A model generated the notes under the pieces. It saw nothing but the letters and a program-made list of their open reading frames with translations, did no database searches and was not told the DNA's origin. From the NCBI GenBank assembly GCA_943788835.1, contig CALSRU010000010.1:62001-126000 (forward strand): 64,000 nucleotides of DNA, written 5' to 3'. The DNA comes from an uncultured Pseudomonadales bacterium (GTDB lineage Bacteria > Pseudomonadota > Gammaproteobacteria > Pseudomonadales > UBA7434). The position numbers and the translations under genes are program-made. Positions 1 to 64,000 of the stretch are shown in pieces (position 1 is the stretch's first letter; every line of letters starts with the position of its first letter).

Positions 1-213
1 AACGTCATAAACCGCCATAAAAAATCCTTTGATCGATGTGCATCCAACTACTTGATGCATAAACAACAATGTTCGAGAAAACTGCACTAGCCCGCTGCAC
101 CAAGACAGCAGATTAACAGTGATTGAACAAAAGGAAAACGGCAATATGCAACTGCTCCGCCCGCTCGACAGCCGAGCAAAGCTTGGGCAAAGCAGCCGCG
201 CTGTTACCGTTTT
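1..213. other. left-edge noncoding stretch
   Basis: I see no supported gene here. It lies downstream of the minus-strand helix-hairpin-helix gene. A short inverted repeat (gctcg/cgagc, about 163-177) is present but has no T-tract, so I do not call it a terminator. Confidence 0.4.
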
Positions 214-492
214 TTACTTGCTAATACGAATGCGATTTTTGTTATTGGCGATAGTGCTTTCACCAATACCTTTAATCGCCTCAAGCGATTCAAGAGAACC
301 GAAAGCCCCATTTACACGCCGATACTCAACAATAGCTCGAGCCTTGCTCAAACCAATGCCATCGAGCGCTTGCGCTAATTGCTCCGCAGAGGCCTTGTTA
401 ATATCGATTAAATCGGTGGCTCCGCCGTCTGACGCCTGTGCTAATGACGATAGACTTAAAGCCAAAATGAGGGTTGGAATGGATAATTTCAT
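214..492 (-). CDS. secreted ComEA-like helix-hairpin-helix protein
   Basis: A 92-residue protein with a Sec signal peptide: a basic N-end, a hydrophobic core and a probable cut after SLAQA at about residue 20. The rest is a ComEA-type tandem helix-hairpin-helix domain, containing INKASAEQL, GIGLSKARAIVEYR and IKGIGESTIANNK. ComEA proteins bind double-stranded DNA in the periplasm and help pull transforming DNA inwards. Short stand-alone versions are common in gammaproteobacteria and many have not been tested. The start is well supported by AAGGAG six bases before ATG. It stands alone and is transcribed away from the neighbouring plus-strand gene. Family assignment is firm; a role in DNA uptake is inferred from the family. 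Confidence 0.85.
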   Translation of the reverse strand: MKLSIPTLILALSLSSLAQASDGGATDLIDINKASAEQLAQALDGIGLSKARAIVEYRRVNGAFGSLESLEAIKGIGESTIANNKNRIRISK

Positions 493-825
493 AACTTACT
501 CCTTGTCATTAATTAAACCGGCCATCCTGCCGGAATGTGTGCTTTTTTTGCGAAAAAACACTGCTATTTAAGCAAAAATAGCGCTGCTTTGTGTTTTAGT
601 TAGACTCTAAAAAATGCATGAAACGCTCCTTTTTTCTGCCGGAAAATTTCATCCAAATACTGCATAGAAAATTAAAAAAACCAAAACACGGATCAAACCC
701 TAGCATACAAATAAATACTTGTATATTTTTTATTCCAATCGTATAGTGGCGCTGCAGTCATGATGACAGCAACCCAAAAATGAAAACATAAACGTTTAGA
801 CGCTCGATCTATCAAGGAGGATAGT
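493..825. other. AT-rich divergent intergenic region with inverted repeats
   Basis: This is the shared upstream region of the minus-strand ComEA-like gene and the plus-strand sorting-tail gene. It holds a T7-GCG-A6 inverted repeat (543-558) and a 7-bp stem hairpin (gctattt/aaatagc, 563-582). There is also a ccgg...ccgg repeat at about 522-537 and a gtcatgatgac palindrome at about 757-767. No convincing ORF is present. Promoters for both genes must lie here, but I cannot place a clear -35/-10 pair. Confidence 0.5.
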
Positions 826-1713
826 ATGTCAAACCACTTAACTTTATTTTTATCCCAGCAAGCCGCAAGCGCATGCACCAGCAAGGGTAGCGCCGATAAT
901 CTTGGCACCGCAGCGTGCCAAAGCAAGCAGTTCAACACCCAATCCAGCGGCAAATCCCCCCCCACCAAAAACATCAGGCGCGCACAAATTCGCTGCACCG
1001 ACATCCAGCAATCAGCCCATTTAAGTCAGGGCATCTCAAAAAATTTGCGCTGCTTATGCAGGCGTTTTTTGTGCAGTGGCAGTGTACTCGCACTGGCCCT
1101 AACAGGCCTTCAATCTCAAGCCTCAACCGTTTTTATTAATGAAATACACTATGACAATGACGGCATAGATGTCGACGAGGGTATTGAAATTGTGGCCCAA
1201 GCGGGCACCAGCCTAGAGGATTGGCAACTGCTCTTTTATAACGGCAACAATGGCAGTGTTTACAAAACCAATGCATTAACCGGCTCGTTTTCAGATCAAA
1301 GTAACGGTTACGGTTTTATGCATGTAGTTACCGGTGGCTTGCAAAATGGTCCCTCGGACGGAGTCGCACTCATCAACTCTTTGGGCCAGGTTATAGAGTT
1401 TTTAAGCTATGAAGGTGATGTCACTGCAACAGACGGCGCTGCGCTGGGACTTACTAGCACGGATATAGGGATTTCAGAAAGCATAAACGCTGCACTTGGC
1501 ATTTCATTACAACGGACCGGCACAGGATCTGAGCGAGAAGACTTTAGCTGGACGGCGGCCAATGCTACCTTTGGTGGGCTCAATGCGGGTCAAAACCTTA
1601 TGCCCCATGTCAGTAGTATACCGCTACCGGCAAGCATAATATTTTTTGCCAGCTCACTAACGGGTCTGGCGGTGGCTTCACAACGACATCGTTCGCGAGC
1701 AAGGCAAACCTAA
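826..1713 (+). CDS. secreted lamin-tail-like protein with VPLPA-type C-terminal sorting signal
   Basis: A 295-residue protein. Residues about 75-100 look like a signal peptide: an RCLCRRF basic start, a hydrophobic LALALTGL stretch and QSQA before the cut. The mature part begins with VFINEIHYDNDG, and its beta-rich pattern resembles the lamin-tail-like domains of exported bacterial proteins. The C-terminus has the three-part sorting signal: SIPLPAS, a hydrophobic helix, then a basic tail (RHRSRAR). This matches VPLPA-type PEP-CTERM tails handled by exosortase-type enzymes. The ATG at 826 has a very strong AAGGAGG, yet it leaves about 73 residues of unrecognised sequence before the signal peptide. 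A TTG at 1045 would give a normal N-terminus but has no good ribosome site. The function of the mature protein is unknown. Confidence 0.75.
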   Translation: MSNHLTLFLSQQAASACTSKGSADNLGTAACQSKQFNTQSSGKSPPTKNIRRAQIRCTDIQQSAHLSQGISKNLRCLCRRFLCSGSVLALALTGLQSQASTVFINEIHYDNDGIDVDEGIEIVAQAGTSLEDWQLLFYNGNNGSVYKTNALTGSFSDQSNGYGFMHVVTGGLQNGPSDGVALINSLGQVIEFLSYEGDVTATDGAALGLTSTDIGISESINAALGISLQRTGTGSEREDFSWTAANATFGGLNAGQNLMPHVSSIPLPASIIFFASSLTGLAVASQRHRSRARQT

Positions 1714-1740
1714 GCCAAAGCGAATCGGGGGATTGAGCAA

Positions 1741-1772
1741 CCGGCAAACGCACAGCTCTGCGCGTTTGCCGG
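1741..1772. terminator. 11-bp stem hairpin between convergent genes
   Basis: A perfect 11-bp inverted repeat (ccggcaaacgc 1741-1751, gcgtttgccgg 1762-1772) with a 10-base loop. It lies between the convergent sorting-tail gene and lapB. Neither side has a good T-tract, so it may be a weak bidirectional terminator or an RNA-stabilising hairpin. Confidence 0.45.
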
Positions 1773-1907
1773 CTTGCAAAAACAGATCAATGCTTGGCAA
1801 AAAATTCAAATGTGATGAGCTAGAGAGTTCACATGGCTTTTTGCAAACCATAAGTGAGCGAGAAGAAATACCGAATTGCCAGCTCCAGTCTCAACAATGT
1901 ATCAACG

Positions 1908-3128
1908 CTAGGCTGTCGACTGATTTTCGATAGACCGCATGGATTCCCATGTTTTACAGCTTGGACAACGCCAATGCAACTGCCGCCCGGAAAAACCACA
2001 GTCGCCACACCGATAGCGGTTACGTTGATTTAACAGCTCACTGACCTGCGAATGAAGCCTACACACATCGCTCTCCACATGCTTACTCGCATCATTTATT
2101 TGCAGCTCGACTAACTTATTTGAGGCGAGCAGCGACTCATACTGTGCGACAAAAACAGATAGTATTTCACTGGCCTGCTGCACCCGAATAGGCTCATCTT
2201 CACTGCGGGCAATAAACTGATCGACCAAATACATTGCCACTCGCGGCGCGTCATGATTTTCAATATGTGAGCGCAAATGTCGTGAAAAAATCTCAAAGCC
2301 ACGCTCCACATCCTGCCTTTCATACGCTTCTTGCAACGCTGGCAAACACATCCAGAACCATGCCGGGTCTTGTAACTCAAGTCGCGATAAAACCTTAATC
2401 ACCTGTTTGTGTCGCCCTTGAGCATTATCATTCGCTGCACTGAGCAAAGCCACACGGTAAACGGTTTTGTCAGCCGCTACAGCACGATCGAGATACTGCC
2501 TAGCTCCAATCAAGTTTTCACCACGCATACAATCTTCTGCAAGCTCACAATAAAAATGCGCAACCATTCGCTGCAGATTACGCTTGTGCTCTACATTTGC
2601 TTTCATGAAACGACTTTGCAATAACGCTTGCGCTACATTTATTGCGTCTTGCCACTCACTTTCATCTTGATAAATATCAAGCAAGGAACGCTGAGCGATA
2701 CTACGAAGAACCGTAGACTCACCGATCACTTCCTGCAATAGTACTTCTGCACGATCAAGCAGGCCTGCGGTCATAAAGTCGCGTGCCAATTCGAGGTGAA
2801 CCTGATGCTGATCTTTGAGTTCAAGCACGGGCCGAGCCAGCAAGTTTTGATGAATACGGATGGCCCTATCTACCTGCCCCTGTTTACGCATCAATTTACC
2901 TAATGCGAGGTGAGTTTCAAGCGTATCTGTATTCACATCGAGAGCCGAAACAAATTCTTCCACCGCTTTGTCAGGCTGCTCATTAAGCAAGTAGTTAAGG
3001 CCCTGAAAGTAACTCTTACCGGGAGCAAAAGCTACGCCCGCCACATTCTTCTTGGCAGCATGCCGACCAAGATAAAACCCAATGGCAATGGCAATAATCA
3101 AAAGGCCAAGTAGCGCAAAATCGTTCAT
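1908..3128 (-). CDS. lapB: LapB (YciM), LPS assembly regulator
   Basis: A 406-residue protein with one N-terminal membrane helix (about residues 4-20) followed by tetratricopeptide-like helical repeats through the middle. A C-terminal rubredoxin-type zinc knuckle carries two CxxC pairs (CGDC and CPSC). This is the domain order of LapB/YciM. In E. coli LapB works at the inner membrane and presents LpxC to the protease FtsH, which balances LPS against phospholipid synthesis. E. coli LapB is 389 residues. lapA lies immediately upstream with a 3-base gap between its stop and the lapB ATG, so the two are surely co-transcribed. Confidence 0.95.
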   Translation of the reverse strand: MNDFALLGLLIIAIAIGFYLGRHAAKKNVAGVAFAPGKSYFQGLNYLLNEQPDKAVEEFVSALDVNTDTLETHLALGKLMRKQGQVDRAIRIHQNLLARPVLELKDQHQVHLELARDFMTAGLLDRAEVLLQEVIGESTVLRSIAQRSLLDIYQDESEWQDAINVAQALLQSRFMKANVEHKRNLQRMVAHFYCELAEDCMRGENLIGARQYLDRAVAADKTVYRVALLSAANDNAQGRHKQVIKVLSRLELQDPAWFWMCLPALQEAYERQDVERGFEIFSRHLRSHIENHDAPRVAMYLVDQFIARSEDEPIRVQQASEILSVFVAQYESLLASNKLVELQINDASKHVESDVCRLHSQVSELLNQRNRYRCGDCGFSGRQLHWRCPSCKTWESMRSIENQSTA

Positions 3129-3131
3129 TAG

Positions 3132-3416
3132 TTAGGAATGATAGCCCGAGATAATTTTTGAAGTATGCTGCATGCGGCGCTCTACGCGTCGGCGCAATGC
3201 CTTTTCACGAAGCACCAGCAAGGTGGATGTCAGCAGTCCCAAGCCAGCACCTACAACAAAAAAACCAATGAGCCAACTGGAGAGCCGGAGTGCAATGGGC
3301 TCAACGAATAAAAGATCGACTGTTGCAAGGCTGTTATTATGCGTAATGAAGGCCAAGCTAAAAAACGCAAAAATCAGCACAGCGACCAATAGCATCAACA
3401 TCTTTACATATCGCAT
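3132..3416 (-). CDS. lapA: LapA (YciS), DUF1049 inner-membrane protein
   Basis: A small protein of 94 residues with two hydrophobic segments (about residues 4-22 and 38-62) and a basic C-terminal tail (RRRVERRMQHTSK). This is the LapA/DUF1049 layout. LapA partners LapB in LPS assembly at the inner membrane. The reading frame is open further upstream from a TTG. The ATG at 3416 is preferred because GGAGG lies eight bases before it, whereas earlier starts overlap or crowd that site. It forms a tight pair with lapB. Confidence 0.9.
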   Translation of the reverse strand: MRYVKMLMLLVAVLIFAFFSLAFITHNNSLATVDLLFVEPIALRLSSWLIGFFVVGAGLGLLTSTLLVLREKALRRRVERRMQHTSKIISGYHS

Positions 3417-3581
3417 CGTCATAACCTCCAAGCCATAGAAAGCCCATTATACGCGATGGTTCTTAAGCGCTGTAGCCGGTAAAGCAGCTTTTAAGAGCAG
3501 TACTTCCTATACTGCCTAGGAAGCAGGCAGTCGAGCGGAAACCGAAAGGCATTGTTTGTGAACTGAAAGTTTTTACACAGG

Positions 3582-3608
3582 AAAAAAAAACGGCGCTTGA
3601 AGCGCCGT
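3582..3608 (-). terminator. rho-independent terminator of ihfB
   Basis: On the minus strand a GC-rich stem (acggcgc/gcgccgt, 3590-3608) is followed directly by a run of nine or so T residues (A-run 3582-3590 on the plus strand). It sits just after the ihfB stop and separates it from lapAB. Confidence 0.92.
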
Positions 3609-3612
3609 AGAT

Positions 3613-3921
3613 TTAAAAATAGCTGGATTGGAAGCGTGTCAGGCTATCATTGACGCGATCCCGCATCTCTTTACCCGGCTTAAAATGTGGAACATGCTTG
3701 CCTGCTAAATTAACTTTTTCACCCGTTTTTGGATTTCGCCCTACCCGGGGTGCCCGGTAGTGCAAACTAAAGCTGCCAAAGCCGCGAATTTCGATACGCT
3801 CTCCGGCCGCCAAGCCATCCACCATTTGGTCGATGACGCACTTCACAGCCAGCTCAACATCTTTAGTCGATAGCTGTACCTGCCGCATTGCTATACGTTC
3901 AATTAATTCCGATTTCGTCAT
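3613..3921 (-). CDS. ihfB: integration host factor subunit beta
   Basis: A 102-residue HU/IHF-family DNA-bending protein. It opens with [11 protein letters not shown] and contains the family signature [10 protein letters not shown]...RNPKTGEKV, including the proline in the beta-arm that intercalates into DNA. IHF-beta pairs with IHF-alpha (not in this window) and bends DNA at sigma-54 promoters, recombination sites and the origin. A longer frame opens at a TTG (3945). The ATG at 3921 is chosen because GAGGTG precedes it and the protein then has the usual length. It lies downstream of rpsA, as in E. coli and Pseudomonas, but a terminator lies between them. Confidence 0.95.
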
Positions 3922-4117
3922 CACATCACCTCGAACGCAAGCCACCGCCTACGCTCTCATTGCCCTTACAAACCAATCCGAGACTGATTTTGTAACTGTC
4001 TGTTTATTATAGACAAGCTGAACCAGTGTTCCAGTAATGAGATGGCAGAAGTTGGCTATTAGAGAGGCAAAAAAGCCATATAAACGACTGATTTGCAAAG
4101 GAAGATCAAAAATGACT

Positions 4118-4164
4118 AAAAAAAAACCAGCTGCGAGCTGCCTGAATGGCGCCCGCAGCTGGTT
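4118..4164 (-). terminator. rho-independent terminator of rpsA
   Basis: On the minus strand an 11-bp stem (4154-4164 with 4125-4135, aaccagctgcg and its complement) is followed by a T-run (A-run 4118-4126 on the plus strand). It lies 12 bases after the rpsA stop. Confidence 0.92.
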
Positions 4165-4175
4165 CAGCCTGACGA

Positions 4176-5852
4176 CTACTTGTCGTCTAGCTTGGCTTTG
4201 ATGAGCCCACCGATGGTGGTAACCGCTTCAGTTGCGGTCTCTTGCTCTCGGTGCTGGCGCACCGCATCTTTCTCATCTTGTACGTCTTTAGCCTTGATCG
4301 ACAAAGCAATTACGCGATTTTTTCTATCGACGCTAATCACCTTAACTTCAACCTCTTCACCTTCTTTAAGCACATTTCGCACGTCTTCAACTTTTTCACG
4401 CGAAATTTCCGAGGCTTTCAACGTTCCTTCAATATCGTTACCAAGGTCAATAATTGCCGCTTTCGCATCCATAGACTTGACCGTACCATTGACGATCTTG
4501 CCTTTATCATTTTCAGCAACGAAATCTGAGAACGGATCTTCTTCAAGCTGCTTAATACCCAGTGAAATACGCTCACGGTCCGAGTCAATCGATAAGATAA
4601 CGGTTTCGATCTCGTCGCCTTTGTTGTAAGCACGTACTGCCTCTTCGCCAGGCTCGCTCCAAGAAATATCGGAGAGATGCACTAGGCCATCGATATTGCC
4701 ATTCAAACCGATAAAGATGCCAAAATCGGTAATAGATTTAATGGTACCTTTGATTTTCTCACCCTTAGCATGTTCAGAACCAAATGCATCCCATGGGTTT
4801 TGAGTGCATTGCTTGATGCCTAATGAAATACGACGACGCTCTTCATCGATATCAAGAACCATTACATCGACTTCATCGCCAAGGTTAACAATTTTTGATG
4901 GATGAACATTTTTGTTAGTCCAATCCATTTCAGATACGTGAACCAAACCTTCAACGCCGCTTTCAAGCTCTGCAAAACAACCATAATCAGTAAGATTAGT
5001 AATAACACCCTTAATAATGGTCTTTTCAGGGTAGCGACCTTTAATATCGGCCCATGGATCCGCACCCAGTTGCTTCAAGCCCAGAGATACACGATTTTTC
5101 TCGCGATCAAATTTGAGGACCTTAACGTCAATTTCATCACCTACGGCGACAATCTCGCTTGGGTGCTTGATACGCTTCCACGCCATGTCAGTGATATGCA
5201 ACAGACCATCCACACCACCAAGATCAACAAATGCACCGTAATCGGTAAGGTTTTTAACGATGCCTTTAACTTCTTGGCCTTCTTCAAGATTTTTAAGCAG
5301 TTCTTCACGGTCAGCACTATTGGCCAACTCCATCACAGCACGGCGCGACAACACAATGTTGTTACGCTTGGCATCGAGCTTAATTACTTTAAATTCGAGT
5401 GGTTTACCTTCAAGGTGCGAAGTGTCACGCAGCGGGCGCACATCAACCAGTGAACCAGGTAGAAAGGCTCGTATAGTATTGATGTCAACTGTAAAGCCGC
5501 CTTTAACCTTGCCATTGATGACACCGGTAATAACTTCTTCAGCCTCGAACGCTGCTTCTAGCGCAGTCCAAGCTTCCATACGGCGAGCTTTTTCACGGGA
5601 CAACTTAGTTTCACCAAAGCCGTCTTCTACCGCCTCAAGTGCAACTTGTACCATGTCACCGATGGCAACGGTAAATTCGCCTTGCTCATCGATAAATTCA
5701 ATTCGCGGGATAACACCTTCTGACTTAAGGCCGGCATGCACCGTAACCCAATCATTATCAATGTCTAGCACTACACCGGTAATAATAGCTCCGGGGTGCA
5801 TTTCAATCGTTTTTAAACTTTCTTCAAATAAATCGGAAAATGATTCAACCAT
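4176..5852 (-). CDS. rpsA: 30S ribosomal protein S1
   Basis: A 558-residue protein (E. coli S1 has 557) made of six S1 RNA-binding repeats. The first two bind the ribosome and the later ones bind mRNA. Repeats are marked by motifs such as [22 protein letters not shown] and GLVHLSDIS, each followed by a KVL/VLD strand and RISLGIKQ-type ends. S1 helps the 30S subunit load mRNAs with weak ribosome sites or structured leaders. A ribosome site (AAAGGTAACC) precedes the ATG. A strong terminator follows, so the transcript ends before ihfB. Upstream is a long leader region that could host S1 autoregulation. Confidence 0.98.
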
Positions 5853-6395
5853 AACGGTTACCTTTTGTTGTAACGCAAGCTTGTAGATGTGCTCAAACTA
5901 TCTTTAACTATTGCAAGTTTTAAAACGCCACTCTTGATCGCCTGTACTCAAAGTAAACCTTAAGTAAAGCTCGGTATTGTTTTATAACAACGCTGACTCA
6001 TCACAACTGACAATAAACGTCAGCGGCGCCACAGCACAGCGGCCACAATCATAAAATGGTTGGCCCAACAGTTTCAGAGATTTTATTACCGTAAACACAA
6101 GTGTTTTCGGTAATGCGAGAGATCGCAGCACAGGCAACAAACTTACTGTAAGTCCACGCACCAGCACACGCGGAGTAGTTAATAAATATTGACGGCGCAA
6201 ACACTGGTTATTCATTGCAACGTCAACCAATAATCCATCTGCCGGGTGGTGTCATTACTGAACAGGCTAAAAGCGCGAACGCCTCAAAACACTTAATTCA
6301 ACAACACTCCATCCTAAAACGGAAAGTTCTCACTGGCCGAGTCATGTCATCTGACCCAGTCAAAAAAGCGGCGTACTCATGCCCAACCCTGAGCG
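5853..6395 (-). other. rpsA upstream leader and cmk-rpsA intergenic region
   Basis: This is a 543-base stretch without a supported gene. On the minus strand it carries an AT-rich segment with a TATAAA-like hexamer (about 5970-5975), roughly 120 bases before the rpsA start and a candidate for its own promoter. Small ORFs here lack ribosome sites and recognisable sequence. The gap suggests rpsA has its own promoter and an untranslated leader. No clear terminator for cmk is visible. Confidence 0.45.
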
Positions 6396-7079
6396 TTAGA
6401 CCGCTACCAAACCACGCTGCTCTACTTCGGCAAGAATTTCAGCACAGACCTGTTCAATACTCAGTTCGGTGCTATCGATATACAAGGCATCGGGAGCAGG
6501 CTTTAGCGGCGCTACCGGACGCTCCATATCACTCTTATCGCGAGCGGCAATGGCCTCGGCGAGGCGCGCGAGGTTACCACTTTGTTGCTTGCCGAGCAAC
6601 TGCTTCTGGCGACGTTTAGCTCGAATTTCAACACTGGCAGTTAAATAGACCTTCAGAGGGGCATCAACGAATACAATTGTGCCCATATCACGCCCATCTG
6701 CGACTAATCCGGGTGCCTCGGCAAAGGCTCTCTGGCGACCCAATAAAGCCTTGCGCACGGATGTCAGCGCGGCAATTTTAGAGGCTACCAAACCGACATC
6801 CTCTGAACGAACCAAGTTGGTCACATCCTCCCCTTCTAAGAAGGCTTGCACACCCTCACCCTTGTCATCTGCAACAAAATGAACATCGAGCGCTCCGGCC
6901 ATCACCCGCAGACTGGGCTCATCGTCCACAGCCACATGATGATGCAAAGCTGCAAGTGCCAGTAATCGATAAAGCATGCCACTATCGAGCAAGTGCCAAC
7001 CTAGTTGCGAAGCGATCCGCTTAGCCACAGTGCCCTTACCGGCTCCACCGGGCCCGTCGATTGTAATAATGGGAATCAA
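6396..7079 (-). CDS. cmk: cytidylate kinase
   Basis: A 227-residue kinase that phosphorylates CMP and dCMP to the diphosphates using ATP. The N-terminus has the P-loop GPGGAGKGT, followed by LLDSGMLYR (nucleoside site). VADGRDMGTIVF and the basic lid segment RAKRRQKQL follow. All are typical of bacterial Cmk, and the length matches. The start is a TTG at 7079 with GAAGGAA about ten bases upstream. No ATG lies early enough to keep the P-loop strand. It sits between aroA and rpsA, the usual gammaproteobacterial order. Confidence 0.96.
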   Translation of the reverse strand: MIPIITIDGPGGAGKGTVAKRIASQLGWHLLDSGMLYRLLALAALHHHVAVDDEPSLRVMAGALDVHFVADDKGEGVQAFLEGEDVTNLVRSEDVGLVASKIAALTSVRKALLGRQRAFAEAPGLVADGRDMGTIVFVDAPLKVYLTASVEIRAKRRQKQLLGKQQSGNLARLAEAIAARDKSDMERPVAPLKPAPDALYIDSTELSIEQVCAEILAEVEQRGLVAV

Positions 7080-7186
7080 ATGCTTCGGTTCCTTCTATAT
7101 AAAGTAGTCAGCTTGAATGCTTACAGACCATGATTAGGCTGCATGATGTGGGTTTTAAATACTTTGCGATCATGCCAGTTCCAGCG

Positions 7187-8638
7187 TTATGCCAGTTCCA
7201 GCGACAAGCCAAGCTGGCAGCCTAGCTCCACAAAATTGGGAAAAGACGTGACGATATTATCGCAGTCCTGAACCTCTATATCACACTGCGCTTGCGCACT
7301 TGCAACGGCAAAAGCCATGGCAATACGGTGATCATGATGGCAGTTAATTGAGACGCTATCGAGCCCTGCTCCTATTGGACCGCCCTCAATAATCGCACCA
7401 TCTTCAGTGCCACGCACATTGACCCCGAGCGCCAAAAGCCCATCGACCATCGCCTGTATCCGATCACTTTCTTTAACACGCAATTCTTCCGCGCCGGTCA
7501 ACACGGTTCGACCCGCGGCACAAGCAGCGGCGATGAATATGACCGGAAACTCATCAATAGCCAGCGGCACCAATGCCGGCGGAATATCGATGCCATGCAA
7601 CTGGGCGCTGCGCACAACAAGATCGGCGACCGGCTCTCCGCCTACATCACGAAGGTTGGTCAAGGTAATATCAGCGCCCATCAATTTAAGAATATCGATT
7701 ACGCCAGTGCGCGTTGGGTTAATGCCAACATGCTGCAGGGTTATTTCAGAATTCGGGGTAATCGATCCCGCCACTAAAAAGAACGCTGCTGAGGAAATAT
7801 CAGCCGGAATATCGATAACTGTTGCCGTAAGTTTACCCCCGCCTAGCAGGCTTGCCGTTGGCCCACTGCGCTCAACAACATAACCAAAACCTTGCAACAT
7901 CCGTTCGGTGTGATCACGAGTCGGCGCAGGTTCAGTAACGGTGGTACGCCCAGAAGCATATAAACCAGCCAGTAAAAGGCACGACTTAACCTGAGCGCTA
8001 GCGATTGGCAGCACATAATCAATACCGTGCAACGCAGCCTTGCCGGCAATTTCTAGCGGTGGACGGCCCTCTTCGGCGGTAATAATTTCCGCACCCATTT
8101 CACGCAGCGGCACGGCTACGCGGTTCATCGGCCGGCCAGTTAATGACACATCGCCTGTGAGGGTAGAACTAAAAGTCTGGCCCGCTAATAAGCCCGCCAA
8201 CAGCCGCATTGAAGTCCCTGAATTGCCAACATATAACGACTCGGCGGGAGCCTGCAAACCATGCAAACCTCGGCCTTTGACAATCAGCTTACCGCCGCCT
8301 AGCTGATCGATAGGTACCCCCATCGCTTCAAATGCAGCGAGGGTAGCCAGCGCATCGGCTCCTTCCAAAAAGCCAGAAATATGCGTATCGCCCTCAGCAA
8401 TGGCACCCAACATAATAGACCGGTGAGAAATCGATTTATCGCCAGGCACGCGAACACTACCCGCCAACCCCGCCACTGAATCAATCGGTGTTTCTTGTCT
8501 TGCAGCATCACGCTGCCTTGCAATTGCTAGTAATCTCACAGTAAATCCAACGGCTCCGTTTTGGTAGATCAGAGGACCTGTAACTTCCTCATATTTGGTA
8601 TTTGCACTTGTCTTTAGTAATTGTATTGCTGTATCCAC
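7187..8638 (-). CDS. aroA: EPSP synthase (3-phosphoshikimate 1-carboxyvinyltransferase)
   Basis: The sixth shikimate-pathway enzyme; it joins phosphoenolpyruvate to shikimate 3-phosphate. Core motifs are VPGDKSISHR, GNSGTSMRL, LTGRPMNR, TRDHTERM, DEFPV and KESDRI. The predicted protein is 483 residues, about 50 longer than stand-alone AroA. The first ~50 residues show no AroA homology and look like a leftover linker. The start shown is a GTG at 8638 that overlaps the tyrA stop by one base (TAGTG), which favours translational coupling. A GTG near residue 34 is an alternative. In Pseudomonas the same two enzymes are one fused polypeptide, whereas here they are separate and in different frames. 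Confidence 0.95.
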   Translation of the reverse strand: MDTAIQLLKTSANTKYEEVTGPLIYQNGAVGFTVRLLAIARQRDAARQETPIDSVAGLAGSVRVPGDKSISHRSIMLGAIAEGDTHISGFLEGADALATLAAFEAMGVPIDQLGGGKLIVKGRGLHGLQAPAESLYVGNSGTSMRLLAGLLAGQTFSSTLTGDVSLTGRPMNRVAVPLREMGAEIITAEEGRPPLEIAGKAALHGIDYVLPIASAQVKSCLLLAGLYASGRTTVTEPAPTRDHTERMLQGFGYVVERSGPTASLLGGGKLTATVIDIPADISSAAFFLVAGSITPNSEITLQHVGINPTRTGVIDILKLMGADITLTNLRDVGGEPVADLVVRSAQLHGIDIPPALVPLAIDEFPVIFIAAACAAGRTVLTGAEELRVKESDRIQAMVDGLLALGVNVRGTEDGAIIEGGPIGAGLDSVSINCHHDHRIAMAFAVASAQAQCDIEVQDCDNIVTSFPNFVELGCQLGLSLELA

Positions 8639-9507
8639 TAACCCATGTGCTGATCTCGCGCGGCTTTCGCCTGAGCAAATAAAGCCTCAAGAGCCGGGCC
8701 ATTACTATCGGTAATATTTTTCTTAAGCTCTGCTAACTGCTTTTCAAAGCCGCTTATCGCCTCCAGCACAGCTTTATCGTTAGCCACCGATATTTCTCGC
8801 CACATACGAGGATCGGAGCCGGCTATACGAGTGAAATCTCGAAAGCCTCCACCAGTCAAGGCAAAAATATCGCTCGAACTAGGCTGCTCACTTAAATAGC
8901 CAACCAATGCATAGGCCAGTAAATGCGGCAAGTGGCTTGTCATACCCAGTACCTGATCATGAAACTCGGCACTCATCGCATGCAACTCAGCTCCTGTGGC
9001 GCGCCATAATGACTCGATCGCCTGCAGAGCAGCGGTGGCAGTTTGCTCTCGTCCTGCCAAAATCACGCGCTGCCCAACAAACAAATCTGCACTAGCCGCA
9101 GCAACACCGCTTTGTTCTGAGCCCGCAATAGGGTGCCCTAGCACTACGTTAGCCGGTACCTCGCCAAATTGCTTGATCAACGCTGCGGCGATATTACCTT
9201 TGACGCTTGCCACGTCGGTAACCACTACTGAAGCGGGAACCCGCCGCACTACATCGACCATCAGCTGTGCGGCAAACTGCGTTGGTGTTGCGACGACCAC
9301 ACAATCAACGCCATCTAAGGCTTTGTCTAAATCCGTTTCTGCTTGCTCAATAACGCCCAGCGCCAGCGCTTGGTCAAGACTACTTTGCCGCCGCCCCCAG
9401 CCACGTACTTCGTTAACCGCGCCAGCTTGCTTCGCGGCCATTGCTAATGATCCGCCAATCAGACCGACCCCCAAAATTAGCAATTTTTCAAATATCACTT
9501 TGCTCAC
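8638..9507 (-). CDS. tyrA: prephenate dehydrogenase
   Basis: A 289-residue NAD(P)-dependent enzyme that oxidatively decarboxylates prephenate (or dehydrogenates arogenate) towards tyrosine. The N-terminal Rossmann motif is LGVGLIGGSLA. It is followed by VVATPT, VTDVASVKG and LGHPIAGSEQSG (catalytic histidine region). MTSHLPHLLAYAL and GGGFRDFTRIAGSDP follow later, all diagnostic of TyrA. The start is a GTG at 9507. It is a monofunctional TyrA with no chorismate mutase domain. hisC2 and pheA lie upstream and aroA overlaps its stop codon, so the four form one aromatic-synthesis operon. Confidence 0.95.
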   Translation of the reverse strand: MSKVIFEKLLILGVGLIGGSLAMAAKQAGAVNEVRGWGRRQSSLDQALALGVIEQAETDLDKALDGVDCVVVATPTQFAAQLMVDVVRRVPASVVVTDVASVKGNIAAALIKQFGEVPANVVLGHPIAGSEQSGVAAASADLFVGQRVILAGREQTATAALQAIESLWRATGAELHAMSAEFHDQVLGMTSHLPHLLAYALVGYLSEQPSSSDIFALTGGGFRDFTRIAGSDPRMWREISVANDKAVLEAISGFEKQLAELKKNITDSNGPALEALFAQAKAARDQHMG

Positions 9508-9555
9508 AGAATGCTCTTATGTATTTTAATAAACCGATCCATCTTCACACCCTTA

Positions 9556-10665
9556 TTATTTTAGAGCGCTCAAGACAGCGGGTAACTCTTTTAAAAATTT
9601 CTGATTTTCATGCTCAAGCCCGATGCTCACGCGCAAATGCTTTGGCAATTGATAATTCGCAAGTGGACGCAGAATCACACCACGCTCTAGTAGCGCTTGA
9701 TTGACAGGAGCCGCATCAACACCCGGAGCAAAGGTCACGAAATTAGCAGCCGAGGGAATATATTCTAAGCCCAAGCTATCTAGGCCAGCGGTTATTTGCT
9801 CCATACCAGACCGATTGGTATCCAGCCCCTGCTGTAAGTGCTGATCATCATCAAGTGCCACTTGCGCACCTAGCAGGGAAGCAGATGTGACATTAAATGG
9901 TTGGCGAACTCGATTCAGCACATCCGCAATCATTGGGTGAGATAGCGAGTACCCAACACGCAAACCACTCAAACCGTAAGCTTTAGAAAACGTGCGGGTC
10001 AGTATGAGGTTGGGATGGCTGCGCTGCAAGAGTTGGCCATCTGGGTAATCAGCCGCCTGCGCATATTCGTAATAAGCCTCATCAAGCACCACGATAATAT
10101 CCGAGCTTAGCGCCTGCAAAAAGACCGCTAACGAATCATGCGAAAAATAAGTACCGGTTGGATTATTCGGATTGGCCAAATACACAACCTTCGTATTGGG
10201 CTGTACCAGGGCTAGCATCGCATCAAGATCATGTCCGTAATTAGTCGCTGGCGCTACTAACGCCTCCGCTCCACTGCGAGCGACCGCCAATGCATAAACA
10301 ACAAAGGCATACTGGGAATAAATGGCGCTAGCATTATGATCAAGAAAAGCACTGGCTACTAATTCGAGAATGTCATTCGAGCCATTGCCCAGCGTAATCC
10401 CTTCAATTTCAACAGCAAACTTTGAAGCTAACGCAGACTTTAGGTAAAACCCATTAGCATCAGGATAGCGATTGCAATCGCGCAAAGACTCAGTCATTGC
10501 ATTGAGCACCCGCAAAGAAGGTCCGTGCGGGTTTTCGTTACTGGCCAACTTAACTAAAGAATTAAGACCCAACTCACGCTGCGCTTCTTCGAGCGGCTTG
10601 CCCGCCTGATATGGCTGCATGGCTTGCACCGTGCGGCGGGCTACTTTTATCCAATCGGTCACCAT
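9556..10665 (-). CDS. hisC2: histidinol-phosphate / aromatic aminotransferase, HisC family
   Basis: A 369-residue PLP-dependent fold-type I aminotransferase. Family marks are LASNENPHGPS, GNGSNDILEL, YLANPNNPTGTY, VLDEAYYEY and the PLP lysine in TRTFSKAYGLSGLRVGY. A second HisC lies at 21661-22749 beside hisD and hisG. This copy is embedded between pheA and tyrA, where the Pseudomonas counterpart is hisC2 and is thought to act mainly on aromatic substrates (phenylpyruvate/hydroxyphenylpyruvate or prephenate). The ATG has AAGGA six bases before it. The aromatic role is inferred from context. Confidence 0.92.
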   Translation of the reverse strand: MVTDWIKVARRTVQAMQPYQAGKPLEEAQRELGLNSLVKLASNENPHGPSLRVLNAMTESLRDCNRYPDANGFYLKSALASKFAVEIEGITLGNGSNDILELVASAFLDHNASAIYSQYAFVVYALAVARSGAEALVAPATNYGHDLDAMLALVQPNTKVVYLANPNNPTGTYFSHDSLAVFLQALSSDIIVVLDEAYYEYAQAADYPDGQLLQRSHPNLILTRTFSKAYGLSGLRVGYSLSHPMIADVLNRVRQPFNVTSASLLGAQVALDDDQHLQQGLDTNRSGMEQITAGLDSLGLEYIPSAANFVTFAPGVDAAPVNQALLERGVILRPLANYQLPKHLRVSIGLEHENQKFLKELPAVLSALK

Positions 10666-10751
10666 AAAAAATTCCTTATCACCAAAAGGTAATCGTTAGA
10701 TACGACCACTTTAATGCGCGACAAAAGCCAGCGTATTGCTGCAAGGTTTAT

Positions 10752-11849
10752 TCAAATAACTGCAACGGGATACGAGCCAAGCACCTTAACCATTAAGGCC
10801 TGCTGCTTAAATTGCTCTATTATGCGCTGCACGCTGGGATCTTGATGATGCCCGTGAAATTCCATAAAAAAAACATAAGCCCAATTTTCAGTGCGCGAAG
10901 GGCGCGTCTCAATGCGCGTTAAGCTAATGCCTTCTTTATCTAGCGGCTCCAATAACTTAAACAGCGCACCGGGCTCGTTGCGGGTAGAGACTACCAAAGA
11001 CGTTTTATCATGCCCACTAGCGGGAACTTCTTCGTGAGCAATAACTAAAAATCGAGTGGTATTGTCGGCATAATCTTGAATATTCGATGCCAAATGCACG
11101 AGCCCATAACGCTCAGCAGCCAGCTCACCGGCCACGGCAGCAACGCTTGAGTCATCTGCCGCCATGCGCGCTGCTTCACCATTGGAACTAACGGCTGAAA
11201 TTTCTACTTGAGGGAAGTTCTGCTGTAGCCAATCACGCGATTGAGCCAAGGCTTGCTGGTGGGCACAAATCTTTTTTAGCTTAGCCGAGTCAGCGCCGCT
11301 GTTGACTAACAGGTGCAAGGCAATCGGCAATTCCAACTCACCACAAATTTTTAATGACGAGTTGATAAAATTATCGAGCGTATGAGTCACCATACCCTCA
11401 GTGGAATTTTCGATAGGCAGCACACCATAACGGCAGACTTTTCGCTGCACTGCAGAGAAAATTTCGCTGATGTTGTTCATCGGCCGCGTATGCGCCGAAT
11501 GACCAAAATGTTTGAGTGCAGCTGCCTCAGTAAAGGTACCTTGCGGGCCTAAGTAGGCCACCTCGAGGGGTTTTTCAAGCGCCAAGCAAGCAGACATGAT
11601 CTCGCGAAAAATATGCGCCACTGCTTTGGCATCAAGCGGCCCCTCGTTGCGCTCCATCACTTTGCGCAGTACCTGAGCCTCACGCTCAGGACGATAAAAG
11701 ACCGGTTCCTCAGCACCAAGCACGGCCGCGCGCATTTTAACCTGAGCAACCTCTTGAGCACAGCTCGCACGACGATTAAGCAAGCGCTGCATCTCGCTGT
11801 CGATACGATCAATTTCATCACGTAATTTAGCTAAATCGTCGTCACTCAT
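10752..11849 (-). CDS. pheA: bifunctional chorismate mutase / prephenate dehydratase (P-protein)
   Basis: A 365-residue protein with three parts. Residues ~1-90 are an AroQ chorismate mutase helical domain (LRDEIDRIDSEMQRLLNRR). Residues ~95-270 are prephenate dehydratase (YLGPQGTFTEAA, GVLPIENSTEGMV, DNTTRFLVI). The C-terminal ACT domain (TSLVVSTRNEPGALF, LTRIETRPSR) binds phenylalanine and mediates feedback inhibition. It turns chorismate into prephenate and then phenylpyruvate. It lies between serC and hisC2, so the amino-donating step is encoded next to it. Confidence 0.96.
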   Translation of the reverse strand: MSDDDLAKLRDEIDRIDSEMQRLLNRRASCAQEVAQVKMRAAVLGAEEPVFYRPEREAQVLRKVMERNEGPLDAKAVAHIFREIMSACLALEKPLEVAYLGPQGTFTEAAALKHFGHSAHTRPMNNISEIFSAVQRKVCRYGVLPIENSTEGMVTHTLDNFINSSLKICGELELPIALHLLVNSGADSAKLKKICAHQQALAQSRDWLQQNFPQVEISAVSSNGEAARMAADDSSVAAVAGELAAERYGLVHLASNIQDYADNTTRFLVIAHEEVPASGHDKTSLVVSTRNEPGALFKLLEPLDKEGISLTRIETRPSRTENWAYVFFMEFHGHHQDPSVQRIIEQFKQQALMVKVLGSYPVAVI

Positions 11850-11913
11850 AGCCTTAAATCAATATGCTGTGCCTGCTTCAAAATGCAGGGCGTGAATAAA
11901 AGTACCAACCTAA

Positions 11914-12993
11914 TCAAGCATGCTCTGCGGCGAACTGGTCCATATAGGCAATCAATGCATCAACTGCTGCTTCAGGCACGGCATTGTAAATAGAAGCCCG
12001 CATACCACCCACCGAACGATGACCTTTCAGGTTGAGCAAGCCAATACCATCGGCCCCTTGCAAAAACGCCTTATCAAGGCTGCTGTCGGCCAGTGTAAAC
12101 GGCACATTCATGCGCGAGCGACTCGCTACCTCAACGGGGTTAGCATAAAAGGCATGGCCATCGACAAAGCTATAGAGCTTTTCAGCCTTGCGCTTGTTCA
12201 GCGCTTCCATAGCCGACAAACCACCCTGCTCTTTAATCCACTCAAATACTAAACCGGCCATATACCACGCATAAGCCGGCGGCGTGTTAGACATAGAACC
12301 AGCTTTTGCCTGAACCTGGTAATCAAGCATCGACGGCGTCATTTTGCTAGCCTGACCTAGCAATGATTTGCGCACAATGACTAGCGTAAGGCCCGACGGC
12401 CCAATATTTTTTTGCGCGCCCGCATAGATTAAGTCGAATTTCTCAATATCGATTGGACGCGACAGAATAGTTGACGACATATCTGCCACCACAGGCATGC
12501 TAACCTCAGGCTCCCAAAAAAATTCTACTCCGCCAATCGTCTCGTTAGGCGTGTAATGCAAATAGGCAGCTTGCTCATCGATCATCCAACTGTCAAAAGC
12601 CGGAATACATGAAAAATTCTGCTCTTCGCTGCTCGCCACCACATTCACATTGCAATATTTCCCGGCCTCTTGAATAGCTTTTTTTGACCACTGCCCGGTA
12701 TTGACGTAGTTAGCCGTGTTTTTATCCGCTAACAAATTAAGCGGCACCGCAGAAAACTGTTGTGTAGCGCCGCCTTGCAAAAACAAAACGGCATAATCAT
12801 CAGAAATACCCATCAACTCACGAAAGTTTTTCTCTGCCTCTTCAGCAATCGACACAAACTCATCGCTGCGATGGCTCATTTCCATCACCGATAAACCCTC
12901 ACCGTGCCAATCTAACATTTCACTTTGAGCTCGAACCAGAACAGCTTCAGGGAGTGCAGCAGGACCTGCACAAAAATTAAATTTGCGATTCAT
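11914..12993 (-). CDS. serC: phosphoserine aminotransferase
   Basis: A 359-residue PLP enzyme that converts 3-phosphohydroxypyruvate to phosphoserine and also serves pyridoxine synthesis. Diagnostic segments are FNFCAGPAALPEAVL, MSHRSDEF, LFLQGGATQQF, YVNTGQWS and GAQKNIGPSGLTLVIV (containing the PLP lysine). GLLNLKGHRSVGGMRASIYNA lies near the end. Length matches E. coli SerC (362). It is between gyrA and pheA, an order shared with Pseudomonas. Confidence 0.97.
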   Translation of the reverse strand: MNRKFNFCAGPAALPEAVLVRAQSEMLDWHGEGLSVMEMSHRSDEFVSIAEEAEKNFRELMGISDDYAVLFLQGGATQQFSAVPLNLLADKNTANYVNTGQWSKKAIQEAGKYCNVNVVASSEEQNFSCIPAFDSWMIDEQAAYLHYTPNETIGGVEFFWEPEVSMPVVADMSSTILSRPIDIEKFDLIYAGAQKNIGPSGLTLVIVRKSLLGQASKMTPSMLDYQVQAKAGSMSNTPPAYAWYMAGLVFEWIKEQGGLSAMEALNKRKAEKLYSFVDGHAFYANPVEVASRSRMNVPFTLADSSLDKAFLQGADGIGLLNLKGHRSVGGMRASIYNAVPEAAVDALIAYMDQFAAEHA

Positions 12994-13071
12994 ACAACAT
13001 CAACTCTTAAAAATGGAATAATATTTTGGCCAACTAATCGGCCGAAAACTCTAAAAGCCCTACAATTCGAC

Positions 13072-15651
13072 CTACGATTCCGAGCCACCCTCCTCGGCAG
13101 TCGACTCATCGGCGTCTTCACTGTCGGTATCTTCTATACGCGCCACGCTCACAAGTGACTCACCCTCTTTGAGACGGATAACTCGCACCCCTTGCGTATT
13201 GCGGCCTAACTCTGAAACTTCATCGGTACGGCAGCGAACCAAAGTACCCTGATCACTAATGAGCATCATTTCATTGCCCGCATCAACCTGTATAGCACCG
13301 ACCAACGTGCCATTACGCTCCGAGGTTTGCATACCAATAACACCTTGTGTACCGCGACCCTTAACCGGAAATTCATCAACATGGGTACGCTTACCATAGC
13401 CATTTTCACTGACGGTTAGCACTCGCCCATCTGCACGGGGAATCATCAAGGCTATTAGCTGCTGATTCTCGCCCATCTTGATGCCACGCACACCGCGCGC
13501 AGTTCGACCCATGGCGCGAACTGCTGTTTCCTTAAATCGGACAGTCTTTCCCTCACTGCTAACCAACAACACGTCAGAGGCGCCATCAGTGATTGCCGTA
13601 CCAATCAACACATCGTCTTCGTCTAACTCAATTGCACGCAAACCTACGCTGCGCTGACGAGAAAAGTCAGTCAACGCCGTCTTTTTAACAATACCACTCG
13701 CTGTTGCCATAAAAATATAATGATCTTCGAGGTATTCAGCCACCGGCAAAATCGACGTAATGCGCTCTCCTTGATCGAGTGGCAGCATATTGACCACTGG
13801 GCGACCACGCGAACCGCGACCTGCAATAGGAATATGGAAAACCTTCATCCAATAAACTTTACCTACATTAGAAAACAACAAGATAGTGTCGTGCGTATTG
13901 GCAATTAACAAATGTTCAACAAAATCTTCGTCTTTTACGGCCGTTGCAGAGCGGCCCGTACCACCGCGACGCTGCGCACGATAGTCATCGAGCGGCTGTG
14001 ATTTAGCATAACCACCATGGGATATAGTCACTACTCGATCTTCTTCAGGAATCAGGTCTTCAACCGTCAGGTCGCGTTTACTCGCAGTTATCTCGGTGCG
14101 GCGCTCATCCCCAAAATTAGTGACTAGATCATGCAATTCTTCGCGAATAATTTGCATTAGGCGAGCAGAGTCACCCAGAATTTCAAGATACTCTCCAATC
14201 TGCTCTAACCGCTCACGGTATTCTTCGAGCAACTTACCGTGCTCCATGCCCGTGAGGCGATGCAGACGCAATTCTAAGATCGCCTGCGCTTGCGTGGGCG
14301 ACAATTGATACTTGCCATCAACCACGCCGTATTGATCAGAAAGCTCGTCAGGGCGACTTGCAGTGGCACCGGCCCTTTCTAACATCTCAGCTACGCTGCC
14401 CAATTCCCACGAGGCATTGATCAATTTTTCACGCGCTTCTGCCGAAGTTGGCGATGCCTTGATAAGTGCGATAACGGGATCGATGTTTGCCAATGCAATG
14501 GCCCAGCCTTCCAAAATATGCCCGCGCTCACGAGCCTTGCGAAGCAAATACACTGTGCGTCGCGTAACGACTTCGCGGCGATGCTGGATAAAGCACTCTA
14601 TTAATTTTTTTAAATTAAGCAGTTTTGGCTGGCCGTCGACCAACGCCACCATATTGATACCGAAAACCGTTTCAAGCTGAGTTTGAGCATAGAGGTTATT
14701 TAGCACCACCTCACCCAATTCTCCACGGCGCATTTCAATGACAACGCGCAAGCCATCTTTATCTGACTCATCGCGCAGCTCAGATATACCTTCAATTTTT
14801 TTCTCTTTGACTAGCTCGGCAATTTTTTCTATCAAGCGGGCCTTATTGACCTGATAAGGCAACTCACTAACAATAATCGTCTCACGCTTGGTTTTCTCAT
14901 CAATTTCAACCACCGCTCGCGCGCGGACATAAATTCTGCCACGGCCAGTCCGGTAGGCTTGCACTATACCTGCACGACCATTAATGATAGCCCCGGTAGG
15001 AAAGTCAGGCCCCGGCAAAAACTCCATCAACTCATCAACCGTCAGCTCAGGATTTTCGATTAGAGCGAGAGTTGCCCTAACGGTCTCATTGAGATTATGA
15101 GGAGGCATATTAGTTGCCATACCCACTGCGATGCCCGAAGAACCATTAACTAACAAGTTGGGCACTCGTGTAGGCATAACTTCGGGAATAAACTCAGTGC
15201 CATCATAATTGGGCACGTAATCAACGGTCTCTTTATCCAGATCAGATAACAATTCATGCGCGATCTTTGCCATGCGAATTTCTGTATAACGCATAGCTGC
15301 CGGCGAGTCACCGTCAATTGAACCGAAGTTTCCCTGACCATCAACCAGCATATAACGGAGCGAGAAAGGCTGCGCCATACGAACAATGGTGTCATAAACT
15401 GCCGAGTCACCATGCGGGTGATACTTACCAATCACATCCCCCACAACGCGCGCAGATTTCTTGTAAGCTTTGTTCCAGTCATTACCCAGCTCGTTCATCG
15501 CATGCAAAACACGTCGATGCACCGGCTTCAAACCGTCGCGGACGTCGGGCAGTGCCCGCCCAACTATTACGCTCATAGCGTAATCGAGGTAAGACTTTTT
15601 AAGCTCTTCCTCAATATTTATTGGTAAAATCTCTTTGGCTATCTCAGCCAT
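13072..15651 (-). CDS. gyrA: DNA gyrase subunit A
   Basis: An 859-residue type IIA topoisomerase subunit that cuts and rejoins DNA during ATP-driven negative supercoiling with GyrB. The N-terminal winged-helix region carries the catalytic tyrosine in AAMRYTE. The quinolone-determining loop reads [11 protein letters not shown], and direct counting gives Ser83 and Asp87, the unmutated E. coli residues. The C-terminal part has the beta-pinwheel repeats, including the GyrA-box-like QRRGGTG. It ends with an acidic tail ([10 protein letters not shown]). The ATG has GAGGA upstream. It is the first gene of the minus-strand cluster, with a long region between it and the divergent mtaD. Confidence 0.98.
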
Positions 15652-16335
15652 GTTTTATCCTCGGTCGTAAAATACACAGAACCGCTTAACAGCACGGCAC
15701 TTCGTTTTGTTATTCAAGCAACTCGAATACTAATAACGAGCTTACCGATAATTGACCGGCAGCCTGACTCGTGGCCACCCACTAAACCTTGAATTCAATC
15801 CCGCTGCCAACTGATCTAACCGAACCCCCAGCCGTTCAAAAATCGATCAGAGCGAACTTGACTTTGCAGATCACCAGATAGATAAGTGACAGTGAAAGTC
15901 ATCTAGATATATGACACATTGAACCCAGCGCGAAGCTTCAAAAACCGGCCTTTGCAGCGGCCTGAATGATACCATAAAGACCCCATAAAAAGGCCGCTAT
16001 GGAAATGCCAAACAGGGTACTTTGGCACTAAATTTCGGCCCCATTTAAGAACCATTTAAGCCCCGCATTGCGGCGCCCCAAGCGACTGATTCAACACACA
16101 GCCCAAGAGCCTAACTGCCGCACCCCACGTATGGAATACTTGTTCGGGTGAAAACGCAGACGCGCAGGCAAAATAACCTAAACAACACCAACTTTTACTC
16201 GCCCACTTTTACTCACCCACTTTGCTCGGTGCTAGGGCGAGCATCTCAGCGGCAGCATGGCGTATAATCTTCGCCCGAAACGGCCAACGACGCAGCGGCG
16301 GCCCAATATTGCACGCCCACTCAGGCAGAATAACT
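15652..16335. other. gyrA-mtaD divergent intergenic region
   Basis: This region holds no supported gene. It should contain the gyrA promoter (minus) and the promoter of the plus-strand mtaD cluster. It contains a near-identical 13-base direct repeat (TAGATAAGTGACA at 15879-15891, TAGATATATGACA at 15904-15916). The second copy forms part of a GTCAT...ATGAC inverted repeat (15898-15915). In Pseudomonas mtnA lies in this interval. No trace of it is visible here. Confidence 0.5.
15879..15916. repeat. 13-base direct repeat, possible operator
   Basis: Two copies of TAGATAxxTGACA match at 11 of 13 positions, with starts 25 bases apart. They lie about 230-265 bases upstream of the gyrA ATG. A GTCAT/ATGAC inverted repeat overlaps the second copy. 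I do not recognise a matching regulator. Confidence 0.4.
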
Positions 16336-17709
16336 TTGACAGCATCCATCCAAGCAAAAAACAATCGCATCATTGGCGCTAGCTGGGTAATACCCATGGA
16401 GGGTGATACTCACGGTTCGCCACTAGGCGGCGGAACAACAGCGGTTCATCGCGACCATGGCATGCTCATCATCGATGGGAAGATTGCCCAGATGGCCCCC
16501 TACACCGAGCTGGTTACTCAAACCAAGCAAGCACACCCGGATATCGAGGTCGAGTTTTTTACCGACCACATCATGTTACCGGGTCTGGTCAACTGCCACG
16601 GCCATGCCGCGATGAGTCTACTGCGCGGGTTTGCCGATGACTACGCCTTAATGCCATGGCTTGAGCAGCACATTTGGCCTGCCGAGAACCAATGGCTAAG
16701 TGAGTCATTTGTGCGCGACGGCACGACCCTGGCGGTTGCAGAAATGCTGCTTGCAGGCACCACAACGTTCTCAGATATGTATTTTTTTCCCGAGGCCAGC
16801 GCCGAAGTTGCCGAATCGCTTGGCATGCGCGCACAAATCAACTTTCCAATTATTGAATTCCCCTCCAACTGGGCCAGCGACACAGAAGAATATTTTTCCA
16901 AAGGCCTCGATCTGTTTGACAATTACCGGCATAGCACATTGGTCAACGTAGGTTTCGGACCGCATGCACCCTACACCGTCAGTGACGCAAGCTTTGAACG
17001 CGTAGCCGTGCTGGCCGAAGAAATCGAGACTCACATCCAGGTTCACCTGCAAGAAAGCGCTGCCGAGGTGGCCGACTCGGTCCGCGACTATGGCGTCAGC
17101 CCCATCGAGCGCCTCCATCGACTCGGCGTTCTGGGCCCACGCACGCAAGCCGTACATCTAACACAATTCAATAAGCGCGATATCGAACTGCTGGCGCAAT
17201 CAAATACAAGCGCGATCCACTGCCCCGCTTCCAACGCCAAACTTGCTAGCGGCTACAGCGCGATAACACACTTATTAGCTGCTGGGCTGCATGTCGGCCT
17301 AGGGACCGATGGCGCGGCCAGTAACAACACACTCGATTTGTTTGACAGCGCGAGACTAGCGGCACTGCAAGCCAAGCTGCATAGCAGCGATGCCACCGCA
17401 CTGAATGCCACGCAAAGCCTGCATTTAGCCACTCAAGGCGGCGCCGATGCACTCGGCCTAGGTGACCAAATTGGCAGCCTCAGCATAGGCAAGCAGGCCG
17501 ATATCATAGCCATTGATACAAGCCAGCCTGCCCTGCAGCCTGTGCACAACCCGATATCTCAACTGATATATACGCAAGCTGGCAGAGCCGTGAATCATGT
17601 ATGGATTGACGGTCAGGTCGTCGTTCGATCCAGAGAACTATTGAACATAGATCTCGCCGAGCTACTTGCGAACACAAAAACATGGCGCGATAAACTAGTT
17701 AAACGCTAA
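16336..17709 (+). CDS. mtaD: 5'-methylthioadenosine/S-adenosylhomocysteine deaminase (TRZ/ATZ family)
   Basis: An amidohydrolase-fold metal-dependent deaminase of about 457 residues. It shows the metal-binding HxH in LVNCHGHAAMSLLRG, the later histidine in VHLQESAAEV, IHCPASNAKLASG and the aspartate in GLGTDGAASNN. P. aeruginosa PA3170 at the same locus deaminates methylthioadenosine to methylthioinosine for purine and methionine salvage. The frame is open back to a TTG at 16222, but the first ~40 residues of that form are not family-like. The TTG at 16336, with AGG ten bases before, is offered as a better but unproven start. ubiG, mupP and yciK follow on the same strand. Confidence 0.88.
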   Translation: MTASIQAKNNRIIGASWVIPMEGDTHGSPLGGGTTAVHRDHGMLIIDGKIAQMAPYTELVTQTKQAHPDIEVEFFTDHIMLPGLVNCHGHAAMSLLRGFADDYALMPWLEQHIWPAENQWLSESFVRDGTTLAVAEMLLAGTTTFSDMYFFPEASAEVAESLGMRAQINFPIIEFPSNWASDTEEYFSKGLDLFDNYRHSTLVNVGFGPHAPYTVSDASFERVAVLAEEIETHIQVHLQESAAEVADSVRDYGVSPIERLHRLGVLGPRTQAVHLTQFNKRDIELLAQSNTSAIHCPASNAKLASGYSAITHLLAAGLHVGLGTDGAASNNTLDLFDSARLAALQAKLHSSDATALNATQSLHLATQGGADALGLGDQIGSLSIGKQADIIAIDTSQPALQPVHNPISQLIYTQAGRAVNHVWIDGQVVVRSRELLNIDLAELLANTKTWRDKLVKR

Positions 17710-17772
17710 CCAACCCCTATCACAAGCCGCTATTTAACTCCCAAAACCATTACCTGAGTTAACGTATCAACC

Positions 17773-18531
17773 ATGACAAAGAATACTAGCGAACAAAAAA
17801 CAACTGAGCCCGATACCCAAGCGCAAACCGCCAACGTAGACCTCGATGAAATAGCCAAATTTGAAGCCCTAGCTGCGCGCTGGTGGGACACCGAAAGTGA
17901 ATTCAAGCCGCTTCATGAAATCAACCCGTTACGGGTCAACTTCATCAACCAGCACTCGCCAGTCGCCGGCCAATCGATCATAGATATTGGTTGTGGCGGC
18001 GGCATTTTGAGCGAAGCCTTGGCCTCAATGGGTGCTGCGGTCACAGGCATTGACATGGGTGAACTACCGCTCAATATCGCGCGGCAACATGCCTCAGATA
18101 ATGGCGTCACTGTGGAATATAGACAAGATACTGCCGAGGCCATTGCCGAAGCTCGCCCCGGCCAATACGACATTGTTACCTGTCTCGAGATGCTCGAGCA
18201 CGTTCCCGAGCCTGGCAGTGTCATTGCAGCCTGCGCAAAACTTTGCAAACCTGGCGGGCACCTCTACTTTGCCACCATCAACCGAAACCCAAAAGCCTAT
18301 TTGTTTGCCATCATCGGCGCCGAATACGCATTACAGCTGCTGCCAAAAGGCACCCATGAGTATGCTAAATTTTTAAAACCCTCGGAACTGCATCGCTGGA
18401 TGAGACAATGCAACCTCGACCTTAGCAATAGCACCGGTATGACTTACAATCCACTCACCAAACGATATCGCCTGGATCCTCACGATCTGAGCGTAAATTA
18501 CTTACTGCATGCCGTGAAAACCAACGATTAA
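17773..18531 (+). CDS. ubiG: ubiquinone O-methyltransferase UbiG
   Basis: A 252-residue SAM-dependent methyltransferase for both O-methylation steps of ubiquinone synthesis. The N-terminal mark is FEALAARWWDTESEFKPLH and motif I is IIDIGCGGGILSEALA. VTCLEMLEHVPEP and the late KGTHEYAKFLKPSEL match UbiG closely. It carries a polar ~20-residue N-terminal extension before the conserved region. The gene is 63 bases after mtaD and 74 before mupP, in the order known from Pseudomonas. Confidence 0.96.
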   Translation: MTKNTSEQKTTEPDTQAQTANVDLDEIAKFEALAARWWDTESEFKPLHEINPLRVNFINQHSPVAGQSIIDIGCGGGILSEALASMGAAVTGIDMGELPLNIARQHASDNGVTVEYRQDTAEAIAEARPGQYDIVTCLEMLEHVPEPGSVIAACAKLCKPGGHLYFATINRNPKAYLFAIIGAEYALQLLPKGTHEYAKFLKPSELHRWMRQCNLDLSNSTGMTYNPLTKRYRLDPHDLSVNYLLHAVKTND

Positions 18532-18605
18532 ACGCCACCAGTATTCGCTGCGAACACAAGCGCACGCGCGCCACTCAACAACCACACATGAGAACCAAGG
18601 CTTTT

Positions 18606-19265
18606 ATGCAAGCTGTCCTTTTTGATCTCGATGGAACCCTAGTCGACACTGCGCCAGACTTTGTGCTGGCCGCCAATAAGCTACGCCAAAAGCTCGGCAA
18701 GGCGGCCCTACCCCCAGCCGTCATTGCCGCGCAAGTCACCAATGGCGCCATAGCCGTAGCCAAGCTTGCATTTGACGCCGACGAGTACCACGCCGACTTT
18801 GAAGACTATCGACAGGCATTGCTTGATAGCTATCAGAAACACCTGGGCGCCGCATCCGCACCGTACGACGGACTATTAAACCTGTTACAGACGCTCGAAG
18901 AACGCGGTATTGCATGGGGCGTGGTCACCAACAAACCGGTGTTTTTTGCACACAGCTTGATGGAGACGTTAGGCATAAGAGAACGCTGCGCCACGCTAAT
19001 TTGCCCCGACCATGTCACGCAACCCAAGCCCGCCCCAGAGGGGCTCTTACTGGCCGCCAAAGAGCTCGGCGTTGAGGCATCACGCTGCATCTATGTTGGT
19101 GACCATGTGCGTGATATAGAAGCCGGCAACGCTGCGAGCATGAGCACAATAGCAGTGAGCTATGGCTATCTCGCGCCCGATGATGACGCCAACTTATGGC
19201 TTGCCGATCACGTCGCACAAACTCCGGGTGAATTGTGTGAAAGAATTTTGCACCTCATCAAATAA
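18606..19265 (+). CDS. mupP: HAD phosphatase, MupP type (N-acetylmuramic acid 6-phosphate phosphatase)
   Basis: A 219-residue haloacid dehalogenase-family phosphatase. Motif I is FDLDGTLVDT (nucleophile Asp), motif II lies in VVTNKP, the lysine in KPAPEGLL, and motif IV in YVGDHVRDIEAG. By sequence alone it could be phosphoglycolate phosphatase (Gph). The position between ubiG and yciK is that of P. aeruginosa PA3172 (MupP), which removes phosphate from MurNAc-6-P in the AnmK-MupP-AmgK-MurU peptidoglycan recycling route. The ATG at 18606 is preferred over 18588 because AAGG lies five bases before it. Substrate is inferred from synteny. Confidence 0.85.
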   Translation: MQAVLFDLDGTLVDTAPDFVLAANKLRQKLGKAALPPAVIAAQVTNGAIAVAKLAFDADEYHADFEDYRQALLDSYQKHLGAASAPYDGLLNLLQTLEERGIAWGVVTNKPVFFAHSLMETLGIRERCATLICPDHVTQPKPAPEGLLLAAKELGVEASRCIYVGDHVRDIEAGNAASMSTIAVSYGYLAPDDDANLWLADHVAQTPGELCERILHLIK

Positions 19266-19366
19266 GTCCAGCCTCGCTACAAGAATGGTAAACACTAGTT
19301 GAATTGTTTATCCTTTCAAACTTTGAACCCTACTCTTGCCTAACCCAATTTCCTTGAGCCACTTAC

Positions 19367-20131
19367 ATGCCGCAACTCGACGATCTTTCTACATACCAAG
19401 CAGCCCCAGACCTCCTTAAAGGAAAAAATATTTTAGTGACTGGCGCAGGCGCGGGCATCGGCAGAGCCGCTGCACTGAGCTTTGCGCAGCATGGCGCTAC
19501 CGTTATCCTACTGGGCAAAACTGAAAGCCACCTTAGTGAAGTTTACGATGCCATTGAGGCCAATGGTGATCCGCAACCGGCCATCGTCCCGTTTGATCTA
19601 GCCACCATTGACGAGTCGGCCTATGAAGACATTGCACTGCAACTTCAAAACAACTTGGGCGGCCTAGACGGCGTACTACACAATGCTGGAATTCTAGGCG
19701 AACTAAAGCCCCTGGAGCAGTACGACGGCAAAGCTTTTGCTGACGTGCTCAACGTCAATTTATTGAGTAACTTTCTGCTCACAAAAGCATTAATGCCCTC
19801 ACTCAAAGCCGCCGAAAATGCATCGGTCATCTTCACCTCGAGCAGCGTAGGACGCCAAGGTCGCGCCTACTGGGGTGCCTATGCCGTAGCAAAATTTGGC
19901 ATTGAAGGGCTCATGCAAATCTGGGCCGCTGAACTGGAGAGCACGTCTTCCATTCGGGTCAATTCTCTCAACCCCTGCGGCACCAGTACAGCCATGCGCC
20001 GACAAGCCTACCCCGCCGAAAACCCTAGCAGCACGCCACAACCTGCCGCAATAATGGGTGCCTACCTCTTTTTGATGGGTGATGACAGCATCCACATTAA
20101 TGGACAGCAACTCGACGCAAGAATCCGCTAA
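19367..20131 (+). CDS. yciK: YciK-type short-chain dehydrogenase/reductase
   Basis: A 254-residue Rossmann-fold oxidoreductase. It has the nucleotide-binding glycines in LVTGAGAGIGRAAA, HNAGILG, the catalytic serine in FTSSSVGRQGR and the YxxxK motif in YAVAKFG. It matches the YciK family, whose natural substrate is unknown. It follows mupP as in Pseudomonas. The start ATG has GAG eight bases upstream. Confidence 0.9.
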   Translation: MPQLDDLSTYQAAPDLLKGKNILVTGAGAGIGRAAALSFAQHGATVILLGKTESHLSEVYDAIEANGDPQPAIVPFDLATIDESAYEDIALQLQNNLGGLDGVLHNAGILGELKPLEQYDGKAFADVLNVNLLSNFLLTKALMPSLKAAENASVIFTSSSVGRQGRAYWGAYAVAKFGIEGLMQIWAAELESTSSIRVNSLNPCGTSTAMRRQAYPAENPSSTPQPAAIMGAYLFLMGDDSIHINGQQLDARIR

Positions 20132-20322
20132 AGAAACCGCCAAAGAAACTGTTGAAAAAACCAGCAAGCAGCCGCGCCACAAAGAAGCCTAACCACGATC
20201 CCCAGCGCCATTCAATTCGGTGATGTCAATGCCACGCACGTGTCATATTTTTGACTCAAGCACCGTCGAGCTTTAAAAAAACCGCAAAGCACGGCACAAA
20301 CCAACAGAAATAAAAATAAAAA

Positions 20323-20336
20323 TTGATATATATCAA
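20323..20336 (+). promoter_or_regulatory. FNR/Anr-type binding site
   Basis: TTGATATATATCAA is an exact match to the TTGAT-N4-ATCAA consensus of FNR/Anr, the oxygen-sensing CRP-family activators. It lies 154 bases before the GTG start of the diguanylate cyclase gene and in no coding region. It suggests oxygen-dependent control of c-di-GMP synthesis. The site is palindromic and so does not itself set direction; the only gene starting nearby is the downstream one. Confidence 0.65.
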
Positions 20337-20361
20337 TACCATAAAGACCAATTCAATAAAC

Positions 20362-20377
20362 TGGCACAATTTTCGCT
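20362..20377 (+). promoter_or_regulatory. possible sigma-54 promoter
   Basis: TGGCAC-N5-TCGCT has GG and GC at the correct 12-base offset for a -24/-12 promoter, with one mismatch in the -12 part (TCGCT against TTGCW). It lies about 112 bases upstream of the diguanylate cyclase start. Its closeness to an FNR site is unusual, so it may be chance. Confidence 0.3.
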
Positions 20378-20489
20378 CTTAGCCCTCATTAAGATCGGGC
20401 GATTATCCCTCCGGGTACGGTTTATCAACGTATTACCGCAACCGAATCCCCGGTCTGAACTTTTCTCTTGCTCGCAATAGCGGTTATCG

Positions 20490-21593
20490 GTGATCCAACA
20501 CCCTAAAAACAAGAACCCTGATTACGAGAAAGACCCAGCCACCAAAACACCACAACGAATCGGGCGCAGCATGGAAAAATCAAGCGAAATTAAGCAAGAA
20601 GCCACTGCGCCTTCAAGCAGACTAATACACAGCAAGCGCGACCTTACAAAAACCGAGCAGCCCAATCGTGGCGTAGTGACTGCCAACCATGCACGCAGCA
20701 AACTCCCTACTGAACAAACTCAATTCATTAACGAGCTGCGCCTCTATTTGTGTACCGAGCTCCAAACGAGCCTTAAAGTTGATGACCTGCTGCAAATATT
20801 TTTTAGCCGACTTGAGCATCTCATTGGAATTGCGGGCGTCGAATTTGCCGTAGAAAAAGCGCGCCCAACGTCTTCAGTCACCGATACGGTGATACAAATA
20901 CCCATAGCTAGTGAACCCACCTGCATCGGTGCACATGCCATTCACACATTTTGCTATCAGCTAAACACAAAAGACCATGGGGTTGGAACACTGACGTGCT
21001 ATTCGCGCAATCGCATTGATGGATTAAATATTGAGGTACTCGAGGCGGCCATCAGCACGCTTATTTATCCTCTGCATAACGCTGTGCTCTTTCAGCAGAC
21101 GCTAGCCTCTGCTGAGGCCGACTACCTCACTAATTTAGGTAACCGCGATGCATTAGATAAAACGCTGCCCAATATGGTCGCGAGTGCGCGACGCTACCAA
21201 CAACCTCTCTCAGTCTTGATGATAGATATCGATCAGTTTAAAGATATAAACGACCAATATGGGCACAACTCGGGCGATCAAGTCATTATTGCCTTGGCAG
21301 ACGCGATTCGAGCGATTGCGCGTGATTCAGATATTGCTTTTCGATTTGGTGGAGATGAGTTTTTAATTTTGCTGGGTAATACTGACAGCAAGGGTGCCGC
21401 AGCGGTGGCTGAACGACTGCGCAAATGCGTCGAGTCATTGACGTTTGGCCAACAGGAGTCACGCAGCTTTACTATAAGCCTTGGCAGTGCTGTGCTTAAT
21501 AAAGAGGAAACGCCAAGCGCGCTCATTTTACGTGCTGACCAAGCGCTGTACCGCGCAAAAACTACTGGCCGCAACTGCTCAGTGCTCGCTTGA
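20490..21593 (+). CDS. GGDEF-domain diguanylate cyclase
   Basis: A 367-residue protein. Residues ~1-65 are polar and probably disordered. Residues ~75-205 form a GAF-like sensory region by length and pattern, with no clear binding motif. The C-terminal ~160 residues are a GGDEF domain with FRFGGDEFLILLG intact. An inhibitory I-site RDSD lies five residues before GGDEF. It should make c-di-GMP from two GTP and be product-inhibited. There are no membrane segments, so it is cytoplasmic. The start is a GTG at 20490; an ATG at 20571 is an alternative. The same locus in P. aeruginosa holds a GGDEF gene (PA3177). Confidence 0.9.
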   Translation: MIQHPKNKNPDYEKDPATKTPQRIGRSMEKSSEIKQEATAPSSRLIHSKRDLTKTEQPNRGVVTANHARSKLPTEQTQFINELRLYLCTELQTSLKVDDLLQIFFSRLEHLIGIAGVEFAVEKARPTSSVTDTVIQIPIASEPTCIGAHAIHTFCYQLNTKDHGVGTLTCYSRNRIDGLNIEVLEAAISTLIYPLHNAVLFQQTLASAEADYLTNLGNRDALDKTLPNMVASARRYQQPLSVLMIDIDQFKDINDQYGHNSGDQVIIALADAIRAIARDSDIAFRFGGDEFLILLGNTDSKGAAAVAERLRKCVESLTFGQQESRSFTISLGSAVLNKEETPSALILRADQALYRAKTTGRNCSVLA

Positions 21594-21660
21594 TGTATGA
21601 CGCCAGCTAGGCACAAGACAATGGAGCAACCACGATGGTAACTCCACTAGATGTTGACTC

Positions 21661-22749
21661 TCAATTCTCGCCCGCCAAGATACGTTTAAGTGAGCTCAAT
21701 AACTCAGCGTTCTCATCGGCCGAGCCAACCGAAATCCGAATATAGTCCTTTAATCTAGGTGCATTGAAATAACGCACCCACACATTGCTTGCTTTCAGCG
21801 CTGTGTATATTTCTGCGGATGACTGTGTGGCGTGACGCGCCATAATAAAGTTGGCTGACGAATCGAGCGACTCGAATCCAAGACTCACAAGCGCTGCGAC
21901 CAACTGCTCACGATTGTCGACCACGCGTTGACACGTAGACCGAAAGTAGTCTTCGTCAGCAAAACTTGCTTGCGTCACTGCGCTTGCCACTGCATCGATC
22001 GGATAGGAGTTAAAACTATTCTTAACGCGCTTTAACCCATCGATAAGTTCAACTGACGCTAACGCATAACCAATTCGCAAGCCTGCCAGGCTGCGCGATT
22101 TAGACACCGTCCGCGTCACCACTAAATTAGGATAACGTGCCAATAACGGTATCGCCGAAAGATCGCCGCCGCTAGCATCGGGCTTTACAAAATCGATGTA
22201 AGCCTCATCGACGACGACCACGGTATTGGGGTACGCTCGCAGTACTCTTTCAATATCGTCAGCAGACTGAAAAATACCGGTAGGCGCGTTAGGGTTGGCA
22301 AATATAATACCGCCTACACCCTTTGGATAGTTCGTCCAGTCGATAGAAAAATCATCGTCAAGCGGTATTGTTTTAAATTCAATATTGTATAGGCGACAAT
22401 AAACCGGGTAGAAGCTGTAGGTGATGTCAGGGAAAAATAGCGGCTTGTCTTGCCTAAAAAAAGCATTGAACGCATGCGCTAAAACCTCATCCGAGCCATT
22501 ACCAACAAACACCTGCCCCGCATCGACATTGTGATAACTGGCAATACAAGCACTCAAATCCGTAGACTCAGGGTCAGGATACAAACGTAAAAAATCGGCG
22601 TCTAGCCGGCGCAAGGTGTCCTGAACGCGCGGCGATGGTGGGTAAGGATTTTCATTGGTATTGAGTTTAACAATGCCGCTTGTAGCGCTCTGCTGGCCTG
22701 GCACATAAGGCTTCAGCGAATTGACAAATGGACTCCACAAGCTGCTCAT
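21661..22749 (-). CDS. hisC: histidinol-phosphate aminotransferase
   Basis: A 362-residue PLP aminotransferase for the seventh step of histidine synthesis. Marks are KLNTNENPYPPSP, FVGNGSDEVLAHA, ANPNAPTG, VVVDEAYIDF and the PLP lysine in TRTVSKSRSLAGLRIGY. It lies directly downstream of hisD and hisG, so this copy is the likely dedicated histidine enzyme. The paralogue near pheA serves the aromatic branch. Confidence 0.95.
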   Translation of the reverse strand: MSSLWSPFVNSLKPYVPGQQSATSGIVKLNTNENPYPPSPRVQDTLRRLDADFLRLYPDPESTDLSACIASYHNVDAGQVFVGNGSDEVLAHAFNAFFRQDKPLFFPDITYSFYPVYCRLYNIEFKTIPLDDDFSIDWTNYPKGVGGIIFANPNAPTGIFQSADDIERVLRAYPNTVVVVDEAYIDFVKPDASGGDLSAIPLLARYPNLVVTRTVSKSRSLAGLRIGYALASVELIDGLKRVKNSFNSYPIDAVASAVTQASFADEDYFRSTCQRVVDNREQLVAALVSLGFESLDSSANFIMARHATQSSAEIYTALKASNVWVRYFNAPRLKDYIRISVGSADENAELLSSLKRILAGEN

Positions 22750-22842
22750 TGATAAATTCTCTCAAAAAATAAACCCACTAGACTAAAGCTTAGTCACATG
22801 AAAAATGATTAAACTTTCACTGCTAAATCAATATCGGCTCAA

Positions 22843-24183
22843 CTAACCATCTTCACCGCTGCGCATTTCAGCGGAGCGCGCGTGTGCGGTTAATGATTCG
22901 CTGCGCGCTAGCGTGGATGCGATGGGGCCCAACTGTGACGCTGATTTTGGATCACATTGAATAATAGAGCTGCGCTTCTGAAAATCATAAACCCCCAGCG
23001 GCGAAGCAAAGCGTGCCGTAGTGGACGTCGGCAACACATGATTTGGTCCTGCGCAGTAATCACCAAATGCCTCGGGCGTATGACGGCCTAAAAATATCGC
23101 GCCGGCGTGGCGAACCGAGCTTAGCCACTGCTCTGGCTCGTCGATCGATAATTCAAGATGCTCAGGAGCGATGCGATTAACCACCTCGAACGCTTCGTTC
23201 AAATTGGCAACCTCAATAAACGCTGCACGGTTATTCAATGAAGCAGCAATAATCTCACTGCGCTCCATGCCACACAAAAGTTTTTCAATGCTGGCGTTTA
23301 CTTCATCAAAAAAATCCGCTTCGGTTGATATAAGAATCGCTTGAGCATGTTCATCGTGCTCCGCTTGCGAAAACAGATCCATCGCAATCCAATCAGGATT
23401 GGTTTTACCATCGCATACAATGAGTATTTCGGAGGGACCGGCAACCATGTCAAGACCAACCTCACCAAAAACCATTTTTTTAGCGGCTGCCACATAGCGA
23501 TTACCAGGGCCTACAATTTTATCAACGCGAGGAACGCTCTGCGTGCCATAAGCCAGAGCGGCAATAGCCTGAGCACCGCCTACCGCAAAAAAGTGATCCA
23601 CCCCAGCCAGAGCGGCTGCAGCCAAAACAGTTTGATTTAACTCACCGGCCGGAGCTGGCGACACCATAATGACTTCTTCAACGCCGGCCACATTGGCTGG
23701 CACTGCATTCATTAAGACACTCGATGGGTAAGCAGCTTTACCTCCAGGGACATAAATACCAACCCGCTCTAACGCTGTAACTTGCTGGCCAAGAATAGTG
23801 CCGGTGGCATCGGTGTACCGCCACGATTGCTGTAGCTGTCGCTTGTGAAAGTCTTCTATTCGCTGCATCGATAACTCAAGTGCCAAGCGCAGGTTCTTAT
23901 CGATACTGTTGAGTGCATCATGCATGGCAGACTGACTAATACGCAGCTCTGCGATGGTAGTGCAGCTAAAGCCATCAAATTGCCGAGAATAATCGAGCAG
24001 GGCATCGTCACCGCGCGTCCGGACTTCTAGCATAATGGCCTTGACCGATGACTCAAGCTCGCCATCAGACACGGCTGACCACGCAACCAGGCTGGCTAAC
24101 TGGTCGTAAAAACCATCGGCAGCGGCATCCAAGCGCAATATATTAATCGCTGGCCCGCCGTTTGGATTGAAATTGTTACTCAT
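22843..24183 (-). CDS. hisD: histidinol dehydrogenase
   Basis: A 446-residue zinc enzyme that oxidises histidinol to histidine in two NAD-dependent steps. Diagnostic segments are [45 protein letters not shown], the catalytic glutamate/histidine region [19 protein letters not shown] and [13 protein letters not shown]. It is slightly longer than E. coli HisD (434), with the extra at the N-terminus. It forms an operon with hisG upstream and hisC downstream. Confidence 0.97.
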
Positions 24184-24319
24184 AATACTGATTTATTTTC
24201 CGTTTGAGCGTTTGAATCTCTGTGTCTAGCATCATACGCATTGCGAGAATACACAGCGCACTCAAGCTCGGCATAAAAAACCAATTAAGTCTGACACACA
24301 TGCTACGCATTACGCCAAA

Positions 24320-24946
24320 CTACTTAACAGCACCCGATAATGCGTCAACGATAGGCATCAGTTGTGCATGCTTAACCTTCATCGACGCCTTGTTACTTAC
24401 TAGTCGAGAGCTGATGTCTGCAATAAATTCGCGAGACTCTAGCCCGTTGGCCAGCAGCGTCTTGCCTGAATCGACAATGTCGACAATTTCGTCAGCCAAC
24501 CCCATCAGTGGAGCCAACTCCATACCGCCATATAATTTAATGACATCTATTTGAATACCCTTTTTAGCATACCAAACTCGCGCCAAATTCGTATATTTGG
24601 TTGCCACGCGCAGCCGCGCGGGTGAAACAGCTGACGATGTTCCTGCGATACCGGCTGTCATTAATTTACAACAGGCAATGTTCAAATCGACCAGTTCGTA
24701 CAAACCATCGCCGCCATCTTCTAGCAGCATATCTTTGCCAACCACACCAATATCAGCAATACCACGCCGAATATAGGTGATCACGTCGGCGCCGCGCAAA
24801 ACAAGTAGGCGCACATCTTTTTGGTTGGTGGCAAAGCGTAGCTTTCTACTGCTGGCGATATCTTCAGCCGGCGTAATACCAGCCGCCTGCAACAGCGGCA
24901 ATGTTTCTTGCATAATTCGACCCTTGGTCAATGCAATGGTAATCAA
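24320..24946 (-). CDS. hisG: ATP phosphoribosyltransferase, short form
   Basis: A 208-residue catalytic subunit for the first committed step of histidine synthesis (ATP plus PRPP). It begins [11 protein letters not shown] and contains [20 protein letters not shown] and [13 protein letters not shown]. It lacks the ~80-residue C-terminal regulatory domain of the long form, so it belongs to the HisG-S class, which works with the regulatory subunit HisZ. No hisZ is in this window. The start is a TTG at 24946 with an excellent AGGAGA before it. Confidence 0.96.
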
Positions 24947-25001
24947 AAAACTCTCCTCTCACTCAAGCCAAAAAATATCGTTAAACAGCAGCGCTAGCCG
25001 G

Positions 25002-26366
<1,365 letters not shown>

Positions 26367-26387
26367 CTACTCATAATAATGAGCAAG

Positions 26388-26630
26388 CTAGCTCGAGAGA
26401 GTAGCCTGCCACTGCTGTGGCGTCAGTGCTTTGATATTGACGGCATGAATTTCTCCCGAAGTAATCAATTCATTAAGGCACTGATAAACTTTTTGCTGGC
26501 GTTTTACAGGCATTAACCCTTCGAACTCGCCACTTACTACTGTGATCGAGCAATGGTTACCCGACATTTGCACTTCAAGAACATCACTTTGCAGGTGCTC
26601 TTTGATTAAATTTTCTATTTTACTTTCCAT
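26388..26630 (-). CDS. ibaG: BolA-family protein IbaG
   Basis: An 80-residue BolA-like protein (class II KH-like fold). It begins ESKIENLIKEHL and carries VKRQQKVYQCLNELITSGEIHAVNIKALTP, the conserved BolA helix and the histidine thought to help hold a shared Fe-S cluster with monothiol glutaredoxins. It lies between mlaC and murA, the standard place of ibaG/yrbA. Confidence 0.93.
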   Translation of the reverse strand: MESKIENLIKEHLQSDVLEVQMSGNHCSITVVSGEFEGLMPVKRQQKVYQCLNELITSGEIHAVNIKALTPQQWQATLSS

Positions 26631-26746
26631 GATCTCTATCTGACGTTAGTGTTTATAAAAATTGCAGTGCCTTATTTGAGCAGCTGTAGTGCATTATCCG
26701 ATGCGTTATCTAGCCCGTCACGCGCGCTATTTATAGCCGCAAAAAA

Positions 26747-27493
26747 CTATTCGGCCTCGGCGCCCACGACCCAATTCTCAATAACGCGGTCTATATCTCC
26801 ATCATACACCTTGTAGGCATTATCGAACTGATTGCGATATATTTTACCGAGGTTCGACGACTCAATAATCATGTTTCGAATACGCCATGCGTCATCTGAA
26901 TTTTTCCGCAAAGAATAGTAAATAACATAGGGGTCAACCCGATCACCATAGATCAATTGCTTAATCCTTGCCTTCCCCCTTGATGCATACGGTTCATCAT
27001 CTGCGGCAGGCAACAGAACCTCTATGCGCTCACCTTCAAAAACTAAAAGGCCTTTACCATAAGTGTTGATCAGTGCCCCGGTGAACACCTCATTAAATCG
27101 ATCAACTTGCATCTCAAGCTGACGTTTCTCCTCTGGTGACAAACTCGCAAACCGCTTAGTACTGGCATACTTGCCCATCACTGCACGCGAAAAAGATTCG
27201 AAATCAACATATTGTTTCAGCAATTCACCGAGGGCCTGATAAAACCGTGGCTGATCATCATCGACATAGGCTCGCGCCTGTTCAATCAATTCAATCAAGT
27301 CATTGGTAGTGCTTTCAACTAAACGATGGGCAGCCATCAGGTTTTGAGAAAGTCCTACATCCGCCGAAGTTTCAATGCCGCTGACCGGTGGCTCTTGCTG
27401 CGCTTGCGCCAAGGCAACTGCACTTCCAGCACCCGCCAGCAGCCCTATCAGGGCGATCATGCCCAGCCATTTACTTTTTTCAAATACTTTCAT
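26747..27493 (-). CDS. mlaC: MlaC, periplasmic phospholipid-binding protein
   Basis: A 248-residue protein of the MlaC/Ttg2D family. It has a signal peptide (MKVFEKSKW, hydrophobic core, cut near VALAQA). The mature helical-beta fold includes FSRAVMGKYA, RFNEVFTGALINTYGKGLL and RIRNMIIESSNLGKIYRNQF. MlaC carries phospholipids between the outer-membrane MlaA complex and the inner-membrane MlaFEDB ABC transporter. The ATG at 27493 is chosen for its AAGGCGA site and proper signal peptide; the frame is open 34 codons further. Oddly, no mlaF, mlaE, mlaD or mlaB lies upstream, where they normally are. Confidence 0.93.
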   Translation of the reverse strand: MKVFEKSKWLGMIALIGLLAGAGSAVALAQAQQEPPVSGIETSADVGLSQNLMAAHRLVESTTNDLIELIEQARAYVDDDQPRFYQALGELLKQYVDFESFSRAVMGKYASTKRFASLSPEEKRQLEMQVDRFNEVFTGALINTYGKGLLVFEGERIEVLLPAADDEPYASRGKARIKQLIYGDRVDPYVIYYSLRKNSDDAWRIRNMIIESSNLGKIYRNQFDNAYKVYDGDIDRVIENWVVGAEAE

Positions 27494-28104
27494 AAATATC
27501 GCCTTACAATTTTCCCGCATAAAAACGCTTATTAACGCTTTGACGTTTGCTGCGTTGCGCAAGCTAGCCTGGCGGCACACACGCATAAAAGCCAATTAAA
27601 ACAGTTTGCCGTTGTTCCGTTTGAGTCTGTTACCTGACTGCGGTATAGTCCTGCGCACTTGAGTACAGAAAGCAAAGCGTGCCATTGAGTCTCGTAGATC
27701 AGTTATCATCAGCTGCGAATCATTCCCCGAGCCTTCAAGCATTACTGCCTCGAGCATAAGCTGGGTAACAGGGCAATAAGCAACCGATCAAACAAAGCCT
27801 CAAATATCGACAGCACTTAACAGCCAATGTTCGCGACGGCTGAGCGGCCGCCTCTAAACCGATCAAAATTTTTTCGCGGGCAATTCCAACTCAGTCATTT
27901 TCGCACGTTGTTTCTAAGATGGCTTTGTAGCAATTACCAAAAAGCGTGAAAATAAGTACCATTTTCATAAATGTAAGACGCGCTCGTGCCATTAGAATGG
28001 AGCGGGCGGCTATGCAAAACCCACCGGACTGAACAAAGCGCAGCCAACTACTGTCCACTTACAGCTATGAGCTTAACTATTAAAGTTTACCTACCCCATC
28101 GACT
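27494..28104. other. mlaC-antiporter divergent intergenic region, mlaFED absent
   Basis: This gap of about 610 bases lies between divergent genes. I see no ORF resembling an ABC ATPase (Walker A/B), a permease or an MCE domain on either strand. In most relatives the end of mlaFED(C) abuts here. A short direct repeat (AACGCTT at 27524-27530 and 27534-27540) is present. Promoters for mlaC and the antiporter gene must lie here. Confidence 0.5.
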
Positions 28105-29094
28105 ATGACACCTTTTATTGCATCACTCGTTTTTTTGCTTGCTCTTACCGGGCTAATTTGGAGCTCACACTATTTTGTGGGCGGCAGCGCCTCCTTGGCC
28201 AAACATTTAGGCATGACGCCCGGCTTGATTGGCCTTACCGTCGTGGCATTTGGCACCTCAGCACCGGAAATCGTTGTCTCTGCTGGAGCGGCATTTGAAG
28301 GTGTACCTGCACTAGGCGTGGGCAATGCCATCGGCTCCAACATTGCCAACATTGGCCTAGTACTCGGGGTTACGGCCCTCTTCGCCAAGCTGCCCGTATC
28401 GCGCTGGCTCAATCGACTCGAAGTACCACTGCTAGCTATAGCAACGGTACTGGCAGCACTATTCCTATTTGACCACCAACTTGAACGTTATGAAGGCATT
28501 GTTTTGATTGGCTGCGCCTTTGCACTACCGGTGATATTATTCATCGACTTAAAATTACACAAACAAGCGCGAGCCGATGAAGATTACCCCGCTGACGATG
28601 AGGAAATTCCCGACCTATCGCTAAAGAAATCGTTCATCTGGCTGCTAGGCGGCCTCGTAGTCCTATTGATAAGTGCCGACTTTCTTGTTCAAGCCGCCAC
28701 CTCACTAGCGGAATTCTTTAAAGTTAGCCCGTTGATTATTGGCCTGACCGTCGTGGCACTCGGCACAAGCCTACCGGAGCTGGCAGCATCGATTACCAGT
28801 GCTATCAAAGGCCATCACGAAATGGCCATTGGCAACATCATAGGCTCAAACATCCTCAACATTCTCGTCGTAATGGCCCTCCCTGGGATTCTGATGCCTA
28901 CATCGCTTGACCTACAGGTATTTGGCCGTGACACGGTAACGATGGTGGCGATGACGGCCCTTCTAATAGGCATCGTTCTATTTAAAACCCGCGAAAGTCG
29001 CGGCTACTCAGGCTTTATTGGCAAGCCGTCGGGCATCGCCTTCTTGCTCATTTATATTGGCTACTATGCCGTGATCGTAGCGCAAAATCACTAG
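28105..29094 (+). CDS. yrbG: calcium/sodium antiporter, CaCA family (YrbG-like)
   Basis: A 329-residue inner-membrane protein with about ten hydrophobic helices in two homologous halves. Each half has an alpha-repeat: GLTVVAFGTSAPEIVVS and GNAIGSNIANIGLV in the first, GLTVVALGTSLPELAAS and GNIIGSNILNILVV in the second. These bind cations in K+-dependent and -independent Na/Ca exchangers. An acidic cytoplasmic loop (EDYPADDEEIPD) separates the halves. It leads the kds/lpt cluster, as yrbG does in E. coli. Confidence 0.95.
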   Translation: MTPFIASLVFLLALTGLIWSSHYFVGGSASLAKHLGMTPGLIGLTVVAFGTSAPEIVVSAGAAFEGVPALGVGNAIGSNIANIGLVLGVTALFAKLPVSRWLNRLEVPLLAIATVLAALFLFDHQLERYEGIVLIGCAFALPVILFIDLKLHKQARADEDYPADDEEIPDLSLKKSFIWLLGGLVVLLISADFLVQAATSLAEFFKVSPLIIGLTVVALGTSLPELAASITSAIKGHHEMAIGNIIGSNILNILVVMALPGILMPTSLDLQVFGRDTVTMVAMTALLIGIVLFKTRESRGYSGFIGKPSGIAFLLIYIGYYAVIVAQNH

Positions 29095-29416
29095 CCGCCG
29101 CAGCGACTAAGAACAACGAGCCACGCCCAGGGTTTGGCGGCAAAAGCGCTTAAACGCAACAGCCTCCAGCCTAATTCGCCGCGCTGCCTACTATTTAGCA
29201 CCAACCATTCATGCCAAGCAAAGCCGCACTGCCAACTAATCACGAGCGCATTAGCGTCCTTGCAATTACAATATGAGCTGATTGGCTGCTAGCAACGTTA
29301 GCCTGATCTCTTGTCACCGTGCTGGGCCCACCGCAAGCGTCAATAACGCTCTTAACTGGCGCGGCACCAATGACACAGTTAACTTCGGTCCTCATCCACT
29401 AATTAATAGATGCAAC
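29095..29416. other. antiporter-kdsD intergenic region
   Basis: This 322-base stretch has no supported gene. The kdsD frame is open back to 29282, but that part is not conserved. It may hold a promoter for the LPS genes. Confidence 0.4.
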
Positions 29417-30373
29417 ATGAGTAGTTTTATTGAATCGGCACTCAGAACTATCAGTATCGAATCTGAGTCAATAACCGCACTTGAAAAACGCATCGACGGG
29501 ACATTTTCGCGTGCTTGCGAAGTCCTGCTACAAAGCCGCGGCCGAATCGTAGTCACTGGCTTGGGCAAATCAGGCCACATTGCCAACAAAATTGCCGCTA
29601 CCTTAGCCAGTACCGGTAGTCCAGCGTTTTTCATGCACGCAGGCGAAGCCAGTCATGGCGACTTAGGTATGCTCACAAACAACGATGCAGTCATTGCCAT
29701 CTCGGGCTCAGGCTCAACCGAAGAAATCATTTCGCTGCTACCGCTGATCAAGCGCATGGGGGCGCCGCTGATAGCGATTACAGGCAATCCATTGTCACGA
29801 TTAGCCAAAGCCGCGGAAGCCAACCTAGATGTGAGTGTTGCCCAGGAAGCTTGCCCGCTAGGCCTTGCACCCACGTCTAGCACCACGGCAACCTTAGTTA
29901 TGGGCGACGCTCTGGCGGTCGCGCTTCTGGAAGCACGGGGCTTTACCGCTGAAGACTTTGCTTTTTCTCATCCTGGCGGAGCGCTGGGCAAGCGGCTGCT
30001 GCTAAAAGTCGCCGATGTGATGCAAACAGACTTTCCGCAGGTTGGGCCCAATACGCTGCTGTGCGATGCGCTTTATGAAATATCCAATAAAGGCGTAGGT
30101 ATGACCACCGTGGTAGACAATGGCAAACTTTGCGGACTGTTCACTGATGGCGACTTGCGCCGAACCATTGATCAACGCCACGACATCCATGCCACTCAAA
30201 TCAAAGGCGTGATGACCATCGGCAGCAAAACGGTCACTCCCAACAAGCTGGCCGCCGAGGCTTTAAAAATTATGCAAGACAATCGAATCAGCTGCTTGGT
30301 GGTCGTTGATGAAAACGACCACCCTTGCGCGGTCGTGCATCTGCATGCATTAATACGTGCGGGCATCGCTTAA
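29417..30373 (+). CDS. kdsD: arabinose-5-phosphate isomerase KdsD
   Basis: A 318-residue protein. The N-terminal SIS sugar-isomerase domain has VTGLGKSGHIANKIAATLASTG, HAGEASHGDLGM and ISGSGSTEEI. Two C-terminal CBS domains follow from about residue 200 (VADVMQTDFPQV, VMTIGSKTVTP). It converts ribulose 5-phosphate to arabinose 5-phosphate, the first step of Kdo synthesis for the LPS core. A longer frame from 29282 exists, but the ATG at 29417 gives the normal N-terminus and length. kdsC follows 68 bases later. Confidence 0.96.
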   Translation: MSSFIESALRTISIESESITALEKRIDGTFSRACEVLLQSRGRIVVTGLGKSGHIANKIAATLASTGSPAFFMHAGEASHGDLGMLTNNDAVIAISGSGSTEEIISLLPLIKRMGAPLIAITGNPLSRLAKAAEANLDVSVAQEACPLGLAPTSSTTATLVMGDALAVALLEARGFTAEDFAFSHPGGALGKRLLLKVADVMQTDFPQVGPNTLLCDALYEISNKGVGMTTVVDNGKLCGLFTDGDLRRTIDQRHDIHATQIKGVMTIGSKTVTPNKLAAEALKIMQDNRISCLVVVDENDHPCAVVHLHALIRAGIA

Positions 30374-30441
30374 TCAATAAATGAAACTCTGCGCAACTCG
30401 ATCTTCTCAATTGACACCATAACCACTTGAGCGAATAGGAC

Positions 30442-30981
30442 ATGAAGCAAAAAGAGGCCGATGCAAACACACTAGCTAAAGCACGCGGCATTAAGCTGCT
30501 AGCGCTAGATGTCGATGGTGTTATGACTGATGGGAAATTGTACTTTGGGCACCAGGGTGAATCTCTCAAGAGTTTTTCCATACTCGATGGACTAGGCATC
30601 AAGCTACTGCGCGATTGCGGGATCGAATGCGCCATCATCACGGGCAGAAGCTCGGAGATTGTTGAGAAGCGCGCAACCGAACTAAGCATCAAACATGTTG
30701 TGCAGGGTCGTGAAGATAAACTCACCGCGCTTATGGAACTACTGGCCCAACTCAACCTCTCACAAGAACATGCCGCCTATATGGGGGACGACTTGCCGGA
30801 CCTCGCGGCAATAAGATTTTGCCGGTTTGGCATCACCGTCGCCAACGCCTACCCCGCGGTCAAACAACACGCAGACTGGGTCTGCAGTAATAGCGGCGGT
30901 AGTGGCGCAGTAAGAGAAGCGGCCGATATTTTATTAACTGCCAACGGGCACTATGACGATGTCATTGCCCGCCACTTATAA
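30442..30981 (+). CDS. kdsC: KDO-8-phosphate phosphatase KdsC
   Basis: A 179-residue HAD phosphatase of the small cap-less C0 type. The nucleophile motif is LALDVDGVMTDGKLYFG. ITGRSSEIVEKRA, the lysine in QGREDKL and YMGDDLPDLAA complete the active site. It releases phosphate from Kdo-8-P, giving Kdo for lipid A-core assembly. It acts as a tetramer in known family members. It sits between kdsD and lptC. Confidence 0.96.
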   Translation: MKQKEADANTLAKARGIKLLALDVDGVMTDGKLYFGHQGESLKSFSILDGLGIKLLRDCGIECAIITGRSSEIVEKRATELSIKHVVQGREDKLTALMELLAQLNLSQEHAAYMGDDLPDLAAIRFCRFGITVANAYPAVKQHADWVCSNSGGSGAVREAADILLTANGHYDDVIARHL

Positions 30982-31005
30982 TCCGCGGCCTTTAACAAAC
31001 CACAA

Positions 31006-31683
31006 ATGATGAACAAAGAACGCAGACGCCTACCAAAGAACATTAGTGCCATAACAGGCGGCATAAGCCTGCTGGTTGTTATTGCGTATATGATCAACTT
31101 AGGCATAGCGCCACCACAAATATTTCAACCCAACGCCAATGACTCGGCTTTCAACAATGATGGCATTGATACGGCCGATCGGGTTGGAACAGACCTGCGG
31201 ATAAAACATTTTGACAGTGACGGCAATATCAGTCATCAATTTACTAGCGGACGCGCAGAATACTTTACGCAGTTAAAACCCATCGGCGCAGTAAACGAGG
31301 ATGATAGTTTTGACGATTCGTCTCCTTTGTTTAGTGAAAACGACAACAAATATAAAGTTATTGTCAAAGCCAACAAGCCCAGCATAAAGGTATTTAGTGA
31401 GGGGCGAGTCATAGCACAACTTAATGCCAATTCTGCGGTGACCGATGCGGCCAATCAACACACAGAACTTATTGGCAATGTGAGGCTCAGAGACATCGAC
31501 AATGATGCTCTTTTGCTCACGGAAAAGCTGTTGCTGCTTACCGAATCTAAGCAAATCTTAACGCGCGAAGACGTTGAACTCGTGGGACTAAAATCATCAA
31601 CCACTTCGCATGGACTACAAGGTAACCTAACCGACCAGCGATGGAAGCTCATGTCTAAAGTCAAAAGCGTCATCCAACCCTAA
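31006..31683 (+). CDS. lptC: LPS export protein LptC
   Basis: A 225-residue bitopic membrane protein. It has a basic N-terminus, one transmembrane helix (about residues 13-32) and a periplasmic beta-jellyroll domain. LRIKHFDSDGNISHQFTSG is typical of the family start. LptC links the inner-membrane LptB2FG motor to the periplasmic bridge formed by LptA. It is longer than E. coli LptC (191), with an acidic insert (EDDSFDDSSPLFSENDN) in the middle. It is followed directly by lptA. Confidence 0.93.
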   Translation: MMNKERRRLPKNISAITGGISLLVVIAYMINLGIAPPQIFQPNANDSAFNNDGIDTADRVGTDLRIKHFDSDGNISHQFTSGRAEYFTQLKPIGAVNEDDSFDDSSPLFSENDNKYKVIVKANKPSIKVFSEGRVIAQLNANSAVTDAANQHTELIGNVRLRDIDNDALLLTEKLLLLTESKQILTREDVELVGLKSSTTSHGLQGNLTDQRWKLMSKVKSVIQP

Positions 31684-31702
31684 TAATTTAATTGAAAAAA
31701 TC

Positions 31703-32368
31703 ATGCACTATAAAAAAACAACCCACTCACAGACGCCTATAAGTAAACGAGAAGAAAAGCCTTCGTTTACAATTGCATGCCCTGAACAAAGACCACGAAC
31801 ATACACAACACTGCTCGCTTTACTGATGGTGGTCATGATATTTTCTGCTGCTAAAAGTGGCGCACAAACCATAGCAAGCTCATCAGAAGAAACACAAGCC
31901 AAACCCCAAGCGCCCATCTCAATTGAAGCTGATAGCGCGGAGCAAGACGAAAAACTTGGCATAACCACCTACAAGGGCAACGTGGCGATTGTCCAGGGGC
32001 CCCTTTCCATCAATGCTGATCGAGTTCATATTATTAGTATGGGTAGTTCAGATAAGCGATCTGTAGAGAAAATATCGGCCAGTGGCAACCCTGCTATCTT
32101 TACTCATCAGGCAAGCTCACCAGCCGATAGCATTATTGCCCAAGCTCAGAAAATTGACTACCAATTAAAACCTGGCATCGTCATACTAAGGAATAGCGCT
32201 TCGCTGGTGCAGCAGGGATCCAGCGTTAGCGGTGAGTTGATAGAATACTTTATCGCTGAAAAACGCGTCAAAGCACAAGCCGGTGGAGAAAAAACATCAG
32301 GCAAGAGTGATCGAGTTCGCACGGTGATCACCCCCGGCGCAGGCATTCTCTTTAATACTGGCGACTAA
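31703..32368 (+). CDS. lptA: LPS transport periplasmic protein LptA
   Basis: A 221-residue exported protein with an unusually long polar N-end (~33 residues) before the hydrophobic signal segment (TLLALLMVVMIFSAA). The mature part matches OstA/LptA: PISIEADSAEQDEKLGITTYKG, QGPLSINADRV and ISASGNPAIF. LptA monomers form a bridge that carries LPS across the periplasm to LptDE. A GKSDRVRTVITPG segment lies near the end. It is located between lptC and lptB. Confidence 0.94.
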   Translation: MHYKKTTHSQTPISKREEKPSFTIACPEQRPRTYTTLLALLMVVMIFSAAKSGAQTIASSSEETQAKPQAPISIEADSAEQDEKLGITTYKGNVAIVQGPLSINADRVHIISMGSSDKRSVEKISASGNPAIFTHQASSPADSIIAQAQKIDYQLKPGIVILRNSASLVQQGSSVSGELIEYFIAEKRVKAQAGGEKTSGKSDRVRTVITPGAGILFNTGD

Positions 32369-32479
32369 AAAAGCAGGCCGATCCTTAAAAAATCATCTTG
32401 GCCAAAAAAACTTCTAATTATGTAGAAGACTGATGCGGACCCACCTCACCGCGCGTTTTTCGACATTAGATCGAGCAGA

Positions 32480-33241
32480 TTGACAGACTACTACGGAAAA
32501 AAATTGAGCATTCTTAAAGCAGCCAACCTCGCCAAGTCCTATCGCAAGCGCAGCGTCATTACGGATGTTTCGCTAGAGTTACACAGCGGTCAAATTGTTG
32601 GTCTGCTAGGCCCGAACGGCGCAGGCAAAACCACCTGCTTTTACATGATTGCCGGCATCGTCGCGGCTGATAGCGGCCGCATCACCATTGAAGACAATGA
32701 TGATATTCAGGACCTGACCAATAGGCCCATGCATAAACGTGCACAGCTAGGTCTTGGCTATTTGCCGCAAGAGGCCTCAGTATTTCGCAAGCTCACCGTC
32801 TATGAAAATATACTGGCTATTCTCGAAACACGCCCCACCCTTACCCGCACGCAGCGCATCGCACGGACCAATGAGTTAATCAGTGAATTTAAGCTTGAGG
32901 CCATTCGCAACAGTATGGGCATGTCACTGTCGGGCGGCGAGCGTCGCCGTGTTGAGATTGCTCGCGCGCTTGCAAGCGATCCGCAGTTTTTGTTGCTGGA
33001 TGAGCCCTTTGCCGGTGTAGATCCCATTTCGGTCAATGACATTAAAAATATTGTCTATCAATTGCGCGACCGGGGTATCGGCGTACTCATCACCGACCAC
33101 AATGTTCGCGAAACGCTCGATTTGTGCGAATGGGCTTATATTGTTGGGGAGGGAGAAGTTATCGCCGAAGGCAAAACCGAGAACATATTGGCAAACCAAA
33201 AAGTGCGCGATATCTATTTAGGCCATGAGTTCAACCTGTAA
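32480..33241 (+). CDS. lptB: LPS export ABC transporter ATPase LptB
   Basis: A 253-residue ABC ATPase. It has Walker [11 protein letters not shown]-loop YLPQEASVF, signature [15 protein letters not shown], Walker [14 protein letters not shown] and the switch histidine in [10 protein letters not shown]. These are the hallmarks of LptB, which drives LPS extraction from the inner membrane with LptF and LptG. No ATG start exists near the N-terminus. A TTG at 32480 is shown; a TTG at 32504, preceded by GGA and giving the usual family start [15 protein letters not shown], is equally possible. It is separated from lptA by about 110 bases. Confidence 0.96.
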
Positions 33242-33513
33242 CCCCATGCTCCAAGCCTAAGCCCCCCGATTCCTGCTTAGCGCCTTTGTGCTTGCCCCCT
33301 TTCCGCTTGGCCTCCGAGCAAATCCTTGCTCACAAACCGTTAAAAAGTCAAGCTTTTTAAATATTGGCATCACTCTTGCCTAACGCAGATCTCATAGCTA
33401 CACTTTAGATAATTGTGACTGCCCTGAGGATGACTCTCGTGGCAATACCAGCATCCGCAATCTACTGATTATCATAGACAAAACACTAGCCACACAATGA
33501 GCCGAAGTACAAT

Positions 33514-35043
33514 ATGAAGCAATCGCTACAGCTAAAATTGGGTCAAAGCTTGACGATGACCCCGCAGCTGCAACAGGCGATTAAGCTGCTTCAGCTATCA
33601 ACACTCGATTTAGAGCAAGAAATTCAGTCCATCCTTGAAAGCAACCCTATGCTAGAGGTCTCTGAGGATTCAGAAGGCGTGAGCGGGTCCGGCGAGGCCG
33701 AGCAAGAGCAACAGCAAAATACTACCGGCGATACCGCCGCTAACAGCGCCGACGAAAGCACACTGACTCTTGCTGCAGATAGCTCAGGCGAGAGCGCTGA
33801 TGAAAATTCTGACTGGCAAGAGAACATCCCCGAAGATTTGCCTATCGACACCAAATGGGACGATATCTATACCTCAGCACTACCTTCCAGCCCCGGCCAA
33901 AACACCAACCAACCCTTCAATGAAATGCCCGACCTCGAAAATAGAGAGGCGCACAGCGAATCATTAAGTGAGCATCTTGAATGGCAGCTCAATCTGACCC
34001 CCATGAGCGATACTGATCGACTAATTGCGGAAACGATTATTGATGCGCTGCTGCCTAGCGGTCTTTTGTCCACTACCTGCGAGGATCTGCTGGCCAGCTT
34101 TAATCCCGAGTTTGAGATTGAGCTTGATGAAATAGAAGCAGTGCGACACAGAATTCAACAGTTTGACCCTTTAGGCGTGGCCAGTGTCAGTCTTCAAGAC
34201 TGCCTGATGGTGCAGCTGGCACAGTATCCTGCCGACACCCCCTGGCGGGAACAAGCTGCAATGATTATTCATCGGCACTTGCCACTGCTAGCTGCCCGCG
34301 ATTTCACCCAGCTGATGCGACGCACACGCCTAAAAGAAAAAGAGCTGGGTGAAGTTATCGAGCTCATTCGCAGCCTTAATCCAAAGCCAGGTGATTTCTA
34401 CGAGGAAAATACCGCCGAGTACATCGTGCCTGATGTCTATGTCAAAAAAGATGAAAAAAAATGGGTCGTAGAACTCAATCCGAGCATTGCGCCAAAAATC
34501 AAAATCAATAGTCAATATGCAGGCTTAATTAAGCGTGCGGATAATGGTGCTGACAACAACTTTTTAAAGGACAATTTGCAAGAAGCAAAGTGGTTCCTTA
34601 AAAGCCTACACAGCCGCAACGAAACCTTACTCAAAGTTGCATCAAAAATTGTTGCCCACCAAAAAGAATTTATTGAGCAGGGCGAAGAAATGATGAAGCC
34701 GCTGATATTAGCGGATATAGCTCGAGATGTAGACATGCATGAATCGACCGTTTCTCGGGTAACTACTAGAAAATATATGCACACGCCGCGCGGAATATTC
34801 GAACTTAAATATTTTTTCTCAAGCCATGTGGCAACGGCAGAAGGCGGAGAATTTTCCTCAACAGCAATCCGCGCAATCATTAAAAAGTTAGTGGCCGCAG
34901 AAGATACGCGAAAGCCTCTGAGTGATAACAAGATTGCCAAATTATTAGATGAGAAAGGTATTAAAGTAGCCCGGCGGACCATAGCAAAATACCGCGAGTC
35001 TATGTCAATAGCGCCCTCCAACGAACGAAAGCGGCTGTTATAG
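33514..35043 (+). CDS. rpoN: RNA polymerase sigma-54 factor
   Basis: A 509-residue protein. Region I is glutamine- and leucine-rich (LKLGQSLTMTPQLQQAIKLLQLS). An acidic region II follows (residues ~50-120). The core-binding region and the DNA-binding helix-turn-helix follow. The RpoN box ARRTIAKYRESM lies near the end and reads the -24 promoter element. Sigma-54 needs AAA+ activators and controls nitrogen, motility and other genes. It heads the conserved rpoN-hpf-ptsN-rapZ-ptsO cluster. Confidence 0.98.
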   Translation: MKQSLQLKLGQSLTMTPQLQQAIKLLQLSTLDLEQEIQSILESNPMLEVSEDSEGVSGSGEAEQEQQQNTTGDTAANSADESTLTLAADSSGESADENSDWQENIPEDLPIDTKWDDIYTSALPSSPGQNTNQPFNEMPDLENREAHSESLSEHLEWQLNLTPMSDTDRLIAETIIDALLPSGLLSTTCEDLLASFNPEFEIELDEIEAVRHRIQQFDPLGVASVSLQDCLMVQLAQYPADTPWREQAAMIIHRHLPLLAARDFTQLMRRTRLKEKELGEVIELIRSLNPKPGDFYEENTAEYIVPDVYVKKDEKKWVVELNPSIAPKIKINSQYAGLIKRADNGADNNFLKDNLQEAKWFLKSLHSRNETLLKVASKIVAHQKEFIEQGEEMMKPLILADIARDVDMHESTVSRVTTRKYMHTPRGIFELKYFFSSHVATAEGGEFSSTAIRAIIKKLVAAEDTRKPLSDNKIAKLLDEKGIKVARRTIAKYRESMSIAPSNERKRLL

Positions 35044-35478
35044 ACCAATATCAAAATTGTGCCTACCAATAGTGCTAAAAAATAATTTATATTTAAAAAA
35101 ACGAAATATCGGTTGGCTTAACTAGGCTTTTACGGTACGATTTTAATCATTGAATGCGGTTGCTTCTAAACTGATTCAGCAGTTTCTGATGCCAACTTAA
35201 AAAAGATTTTAATTGAGTACGCTGCTAGTTTTTTTGCAGATGTATGGTTAATTATATTAGTGGCTTATAGGAGTGTTACGTTATAAAAACCTTGAGCATC
35301 CTGTCTCGACTAAGCTGCTACAGCCATAGCCTCTCTGCCTTTAACCTGCTAATTAGAACCCGATTAACTAAAAAAACCTCCGCAATATTATTGTTGCTAC
35401 TTCAGCTGCAGCAGCCAACACATCCAGCCTTACCCTCTGCACCCAAACAACCTTTCTCATCAATTTAAGGAGTTGCTC
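35044..35478. other. rpoN-hpf intergenic region
   Basis: This 435-base AT-rich stretch has no supported gene. It ends with the AAGGAG ribosome site of hpf. An hpf promoter is expected here, but no convincing -24/-12 element with correct spacing was found. No rpoN terminator is evident. Confidence 0.4.
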
Positions 35479-35805
35479 ATGCGCATCAACGTCAGTGGTC
35501 ACCATGTTGAAGTAACCGATTCATTAAGAGAATACGTCACAAATAAATTAGGGCGCCTGGAGCGTCACTTTGATAACATCACCCACATCGATGTAACGCT
35601 CATTGTCGAAAAACTTGTGCAAAAAGCAGAGGCATCTGTGCACGTATCAGGCGCCGACTTGTTTGCTAACGATCATGATGAGAACATGTACGCCGCTATT
35701 GATGGCCTAGCAGACAAACTGGATAGACAAGTCATTAAGCACAAAGAAAAAATTCAAGGAAAAAACAAACGAAATAGTGTGAAGCAGATTCCTGATGAAG
35801 AGTAA
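35479..35805 (+). CDS. hpf: ribosome hibernation-promoting factor (short HPF)
   Basis: A 108-residue S30AE-family protein, MRINVSGHHVEVTDSLREYV at the start. It keeps the basic/acidic pattern of short HPF, which dimerises 70S ribosomes with RMF in stationary phase. The C-terminus is lysine-rich (KHKEKIQGKNKRN). The ATG at 35479 has AAGGAG six bases before; the TTG two codons upstream is less likely. It lies between rpoN and ptsN, the normal place. Confidence 0.95.
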   Translation: MRINVSGHHVEVTDSLREYVTNKLGRLERHFDNITHIDVTLIVEKLVQKAEASVHVSGADLFANDHDENMYAAIDGLADKLDRQVIKHKEKIQGKNKRNSVKQIPDEE

Positions 35806-35869
35806 TACTCCTCATCAACCTGCGCTGCATTGCCGATAAACCTATAGCCACCTTGTTGAAACTATTGCC

Positions 35870-36352
35870 TTGAAAAATAGAAGCACGCTGATCCGCGAAG
35901 TTTTGTCACCGCAAAGAATTCGCCTCAACCAACAAGCAAGCAGCAAAAAAAAAGCGCTCGAACTATGTGCGGGGGTGTTTGCCGAGTCCGATGCCGAACT
36001 CAACCAAGATGTCATTCTCGAGGCCCTGAGCGCGCGTGAAAAGCTAGGCAGCACCGCCCTTGAGCATGGCATAGCGCTCCCCCACTGCCGCATTAGTGGC
36101 TGTACCAGGCCACTATGCGCACTCATCACACTGTCTGAAGACATCGACTTCGACGCCCGAGACCAACATCTTTCGAACATGCTATGCGCATTAATTGTGC
36201 CCGAAGATGCTCTAGATGAACATTTGGAAATACTCGCTGCCCTGGCAGAATTGCTCAGCGCGCCCGACATACGGCAAAGTATTCGAGGCGCGCACAATAA
36301 TAACGAGCTCTATTTAAAAATCACCGAATCAAAATACATCGATAAAAATTGA
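35870..36352 (+). CDS. ptsN: nitrogen regulatory PTS EIIA (PtsN)
   Basis: A 160-residue EIIA-Ntr protein with the phosphorylated histidine in STALEHGIALPHCR. It receives phosphate from NPr and works as a regulator of potassium transport, nitrogen metabolism and envelope stress, not as a sugar importer. REKLGSTALEHG and VPEDALDEHLEILAALAELL are family-like. The start is a TTG at 35870. The downstream order ptsN-rapZ-ptsO is conserved. Confidence 0.95.
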   Translation: MKNRSTLIREVLSPQRIRLNQQASSKKKALELCAGVFAESDAELNQDVILEALSAREKLGSTALEHGIALPHCRISGCTRPLCALITLSEDIDFDARDQHLSNMLCALIVPEDALDEHLEILAALAELLSAPDIRQSIRGAHNNNELYLKITESKYIDKN

Positions 36353-36501
36353 GTCTGCGAGGCGATGACAGCAACTGCAACAAGCCAGACTAAAGATTTT
36401 CAGCCGCAGCGACTAGCTTTCGCAATGGCGTCTCGCAATGCAGCTGATAAAAATCATATTAGCTATCGCCACAGAGGCGCCTCACAGGTCATAATGACAG
36501 C

Positions 36502-37386
36502 ATGAAGCTCATCATCATTAGCGGTCGCTCTGGCTCAGGGAAAAGCACAGCACTCAATACGCTTGAGGACATGGGCTATTATTGTGTAGACAACCTACCG
36601 GTAGGCCTGATGCCCGCCCTCGCCTCCCATGCGCAAGCCCGTCATCAGCATTCGCCCAATACGCAGAACATGAAACTTGCTATTGGCATTGATGCGCGCA
36701 ACATCGGTTCTGACCTCTCGCAATTTCCCGCCCTGCTAGAAAAGATCCCGGGCGACTTTGACATTAACGTAGTTTTTCTCGATGCAAAAAACGACACGCT
36801 GATCAAGCGCTTCTCAGAAACTCGTCGTAAACATCCGCTAAGTAACGAGAACGTGTCTCTACCTGAAGCCTTGGCCGTAGAATCACAACGTCTAGACAGC
36901 ATAGCCTCGATGGCTGACTTGAGCATTGATACAACTACAATGAACCTGCACCAATTGCGGGAATTGATAGAGCAGCGTATAGGAGAAACTAGCGGTAAAG
37001 GCTTGTCCGTGATGTTTCAGTCATTTGGATTTAAAAGCAACATACCCATTGACTCCGATTTGGTCTTTGATGTGCGGTGTCTTCCCAATCCATACTGGCA
37101 AATGGAGCTGCGAGAGCTCACTGGAAAAGATACAGCGATACAACAATTCTTACATGGACATGAAGATGTTCGTAGCATGGTGGATGATATTCAAAATTAC
37201 TTGGATACGTGGCTTCCTCGCTTTCGCGCAGGCAACCGCAGCTACTTAACCGTTTCAATTGGCTGTACCGGAGGGCGTCATCGTTCGGTTTATATTGCCG
37301 AACAGCTCTTCAAATACTTTCAAGAACACCTCGCTGAAGTTCAAGTTAGACATCGAGAGCTCGAAAGAATCGAGAAAAAACGTTGA
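36502..37386 (+). CDS. rapZ: RNase adapter protein RapZ
   Basis: A 294-residue protein with an N-terminal P-loop (SGRSGSGKST) and a C-terminal RNA-binding domain. Family marks are VDNLPVGLMP, MFQSFGFKSNIP, FDVRCLPNPYW and SIGCTGGRHRSVYIAE. In E. coli RapZ guides the sRNA GlmZ to RNase E and so senses glucosamine 6-phosphate for envelope precursor supply. Its stop overlaps the start of ptsO by four bases (TTGA). Confidence 0.97.
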   Translation: MKLIIISGRSGSGKSTALNTLEDMGYYCVDNLPVGLMPALASHAQARHQHSPNTQNMKLAIGIDARNIGSDLSQFPALLEKIPGDFDINVVFLDAKNDTLIKRFSETRRKHPLSNENVSLPEALAVESQRLDSIASMADLSIDTTTMNLHQLRELIEQRIGETSGKGLSVMFQSFGFKSNIPIDSDLVFDVRCLPNPYWQMELRELTGKDTAIQQFLHGHEDVRSMVDDIQNYLDTWLPRFRAGNRSYLTVSIGCTGGRHRSVYIAEQLFKYFQEHLAEVQVRHRELERIEKKR

Positions 37387-37652
37387 TCACTCTGCAGCTG
37401 ACACTTATCAATAAGTTGGGATTGCATGCTCGAGCTGCCAACCGGCTACTCGATGTTATCAACCAGTTTGCCAGCGAAGTCACCATCACGCATGCAGGCA
37501 CCAAGGCCAACGGCAAAAGCATTATGTCAGTCATGTTGCTAGCAGCGCCCTTTGGCAGTGAGCTTAGCTTTTCAATTGACGGGCCAGATGAGGAAGCAGC
37601 CGCAGTTGCTATTGAACAAGTGATTGCCGAAAGGTTTGGCGAAGATAAATAG
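37383..37652 (+). CDS. ptsO: nitrogen PTS phosphocarrier NPr
   Basis: An 89-residue HPr-like protein with the phosphorylation site histidine in LGLHARAA and the following SIMSVMLLAA helix. It passes phosphate from EI-Ntr (PtsP) to PtsN. It starts at a TTG that overlaps the rapZ stop (TTGA), so translation is probably coupled. Confidence 0.95.
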   Translation: MITLQLTLINKLGLHARAANRLLDVINQFASEVTITHAGTKANGKSIMSVMLLAAPFGSELSFSIDGPDEEAAAVAIEQVIAERFGEDK

Positions 37653-37943
37653 AAGTAGCCGGCCTAGTCTTTCTATTTAGCAGAATAACCCGCTAACGCA
37701 ACATCTTGCTTTACACCGCCCCCTGTCGAGATTTAGGCGCCTGTGATTCGCCGCTACATTTGGTAATGTTGACTGCATCAAACCTTGTTGGCATTTTATC
37801 TTTGAACCATACTTGTTTCGCTGGCTTGTTGAAAATAACGCTAGCGGATTGCAACCCCGTGTAGGCTCGCTGCAATGCAACTACTAACAAAGCCCTGAGT
37901 CATTTCGGCTGCTCTATGGCAATCCGAACAAGCACCAATATGA

Positions 37944-39314
37944 ATGGCAACAATTATGCCCTCAGGAATCGCCGAGAAAACAACGACCTCGCTAAGCCAA
38001 GAAGTCTCTGACTTACTTGACTCGGGCACTTTTCAGCAAGCGCGATATATGCTCAATCGTCTGCCAGCCGCAGACACTGCTCACCTTATCGAATCTTCAC
38101 CGCCTGACTCGCGAGCCATCCTCTGGTCGCTGCTAGACGAAGATAATCGCAGCGAAGTACTCGCCTGCCTCAGCGATGAATTGCAGGGGCAATTCGCAGC
38201 AACTATGGACTTGAAAGAGCTTGCGGCATTATCAGCCGACATCGAAACCGATGATCTGGTCGATATTCTTCAGCACCTGCCCGACAAAGTAACTCAAGAA
38301 ATCCTGCAGTCGATGAGCGTGCAAGATCGTCAACGCATTGCTCAAGCCATTCATTATCCGGAGAACACAGCCGGCGGCTTAATGAACACCGACACCATTA
38401 CGGTTCGGCCAATGCACACATTAGACGTGGTGCTGAGATACCTACGCCGCCACAATGAAATCCCCGATATGACCGATAATCTTTATGTAGTTAATCGTAA
38501 AGATGAATTTATCGGTATCTTGCCGCTGACCAAAATACTCGTTTCGGATCCGCAAAATACTGTGCGCGAAATTATGCTCACAGAAACTGAAGCAATTCCG
38601 GTATTGATGGAAGAAGGTGATATAGCGATGCGCTTCGAGCGCAATGACTGGGTATCGGCTCCGGTAGTCAACGAACAAGGTAAGTTACTCGGTCGCATTA
38701 CTATCGATGATATTGTTGATGTCATTCGAGAAGGCGCTGATCACTCCTTCATGGGCATGGCCGGTTTAGATGAAGAGGAAGATACTTTTTCACCCGTCGC
38801 TAAAACAACGCCGCGGCGCGCTATTTGGCTCGGCATCAACCTAATAACGGCATTTTTAGCCGCCTCAGTTATTAATCTCTTCCATGATGCGATAGACAAA
38901 GTAGTTGCACTAGCCATCCTCATGCCTATCGTAGCTAGTATGGGGGGTGTTGCCGGTACGCAAACACTAGCAATTGTTATTCGCGGTCTCGCAGTTGGCC
39001 ACATTGAACAACACAACTCCCTTTGGATTGTTAACCGAGAATTGATTGTTGGCGTAATCAATGCAGTTTTGTGGGGTGGCGTTGTGGCCGTTGCTGCAGC
39101 CCTATGGTTCGACGACACAACGATTGGCTTGATCATTGCCGCGGCAATGATTATTACTCTTATTACCGCGGCATTAGCAGGAGCAATCCTCCCATTAATT
39201 TTACGTAAGTTAAATATTGATCCCGCAATAGCGGGCGGTGTCGCGCTCACAACCGTGACAGATGTGGTGGGGTTTATGTCATTTCTTGGCTTAGCAACCC
39301 TGTTCTACGCGTAG
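37944..39314 (+). CDS. mgtE: magnesium transporter MgtE
   Basis: A 456-residue channel protein. It has an N-terminal superhelical domain (residues ~15-130, with DIETDDLVDILQHLP) and two CBS domains (~135-255). A five-helix membrane domain at the C-terminus carries PIVASMGGVAGTQTLAIVIRG, the MgtE signature of the ion path, and ALTTVTDVVGF. MgtE conducts Mg2+ and is closed by Mg2+ bound between the cytosolic domains. In Pseudomonas other genes follow ptsO. Here mgtE lies between ptsO and darP. Confidence 0.96.
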   Translation: MATIMPSGIAEKTTTSLSQEVSDLLDSGTFQQARYMLNRLPAADTAHLIESSPPDSRAILWSLLDEDNRSEVLACLSDELQGQFAATMDLKELAALSADIETDDLVDILQHLPDKVTQEILQSMSVQDRQRIAQAIHYPENTAGGLMNTDTITVRPMHTLDVVLRYLRRHNEIPDMTDNLYVVNRKDEFIGILPLTKILVSDPQNTVREIMLTETEAIPVLMEEGDIAMRFERNDWVSAPVVNEQGKLLGRITIDDIVDVIREGADHSFMGMAGLDEEEDTFSPVAKTTPRRAIWLGINLITAFLAASVINLFHDAIDKVVALAILMPIVASMGGVAGTQTLAIVIRGLAVGHIEQHNSLWIVNRELIVGVINAVLWGGVVAVAAALWFDDTTIGLIIAAAMIITLITAALAGAILPLILRKLNIDPAIAGGVALTTVTDVVGFMSFLGLATLFYA

Positions 39315-39330
39315 TAATTTACTTACCTTA

Positions 39331-39358
39331 CCAGCTACCAGCTACCAGCTACCAGCTA
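39331..39358. repeat. four tandem copies of a 7-base repeat
   Basis: ccagcta is repeated exactly four times in a row, in the 59-base gap between mgtE and darP. It ends 15 bases before the darP start. It is likely prone to slippage, so copy number could vary between strains. No function is evident. Confidence 0.9.
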
Positions 39359-39373
39359 AAGAGTGCATATTAA

Positions 39374-39961
39374 TTGAGCAAGACCAAACTATCTAATTCT
39401 GACAAATCATTACCCACGGATGCTAGTGGTAATGAAGGCCCCGACGCTATTAGTAAAAGCGAGCGCAAACGTCAGATGCATCGCTTGCAACAACTAGGCA
39501 CCGCACTCGTTGATTTAAAACCCGACCTCGTCGAAAAGCTAAACCCCTCGACCTCCCTAGTAGATGCTATTGCGCTTGCCCGCATAACAAAAAAAAATGA
39601 GGCTTTGCGCCGTCAAATGCAATACATCGGCAAACTAATGCGCAAGGAAGATGCACTTTTCATTGAGCGCTGCGAACAGTTACTTAACGATTTAAATAAC
39701 CAAAGCGCTCAGCAGATCGATGAGCTGCATCAATGTGAGCAATGGCGTGATCGGATACTCGGTGAGGATTCAAATTCCATCGAAGCGTTTATTCTGCATT
39801 ACCCAACAGCTGACAGACAATGGCTACGCCAAATTCGCCGACAGTACGCTCATGAACTAAAGCAACAAGAACCTGCCTCGGCCCGAGCCCCTGCGTCAGC
39901 GCGCAAACTTTATACCTACGTGCGCGACACCATACAAGCCAGCAACGAAGCCGCTGATTAG
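39374..39961 (+). CDS. darP: ribosome biogenesis factor DarP (YjgA, DUF615)
   Basis: A 195-residue charged, helical protein. SKSERKRQMHRLQQLGTALVDL and IRRQYAHEL are typical of the YjgA/DUF615 family. E. coli DarP associates with pre-50S particles and aids late 50S maturation. The start is a TTG at 39374. In Pseudomonas darP lies between pmbA and tldD. Neither of those is here. Confidence 0.93.
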   Translation: MSKTKLSNSDKSLPTDASGNEGPDAISKSERKRQMHRLQQLGTALVDLKPDLVEKLNPSTSLVDAIALARITKKNEALRRQMQYIGKLMRKEDALFIERCEQLLNDLNNQSAQQIDELHQCEQWRDRILGEDSNSIEAFILHYPTADRQWLRQIRRQYAHELKQQEPASARAPASARKLYTYVRDTIQASNEAAD

Positions 39962-40128
39962 CGTTGATAAGCGATCATCGGCGCTTGCCAGGCAATATAC
40001 TAGGACACGGAAGTCACTGGTCTCACAGAAAGCCAACGCTCAGCTCAACTATCCCTGTTGCGCAGCACCCCCTAGACTGCTAACTTAGCTTTTCCTAAAT
40101 AACAAAAAGATAGTCAGTCAACCTAAAC

Positions 40129-40605
40129 ATGAAAAAATCAAGGTTAGTGCAATCATTGGCTTTTGGCTTATTACTGGCAGTATCAATCGTTAGCGGCTGG
40201 CACTTTATGCTCAAGCCTAAAGTAACGGTCGAACAGCCGCCTAAAACCCATACCAATAATATTCATGCCGGCGCGGTGGCAGCGCAACCCAACACGACGA
40301 CGAAAAAAATCGCGCCAGACGATAAAAATCAATCTGCATTATTGAAGACAAAAATCCGTCCGCTGAGCGAACAGGAGCTCGCAGAGCTAATCGACCGCCG
40401 ACTACTTCCGAGCGTGCGCGACGAGATCAATAATTATCTGCGCCCACGCAATCGACCACCGCAAGAAAAAGCAGCAGTGCATGGTAGCTTTATAGATTTA
40501 TCAGATCGCTCTTCGTCAGTGATGATCGCCATCATAGATGACGACAACAACACTGTGGTCGCCGATATTATGCAACCACTGCCGGAAACAATTATCCCGC
40601 AATAA
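40129..40605 (+). CDS. unknown membrane-anchored periplasmic protein
   Basis: A 158-residue protein I do not recognise. One N-terminal hydrophobic helix (about residues 8-28, after MKKSRLVQS) probably anchors it. A polar linker with threonine and lysine follows, then a C-terminal part with a charged helix (LSEQELAELIDRRLLPSVRD). A beta-like segment (SSSVMIAIIDDDNNTVVADI) ends it. It ends 19 bases before the metalloprotease-like gene, so the two may be co-transcribed. Homologues may be confined to close relatives. Confidence 0.65.
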   Translation: MKKSRLVQSLAFGLLLAVSIVSGWHFMLKPKVTVEQPPKTHTNNIHAGAVAAQPNTTTKKIAPDDKNQSALLKTKIRPLSEQELAELIDRRLLPSVRDEINNYLRPRNRPPQEKAAVHGSFIDLSDRSSSVMIAIIDDDNNTVVADIMQPLPETIIPQ

Positions 40606-40624
40606 ACCCAAAATCCGAGCACTC

Positions 40625-42475
40625 ATGGAAACTATTGCAAACAAAAAAAACGATCGATTATGGCTATTTGTCCTGCTCCTTACTCTTTTGGGCATGTCAA
40701 ATTCGGTGATGGCAACAACGATTACGCTTAACAATAGTGACGATGCAAACGAGGGTTTAAACGATCCAACTCCCTCGCTACCCGTTGGCGGGAATATTGG
40801 CAACACGGTGGGACAGCAAAGAGTTATAGTCTTTGAGTATGCTGCTGCACTTGTCGCCAGTGTAATCAATAGCACGGTACCCATTCGCATTGAAGCTAAA
40901 TTTGATCCACTTACTTGCGATGCCACATCAGGCATACTCGGCCTTGCAGGGCCCAATGGATTTCATCAAAACTTTTTGGGCAGACCGCTTAGTAATACTT
41001 TTTATTCACAGGCCCAAGCCAACAGCTTGTTTGGCGCAGATCTAAATCCGTCGACCGACGATATGGGAATGACATTCAATAGCAGCGTCGATAACAATAG
41101 CGGCTGTCTTGACAATCGCGATTGGTACTATGGTTTAGACGGCAATCCGCCCAATAACGATATTGATTTTTTAACCACAGTATTACATGAGATAATGCAT
41201 GGCGTCGGTTTTCTAACGCGAGTCAACTTAACTAGCGGCGCTAAGCAAAGTGGGAGCGACGATGCTTACATGTTAAACATCGAAGATCATAGCCTTGGAA
41301 AAATATGGCCTAATATGACGGACTCTCAACGCGCAGCTTCGGCCATGGATGACCCCGACCTTCATTTTATCGGTAACCATGTACAAAGCAATTTAGGTGG
41401 TTTAACCAATGGCATTAATCAAGGGCATGCCCGACTCTATGCACCATCGACCCTATCAACGTTCAGCTCTGTCTCGCACTTTAGTAATGCCTTTGATCCC
41501 TTTCAGTTGATGGAACACCAACAAACTGGCACCGCTAGCAATATTGGCTTAGCAACCTATGTGTTAGCCGACATGGGGTGGAACATACAAGCCAACCAAA
41601 AAACCGTCATCTCAACGATAGACAATCAACTCCTGCGCGACATCCAAACTCTTACGGTGGATTTCACAGTGATCGATAACGACACTGACCCGAGCAGCTT
41701 GAGCATAGTAGGTAGCTCATCCAACGCGACCGTTGTTAGCAATAATAATATCGTCCTCAGCGGCTCGGGCAGACTCCGCACTCTCGACATAACACCCAAT
41801 CTCAACTCAACCGGGTCGACCATCATTACTTTAACGGCTGATGATGGCAGCACACCAACCAGCGCTATCGATTTCACCCTTGAGGTGACCGATGATTTAC
41901 CCCCAGAAACAACGATTTCTTCTCCCACTGAAAACGCCATTTTTTATAGCGCACCACAATCTCTGACTGCTACTGCAAGCGATTTTGAGCAGGGCGATTT
42001 AAGCAGCAGCGTTAACTGGAGTTCATCCATCGATGGACCGATAGGAAGTGGAGCGGCCATCACCCCCTCACTCAGCGATGGGGTTCATTCAATAACGGCG
42101 AGTGTTGCTGACAATAGCGGCCAGACTGGCTCGGACACGATAACTGCAGTGGTCGACCTGACCGGTGATGCGGATGGAGATGGATTAGTTAATGCTGTTG
42201 AAATTAGTCTTGGGCTGGATCCAGAAAACGCCGACTCCGACAACGACTTCATGTCTGACTTCATTGAAGTTAACCGTGACGGGGATCCTTCCAACTACAC
42301 GCCAGGCATCGACACCAATCCAAACGACAGTGACACCGATAACGATGGCGTACTTGACGGCGCTGACTATGCCCCACTAGACCCAAATGCCGGTAGTGAG
42401 GCTGTGCCCATACTGCCGCTCATCGGATTTTTCGCACTAGCTTTTCTTCTAACGCTTATAATAAGGCGGAAGTAG
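40625..42475 (+). CDS. secreted HExxH metalloprotease-like protein with Ca-binding repeats and C-terminal anchor
   Basis: A 616-residue protein. Signal peptide: MET to about residue 31 (cut near SVMA). The catalytic-type domain carries the zinc motif HEIMHGVGF at about residues 188-196. The metzincin third-ligand position holds threonine, so the third ligand must lie elsewhere. Residues ~330-420 and ~425-510 look like beta-sandwich (cadherin/Ig-like) domains. Residues ~515-590 contain thrombospondin type 3-like calcium loops (DADGDGLVN, DSDNDFMSD, DSDTDNDGVLD). The end is a three-part sorting tail: VPILP, hydrophobic helix, IIRRK. It is probably exported and held at the surface or released. 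A longer frame from 40538 overlaps the previous gene; the ATG at 40625 gives the signal peptide. Confidence 0.82.
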   Translation: METIANKKNDRLWLFVLLLTLLGMSNSVMATTITLNNSDDANEGLNDPTPSLPVGGNIGNTVGQQRVIVFEYAAALVASVINSTVPIRIEAKFDPLTCDATSGILGLAGPNGFHQNFLGRPLSNTFYSQAQANSLFGADLNPSTDDMGMTFNSSVDNNSGCLDNRDWYYGLDGNPPNNDIDFLTTVLHEIMHGVGFLTRVNLTSGAKQSGSDDAYMLNIEDHSLGKIWPNMTDSQRAASAMDDPDLHFIGNHVQSNLGGLTNGINQGHARLYAPSTLSTFSSVSHFSNAFDPFQLMEHQQTGTASNIGLATYVLADMGWNIQANQKTVISTIDNQLLRDIQTLTVDFTVIDNDTDPSSLSIVGSSSNATVVSNNNIVLSGSGRLRTLDITPNLNSTGSTIITLTADDGSTPTSAIDFTLEVTDDLPPETTISSPTENAIFYSAPQSLTATASDFEQGDLSSSVNWSSSIDGPIGSGAAITPSLSDGVHSITASVADNSGQTGSDTITAVVDLTGDADGDGLVNAVEISLGLDPENADSDNDFMSDFIEVNRDGDPSNYTPGIDTNPNDSDTDNDGVLDGADYAPLDPNAGSEAVPILPLIGFFALAFLLTLIIRRK

Positions 42476-42528
42476 AATTCCATCGGCACAACTATTAGCT
42501 AGGCAAGAAATCACCGTCTACCAATTAA

Positions 42529-45500
42529 TTAGGGCATAACCGCTGTTGCTTTAGACTTGGATTTTTCATTATCAAATAAGCGTTCAAACTTAACCTGAGG
42601 ATCATCAAGGCGACCCTGTACACTGTAAACCGCGCTAGACAACTGATCAAATTGATCGCCCAATACGCGAGTGACGATAAAGGCCCCCGCCGCCGCCGCT
42701 GGGCCTCCTGCCAATGCCGCGATCCAAGGTAAATTATTGGCCACGGGCATCGTCGCAATCAGCTCAGCTTCAATGGTTGATTGACGCATATCAATCGCAC
42801 CCGCCATGCTGAAATTACTAGAGGGGGATGTAACCTGAACGGGCACGTCAGCAAACGACAGGAGATTATTTGAGAACAATAACTCACCCTTCATTTCGTC
42901 GAAGCTTAAACCTTGCTTATAGACATCAGTAAAATCAAGCTGAATTCTCCGCACCAAAGAATCGAAGTTTAATAAACCGAGCAGCTTCAGAAACCCTGTA
43001 GTCGACTCCGAAGCCTGGAAAAACCTTCCCTCTTTAAAAGAAAACGTCAAGTCGCCATTGAGGCCCTGCAAAGATACTTGCTCAGGCGCGCCGGACCAGG
43101 ACAAAGACAAATCGGCCTCTAAGCGCTTGGCGTGCATAGGCAGCTGCCCCTCATTCCTAACCACGCGATCTAAAAACTGACTAAAGTCATCACTGCTCGC
43201 GCGCAGGTTAAGTGCCGACACCATGGCTCCTTGCTCGTCATAGGCCCAAAGCAGCCCATCATCTTCATCAGAACGAAACGCTAAAGTAACCAATTGAGCA
43301 CGGATATCATGTGCTAACACCGCATTACTGCTGCTGGTAAGTAGGAAATCCCAAGCGCCAAAACTCTGCTCGCCCACATAGAGATTATCAATACTCACAT
43401 CCAAAGGTTGCAACTGAGCCGGCTCTAACAATGCGACGGGCTCAGGCGACGAGGCCTCGCTTTGAATGGCGGGTAGGCGGCGGGAAAAGCGCAAATAATC
43501 AAGATCCAATACTATTCGACGACCAACCTCACTTAATTCGGGAAGATTGGGCAAATGATCAAGGTCCACCAATGCTTTGTTGGCAGCTGCAGCTGCGAAT
43601 TCACCCGGCGCCTCCACTGTCGCGTTGGCCACAACCGTAGTTAGTGGATCCTCGGCATTCGAATAAAATGAGGGCAAAGTGATCAGGCCTTTAACAACGT
43701 CACTTTCAATATCAAACTGCCAAGCACTTTCATCTTCAGTTTCAGCAAAGCTAACAACAGCATCATTGAAATCCTGATCAAACGCTAACGCATGATCGAT
43801 ACGCAAATTCTTTCCTTTTAAGCTTAGTGGCACGCCATCAGTGGCAACACTTTGCCTGCTGGAAATAGTCGACTGGAGCAATTTCTCATAGCCTTGATAA
43901 CGATCTAGCGCATTTTGCCAAGCCGTCAAATTAAATTCCTCGAGCCTGCCATTGAATACCAGCGCGCCGAGCTCGTAACCATTCTCATCAACAGAGCTCC
44001 CCACGAAGGTGCTTGTGCCCGAGTCAGGAGAGAAACTAAATTTATCGTTCAAGATTTCATCTGGAGCAGTAAGTGTTATCACACCGCCATCCAGTGCAAA
44101 GTTATCAAATTCGAAGCTCCCTTGTAATACATCAAGCAACTGTAATGACAAAGGCTGATTCTTCTGGCTGAGACTCCATTTTATGGCAATCGGCAGTGCT
44201 TGCGACGCCGTCTTGTAAAAAGGAGGCGGTGCCTCGATAAAAACATTCTTTAAATCACTAATGATCATAAGCTCACTATTAAGACTGGCATGTTCGAGCC
44301 TCAAATCAACATTCGCTACGCCCCTAGCAAAACCAAACACCGGCTGCTGCAGCCATTGCCCAATAGAGTCAATCTCGGCAGCTCCTTGCGCATCAATAAA
44401 TACATTGTCCGCAGCTTGAAGTAAGCCAGATGCACCAGGATCGCCCAGTTTAATCAGCCAAGGCCGCTCCCATAATGTTGCCTGTAAACCTTTAGACTCC
44501 AACCCGTTCGCCAAGCTGTAAGCAATCGGGCCACGCACCTGCTCTAACTCAAGCGCCAAATTATTCATTTGCAATGCTACGTCATCAAGTACCGCAGTAA
44601 ATTTAAGATCATCCAGCGCTCGCTCATTAGTACCTAGTGGCATGCGCAAACTCAAAGCAGCCTCTTGTAACATCCCACTGCCGGTCCAGTCACCCAAGAC
44701 ATCATTGACAGTGAGGCCGGCTGGCGTTTGCTGTAAAAAACTCAGCGCATCAGAAAAATTACTGAACAACTTTGAGTGAATATCGATAAAGCTCTTATTT
44801 TCGCTAGTATGTATATCAATCTGCGCATCGAACAAATCTACACCTTGTACCGCAGCTGAACTAAGTGTCAGCACGCTCTGGCTAGGGTTAATGGTCAACA
44901 GTCCGGTTAACCTTTCCACCGGCGGCCAGTCGGACGCATAGCGAGCCGAAGCATTGTCTAAATCAAGGTAGAGTTGTACGTTACGATTCTCGCTATCGCC
45001 TTTAGCCAGTGAACCGTTGTAAATAAAAGCGCCCTCGTTGACCGTACCTGCAGCGCCACTTTGATCGATCCAAGCCAGCAAACTACTGGCTAGCGTTAGT
45101 GGGACGAAGTCCGTCAACTCCTGCAATTTAGCCTGAGTAAATCCTGCCTCTAAACGCAGGTTACTTGGCGCCGCATCTGTTTTAATTTTGGCATCAAGAT
45201 TAAACCCCGCTCCATAGTTGACCTTGCCATCTTTCGATTGCAGTGACAAATTGACGCCATTAATTAGTAGCCTGTCTCGTACGACCGACCAATCAAGCTC
45301 ACCAGACGCTTGGCGAAAGACGTGCTTTTGGGTATAAATTTTTGGAAAAAACAATGTCAATTGCGAAGGACTGTCGAGTAAAAACGCGCCTTTATCACGC
45401 TGAAATACCACACTGCCACTAAGCCCGTCTATGCCGGGCGATCCTAGCCATGGCTGCACTGACACGCTTTCAACATCGGCTTGCACACGCACGTCGGCCA

Positions 45501-46887
45501 ACCTACTGCCCGACCACATGAACTCGATATTTTTTAGTGCCCCTGATGGATTGAGCGTTTGCAATATATCCTGCGCGCGACTCGGCAGCACGTTGAGCGC
45601 TAAAATATTAGCCATCAAAGGGCTTACATCCCACTGCGGCACTGCTAGCGCAAACCGATCCTTGCGCGGCCAACCCCGAATCGCACTGAGCGCTCCATTG
45701 GGTAGCGCCAACTCTCTGGCTTGGTCTGGCGTACTGGCATGAAACCGGAGGTCGTTCCAACTCAACTCAAATTCGGAAGAGGTATGCCACCGCATAGACA
45801 GCAAGCTACGCACGCTTTGCAAACGAATCGAATTGAGGGCATTGGAGTGGCCAGCTGTAACTGAATCGCTCAGCCTAGCATCGCTGGCAAAAACAATATC
45901 CGCGTCATTAATCTTGATGGCTGCGCGCACTGGGCCTGCACTGCTTTTTGAACTCCAAGCTTCTATGTCAACGTTTTGTAGCTGCCATGCTCCGCCTAAA
46001 AACCCAAACCAGGTAGCCGGACTTTTTCCCTGCGCAATAAAATAAGACTCAAAATTAGTTCCCTGCTTTAACAGGGCGCCCTGTGAACTGACTATGTACT
46101 CAAAACGATCGCCTATTTTAATCGCCGCCGCCGCAGAATGCGCTTCACTTGCAACTTGATCTTCGGCCTCAAGACCACCGCTACCAACGGATTTACTTTC
46201 CACTAAACCATTAAATTGTTGCTTCGCCGTTTCTATGTGAAGCTGCCGTTTTTGCTTTCTGTGATTCAGTGCAAGGGTGAGGCTGGGTGGCTGAACCAGC
46301 GTCGCTTCAGTTAAGCTCTTATCTACCAAGCGAACATCAAGTGCACCTACACTCGCGTACTGCAAATTATTTAGAAATCCAATCGCATCGAATTGCATCC
46401 CACCACTGCGAGCAAAGCCAGTTAAACTTATCTCGTTATGTTTATTTTTTTCTAAAGTTAAGCCAACTTGGCTAGCGCGCAATCCATATAGTCGCAGCTC
46501 GCGAGCAATCAATGATGAGACGATGTCAACATACACATGCGCCTTGTCAACCACCATTAATTTATCAACCTTGTAGTCGCGCAACAACTTGGCAGTCGGA
46601 TGCATTGCCTTGCCCGCAGGGAAGTCTACGGTGAGTTTATCTATAGTAATTAACGGATTAGCGCCATGCCAATCTAAACGCAACCCACTCACCTGCCATT
46701 CGAGCTTGGTTAGCTTGGCGAGATTACCGGCCAGCCGCTCTTCATAGCGGCTCAAGTCACCCGCATAGCTACGACCCACCACAGACCAAAGTGCAACCAG
46801 TAAATGCATGCCAATCAAGACAAGCAAAAGACTGAACAGAGCAATGCCGGCCCATGACTTAGCGGGCGTATCAATCAACGACGCCAC
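42529..46887 (-). CDS. yhdP: YhdP-family AsmA-like envelope lipid transport protein
   Basis: A very large protein of 1452 residues (E. coli YhdP 1266). One N-terminal membrane helix (about residues 10-35, IALFSLLLVLIGMHLLVALW) is followed by a long periplasmic beta-rich body. The C-terminal AsmA-like domain has GKEGRF-like and KLLGLLNFDSLVRRIQLDF segments. YhdP, TamB and YdbH are thought to form bridges that move phospholipids to the outer membrane. The start is a GTG at 46887. rng lies 24 bases upstream, so it belongs to the mreBCD-maf-rng-yhdP run. Confidence 0.93.
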   Translation of the reverse strand: MASLIDTPAKSWAGIALFSLLLVLIGMHLLVALWSVVGRSYAGDLSRYEERLAGNLAKLTKLEWQVSGLRLDWHGANPLITIDKLTVDFPAGKAMHPTAKLLRDYKVDKLMVVDKAHVYVDIVSSLIARELRLYGLRASQVGLTLEKNKHNEISLTGFARSGGMQFDAIGFLNNLQYASVGALDVRLVDKSLTEATLVQPPSLTLALNHRKQKRQLHIETAKQQFNGLVESKSVGSGGLEAEDQVASEAHSAAAAIKIGDRFEYIVSSQGALLKQGTNFESYFIAQGKSPATWFGFLGGAWQLQNVDIEAWSSKSSAGPVRAAIKINDADIVFASDARLSDSVTAGHSNALNSIRLQSVRSLLSMRWHTSSEFELSWNDLRFHASTPDQARELALPNGALSAIRGWPRKDRFALAVPQWDVSPLMANILALNVLPSRAQDILQTLNPSGALKNIEFMWSGSRLADVRVQADVESVSVQPWLGSPGIDGLSGSVVFQRDKGAFLLDSPSQLTLFFPKIYTQKHVFRQASGELDWSVVRDRLLINGVNLSLQSKDGKVNYGAGFNLDAKIKTDAAPSNLRLEAGFTQAKLQELTDFVPLTLASSLLAWIDQSGAAGTVNEGAFIYNGSLAKGDSENRNVQLYLDLDNASARYASDWPPVERLTGLLTINPSQSVLTLSSAAVQGVDLFDAQIDIHTSENKSFIDIHSKLFSNFSDALSFLQQTPAGLTVNDVLGDWTGSGMLQEAALSLRMPLGTNERALDDLKFTAVLDDVALQMNNLALELEQVRGPIAYSLANGLESKGLQATLWERPWLIKLGDPGASGLLQAADNVFIDAQGAAEIDSIGQWLQQPVFGFARGVANVDLRLEHASLNSELMIISDLKNVFIEAPPPFYKTASQALPIAIKWSLSQKNQPLSLQLLDVLQGSFEFDNFALDGGVITLTAPDEILNDKFSFSPDSGTSTFVGSSVDENGYELGALVFNGRLEEFNLTAWQNALDRYQGYEKLLQSTISSRQSVATDGVPLSLKGKNLRIDHALAFDQDFNDAVVSFAETEDESAWQFDIESDVVKGLITLPSFYSNAEDPLTTVVANATVEAPGEFAAAAANKALVDLDHLPNLPELSEVGRRIVLDLDYLRFSRRLPAIQSEASSPEPVALLEPAQLQPLDVSIDNLYVGEQSFGAWDFLLTSSSNAVLAHDIRAQLVTLAFRSDEDDGLLWAYDEQGAMVSALNLRASSDDFSQFLDRVVRNEGQLPMHAKRLEADLSLSWSGAPEQVSLQGLNGDLTFSFKEGRFFQASESTTGFLKLLGLLNFDSLVRRIQLDFTDVYKQGLSFDEMKGELLFSNNLLSFADVPVQVTSPSSNFSMAGAIDMRQSTIEAELIATMPVANNLPWIAALAGGPAAAAGAFIVTRVLGDQFDQLSSAVYSVQGRLDDPQVKFERLFDNEKSKSKATAVMP

Positions 46888-46910
46888 CAGTGGCGATAAG
46901 GCGAATCACC

Positions 46911-48389
46911 TTATAAAAATACAACATCGTATTGCTCTTGTGTGTAAACAGGCTCAACCTGAAATTCGATAATCTTACCTAAAGATTCTTGCAAATCGGC
47001 AACCGCCGAAGCGTCTTCATCGATAAGGCGATCGACCACAGTCTGCGAAGCCAATACTAATAATTTATCGTGGTCATAGGTACGTGCTGCACCTAAAATT
47101 TCTCGAAATATTTCGCAACACACCGTCTCGGGTGAACGCACCATGCCTCGCTCGTGACATACAGGACAGCCCTCACAGAGGGTATGCTCCAAACTTTCAC
47201 GAGTGCGCTGTCGAGTCATCTCAATTAAACCTAACTTCGAAAAAGCACTCACACTGGTCCTCGAACGGTCCTTACCTAGTGCTTTTTCTAAAGTGCGCAT
47301 TACCTGGCGCTGATGCTCCTCGCTAAGCATGTCAATAAAGTCGATTATGATAATGCCACCTAAATTACGTAACCGAAGCTGCCGCGCTAGCGTATTGGCC
47401 GCCTCCAAATTCGTTTTAAAGATTGTCTCCGCCAGAGTACGCTTCCCAACAAAGCCCCCAGTGTTGATATCTATGGTGGTCAAAGCCTCGGTTTGATCAA
47501 AAATCAAATAACCACCCGACTTTAAGTCAACCTTGCGCCCCAGCGCCTTATCGACTTCATCTTCGACACCAAATAAATCAAAAATAGGACGCTCCGCGCG
47601 ATAAAACTCTATTTTCTCTCTGTACTCAGGCACAAACTTCTCAGAAAATTGGCACAAGCGGTCATACACCTCTCGGTCATCAACGCGAATTCTTTCCAGC
47701 TCGGGATAGACGTTATCACGCATCACCCTCTCGCTAATATGCAGTTCTTCATAAATCAAGCTAGGCGCACTTTGCGCCTTAATTTTTTTCTCTAATGCGG
47801 CCCACAATCGCTTCAGATAACGAATATCTGAGACAAAATCCTGCTCAACAAAAACCTCTGCAGCCGTTCGAATAATGTATCCGCCCGTCATTGGCTTCGA
47901 ACCCATGCTTGACTCGCTCTTTAGAACGTCCACCAAGGTTTTTTTTAGCTCATCGCGCAGACTCTGACTTGCAATTTTATTTGAAACGCCAATGTGCTCG
48001 GAGTGTGCCATAAACACGAGATTACGAGAAGAAACGGATAAAAATCCGCTAACGCGAGCCCCCTTAGTACCTATAGGATCTTTAAGTACTTGTACTAAAA
48101 CCTCATCGCCTTCACGTATTTTTTGTTGGATAGTCGGCGGGGCATTCACATCATTACCACCCCTTGAGACGATATCATCAACATGTAAGTAACTCGCTTT
48201 ATCTATACCTATATCGACAAAAGCAGCCTGCATTCCTGGCAAAACTCTAACGACCTTACCAAGATAAATATTACCGACGATACCCCGACTACGCTCACGC
48301 TCAATGAAGACCTCTTGCAGAACTCCATTTTCAACCAATGCCACGCGCGCCTCTATCGGCGTAACGTTCATTAAGATCTCTTCACTCAT
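46911..48389 (-). CDS. rng: ribonuclease G
   Basis: A 492-residue endoribonuclease of the RNase E/G family. An N-terminal S1 domain (GNIYLGKVVRVLPGMQAAFVDIG) is followed by an RNase H-like core. The catalytic aspartates lie in TIDINTGGFVGKR and IIIDFIDM, and the zinc link is CEGCPVCHERG. It matures 16S rRNA 5' ends and degrades some mRNAs. It lacks the long C-terminal scaffold of RNase E. It lies between maf and yhdP. Confidence 0.97.
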   Translation of the reverse strand: MSEEILMNVTPIEARVALVENGVLQEVFIERERSRGIVGNIYLGKVVRVLPGMQAAFVDIGIDKASYLHVDDIVSRGGNDVNAPPTIQQKIREGDEVLVQVLKDPIGTKGARVSGFLSVSSRNLVFMAHSEHIGVSNKIASQSLRDELKKTLVDVLKSESSMGSKPMTGGYIIRTAAEVFVEQDFVSDIRYLKRLWAALEKKIKAQSAPSLIYEELHISERVMRDNVYPELERIRVDDREVYDRLCQFSEKFVPEYREKIEFYRAERPIFDLFGVEDEVDKALGRKVDLKSGGYLIFDQTEALTTIDINTGGFVGKRTLAETIFKTNLEAANTLARQLRLRNLGGIIIIDFIDMLSEEHQRQVMRTLEKALGKDRSRTSVSAFSKLGLIEMTRQRTRESLEHTLCEGCPVCHERGMVRSPETVCCEIFREILGAARTYDHDKLLVLASQTVVDRLIDEDASAVADLQESLGKIIEFQVEPVYTQEQYDVVFL

Positions 48390-48513
48390 GGCACTTACTT
48401 CAATCGTTAGAATAGAGAACGGACTTCGAAAAAATCATCAAGCCCAATAAAACGGTATGGGCAGCGAACAATAGCTTGGTGCTGCGCCAGTCAAATTATA
48501 TCAATATGCCCAC

Positions 48514-49158
48514 TTAGGTATCTGTGCACTGATGCAACTTTGTTGAAATATCCAAACGCTCAAGAAGCTGACCTATTTCAAACAATGGCAAACCCACGAC
48601 GCCAGAATAACTACCCACCAAAGACTCAACAAACAAAGCGCCCACACCCTGAATGGCATAGCCTCCGGCTTTATCTAGCGGCTCCCCAGTTTGCCAGTAA
48701 GCTTCGACTTCACCCATCGACAGTGGTTTAAATGTAACCTTGGTATTACTTAACACCGAACACTCACGAGTGATCAAAAGCCCCCCATTAGGCTTATCGA
48801 CGCGGCTGGCCAGTACAACGGTGACTGCCGTGAGCACCTCATGTACAGTACCGGACAACTCATTGAGCATGCTGCAATAATCGTTTTTATCGGCCGGTTT
48901 ACCCAACACGCGATTAGCTTTAACCACCACGGTATCGGCGCCCAGCACAGCAGAAAGACCACGATCGCTAATGGGCTCAATGAGCGCAACGCCTGCAGTT
49001 GCTTTTTCAAGAGCCATGCGACGTACATAATTTACCGGTGACTCATTAGCGGCGCGCGCCTCATCAATACAAGGAAGCAATTGTGTAAATGGAACACCTA
49101 TTTGCTCAAGCAGAGCTGCACGACGTGGTGATTGTGACGCAAGAAAAAATTTAGGCAT
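48514..49158 (-). CDS. maf: Maf-type nucleotide pyrophosphatase
   Basis: A 214-residue Maf/HAM1-like enzyme. LASQSPRRAALLEQIGV is the N-terminal family signature. VLGADTVVV and GYAIQGVGALFVE (catalytic region) follow. YhdE-type Maf proteins hydrolyse dTTP, UTP and modified pyrimidine nucleotides to monophosphates. It lies between mreD and rng, which fits YhdE. Confidence 0.94.
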   Translation of the reverse strand: MPKFFLASQSPRRAALLEQIGVPFTQLLPCIDEARAANESPVNYVRRMALEKATAGVALIEPISDRGLSAVLGADTVVVKANRVLGKPADKNDYCSMLNELSGTVHEVLTAVTVVLASRVDKPNGGLLITRECSVLSNTKVTFKPLSMGEVEAYWQTGEPLDKAGGYAIQGVGALFVESLVGSYSGVVGLPLFEIGQLLERLDISTKLHQCTDT

Positions 49159-49303
49159 AGGCTCAATGGTTTATAAAGCGAAGGAAATGACGACTGCAAA
49201 ACCTCCGTTTTGAGGTAACGGAGCGCTGGATATGCTAGCCGCCAAGGCTACGATTTTTTATTAGTGACAAACTCTGTAATGCATTAGGGCAAAAAAACTG
49301 TAT

Positions 49304-49813
49304 TTACATCCGCAAGCGATCGAGTAACAGCCGCGTAAAAGGCCAACATATCGCACTAGCTAAAGCTGGGAGTATCAATGCGAAGCTAGCATAACCACCG
49401 CCGGAAAACCCCAGCATCCAATATTTAACTAATTGGTAGAGACTCACTATGACAAACACTGCAATGGCTTGCTGGAGCATTGCAAACATTCTTAAACGCT
49501 GATGAACAAGATAAACCACATAGGCCACTATGGTGAGTCCCAGAGCATGTTGACACAGTACTGCACCCATCAATAAGTCGAGCATAAAGCCCATTGACCA
49601 ACCGTAAAGCATACCTACGCGAAAAGGAGCGAACAAAACCCAGTAAATAACCAGCATGGCAGCAAACTCTGGCCTAATCCAAACAGCCCAAATAGGCATC
49701 GGCCAAATTGATGCCAGAAGACCCGCGAGCGATGTGAAGAGAAGCAAAGACCATGAGAAATAATCTGGCCCATCACCCGCTTGCACATAATTTTGCGAGC
49801 TATTCATTTGCAT
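49304..49813 (-). CDS. mreD: rod shape-determining protein MreD
   Basis: A 169-residue inner-membrane protein with about five hydrophobic helices. GMLYGWSMGFMLDLLMGAVLCQHALG is the conserved region of MreD. It works with MreB, MreC and RodA/PBP2 in lateral wall growth. The ATG at 49813 directly follows the mreC stop (TAGATG), with AAGG seven bases before it, so translation is coupled. Confidence 0.94.
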   Translation of the reverse strand: MQMNSSQNYVQAGDGPDYFSWSLLLFTSLAGLLASIWPMPIWAVWIRPEFAAMLVIYWVLFAPFRVGMLYGWSMGFMLDLLMGAVLCQHALGLTIVAYVVYLVHQRLRMFAMLQQAIAVFVIVSLYQLVKYWMLGFSGGGYASFALILPALASAICWPFTRLLLDRLRM

Positions 49814-50647
49814 CTAACGACCTTCTCGCTCGCCTGCAAATACCAGCAAAACGTAGCGGCCCCGATCGAGCTTGGCGCTTGGGCGAACGACAATGCTCAA
49901 GAAAGCCTGCCCCGGATCGGACTCAACTGATTCAACGACACCCACCGGATAACCGACGGGGAAGCGCTGCCCAAGCCCTGAACTGACTAGCAGATCACCC
50001 GCTTTAATATCGGTAGTCTCGACCATGTTGGGCAGCAACAAAGTGTCTGCACGCCCAGTTCCTTCGGCAATAGCGCGCACACCATTTCTGTTGACCTGCA
50101 CCGGTATCGCATGGCGCGAATCACTAATTAAAATAACACGAGCAGAGCCACTATTAACTTCTATAACCTGCCCTACAAGACCGTAGGCATCAATCACGGC
50201 CTGACCAATATAGAGGCCGTCTTGCGTGCCTTTATCAATAGTAATTTGATGCTGGAATGGGCTAGGCGATACGCTGATAGTTTCCGCTACCAGCACGCTA
50301 TCTTCAACGACCGTTGAAGAGCTCAACAACTCCTTAAGCCGCACATTTTGCGCGGTTAAAGACACAAGCTTTTGTAATTTGCCGCGAAGTACGCGAGCTT
50401 CGCCATGCAGACGCTCGTTTTCTTCCAACAAGTGCTCGCGCGAAGAGAAATAAGTATCAATGCCCTGCCACAGGTTACGCGGTTGCTGGCTGACCCAGTA
50501 AAAAGGGGCTGCAACCGTGGCGCCAGCATCACGCAGACCACTAAAAGCAGAAAATTTAAAATCGGCGATGAGAACCGCGAGCGAAAAACCCCCAATCAAT
50601 AATACGCGAGCGCCAACTGACGGCGCTTTACCGAAAATAGGTTTGAT
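49814..50647 (-). CDS. mreC: rod shape-determining protein MreC, start codon non-standard
   Basis: A periplasmic protein anchored by one N-terminal helix, with a coiled coil (EHLLEENERLHGEARVLRGK) and a beta-rich MreC core (VIDAYGLVGQVIEV, DSRHAIPVQVNRNGV). It scaffolds the elongasome through PBP2. A TTG at 50599 would give 261 residues but cut the membrane helix in half. Translating further upstream yields IKPIFGKAPSVGARVLL, which aligns with the E. coli and Pseudomonas N-termini. No ATG, GTG, TTG or CTG occurs between the in-frame stop (50720-50722) and 50599. Translation may start at ATC (50645-50647) after an AGGG, or the sequence may hold an error. It is also shorter at the C-terminus than E. 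coli MreC (367). Confidence 0.9.
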   Translation of the reverse strand: MKPIFGKAPSVGARVLLIGGFSLAVLIADFKFSAFSGLRDAGATVAAPFYWVSQQPRNLWQGIDTYFSSREHLLEENERLHGEARVLRGKLQKLVSLTAQNVRLKELLSSSTVVEDSVLVAETISVSPSPFQHQITIDKGTQDGLYIGQAVIDAYGLVGQVIEVNSGSARVILISDSRHAIPVQVNRNGVRAIAEGTGRADTLLLPNMVETTDIKAGDLLVSSGLGQRFPVGYPVGVVESVESDPGQAFLSIVVRPSAKLDRGRYVLLVFAGEREGR

Positions 50648-50775
50648 AAGGCTACCCTGTGCGTAAACTTCAGCAACGCTACGCGCGCTGACTGCGGTGT
50701 TTATCTGAGAAAAAACGGCCTACATGTATAGACGAATAGCGGTCAATAACGTCGTATTTAGGCGCCGCAAAAAAA

Positions 50776-52395
<1,620 letters not shown>

Positions 52396-52695
52396 ATGAC
52401 AATATCTAAAGAACAAATCATTCAAACAGCCAAGCTTGCACGGGTAAAATTGAACGACAATGAAATGGATGATATTACTCAGCGCCTCAGCTCTATTTTA
52501 GAACTGGTTGACCAAATGCAGGCGGTCGACACATCGGCGGTTGAGCCGATGGCTAACTCGCTTGATGCTGTTCAAACCTTGCGTGTCGATCTAGTCGATG
52601 AGCCTGCGGACAAGATTGCGCGCCGCAACGAACTGCTTGAAGGGGCGCCAGCTTGCGAGGACGGACTTTTCCTTGTCCCGCGAGTCATCGATTAA
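52396..52695 (+). CDS. gatC: Asp-tRNA(Asn)/Glu-tRNA(Gln) amidotransferase subunit C
   Basis: A 99-residue GatC. LARVKLNDNEMDDITQRLSSILELVDQM and VDTSAVEPMANS are family marks; the end is GLFLVPRVID. GatC stabilises the GatA-GatB complex that converts misacylated Glu-tRNA(Gln) or Asp-tRNA(Asn). The ATG at 52396 is chosen to match the usual N-terminus; a GTG at 52381 is possible. Neither has a strong ribosome site. Confidence 0.95.
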   Translation: MTISKEQIIQTAKLARVKLNDNEMDDITQRLSSILELVDQMQAVDTSAVEPMANSLDAVQTLRVDLVDEPADKIARRNELLEGAPACEDGLFLVPRVID

Positions 52696-52924
52696 ATATT
52701 CCACCAGAATGCTCCTTGTTTCTCATGTATCAATCAACAATCACCAAGCAACAACCAACAAGCAGCCTGTTGATAAGTTCGAGATAGCAACGCGCAGGGG
52801 ACTTCTTCACTGAACCTGCTCTACTATCTAAGAACTACGCTGTGGCTCAATTAATAATGCACGCGCCGAATAGAAACTTGCCGGCCATTACTATCACTCA
52901 TAACTAACCGCAAAGCCTATATCA

Positions 52925-54394
52925 ATGACTAAGCCTAATACTGACCTACACAATCTGACGATTGCCGAGCTACACAGGGGCCTGCAACAAAAGCAATTTA
53001 GTTCTCATGAGCTGACCGAGCATTTTTTACAGCGCATTACACAGCTCGATACCGAGCTCAACTGTTTTATTAGCGTCGACGCTGAGCGAGCACTGCTGCT
53101 TGCTGATGAAGCGGACCAACGCTTAGCCAACGGCGATACGGCAGATTTGTTGGGTATTCCGATTGCACAAAAAGATATTTTTTGTACTCGCGGCATGCGC
53201 ACAAGCTGCGGCTCTAAAATGCTCGATAACTTTGTACCACCTTACGATGCAACAGTGATAGCCCGCATGCAACAAGCCGGCGCGGTGATGTTGGGCAAGA
53301 CCAATATGGACGAGTTCGCGATGGGCTCATCTAACGAGACCAGCTATTATGGCCCTGTAAAAAATCCTTGGGACACCAACACGGTACCCGGCGGATCTTC
53401 AGGCGGCTCGGCCGCAGCTGTGGCCGCTAGGCTTGCGCCCGCTGCCACTGGCACCGATACCGGCGGCTCCATTAGACAGCCTGCTGCACTGTGCGGCATC
53501 ACCGGCTTGAAGCCGACTTATGGGCGCGTTAGTCGCTACGGCATGATTGCCTTCGCATCGAGTTTAGATCAAGGCGGACCGATGACACGCAGCGCAGCTG
53601 ATGCTGCGGTGCTACTCAACACCATGGTCGGCCACGATCCGCTGGATTCTACTAGCGCTCATGCTGTATGCCCCGACTTTACAAAGCAGCTACCAAAATC
53701 GATTAAAGGCTTACGCATTGGCCTACCCAAGGAATACTTTGACCAACGCCTCAACACAGCAATGGCCGATAAAGTTCATGAGGCGCTGCAACACCTAACC
53801 GCGCTGGGCGCCGAACTCGTGGATATAGAGCTGCCCAACTCAGCACTCTCGGTGCCAGCCTATTATGTTATTGCACCCGCCGAAGCCTCGTCCAATCTCT
53901 CGCGCTTTGACGGTGTTCGCTATGGTTATCGCTGCGAAAATCCAACCGACCTTGAAGATATGTATACGCGTACTCGGAGCGAGGGCTTTGGTGACGAGGT
54001 CAAGCGACGCATTTTAGTGGGCGCCTACGCATTATCGGCGGGTTACTACGATGCCTACTATCGCAAGGCACAACAAATACGGCGCCTCATTAAAGAAGAC
54101 TTTGTCAAAGCTTTTGAAAAGGTCGATGTCATCGCAGGGCCAACTTCTCCATCTCCTGCCTTTGCACTGGGCGCCAAGCAAAGTGATCCGGTTGAAATGT
54201 ATTTGGAAGATATCTATACCATCGCGGTCAATCTGGCAGGGCTCCCAGGCATGTCAATTCCGGCTGGTTTCATTAATAAAATGCCGGTCGGCTTGCAGCT
54301 TGTTGGCAACTATTTTGACGAGTCCACGCTTTTGAATACCGCGCATCAGTACCAGCAAGTCACCGATTGGCACCAGCGCTCACCAATCGATTAA
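52925..54394 (+). CDS. gatA: Asp/Glu-tRNA amidotransferase subunit A
   Basis: A 489-residue amidase-signature enzyme that releases ammonia from glutamine. The Ser-cisSer-Lys triad lies in [10 protein letters not shown] (lysine), [15 protein letters not shown] and [17 protein letters not shown]. The C-terminal [14 protein letters not shown] is conserved. The length fits GatA. It acts with GatB and GatC in the transamidation route to Gln-tRNA or Asn-tRNA. Confidence 0.98.
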
Positions 54395-54457
54395 TACAAC
54401 CATCAACCACGCATGCATTTTAGCCATGCGCACACACGCAGTTATTAAGGTTTAGTT

Positions 54458-55909
54458 ATGCAATGGGAAACAGTTATCGGATTGGAAGTGCATGTGCAGC
54501 TTGCCACTCAATCTAAAATATTTAGCGGCTCGTCGACAGCGTTTGGCGCGGCACCCAATACACAGGCCAATGCAGTTGATATGGCTATGCCAGGCACCCT
54601 ACCCGTTGCCAACGAGCAAGCTTTTCACAGCGCTATATTGTTCGGACTGGCAATCAACGCCGACATCACGCGCACATCTGTGTTTGAACGAAAAAACTAC
54701 TTCTACCCTGATCTTCCCAAAGGCTATCAAACCACTCAGCTAGAAAAGCCTATTGTAGGTGCAGGGACTATTGAACTAATTGATGGCGACAATAACATTC
54801 GCAATGTTCGCATCCATCACGCCCACCTTGAGGAAGATGCCGGTAAATCATTACACGAAGATTTTCATGGCATGACCGGCATTGATCTTAATAGAGCTGG
54901 CACGCCTCTTATTGAAATCGTTACTGAGCCCGATATGCGCTCTGCAGCTGAAGCAGTGGCCTGCTTTAAGAAAATCCACGCCATTGTGACGTATTTAGGT
55001 ATATCGGACGGCGATATGTCGCAGGGCTCACTGCGATGCGATGCTAATGTATCGATCAGGCCTGTCGGTAGCGATACGCTTGGCACACGCACAGAAACTA
55101 AAAACCTCAACTCATTCAAATTTATTGAAAAAGCCATCAATGTAGAAGTTGCACGACAAATCGATTTACTTGAGGATGGGAAGGCCATTACTCAAGAGAC
55201 ACGACTCTATGATAGCGAGAAAAACGAAACTCGCAGTATGCGCAGCAAAGAAGAAGCCAATGATTATCGTTACTTCCCCTGCCCCGACTTGCTGCCCGTA
55301 GTGATTGCAGAGGAAACCATCACTGCATTGCAAAACAGCATGCCCGAACTGCCCGATCAAAAAATGCTGCGCTTTCAAAACGACTATGGACTATCTGCCT
55401 ACGATGCAGGACTACTCGTTGAAGATCGTGCTGTAGCAGAATTCTTTGAAGCTGTAACGCAGCAGTGTCAGGATCCAAAATTGGCGGCGAACTGGGTCAT
55501 GGGCGACCTGCTAGCCTACTTAAATAAAGCTGATCTTAGTATGAGTCAGTCGCCCGTTGATGCCTCTGCACTTGGGCATTTAATCGCGAGAATTATCGAC
55601 CAAACGATCTCGGGAAAAATTGCTAAGCAAGTATTCGAGGTCATGTGTGGCAGTGGGGGCACTGCTGATGAAATTATTGAAGCGCAAGGCCTCAAGCAGT
55701 TGAGTGACAGCGGAGCTATTGAAGCGCTAATCGATCAAGTCATTGCCAACAGCGCCCCGCAGGTAGAGCAATATCGCGCCGCTGAACCCGATAAACGCAA
55801 AAAATTGGTAGGTTATTTTGTCGGTCAAGTGATGAAAATGTCTCAAGGCCAGGCTAATCCAGGAGAAGTGAACCGTATACTTGCGCAAAAACTCAACGCG
55901 CAGAACTAG
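54458..55909 (+). CDS. gatB: Asp/Glu-tRNA amidotransferase subunit B
   Basis: A 483-residue subunit that binds tRNA and phosphorylates the misacylated residue. Marks: [70 protein letters not shown] and [16 protein letters not shown]. The C-terminal YqeY-like tail ends with [20 protein letters not shown]. Ribosome site AAGG seven bases before ATG. Confidence 0.98.
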
Positions 55910-56461
55910 TTTAAGCGCAAAGAATCAGTGGTATAAACCTTACAGGCAAAAATAAGCCCTGACATAAACTCGGAAAAGTCATGCCAGGGCTCACCTAAAA
56001 TTATTATTATTATTGGCGCCTTCCCCGCTCCACATGAAATACTATTGCTACCGGTGAGCCAGCATAAGCCTCTGATCATTAAATAAGCAGTAAGCGAGCC
56101 AAGATTCTCACGTGTCTGATTTAATTGGGGTTATTTTCATACGCGGAGGCACAAAGCCAGCTAAGAACCGCTAAATGACTATTTTATCGACACTTCCCAA
56201 CCAGCTCTGGCCCGCGAAAAAACTAGCTATCGCGCGCGCCGAAGCCCTCCAGTAGCAATAAGACGTTAACCTTCAGGCTGCGCAGCATTGAGTGTATGCG
56301 TATAATGCCGGCGCTTGACATGCCACCACCGCGACGGCTGCTTGGCTGATAAGCACCCTTGATAAACAAAAGCGTTCTTTAGGGCACAGGATTGTTAGGC
56401 TATTAGCTCTAGAGAAGATCAATATTCTGATCATTAGATCGCGAACCAGATAGGCATTAGG
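55910..56461. other. gatB-PA4642-like intergenic region
   Basis: This 552-base gap has no supported gene. It begins with a probable gatB terminator. The rest shows no recognisable feature; an 87-codon minus-strand ORF at 56273-56536 overlaps the next gene and looks spurious. Confidence 0.45.
55955..56014 (+). terminator. probable gatB terminator with (ATT)5 run
   Basis: A stem of 11 bp with one mismatch (agccctgacat 55955-55965, atgccagggct 55981-55991) is followed by a T-rich tract with five ATT units (56000-56014). It lies about 45 bases after gatB. Confidence 0.55.
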
Positions 56462-56752
56462 ATGGCATTGAAGAAAGACAAAGAAAAAGTAATTGACCCG
56501 GTATGGAGTGAATCTCGCATCCGTGAATTTCTCCATCTTTTACCACCCGCGGGTGAAAATGCAGACTTTCACAAACTGCTCAAAGCTTATCAATCAATGC
56601 GCGCTGAGGACTTCGATGATTTCGTAGGTTTTTTTACTAGCGCGGGCGGCGATGTCAAGGCGCACAATGCGGCCGGCCAAACTATCACTGACGTACTCAA
56701 GGCCCATCGTTACAGCCAACCTTATTTAGATACTATCGCAAAGCATGCCTAA
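56462..56752 (+). CDS. PA4642-family conserved hypothetical protein
   Basis: A 96-residue cytoplasmic protein. It contains FLHLLPPAGENADFHKLLKAYQSMRAEDFDDFV and ends with AHRYSQPYL. The AGENADFHxLLKAYxxxRxEDF pattern recalls the P. aeruginosa PA4642 family of unknown function. The repeated helical hairpins and AKD-like ending resemble a single ankyrin unit (GGDVKAHNAAGQTITDVL). It stands alone, converging on clpB. Start: ATG at 56462 with AGG nearby. Confidence 0.72.
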   Translation: MALKKDKEKVIDPVWSESRIREFLHLLPPAGENADFHKLLKAYQSMRAEDFDDFVGFFTSAGGDVKAHNAAGQTITDVLKAHRYSQPYLDTIAKHA

Positions 56753-56830
56753 ACTGGCACAGTGCTACCGAACGGAAACCCGTTTCCCGTCTCTAGCGGC
56801 ACGATGACAGCCGACATGAGCAACGGTGGC

Positions 56831-59500
56831 TTAATGGAAACGTTTTTTAGCAAAAATAAACGCGCCGCTGCAGTTTTCGGAGGGCTCAACGCTGATTGTA
56901 TCGCCCGCCACAAAAGTTCCAGCAAGCAGTTTTTGTGCTAACGGGTTCTCAAGGTACTGTTGAATCACTCGCTTCAACGGGCGTGCTCCGTATACTGGGT
57001 CAAAGCCTGTCTCAACCAACTGCTCCATAACCTCATCACTTATATCTAACGTTAGTTCACGCTCTCTTAAACGCTGCCTGAGAAACTCAAGCTGAATGTC
57101 TGCAATGCCTCGAATATGTTGCTTGCCCAGAGGATGAAACACGACACTTTCATCAACACGATTAATAAACTCAGGACGAAAGTGTTTCGCAACCACATCC
57201 ATCACCGCAGATTTCATTGCATGGTATCGGCCGACGGTCAGCGCTGAGTCTTGCTCAGCCTCCATAGACTGCTCGCTACCAGCAAAAGAAATTGCATCAA
57301 ATGATTTATCTTGGGCCAATTCCTGAATAACATCAGAACCTAAATTTGAGGTCATGACAATGACGGTATTTTTAAAATCGACGGTGCGGCCCTGACTGTC
57401 AGTCAAGCGACCGTCTTCGAGTACTTGCAATAAAATATTAAAAACATCTGGGTGTGCCTTTTCTATTTCATCAAGCAATAACAATGAATAGGGTCTGCGA
57501 CGAATGGCTTCGGTCAGATAGCCACCCTCGTCATATCCAACATAACCCGGCGGCGCGCCAATCAGTCGAGCAACGGAGTGCTTCTCCATAAACTCTGACA
57601 TATCTAAACGAACCATTGCCGCTTCACTATCAAACAAAAAATTCGCCAGCGCCTTACACAGCTCAGTCTTACCCACACCGGTAGGCCCTAAAAATAAGAA
57701 CGACCCGTTCGGACGATTAGGATCTGACAGGCCGGCGCGCGAGCGACGCACAGCATCAGATACAGCTTTTACAGCCTCATCCTGTCCGATCACACTTGCA
57801 TGCAACTCGTTCTCCATCTGTAATAATTTTTCTTTTTCACCTTCGAGCATTTTAGCAACAGGAATTCCGGTCCAGCGCGAGACAACCTCAGCTATTTCTT
57901 CTTCACCAACGCTATTACGCAATAATGTCATCGACGTCTTATCGACTTCTATGATGCTCTGCAAACGTTTCTCTAGCTCGGGTATTGTGCCGTACTGTAG
58001 TTCCGACATTTTTTGCAAATCACCAGCACGACCGGCAGCGTCCAATGCAATCCGCGCCTGCTCAAGTTCCGATTTTAATTGCTGGTCACCTTGCACGGTG
58101 GCTTTTTCAGCCATCCAGACCTCTTCAAGATCAGCAAACTCTTTTTCTACCGCTAAAATATCGTCTTGCAAAATTGTCAACTGCGCCTTAGCCGCTTGAT
58201 CTTTATCTTTCTTGACCGCCTCGCGCTGAATTTTAAGCTGGATTAAACGTCGCTCGAGCTTGTCCATGATTTCCGGCTTGGAATCAATTTCCATGCGAAT
58301 TCGACTACCGGCCTCATCAATTAAGTCAATGGCTTTATCAGGCAACTGTCGATCAGTGATGTAGCGTTGCGACAATTTAGCCGCCGAAATAATTGCAGCA
58401 TCGGTAATATCCACACCATGATGCACCTCATAGCGCTCTTTCAATCCACGTAAAATTGCAATGGTATCTTCTTCAGACGGCTCATCAACTAACACTTTTT
58501 GGAAGCGGCGCTCAAGAGCGGCGTCTTTTTCGATAAATTGCCGATACTCGTTGAGTGTCGTTGCGCCCACGCAATGCAACTCGCCACGAGCCAAAGCTGG
58601 CTTCAGCATGTTACCTGCATCCATAGCACCCTCGGCTTTACCCGCACCTACCATGGTATGCAGCTCATCGATAAACAATATGACCTGCCCCTCTTCTTGC
58701 GAAAGCTCTTTCAATACAGCCTTTAGGCGCTCTTCGAAATCTCCACGAAATTTAGCGCCTGCTAGTAGGGCACCAAGGTCGAGTGATAACAGGCGCTTGT
58801 TTTTAAGACCTTCTGGCACTTCGCCATTCACAATTCTTTGCGCCAAGCCCTCCACAATAGCGGTCTTACCGACACCGGGCTCTCCAATTAATACAGGATT
58901 ATTTTTGGTGCGTCGCTGTAACACTTGAATCGTGCGTCGAATTTCATCGTCGCGGCCAATCACCGGATCTAACTTGCCCTGTTCAGCACGCTCGGTCAGA
59001 TCGATGGTGTACTTGTCTAGCGACTGCCGATTTCCTTCAGCTTCTGCAGATGACACTGTCTCGCCCCCTCTAACATTGGTAATGGCCTGTTGAATCTTGT
59101 CAGCTTCAAAGCCGGCAGCCTCAAACAAAGGTTGAAGCTCCGAGCCGCTGAGCATGGCTGCGCCGAGGACAGCCTCAGTAGCAATATATTGATCACCACT
59201 ATCTTGCGCATATTTATCGGCGAGATTAAGGAGCTTGGCCAGCGCCGGCGACATGGCCAATTCGCCAGTTGCCTGCTGCAAGACAGCGCAATGATCAACT
59301 TTGTCTTGGAGAGATGCGCGCAATTTGGCGAGGTCACCATTGGTTTGTTCAAGAATAGGTCGTATAGACGATGAATCCTGATCGAGCGTAGCTAGCACTA
59401 AATGTGCAGGCTCAATCGCGGCATGATTTTTACCCACGGCCATCGACTGAGCATCAGCCAGGGCCATTTGCAAACTGTTGGTGAAACGGTCGATACGCAT
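56831..59500 (-). CDS. clpB: chaperone/disaggregase ClpB
   Basis: An 889-residue AAA+ protein (E. coli 857). It has the N domain ([18 protein letters not shown]), the first ATPase with Walker A GEPGVGKT and Walker B ILFIDELH, and a coiled-coil middle domain. The second ATPase has GPTGVGKT and [16 protein letters not shown]. It rethreads aggregated proteins with DnaK. A ~25-residue acidic insert follows [17 protein letters not shown] (about 57230-57315), which explains the extra length. The ATG at 59500 has GAGG nine bases before; a longer frame to 59563 is rejected. A sigma-32 promoter precedes it. Confidence 0.98.
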
Positions 59501-59537
59501 GATTGATTGCCTCGCAATAAATAGCACTAATAGTGTA

Positions 59538-59564
59538 TTTCGGGGCGAATCTCGACTTTTCAAG
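59538..59564 (-). promoter_or_regulatory. sigma-32 heat-shock promoter of clpB
   Basis: On the minus strand CTTGAAA (59558-59564) and CCCCGAAA (59538-59545) are separated by 12 bases. They match the heat-shock consensus CTTGAAA-N(12-16)-CCCCATnT well. The expected transcript start is about 30 bases before the clpB ATG. Confidence 0.8.
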
Positions 59565-59702
59565 TACTCAGAAGTTTTTAGTTCACAGCCTGTTAGTTGA
59601 TGCTGTGCAAACGAGGCAGTTAAATAGAGCGGTTATTAGCAGCGGCTAACAGTGCCACAAGCTGAACATTGCCGGCGCGGCAACGCGGCGATTAATCATG
59701 CG

Positions 59703-60614
59703 TCAAGCTCCTCGCGAATCAAACCTAGGTGCTCGCGGAGCGTCAAAAAAGCCAAAACTCATGCGATTGATGGTAGACCGCCGCTCAGGATCGAAACTAC
59801 TGCCATAGCGAAAACCACTTTGTTCGTCTAAGGCCGCATGCTGTGGAAAATTCTGTTGCAGTAAGGCGACATTTTTTTCGGCTAAGTCATCCAGCCCCAC
59901 GCGACTGTAGGCATAGGCCAACACCGCCAGTGCATCGCCCGTGGCTTCAGTTTGCGGGTACTGTTCGATAACTGCCGTAGCGCGATTAATAGCGGCTATG
60001 TAAGCATGCCGTTTTATATAATAGTTGGCCACCGTGACTTCATGACGCGCCAACACCTGTTTGACATGAATCATCCTGACTCGAGCGTCTGCAGCATAGG
60101 GGCTGTCTGGGTACCGGCTGATAAACTGTTGAAACTCACGAAACGATCGGCGCGCAGGCTCTACATCACGCGAAGAGTAGTCAGGCTTATAAAAGCGCGC
60201 CAGCAATCCAGGCTTAAGCGTGTAGTTAGCCAAGCCCTTCATATACCAAGCATAATCAGCATCAGGGTGACCTGGATGAAGCCGCAAAAACCGCTCAGCA
60301 GCCGCTATAGCCGCATCGTCGTCGCCGCTTTTATGATACGCATAAATAATTTCTAACTGGGCTTGTTCAGCGTAGGAGCCAAAAGGAAAGCGTGATTCAA
60401 GCAACTGCAAGTTGCGCACCGCCAAGTCGTAACTTTTATCATCGAGCAGCTCCTGCACTCTGTTATAGAGCTGCGTTTCGGTCAATGCGCGGGTCTTTTC
60501 TCGCTCGGTGTCTTCTGCTTTGCCACCAAAGATCGAGCAACCGGTGAAATTCACTAGCAGTAGCAACAGTAGCAAACCGCGCTGGCAGCGAGCATTAAAT
60601 GCAAATATCATCAT
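59703..60614 (-). CDS. bamD: outer-membrane assembly lipoprotein BamD
   Basis: A 303-residue lipoprotein. The signal peptide ends in the lipobox VNFTGC, so the cysteine is lipidated. Five TPR-like repeats follow, with ALTETQLYNRVQELLDD, ESRFPFGSYAEQAQLEI and FRRFQQF-like FREFQQFISRYPDSPYA. BamD is the essential partner of BamA in beta-barrel insertion. The frame is open upstream to 60674; ATG codons at 60614 and 60611 are the plausible starts. It is divergent from rluD, an order also found in Pseudomonas. Confidence 0.95.
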   Translation of the reverse strand: MMIFAFNARCQRGLLLLLLLVNFTGCSIFGGKAEDTEREKTRALTETQLYNRVQELLDDKSYDLAVRNLQLLESRFPFGSYAEQAQLEIIYAYHKSGDDDAAIAAAERFLRLHPGHPDADYAWYMKGLANYTLKPGLLARFYKPDYSSRDVEPARRSFREFQQFISRYPDSPYAADARVRMIHVKQVLARHEVTVANYYIKRHAYIAAINRATAVIEQYPQTEATGDALAVLAYAYSRVGLDDLAEKNVALLQQNFPQHAALDEQSGFRYGSSFDPERRSTINRMSFGFFDAPRAPRFDSRGA

Positions 60615-60742
60615 CAATAAAAACCCAGTGCGTACCTGTATGGGGCAAATTATTTCACCGCTATTCAGGTACAATGAATTGAATTACATCACCCGGCTGA
60701 GCATGCCGGTGTCGAGTTTAGCAAGGACCATGATCCCCGTTT

Positions 60743-61783
60743 ATGAACGATGCGCCAAGTAACAAAACTACTAAAGATTCACAAGCTGGGATAGCACCTG
60801 CACGCGAACCCATTAAACGCATGGCCGAGGTATCTGCCCAGTTCCATGGCTTACGCTTCGATCAAGCCGCGGCGCAATTGTTCCCAGAATTCTCCCGTGG
60901 CAGACTCCAACAATGGATCAAGTCCGGAGATCTTACCGTAGATGGCCGACCCGGCAAAACCAAACAAAAGCTGCAAAGCGGTACCCAGCTGGTGCTTGAC
61001 GCCGAATTTGAAATTGAAACGCCGTGGCAGCCTGAAAATATCCCGCTCAACATTGTATTCGAAGATGAACATTTACTGGTGCTCGACAAGCCCGCAGCAT
61101 GCACGGTTCATCCTGCACCGGGGCTCAATTCTGGCACCCTCGCCAACGCCGTGCTCGCCCATTGCCCAGGCAATGCCGAGCTACCACGTTGCGGCATTGT
61201 GCACCGACTCGATAAAGACACCACCGGTCTTCTGGTGGTTGCAAAATCGTTGAGTGCACATGCCAGTCTAGTTGGGCAGCTGCAGGAGCGCACCGTGAGT
61301 CGCGTCTATCGAGCCATCGTTTGTGGCAAACTCATTTCTGGTGGAACTATAGACCAGCCAGTAGGCAGGCATGCTAGCGCTCGTATAAAAATGGCTGTTT
61401 ACAAAACGCCAGTGACCTCCAGCACGGCTAAGCCGGCCATTACCCACTTCCGTATTGAACAAAGGTTTGCTCAGCACACTGAGTTGCGTATTAACCTTGA
61501 AACTGGTCGCACGCACCAGATCCGCGTCCATATGGCACATATTCGTCACCCACTGGTCGGCGACCCTGTATACAACTCGCGCTATAAACGCTCCGCCCGA
61601 ATAAGCGATTCACTCGATGAATCATTAAGGCGCTTTCCGCGTCAGGCACTTCATGCTACTGCGCTAAGCTTTATTCACCCTTACACAGGTGAAGAATCGA
61701 GCTTTTCTGCCGACCTTCCGACCGACTACAAGGGTTTACTGGCCGAATTAAAAGCCGAAGAAAAAACAATTCATACAGAGTAA
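60743..61783 (+). CDS. rluD: 23S rRNA pseudouridine(1911/1915/1917) synthase RluD
   Basis: A 346-residue protein. An N-terminal S4 RNA-binding domain (LRFDQAAAQLFPEFSRGRLQQWIK) is followed by the RluA-type catalytic domain. Its active aspartate lies in GIVHRLDKDTTGLLVVAK. VHPAPG, the RTHQIRVHMAHIRHPLVGDPVY segment and late ALHATALSF are diagnostic. It modifies helix 69 of 23S rRNA. There is a ~25-residue polar N-terminal extension. Confidence 0.97.
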   Translation: MNDAPSNKTTKDSQAGIAPAREPIKRMAEVSAQFHGLRFDQAAAQLFPEFSRGRLQQWIKSGDLTVDGRPGKTKQKLQSGTQLVLDAEFEIETPWQPENIPLNIVFEDEHLLVLDKPAACTVHPAPGLNSGTLANAVLAHCPGNAELPRCGIVHRLDKDTTGLLVVAKSLSAHASLVGQLQERTVSRVYRAIVCGKLISGGTIDQPVGRHASARIKMAVYKTPVTSSTAKPAITHFRIEQRFAQHTELRINLETGRTHQIRVHMAHIRHPLVGDPVYNSRYKRSARISDSLDESLRRFPRQALHATALSFIHPYTGEESSFSADLPTDYKGLLAELKAEEKTIHTE

Positions 61784-61803
61784 CAACGCACTCAATACCG
61801 AAA

Positions 61804-61838
61804 AACACATTAGCTTAATCATACTTAGCTAATGTGTT
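61804..61838. terminator. shared hairpin between rluD and the DUF389 gene
   Basis: A perfect 11-bp inverted repeat (aacacattagc 61804-61814, gctaatgtgtt 61828-61838) lies between the convergent genes. One arm contains the last codons and stop of the DUF389 gene. On the minus strand five T residues follow the stem, so it is a plausible terminator for that gene. Confidence 0.6.
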
Positions 61839-62812
61839 AGCGATTGGGGTAAAATCATAAAAACAACAACCATAAGCAGTAATAAAACCCAGCTGAGCAG
61901 GTAAACAGCCATCGAGTGCTTTACTTTTTCCTTTTCAACCCAGGTGCGCGGTCCTATTCCTTTAGCCAAAAAAACCACTTTGCTGGCCAAATTTAGGGCA
62001 GCAATATTCACTGCTAACAATACCGCTGCACTTAATGCAAAATGCCAGCTACCCTGACTTAGCATAATCCCAATAGTGGCAGCCGGAGGCAAAAGTGCAG
62101 CTGCCACCATAACACCCACCAAGACGCTCGATAAGCCTGTTGTTAACGACAGTGCCGCAGCAGCTCCCGAGGCCAAAGCCAAAACAACTGCATCTATGCC
62201 GACTAAAGTTCTACTCATCAACTCAGTATTAGGTGAGGCCGATCCTGGCCAAAAAAAACCGGCCAAAAACGCGATAGCAACGGCCAATAAAACCCCCACG
62301 ACGAGGGATTTCACAGCCTCCTTGACCAAAGCGATATCGCCCAAGGCAGCGCCCAAGCTCAAGGCTAAGTTGGGGCCCAACAAAGGCGCAATCACCATTG
62401 CCCCTACAACCACAGTAACGTTATTTTCAATTAAGCCAATAGCTGCTACTACGGTAGACAACACAACCAACAATAAGTAATTTCGGTCGAATCGGGAGCT
62501 TCTGGCAACATCGTCGTAGAGCGATTCACGAATGACGGCACTCGGGGCGTCATGCCGATCATCATCACGTGAGCGCGGCAATGACGTTTCAATCTCAAGT
62601 ACCACTATTCTAGCTTCGGCTGTGCCACCAAGAACCGACTGTAGATTGTCGAGCGTCTTTTGTAATGCGCTATCACCCACTAATAAACGCATCTGCTGTA
62701 GGCCATCATCACCCACCTCACCAAGGCGAATATCATAGGCCTTAACGCTTTCTGCTATCGCTCTAATAGTGTCAGCGCTGCCTTGCGGAGCAACCACCTC
62801 GATATATTTCAT
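61829..62812 (-). CDS. DUF389-family membrane protein
   Basis: A 327-residue protein. The N-terminal ~100 residues are a soluble ferredoxin-like part (MKYIEVVAPQGSADTIRAIAE). About eight hydrophobic helices follow, with VVVGAMVIAPLLGPNLALSLG and VGVMVAAALLPPAATIGIML, the DUF389/TIGR00341 signature. The function of the family is unknown. The ATG at 62812 has GAGG upstream; a GTG two codons earlier is less likely. It lies downstream of a micro-ORF and a serine protease gene on the same strand. Confidence 0.85.
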   Translation of the reverse strand: MKYIEVVAPQGSADTIRAIAESVKAYDIRLGEVGDDGLQQMRLLVGDSALQKTLDNLQSVLGGTAEARIVVLEIETSLPRSRDDDRHDAPSAVIRESLYDDVARSSRFDRNYLLLVVLSTVVAAIGLIENNVTVVVGAMVIAPLLGPNLALSLGAALGDIALVKEAVKSLVVGVLLAVAIAFLAGFFWPGSASPNTELMSRTLVGIDAVVLALASGAAAALSLTTGLSSVLVGVMVAAALLPPAATIGIMLSQGSWHFALSAAVLLAVNIAALNLASKVVFLAKGIGPRTWVEKEKVKHSMAVYLLSWVLLLLMVVVFMILPQSLTH

Positions 62813-62889
62813 AGTCACCCTCTGCTTTTTTAGGTTTTAAAAATCAACTAGCAACGAATGTAGCGCAATTGGCCGTAGAATTTACGCCT

Positions 62890-62991
62890 CTACCCATCGT
62901 TACCCAGCTTATAGTCTCGCAATATTTCTTCACGCAATGTGTCTGTTTTAGGTCGCGCGCTTGGCACAGCCATTTTATTTTTTTTCATCAT
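62890..62991 (-). CDS. 33-residue ORF overlapping the protease stop codon
   Basis: The frame begins ATGATG, with its first ATG overlapping the protease TGA (ATGA). AGAGGA lies six bases before it. It encodes 33 residues: a lysine-rich start (MMKKNKMAVPS) followed by a probable amphipathic helix (TDTLREEILRDYKLG). No hydrophobic segment is present. The stop-start overlap and good ribosome site suggest coupled translation, but so short a frame could be chance. I do not recognise it. Confidence 0.45.
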   Translation of the reverse strand: MMKKNKMAVPSARPKTDTLREEILRDYKLGNDG

Positions 62992-64000
62992 ACCTGTTCC
63001 TCTAACAGACTCTCCGACCGCTGGCGCAACGTTGCAATGGCAGCTCGCAGCTGGCCAAACTCACTCAGCAATCGATCCGCCGCAATAGCCACGCCAAAAC
63101 CATCCAAGCCTTTAGAATCGTTAGCCACTAGTTTCCAAATATTGATGCCAATCACCAAACCTTGTGAATTAATTAAGGGCCCACCACTATTCCCCGGCAA
63201 AATCTGTGCGTCAATGACAATTTGATCTCGCTTTAAGCTCGTAATAATACCCGAGGTCATATAATCAGTATTGCCCAGAGGGCTACCAATGGCAAAAACC
63301 TCATGGCCCTGACGGTAGATATTATTTTTAGCTATTGGAATAAAAGGGGTTGTATGGCCGTCTACTTTTAACAAGGCCAGATCATAGCGATCGCTTAGCG
63401 CAACAAGCCGTGCATTGAGTGGCGTATCGTCTTTTAATATTATTGTAAACTGCTGCGCAAGCATGGTGTTAGAGTGCCGCAGATTATAACGACTGCGCGC
63501 CGCGCCCAATTCACTGGCCTCACTTTTCAACCTTGCCGAAAAACGCTCAATGGCCTGCCTATTACTAGCGTGAGATTTAATTTTTTTGTTATATGCTCTG
63601 CGCTCCTGGGCTTGCTCCGAATCACTCAACCCCTCGAAATAGCGGACATAATCAGTTAGACGCCGTTGATTTTTAGCAAGCTGCGCCCGCTTAGTAGCCA
63701 ATAATTTGCGAGACTTTATTAAATTGCCTTCCGCTTGGAAAAACGTTTTTTCAATGTCCGCAGTGGCTAACTTCGCCGGTCGGATCACATGCCTATTTGT
63801 AACTAAAAAACCATCCTGCGATACAAAAAATCCGGACCCCGAACCTAGCGTAGTTTGAACTTTGACTACAGCCGTGGTCGCCTTTTCAATCGCTGACAAT
63901 GGTTTAAATTTTCTTTCTAGCGTCTTTTTGACATTTTTTTCTAGCCGCTTTTTATTGGATTTTTCGCTATATATTTTTACCTCTTGACCAGCCTGAGGCG
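62988..64000 (-). CDS. trypsin-like serine protease with coiled-coil insertion (partial, N-terminus beyond window)
   Basis: The frame is open to the right edge, so the start lies outside the window. An internal TTG at 63899 is not a credible start, because the lysine-rich coding-like sequence (ERKFKPLSAIEK) continues upstream. The S1 fold has its triad at His in VTNRHVI, Asp in RYDLALLKVD and Ser in LPGNSGGPL, as in DegP/DegS-type enzymes. No PDZ domain follows; the C-terminus is a short charged helix. Between the His and Asp lies a ~105-residue, lysine/glutamate-rich, coiled-coil-like insertion, where trypsin-like relatives have about 30 residues in total. Substrate unknown. Confidence 0.85.
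   Translation of the reverse strand, partial: PQAGQEVKIYSEKSNKKRLEKNVKKTLERKFKPLSAIEKATTAVVKVQTTLGSGSGFFVSQDGFLVTNRHVIRPAKLATADIEKTFFQAEGNLIKSRKLLATKRAQLAKNQRRLTDYVRYFEGLSDSEQAQERRAYNKKIKSHASNRQAIERFSARLKSEASELGAARSRYNLRHSNTMLAQQFTIILKDDTPLNARLVALSDRYDLALLKVDGHTTPFIPIAKNNIYRQGHEVFAIGSPLGNTDYMTSGIITSLKRDQIVIDAQILPGNSGGPLINSQGLVIGINIWKLVANDSKGLDGFGVAIAADRLLSEFGQLRAAIATLRQRSESLLEEQV

Follow-up and report, generated by a model that had tools for sequence, protein, structure and literature searches.

The window, by which we mean the whole 64,000-nucleotide stretch of DNA analysed, carries mreC between mreB and mreD, an arrangement that satisfies the gene-order test for the MreC family (Table 1). 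The encoded MreC scored 220.2 bits against TIGR00219, above the curated cut-off of 92.75, and this was the only mreC match in the genome, which is a draft of 17 contigs. The start of mreB is given in Table 1 as an ordinary ATG; the open reading frame list places it at an upstream TTG (51867) instead. At the other end of the gene, the mreC stop codon TAG directly abuts the ATG of mreD (TAGATG, 49813-49816, minus strand), with zero gap.

Table 1. Features of the mreC locus and their coordinates in the window.
Feature	Coordinates	Strand	Remarks
mreC start codon ATC (AUC in mRNA)	50645..50647	-	aligned with residue 1 of PDB 7eft and with the E. coli ATG
mreC from ATC	49814..50647	-	277 residues plus stop; N-terminus (M)KPIFGKAPSVGARVLLIGGFSLAVLIADF
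AGGG, weak Shine-Dalgarno-like	50655..50658	-	7 nt ahead of the mreC ATC
In-frame TAG closing the mreC frame upstream	50720..50722	-	
Internal TTG, mreC residue 17, within the membrane helix	50597..50599	-	earliest canonical codon in the frame; not regarded as the start
mreB	50776..51819	-	ordinary ATG start at 51819-51817; separated by 128 nt from the mreC ATC
mreD	49304..49813	-	ordinary ATG start; begins right at the mreC stop

On the minus strand, the mreC frame stays open between the TAG at 50722-50720 and the stop at 49814-49816. When this strand was read, no ATG, GTG, TTG or CTG was found in the frame between that TAG and the TTG at 50599-50597. The same stretch does contain three codons of the type ATT, ATC or ATA (hereafter AUH), namely ATA at 50704-50702, ATC at 50647-50645 and ATT at 50638-50636. 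Read from the ATC, the protein aligned with the 367-residue MreC of PDB 7eft over residues 1-276 of both query and chain, and mreC of E. coli K-12 has TTATGAAGCCAATTTTT, that is, an ATG, at the homologous codon. Two claims of the initial annotation are hereby upheld, the first by re-reading the sequence and the second by these alignments: that none of the four codons occurs between the TAG (50720-50722) and the TTG at 50599, and that the ATC at 50645-50647 stands at the expected start, after AGGG. The annotation was silent on the ATA at 50704-50702 and the ATT at 50638-50636. Both were rejected as starts; the ATT lies inside the KPIF motif, and the ATA lies 19 codons upstream, where the residues are not conserved across the set. 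It is thus confirmed that an ATC occupies the homologous start position of mreC and that the frame offers no canonical alternative upstream of it. As a separate observation, the TAG upstream of mreC is preceded by an in-frame ATG (ATGTAG, 50720-50725, minus strand); a near relative (L002) reads ATTTAG at this place, so the ATG is not conserved.

Three options had been offered for the missing start codon: a rare AUC start, a sequencing error, or a genuine shorter form that begins at the TTG. A sequencing or assembly error has no positive support, although the window does come from a draft genome in 17 contigs. The nearest relative, G007 (locus L002; the named record CAJQKT010000023.1 corresponds to L031), has the same mreC ATC, and its locus is identical to the window at 134 of 135 bases from -75 to +60 and at 792 of 831 across mreC. 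Since the same ATC is present in an independent assembly, a fault confined to one assembly cannot account for it; with AUH codons at this position in 171 of 223 genomes as well, the error option failed and can be considered all but excluded.

The 171 genomes come from a survey in which MreC was aligned with that of close relatives and of other members of the order and class. The search for mreC succeeded in 55 of 57 relatives, in 191 of the 194 genomes searched within the order and in 133 of the 143 searched within the class (missing in 2, 3 and 10, respectively). From these, 232 loci were taken and 8 were dropped as repeats, leaving 224 distinct loci, which represent 223 genomes and E. coli. 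The surveyed regions were hand-picked for spread across genera and families, and they were mostly higher-scoring matches, so weak matches are under-represented. The 223 genomes of the class were divided into 171 with AUH at the homologous codon, 29 with ATG, 11 with GTG or TTG, 11 unassigned and 1 truncated. By taxon, AUH starts were seen in 96 of the 135 families and in 120 of the 170 genera. The AUH codon occupied the exact homologous column in 163 loci (108 from the order and 55 from the class) and lay one codon upstream of the aligned column in 8 more. Besides E. coli, 21 loci had ATG on the exact column; the less certain rows, in which a canonical codon was seen only within three codons of the column, comprised 8 ATG, 2 GTG and 3 TTG. 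Some additional loci were kept outside the tally. ATG was present at or near the homologous place in the E. coli-like loci L313-L319 and in L325, L327 has ATG, L326 looks like AUH, and L328 and L329 remained unresolved; three loci from outside the class (L332, L334 and L335) have ATG near the start, and the remaining extra mreC loci are repeats of genomes already counted. Two class loci, L208 and L196, lack both canonical and AUH codons around the aligned start and possibly represent further non-standard starts; in L208, an ATC immediately follows the upstream stop. AUH is therefore the usual state of the mreC start codon in the sampled Gammaproteobacteria, and the model organism E. coli is an exception. 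The option of a rare AUC start is supported, and its frequency in the class had been understated.

Several lines of evidence indicate that translation begins at the AUH codon. In 136 of the 163 exact-column loci, the stretch from the preceding in-frame stop to the AUH codon held no ATG, GTG or TTG; in 122 there was not even a CTG, and in 33 the room between stop and AUH was no more than 3 codons. An example is provided by three genomes of family f20 (L057, L052 and L091), where mreC reads stop-GAG-CCG-GTC-ATC and no other start is possible. A Shine-Dalgarno match of at least 4 nt to AGGAGGT, mostly 5-9 nt away, was detected ahead of the AUH codon in 129 of the 163 loci, with 34 falling short of 4 nt, and the same scan at five shifted positions returned 8/162, 15/162, 10/163, 2/163 and 1/163. 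Across the set, then, the position of the ribosome site suits the AUH codon. In the window, only AGGG is present, of which just 3 nt (AGG) match the scanned motif, which puts the window on the weak side of the set. Protein conservation likewise starts at the AUH codon: K occupies residue 2 in 149 of 171 loci and F occupies residue 5 in 162 of 171, their synonymous codons being mixed. Upstream of the AUH codon, residue composition departed clearly at -4/-3 (G, E, R), where the codons spell out the GGAG signal, and more mildly at -1.

These data bear on the possibility that the isoleucine is internal and that translation begins further upstream at a canonical codon. In favour of this possibility, an upstream in-frame ATG, GTG or TTG does exist in 27 of the 163 exact-column loci, and the three isoleucine codons are used in about the gene's own proportions: the 171 AUH codons comprise 85 ATT, 68 ATC and 18 ATA, where 75, 78 and 17 would be expected from the isoleucine usage of the gene itself. 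This split fits drift among equally poor start codons, but it would fit an internal isoleucine too and so counts against the start reading. Against an upstream start stand the 136 loci without a canonical codon before the stop, the 33 with almost no room for one, the lack of conservation of upstream residues other than those that spell the ribosome site, and the window, which has no canonical codon upstream. We consider an upstream start to be practically ruled out.

The shorter form places the true start at an internal canonical codon, the TTG at 50599 in the window and a GTG, TTG or ATG further in in relatives, and leaves KPIF untranslated or confined to a minor form. It is supported by the TTG being the first canonical codon in the mreC frame and by the published numbering of P. 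aeruginosa MreC, which fits such an internal start. However, KPIF is kept as protein, with synonymous change. The next canonical codon also lies at differing residues from genome to genome, at residues 10-33 in 149 of the 171 AUH loci, where a start would cut into the membrane helix; in the window, a start at the TTG would cost the protein K2, K7 and R14. In addition, the ribosome-site signal at +30 was found in only 10 of 163 loci, versus 129 of 163 at the AUH codon. Taken together, a conserved KPIF, a next canonical codon that moves from genome to genome and the absence of a shifted ribosome-site signal make the TTG form very improbable.

The P. aeruginosa numbering deserves separate consideration. 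A structural study of P. aeruginosa MreC numbers residues Pro114/Phe115, Arg175 and Glu188/Arg190, and states that the first 14 residues cover the cytoplasmic residues and the membrane region (PMC8137920). The MreC of locus L057 matched 176 residues of PDB 6zlv with few differences (E 2.5e-104); 6zlv is taken here to be P. aeruginosa MreC, in keeping with that study. Counted from its ATC, the same residues of L057 are P130/F131, R191 and E204/R206, which gives an offset of 16 each time. In L057, L052, L091, L041 and L047, residue 17 is a GTG that lies in the helix and is the first canonical codon past the AUH; in L037 and L016, which belong to the same family as L057, the first canonical codon is at residue 13 and 10, respectively. 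Given the offset of 16 and the GTG at residue 17, the published numbering fits a start placed at that GTG. P. aeruginosa MreC thus appears to have been numbered from a position 16 residues inside the protein, within the membrane anchor, an inference that rests on L057 and not on PAO1 DNA. If mreC starts at AUH, as inferred, gene finders limited to ATG, GTG and TTG will misplace the start of MreC, and full-length constructs or fusions built on such an internal start would miss the true N-terminus.

The neighbouring genes served as controls. In matched loci, a canonical start was absent in 65 of 83 for mreC, in 1 of 77 for mreB (a row with an unread residue) and in 1 of 84 for mreD; across all mreC rows it was absent in 140 of 222. 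In genomes with an AUH mreC, mreB started with ATG in 71 of 71, and mreD with ATG in 62, GTG in 9 and TTG in 4 (n = 75), with the reservation that these starts were picked among canonical codons only. infC was used as a positive control. Among its 29 rows, 19 had AUH (one of them, L247, was judged by residue and not by codon), 8 had GTG and 2 were unclear. The eight GTG rows (L253, L243, L246, L250, L252, L254, L256 and L257) are those of the window's genus, where the GTG sits one codon past the aligned infC start column, versus AUH in most other relatives; IF3 autocontrol is possibly altered there. For pcnB, 17 of 30 rows had ATG in the best column for the start, and a canonical start was absent in 3 or 4 of 29 rows, depending on the column chosen.

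The ribosome site of mreC differed with the start codon. A site of at least 4 nt was present in 11 of 30 ATG loci versus 136 of 171 AUH loci (Fisher p 5e-6, ignoring relatedness). The neighbours were alike in the two groups, with sites in 16 of 29 (ATG genomes) and 40 of 71 (AUH genomes) for mreB, and in 20 of 29 and 40 of 75 for mreD; the ATG set of this comparison (30 loci in, 29 scored) overlaps with the 30 ATG rows of the mreC count but is not identical to them. On a FastTree tree of MreC, the state changed between AUH and canonical 32 times. Correction on the tree left 8 well-supported independent ATG/AUH pairs, of which 3.8 were for the trade-off and 0.2 against, the rest being level (median p 0.125); with GTG and TTG added, there were 9 pairs, with 3.3 for and 0.3 against (median p 0.25). 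The trade-off between start codon and ribosome site is no longer significant once relatedness is counted, and it can be taken as no more than suggestive. The pattern resembles two routes to a single output level, as would be expected of a throttle on MreC, but no expression data are at hand. The proposal that an AUC start throttles MreC relative to MreB and MreD consequently has indirect support only, from the inverse relation of start codon and ribosome-site strength, and no output data bear on it.

An alternative is that AUH is a genuine start without a throttling role, being merely tolerated or serving fidelity or timing, with a strong ribosome site that restores normal output. Strong ribosome sites could indeed compensate fully, and the lack of significance after correction for relatedness is in line with this alternative. 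Mere tolerance, however, should not hold at 171 of 223 genomes while mreB and mreD keep canonical starts, and we consider the alternative unlikely. Our preferred reading remains that mreC is translated from AUU, AUC or AUA, and that this start is a conserved throttle like those of infC and pcnB, in the window organism and the majority of sampled Gammaproteobacteria; we hold it to be likely, with a probability of about 0.82. The sequences themselves show where the codon lies and that it is conserved, that alternatives are lacking and that a ribosome-site signal is present. Initiation at the codon, the methionine, the low output and the dependence on IF3 are inferred.

Other forms of control at the locus were also considered. 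Coupling by overlap with mreB was rejected: mreB was found just upstream of mreC in 167 of the 171 AUH loci, and none of these 167 showed an overlap (gap of 6-369 nt, median 75; 128 in the window). A folded leader RNA was not supported in the window, where 50610-50775 folds no better than shuffled sequences (z +0.60). A conserved leader, suggested by the 0 mismatches between the window and L002 from -75 to -1, was dropped, as a coding bin was equally free of mismatches; further upstream, this comparison is ungapped and probably runs across an indel.

By its codon, mreC joins the genes with an AUU, AUC or AUA start, of the kind of infC and pcnB; this is stated on sequence grounds, and the N-terminus, output and IF3 dependence of MreC are inferred. 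infC, which encodes IF3, shares with mreC a start of the AUU/AUC type and is repressed by IF3; that IF3 discriminates against codons of this sort has been established in infC and in sigR of Streptomyces (PMC5472188). infC is, however, self-regulating, whereas MreC has no known role in initiation, and the two genes part in the window's genus, where mreC retains AUH but the 8 infC rows read GTG. pcnB of E. coli, which encodes poly(A) polymerase I, offers a parallel from outside translation in that its AUU start limits it (Binns and Masters 2002, named in PMC9410913), but pcnB of the window's relatives differs from mreC in having mostly ATG at the best column. infC and pcnB have been described as the only two genes of E. 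coli with an AUU start (PMC9410913). Streptomyces sigR resembles mreC in having a noncanonical start that is under IF3 control and was misannotated (PMC5472188); it differs in that its codon is GTC and not AUH, and in being a sigma factor gene of another phylum. Finally, mreC of E. coli belongs to the same family and shares the operon order mreB-mreC-mreD and the position of the start codon, but it has an ATG with little Shine-Dalgarno sequence ahead. In the open-access literature searched, we came across no description of mreC as starting at a codon other than AUG; subscription papers and arXiv were outside this search, and an arXiv survey of genes that favour non-AUG starts (Gvozdjak and Samanta 2020) may list mreC.

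In the mechanism that we propose, mreC would initiate at the AUU, AUC or AUA codon, where the initiator tRNA most likely still inserts methionine, so that the protein is predicted to begin MKPIF. The poor codon-anticodon match, of the type that IF3 destabilises, would lower initiation on mreC, the action of IF3 here being inferred; in most genomes, a good Shine-Dalgarno sequence would partly offset the poor codon. The net result would be that MreC output is held low relative to MreB and MreD, whose adjacent genes have normal starts. A bolder reading, which we put forward only as a possibility, is that mreC reports on initiation-factor status in a conserved way, its AUH start being judged by IF3. 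In that case, an excess of IF3 over 30S subunits would give less MreC and less activity of the elongation machinery, and a shortage of IF3 would give more. In the window's genus, where infC has GTG, the link of mreC to IF3 autocontrol may differ. If this bolder reading is true, cell elongation would be tied to the translation apparatus in most Gammaproteobacteria, and the E. coli lineage, with its AUG, would be without the link.

AUU, AUC and AUA are very inefficient start codons compared with AUG, and here they appear to stand at the head of a key cell-shape gene. This suggests that MreC may be made in small amounts on purpose, and that its true beginning may have been missed in some published work. 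If our reading is true, an AUH start is used in a central morphogenesis gene in 96 of the 135 families sampled, and non-AUG starts would be a conserved means of setting protein ratios in a cell-envelope machine.
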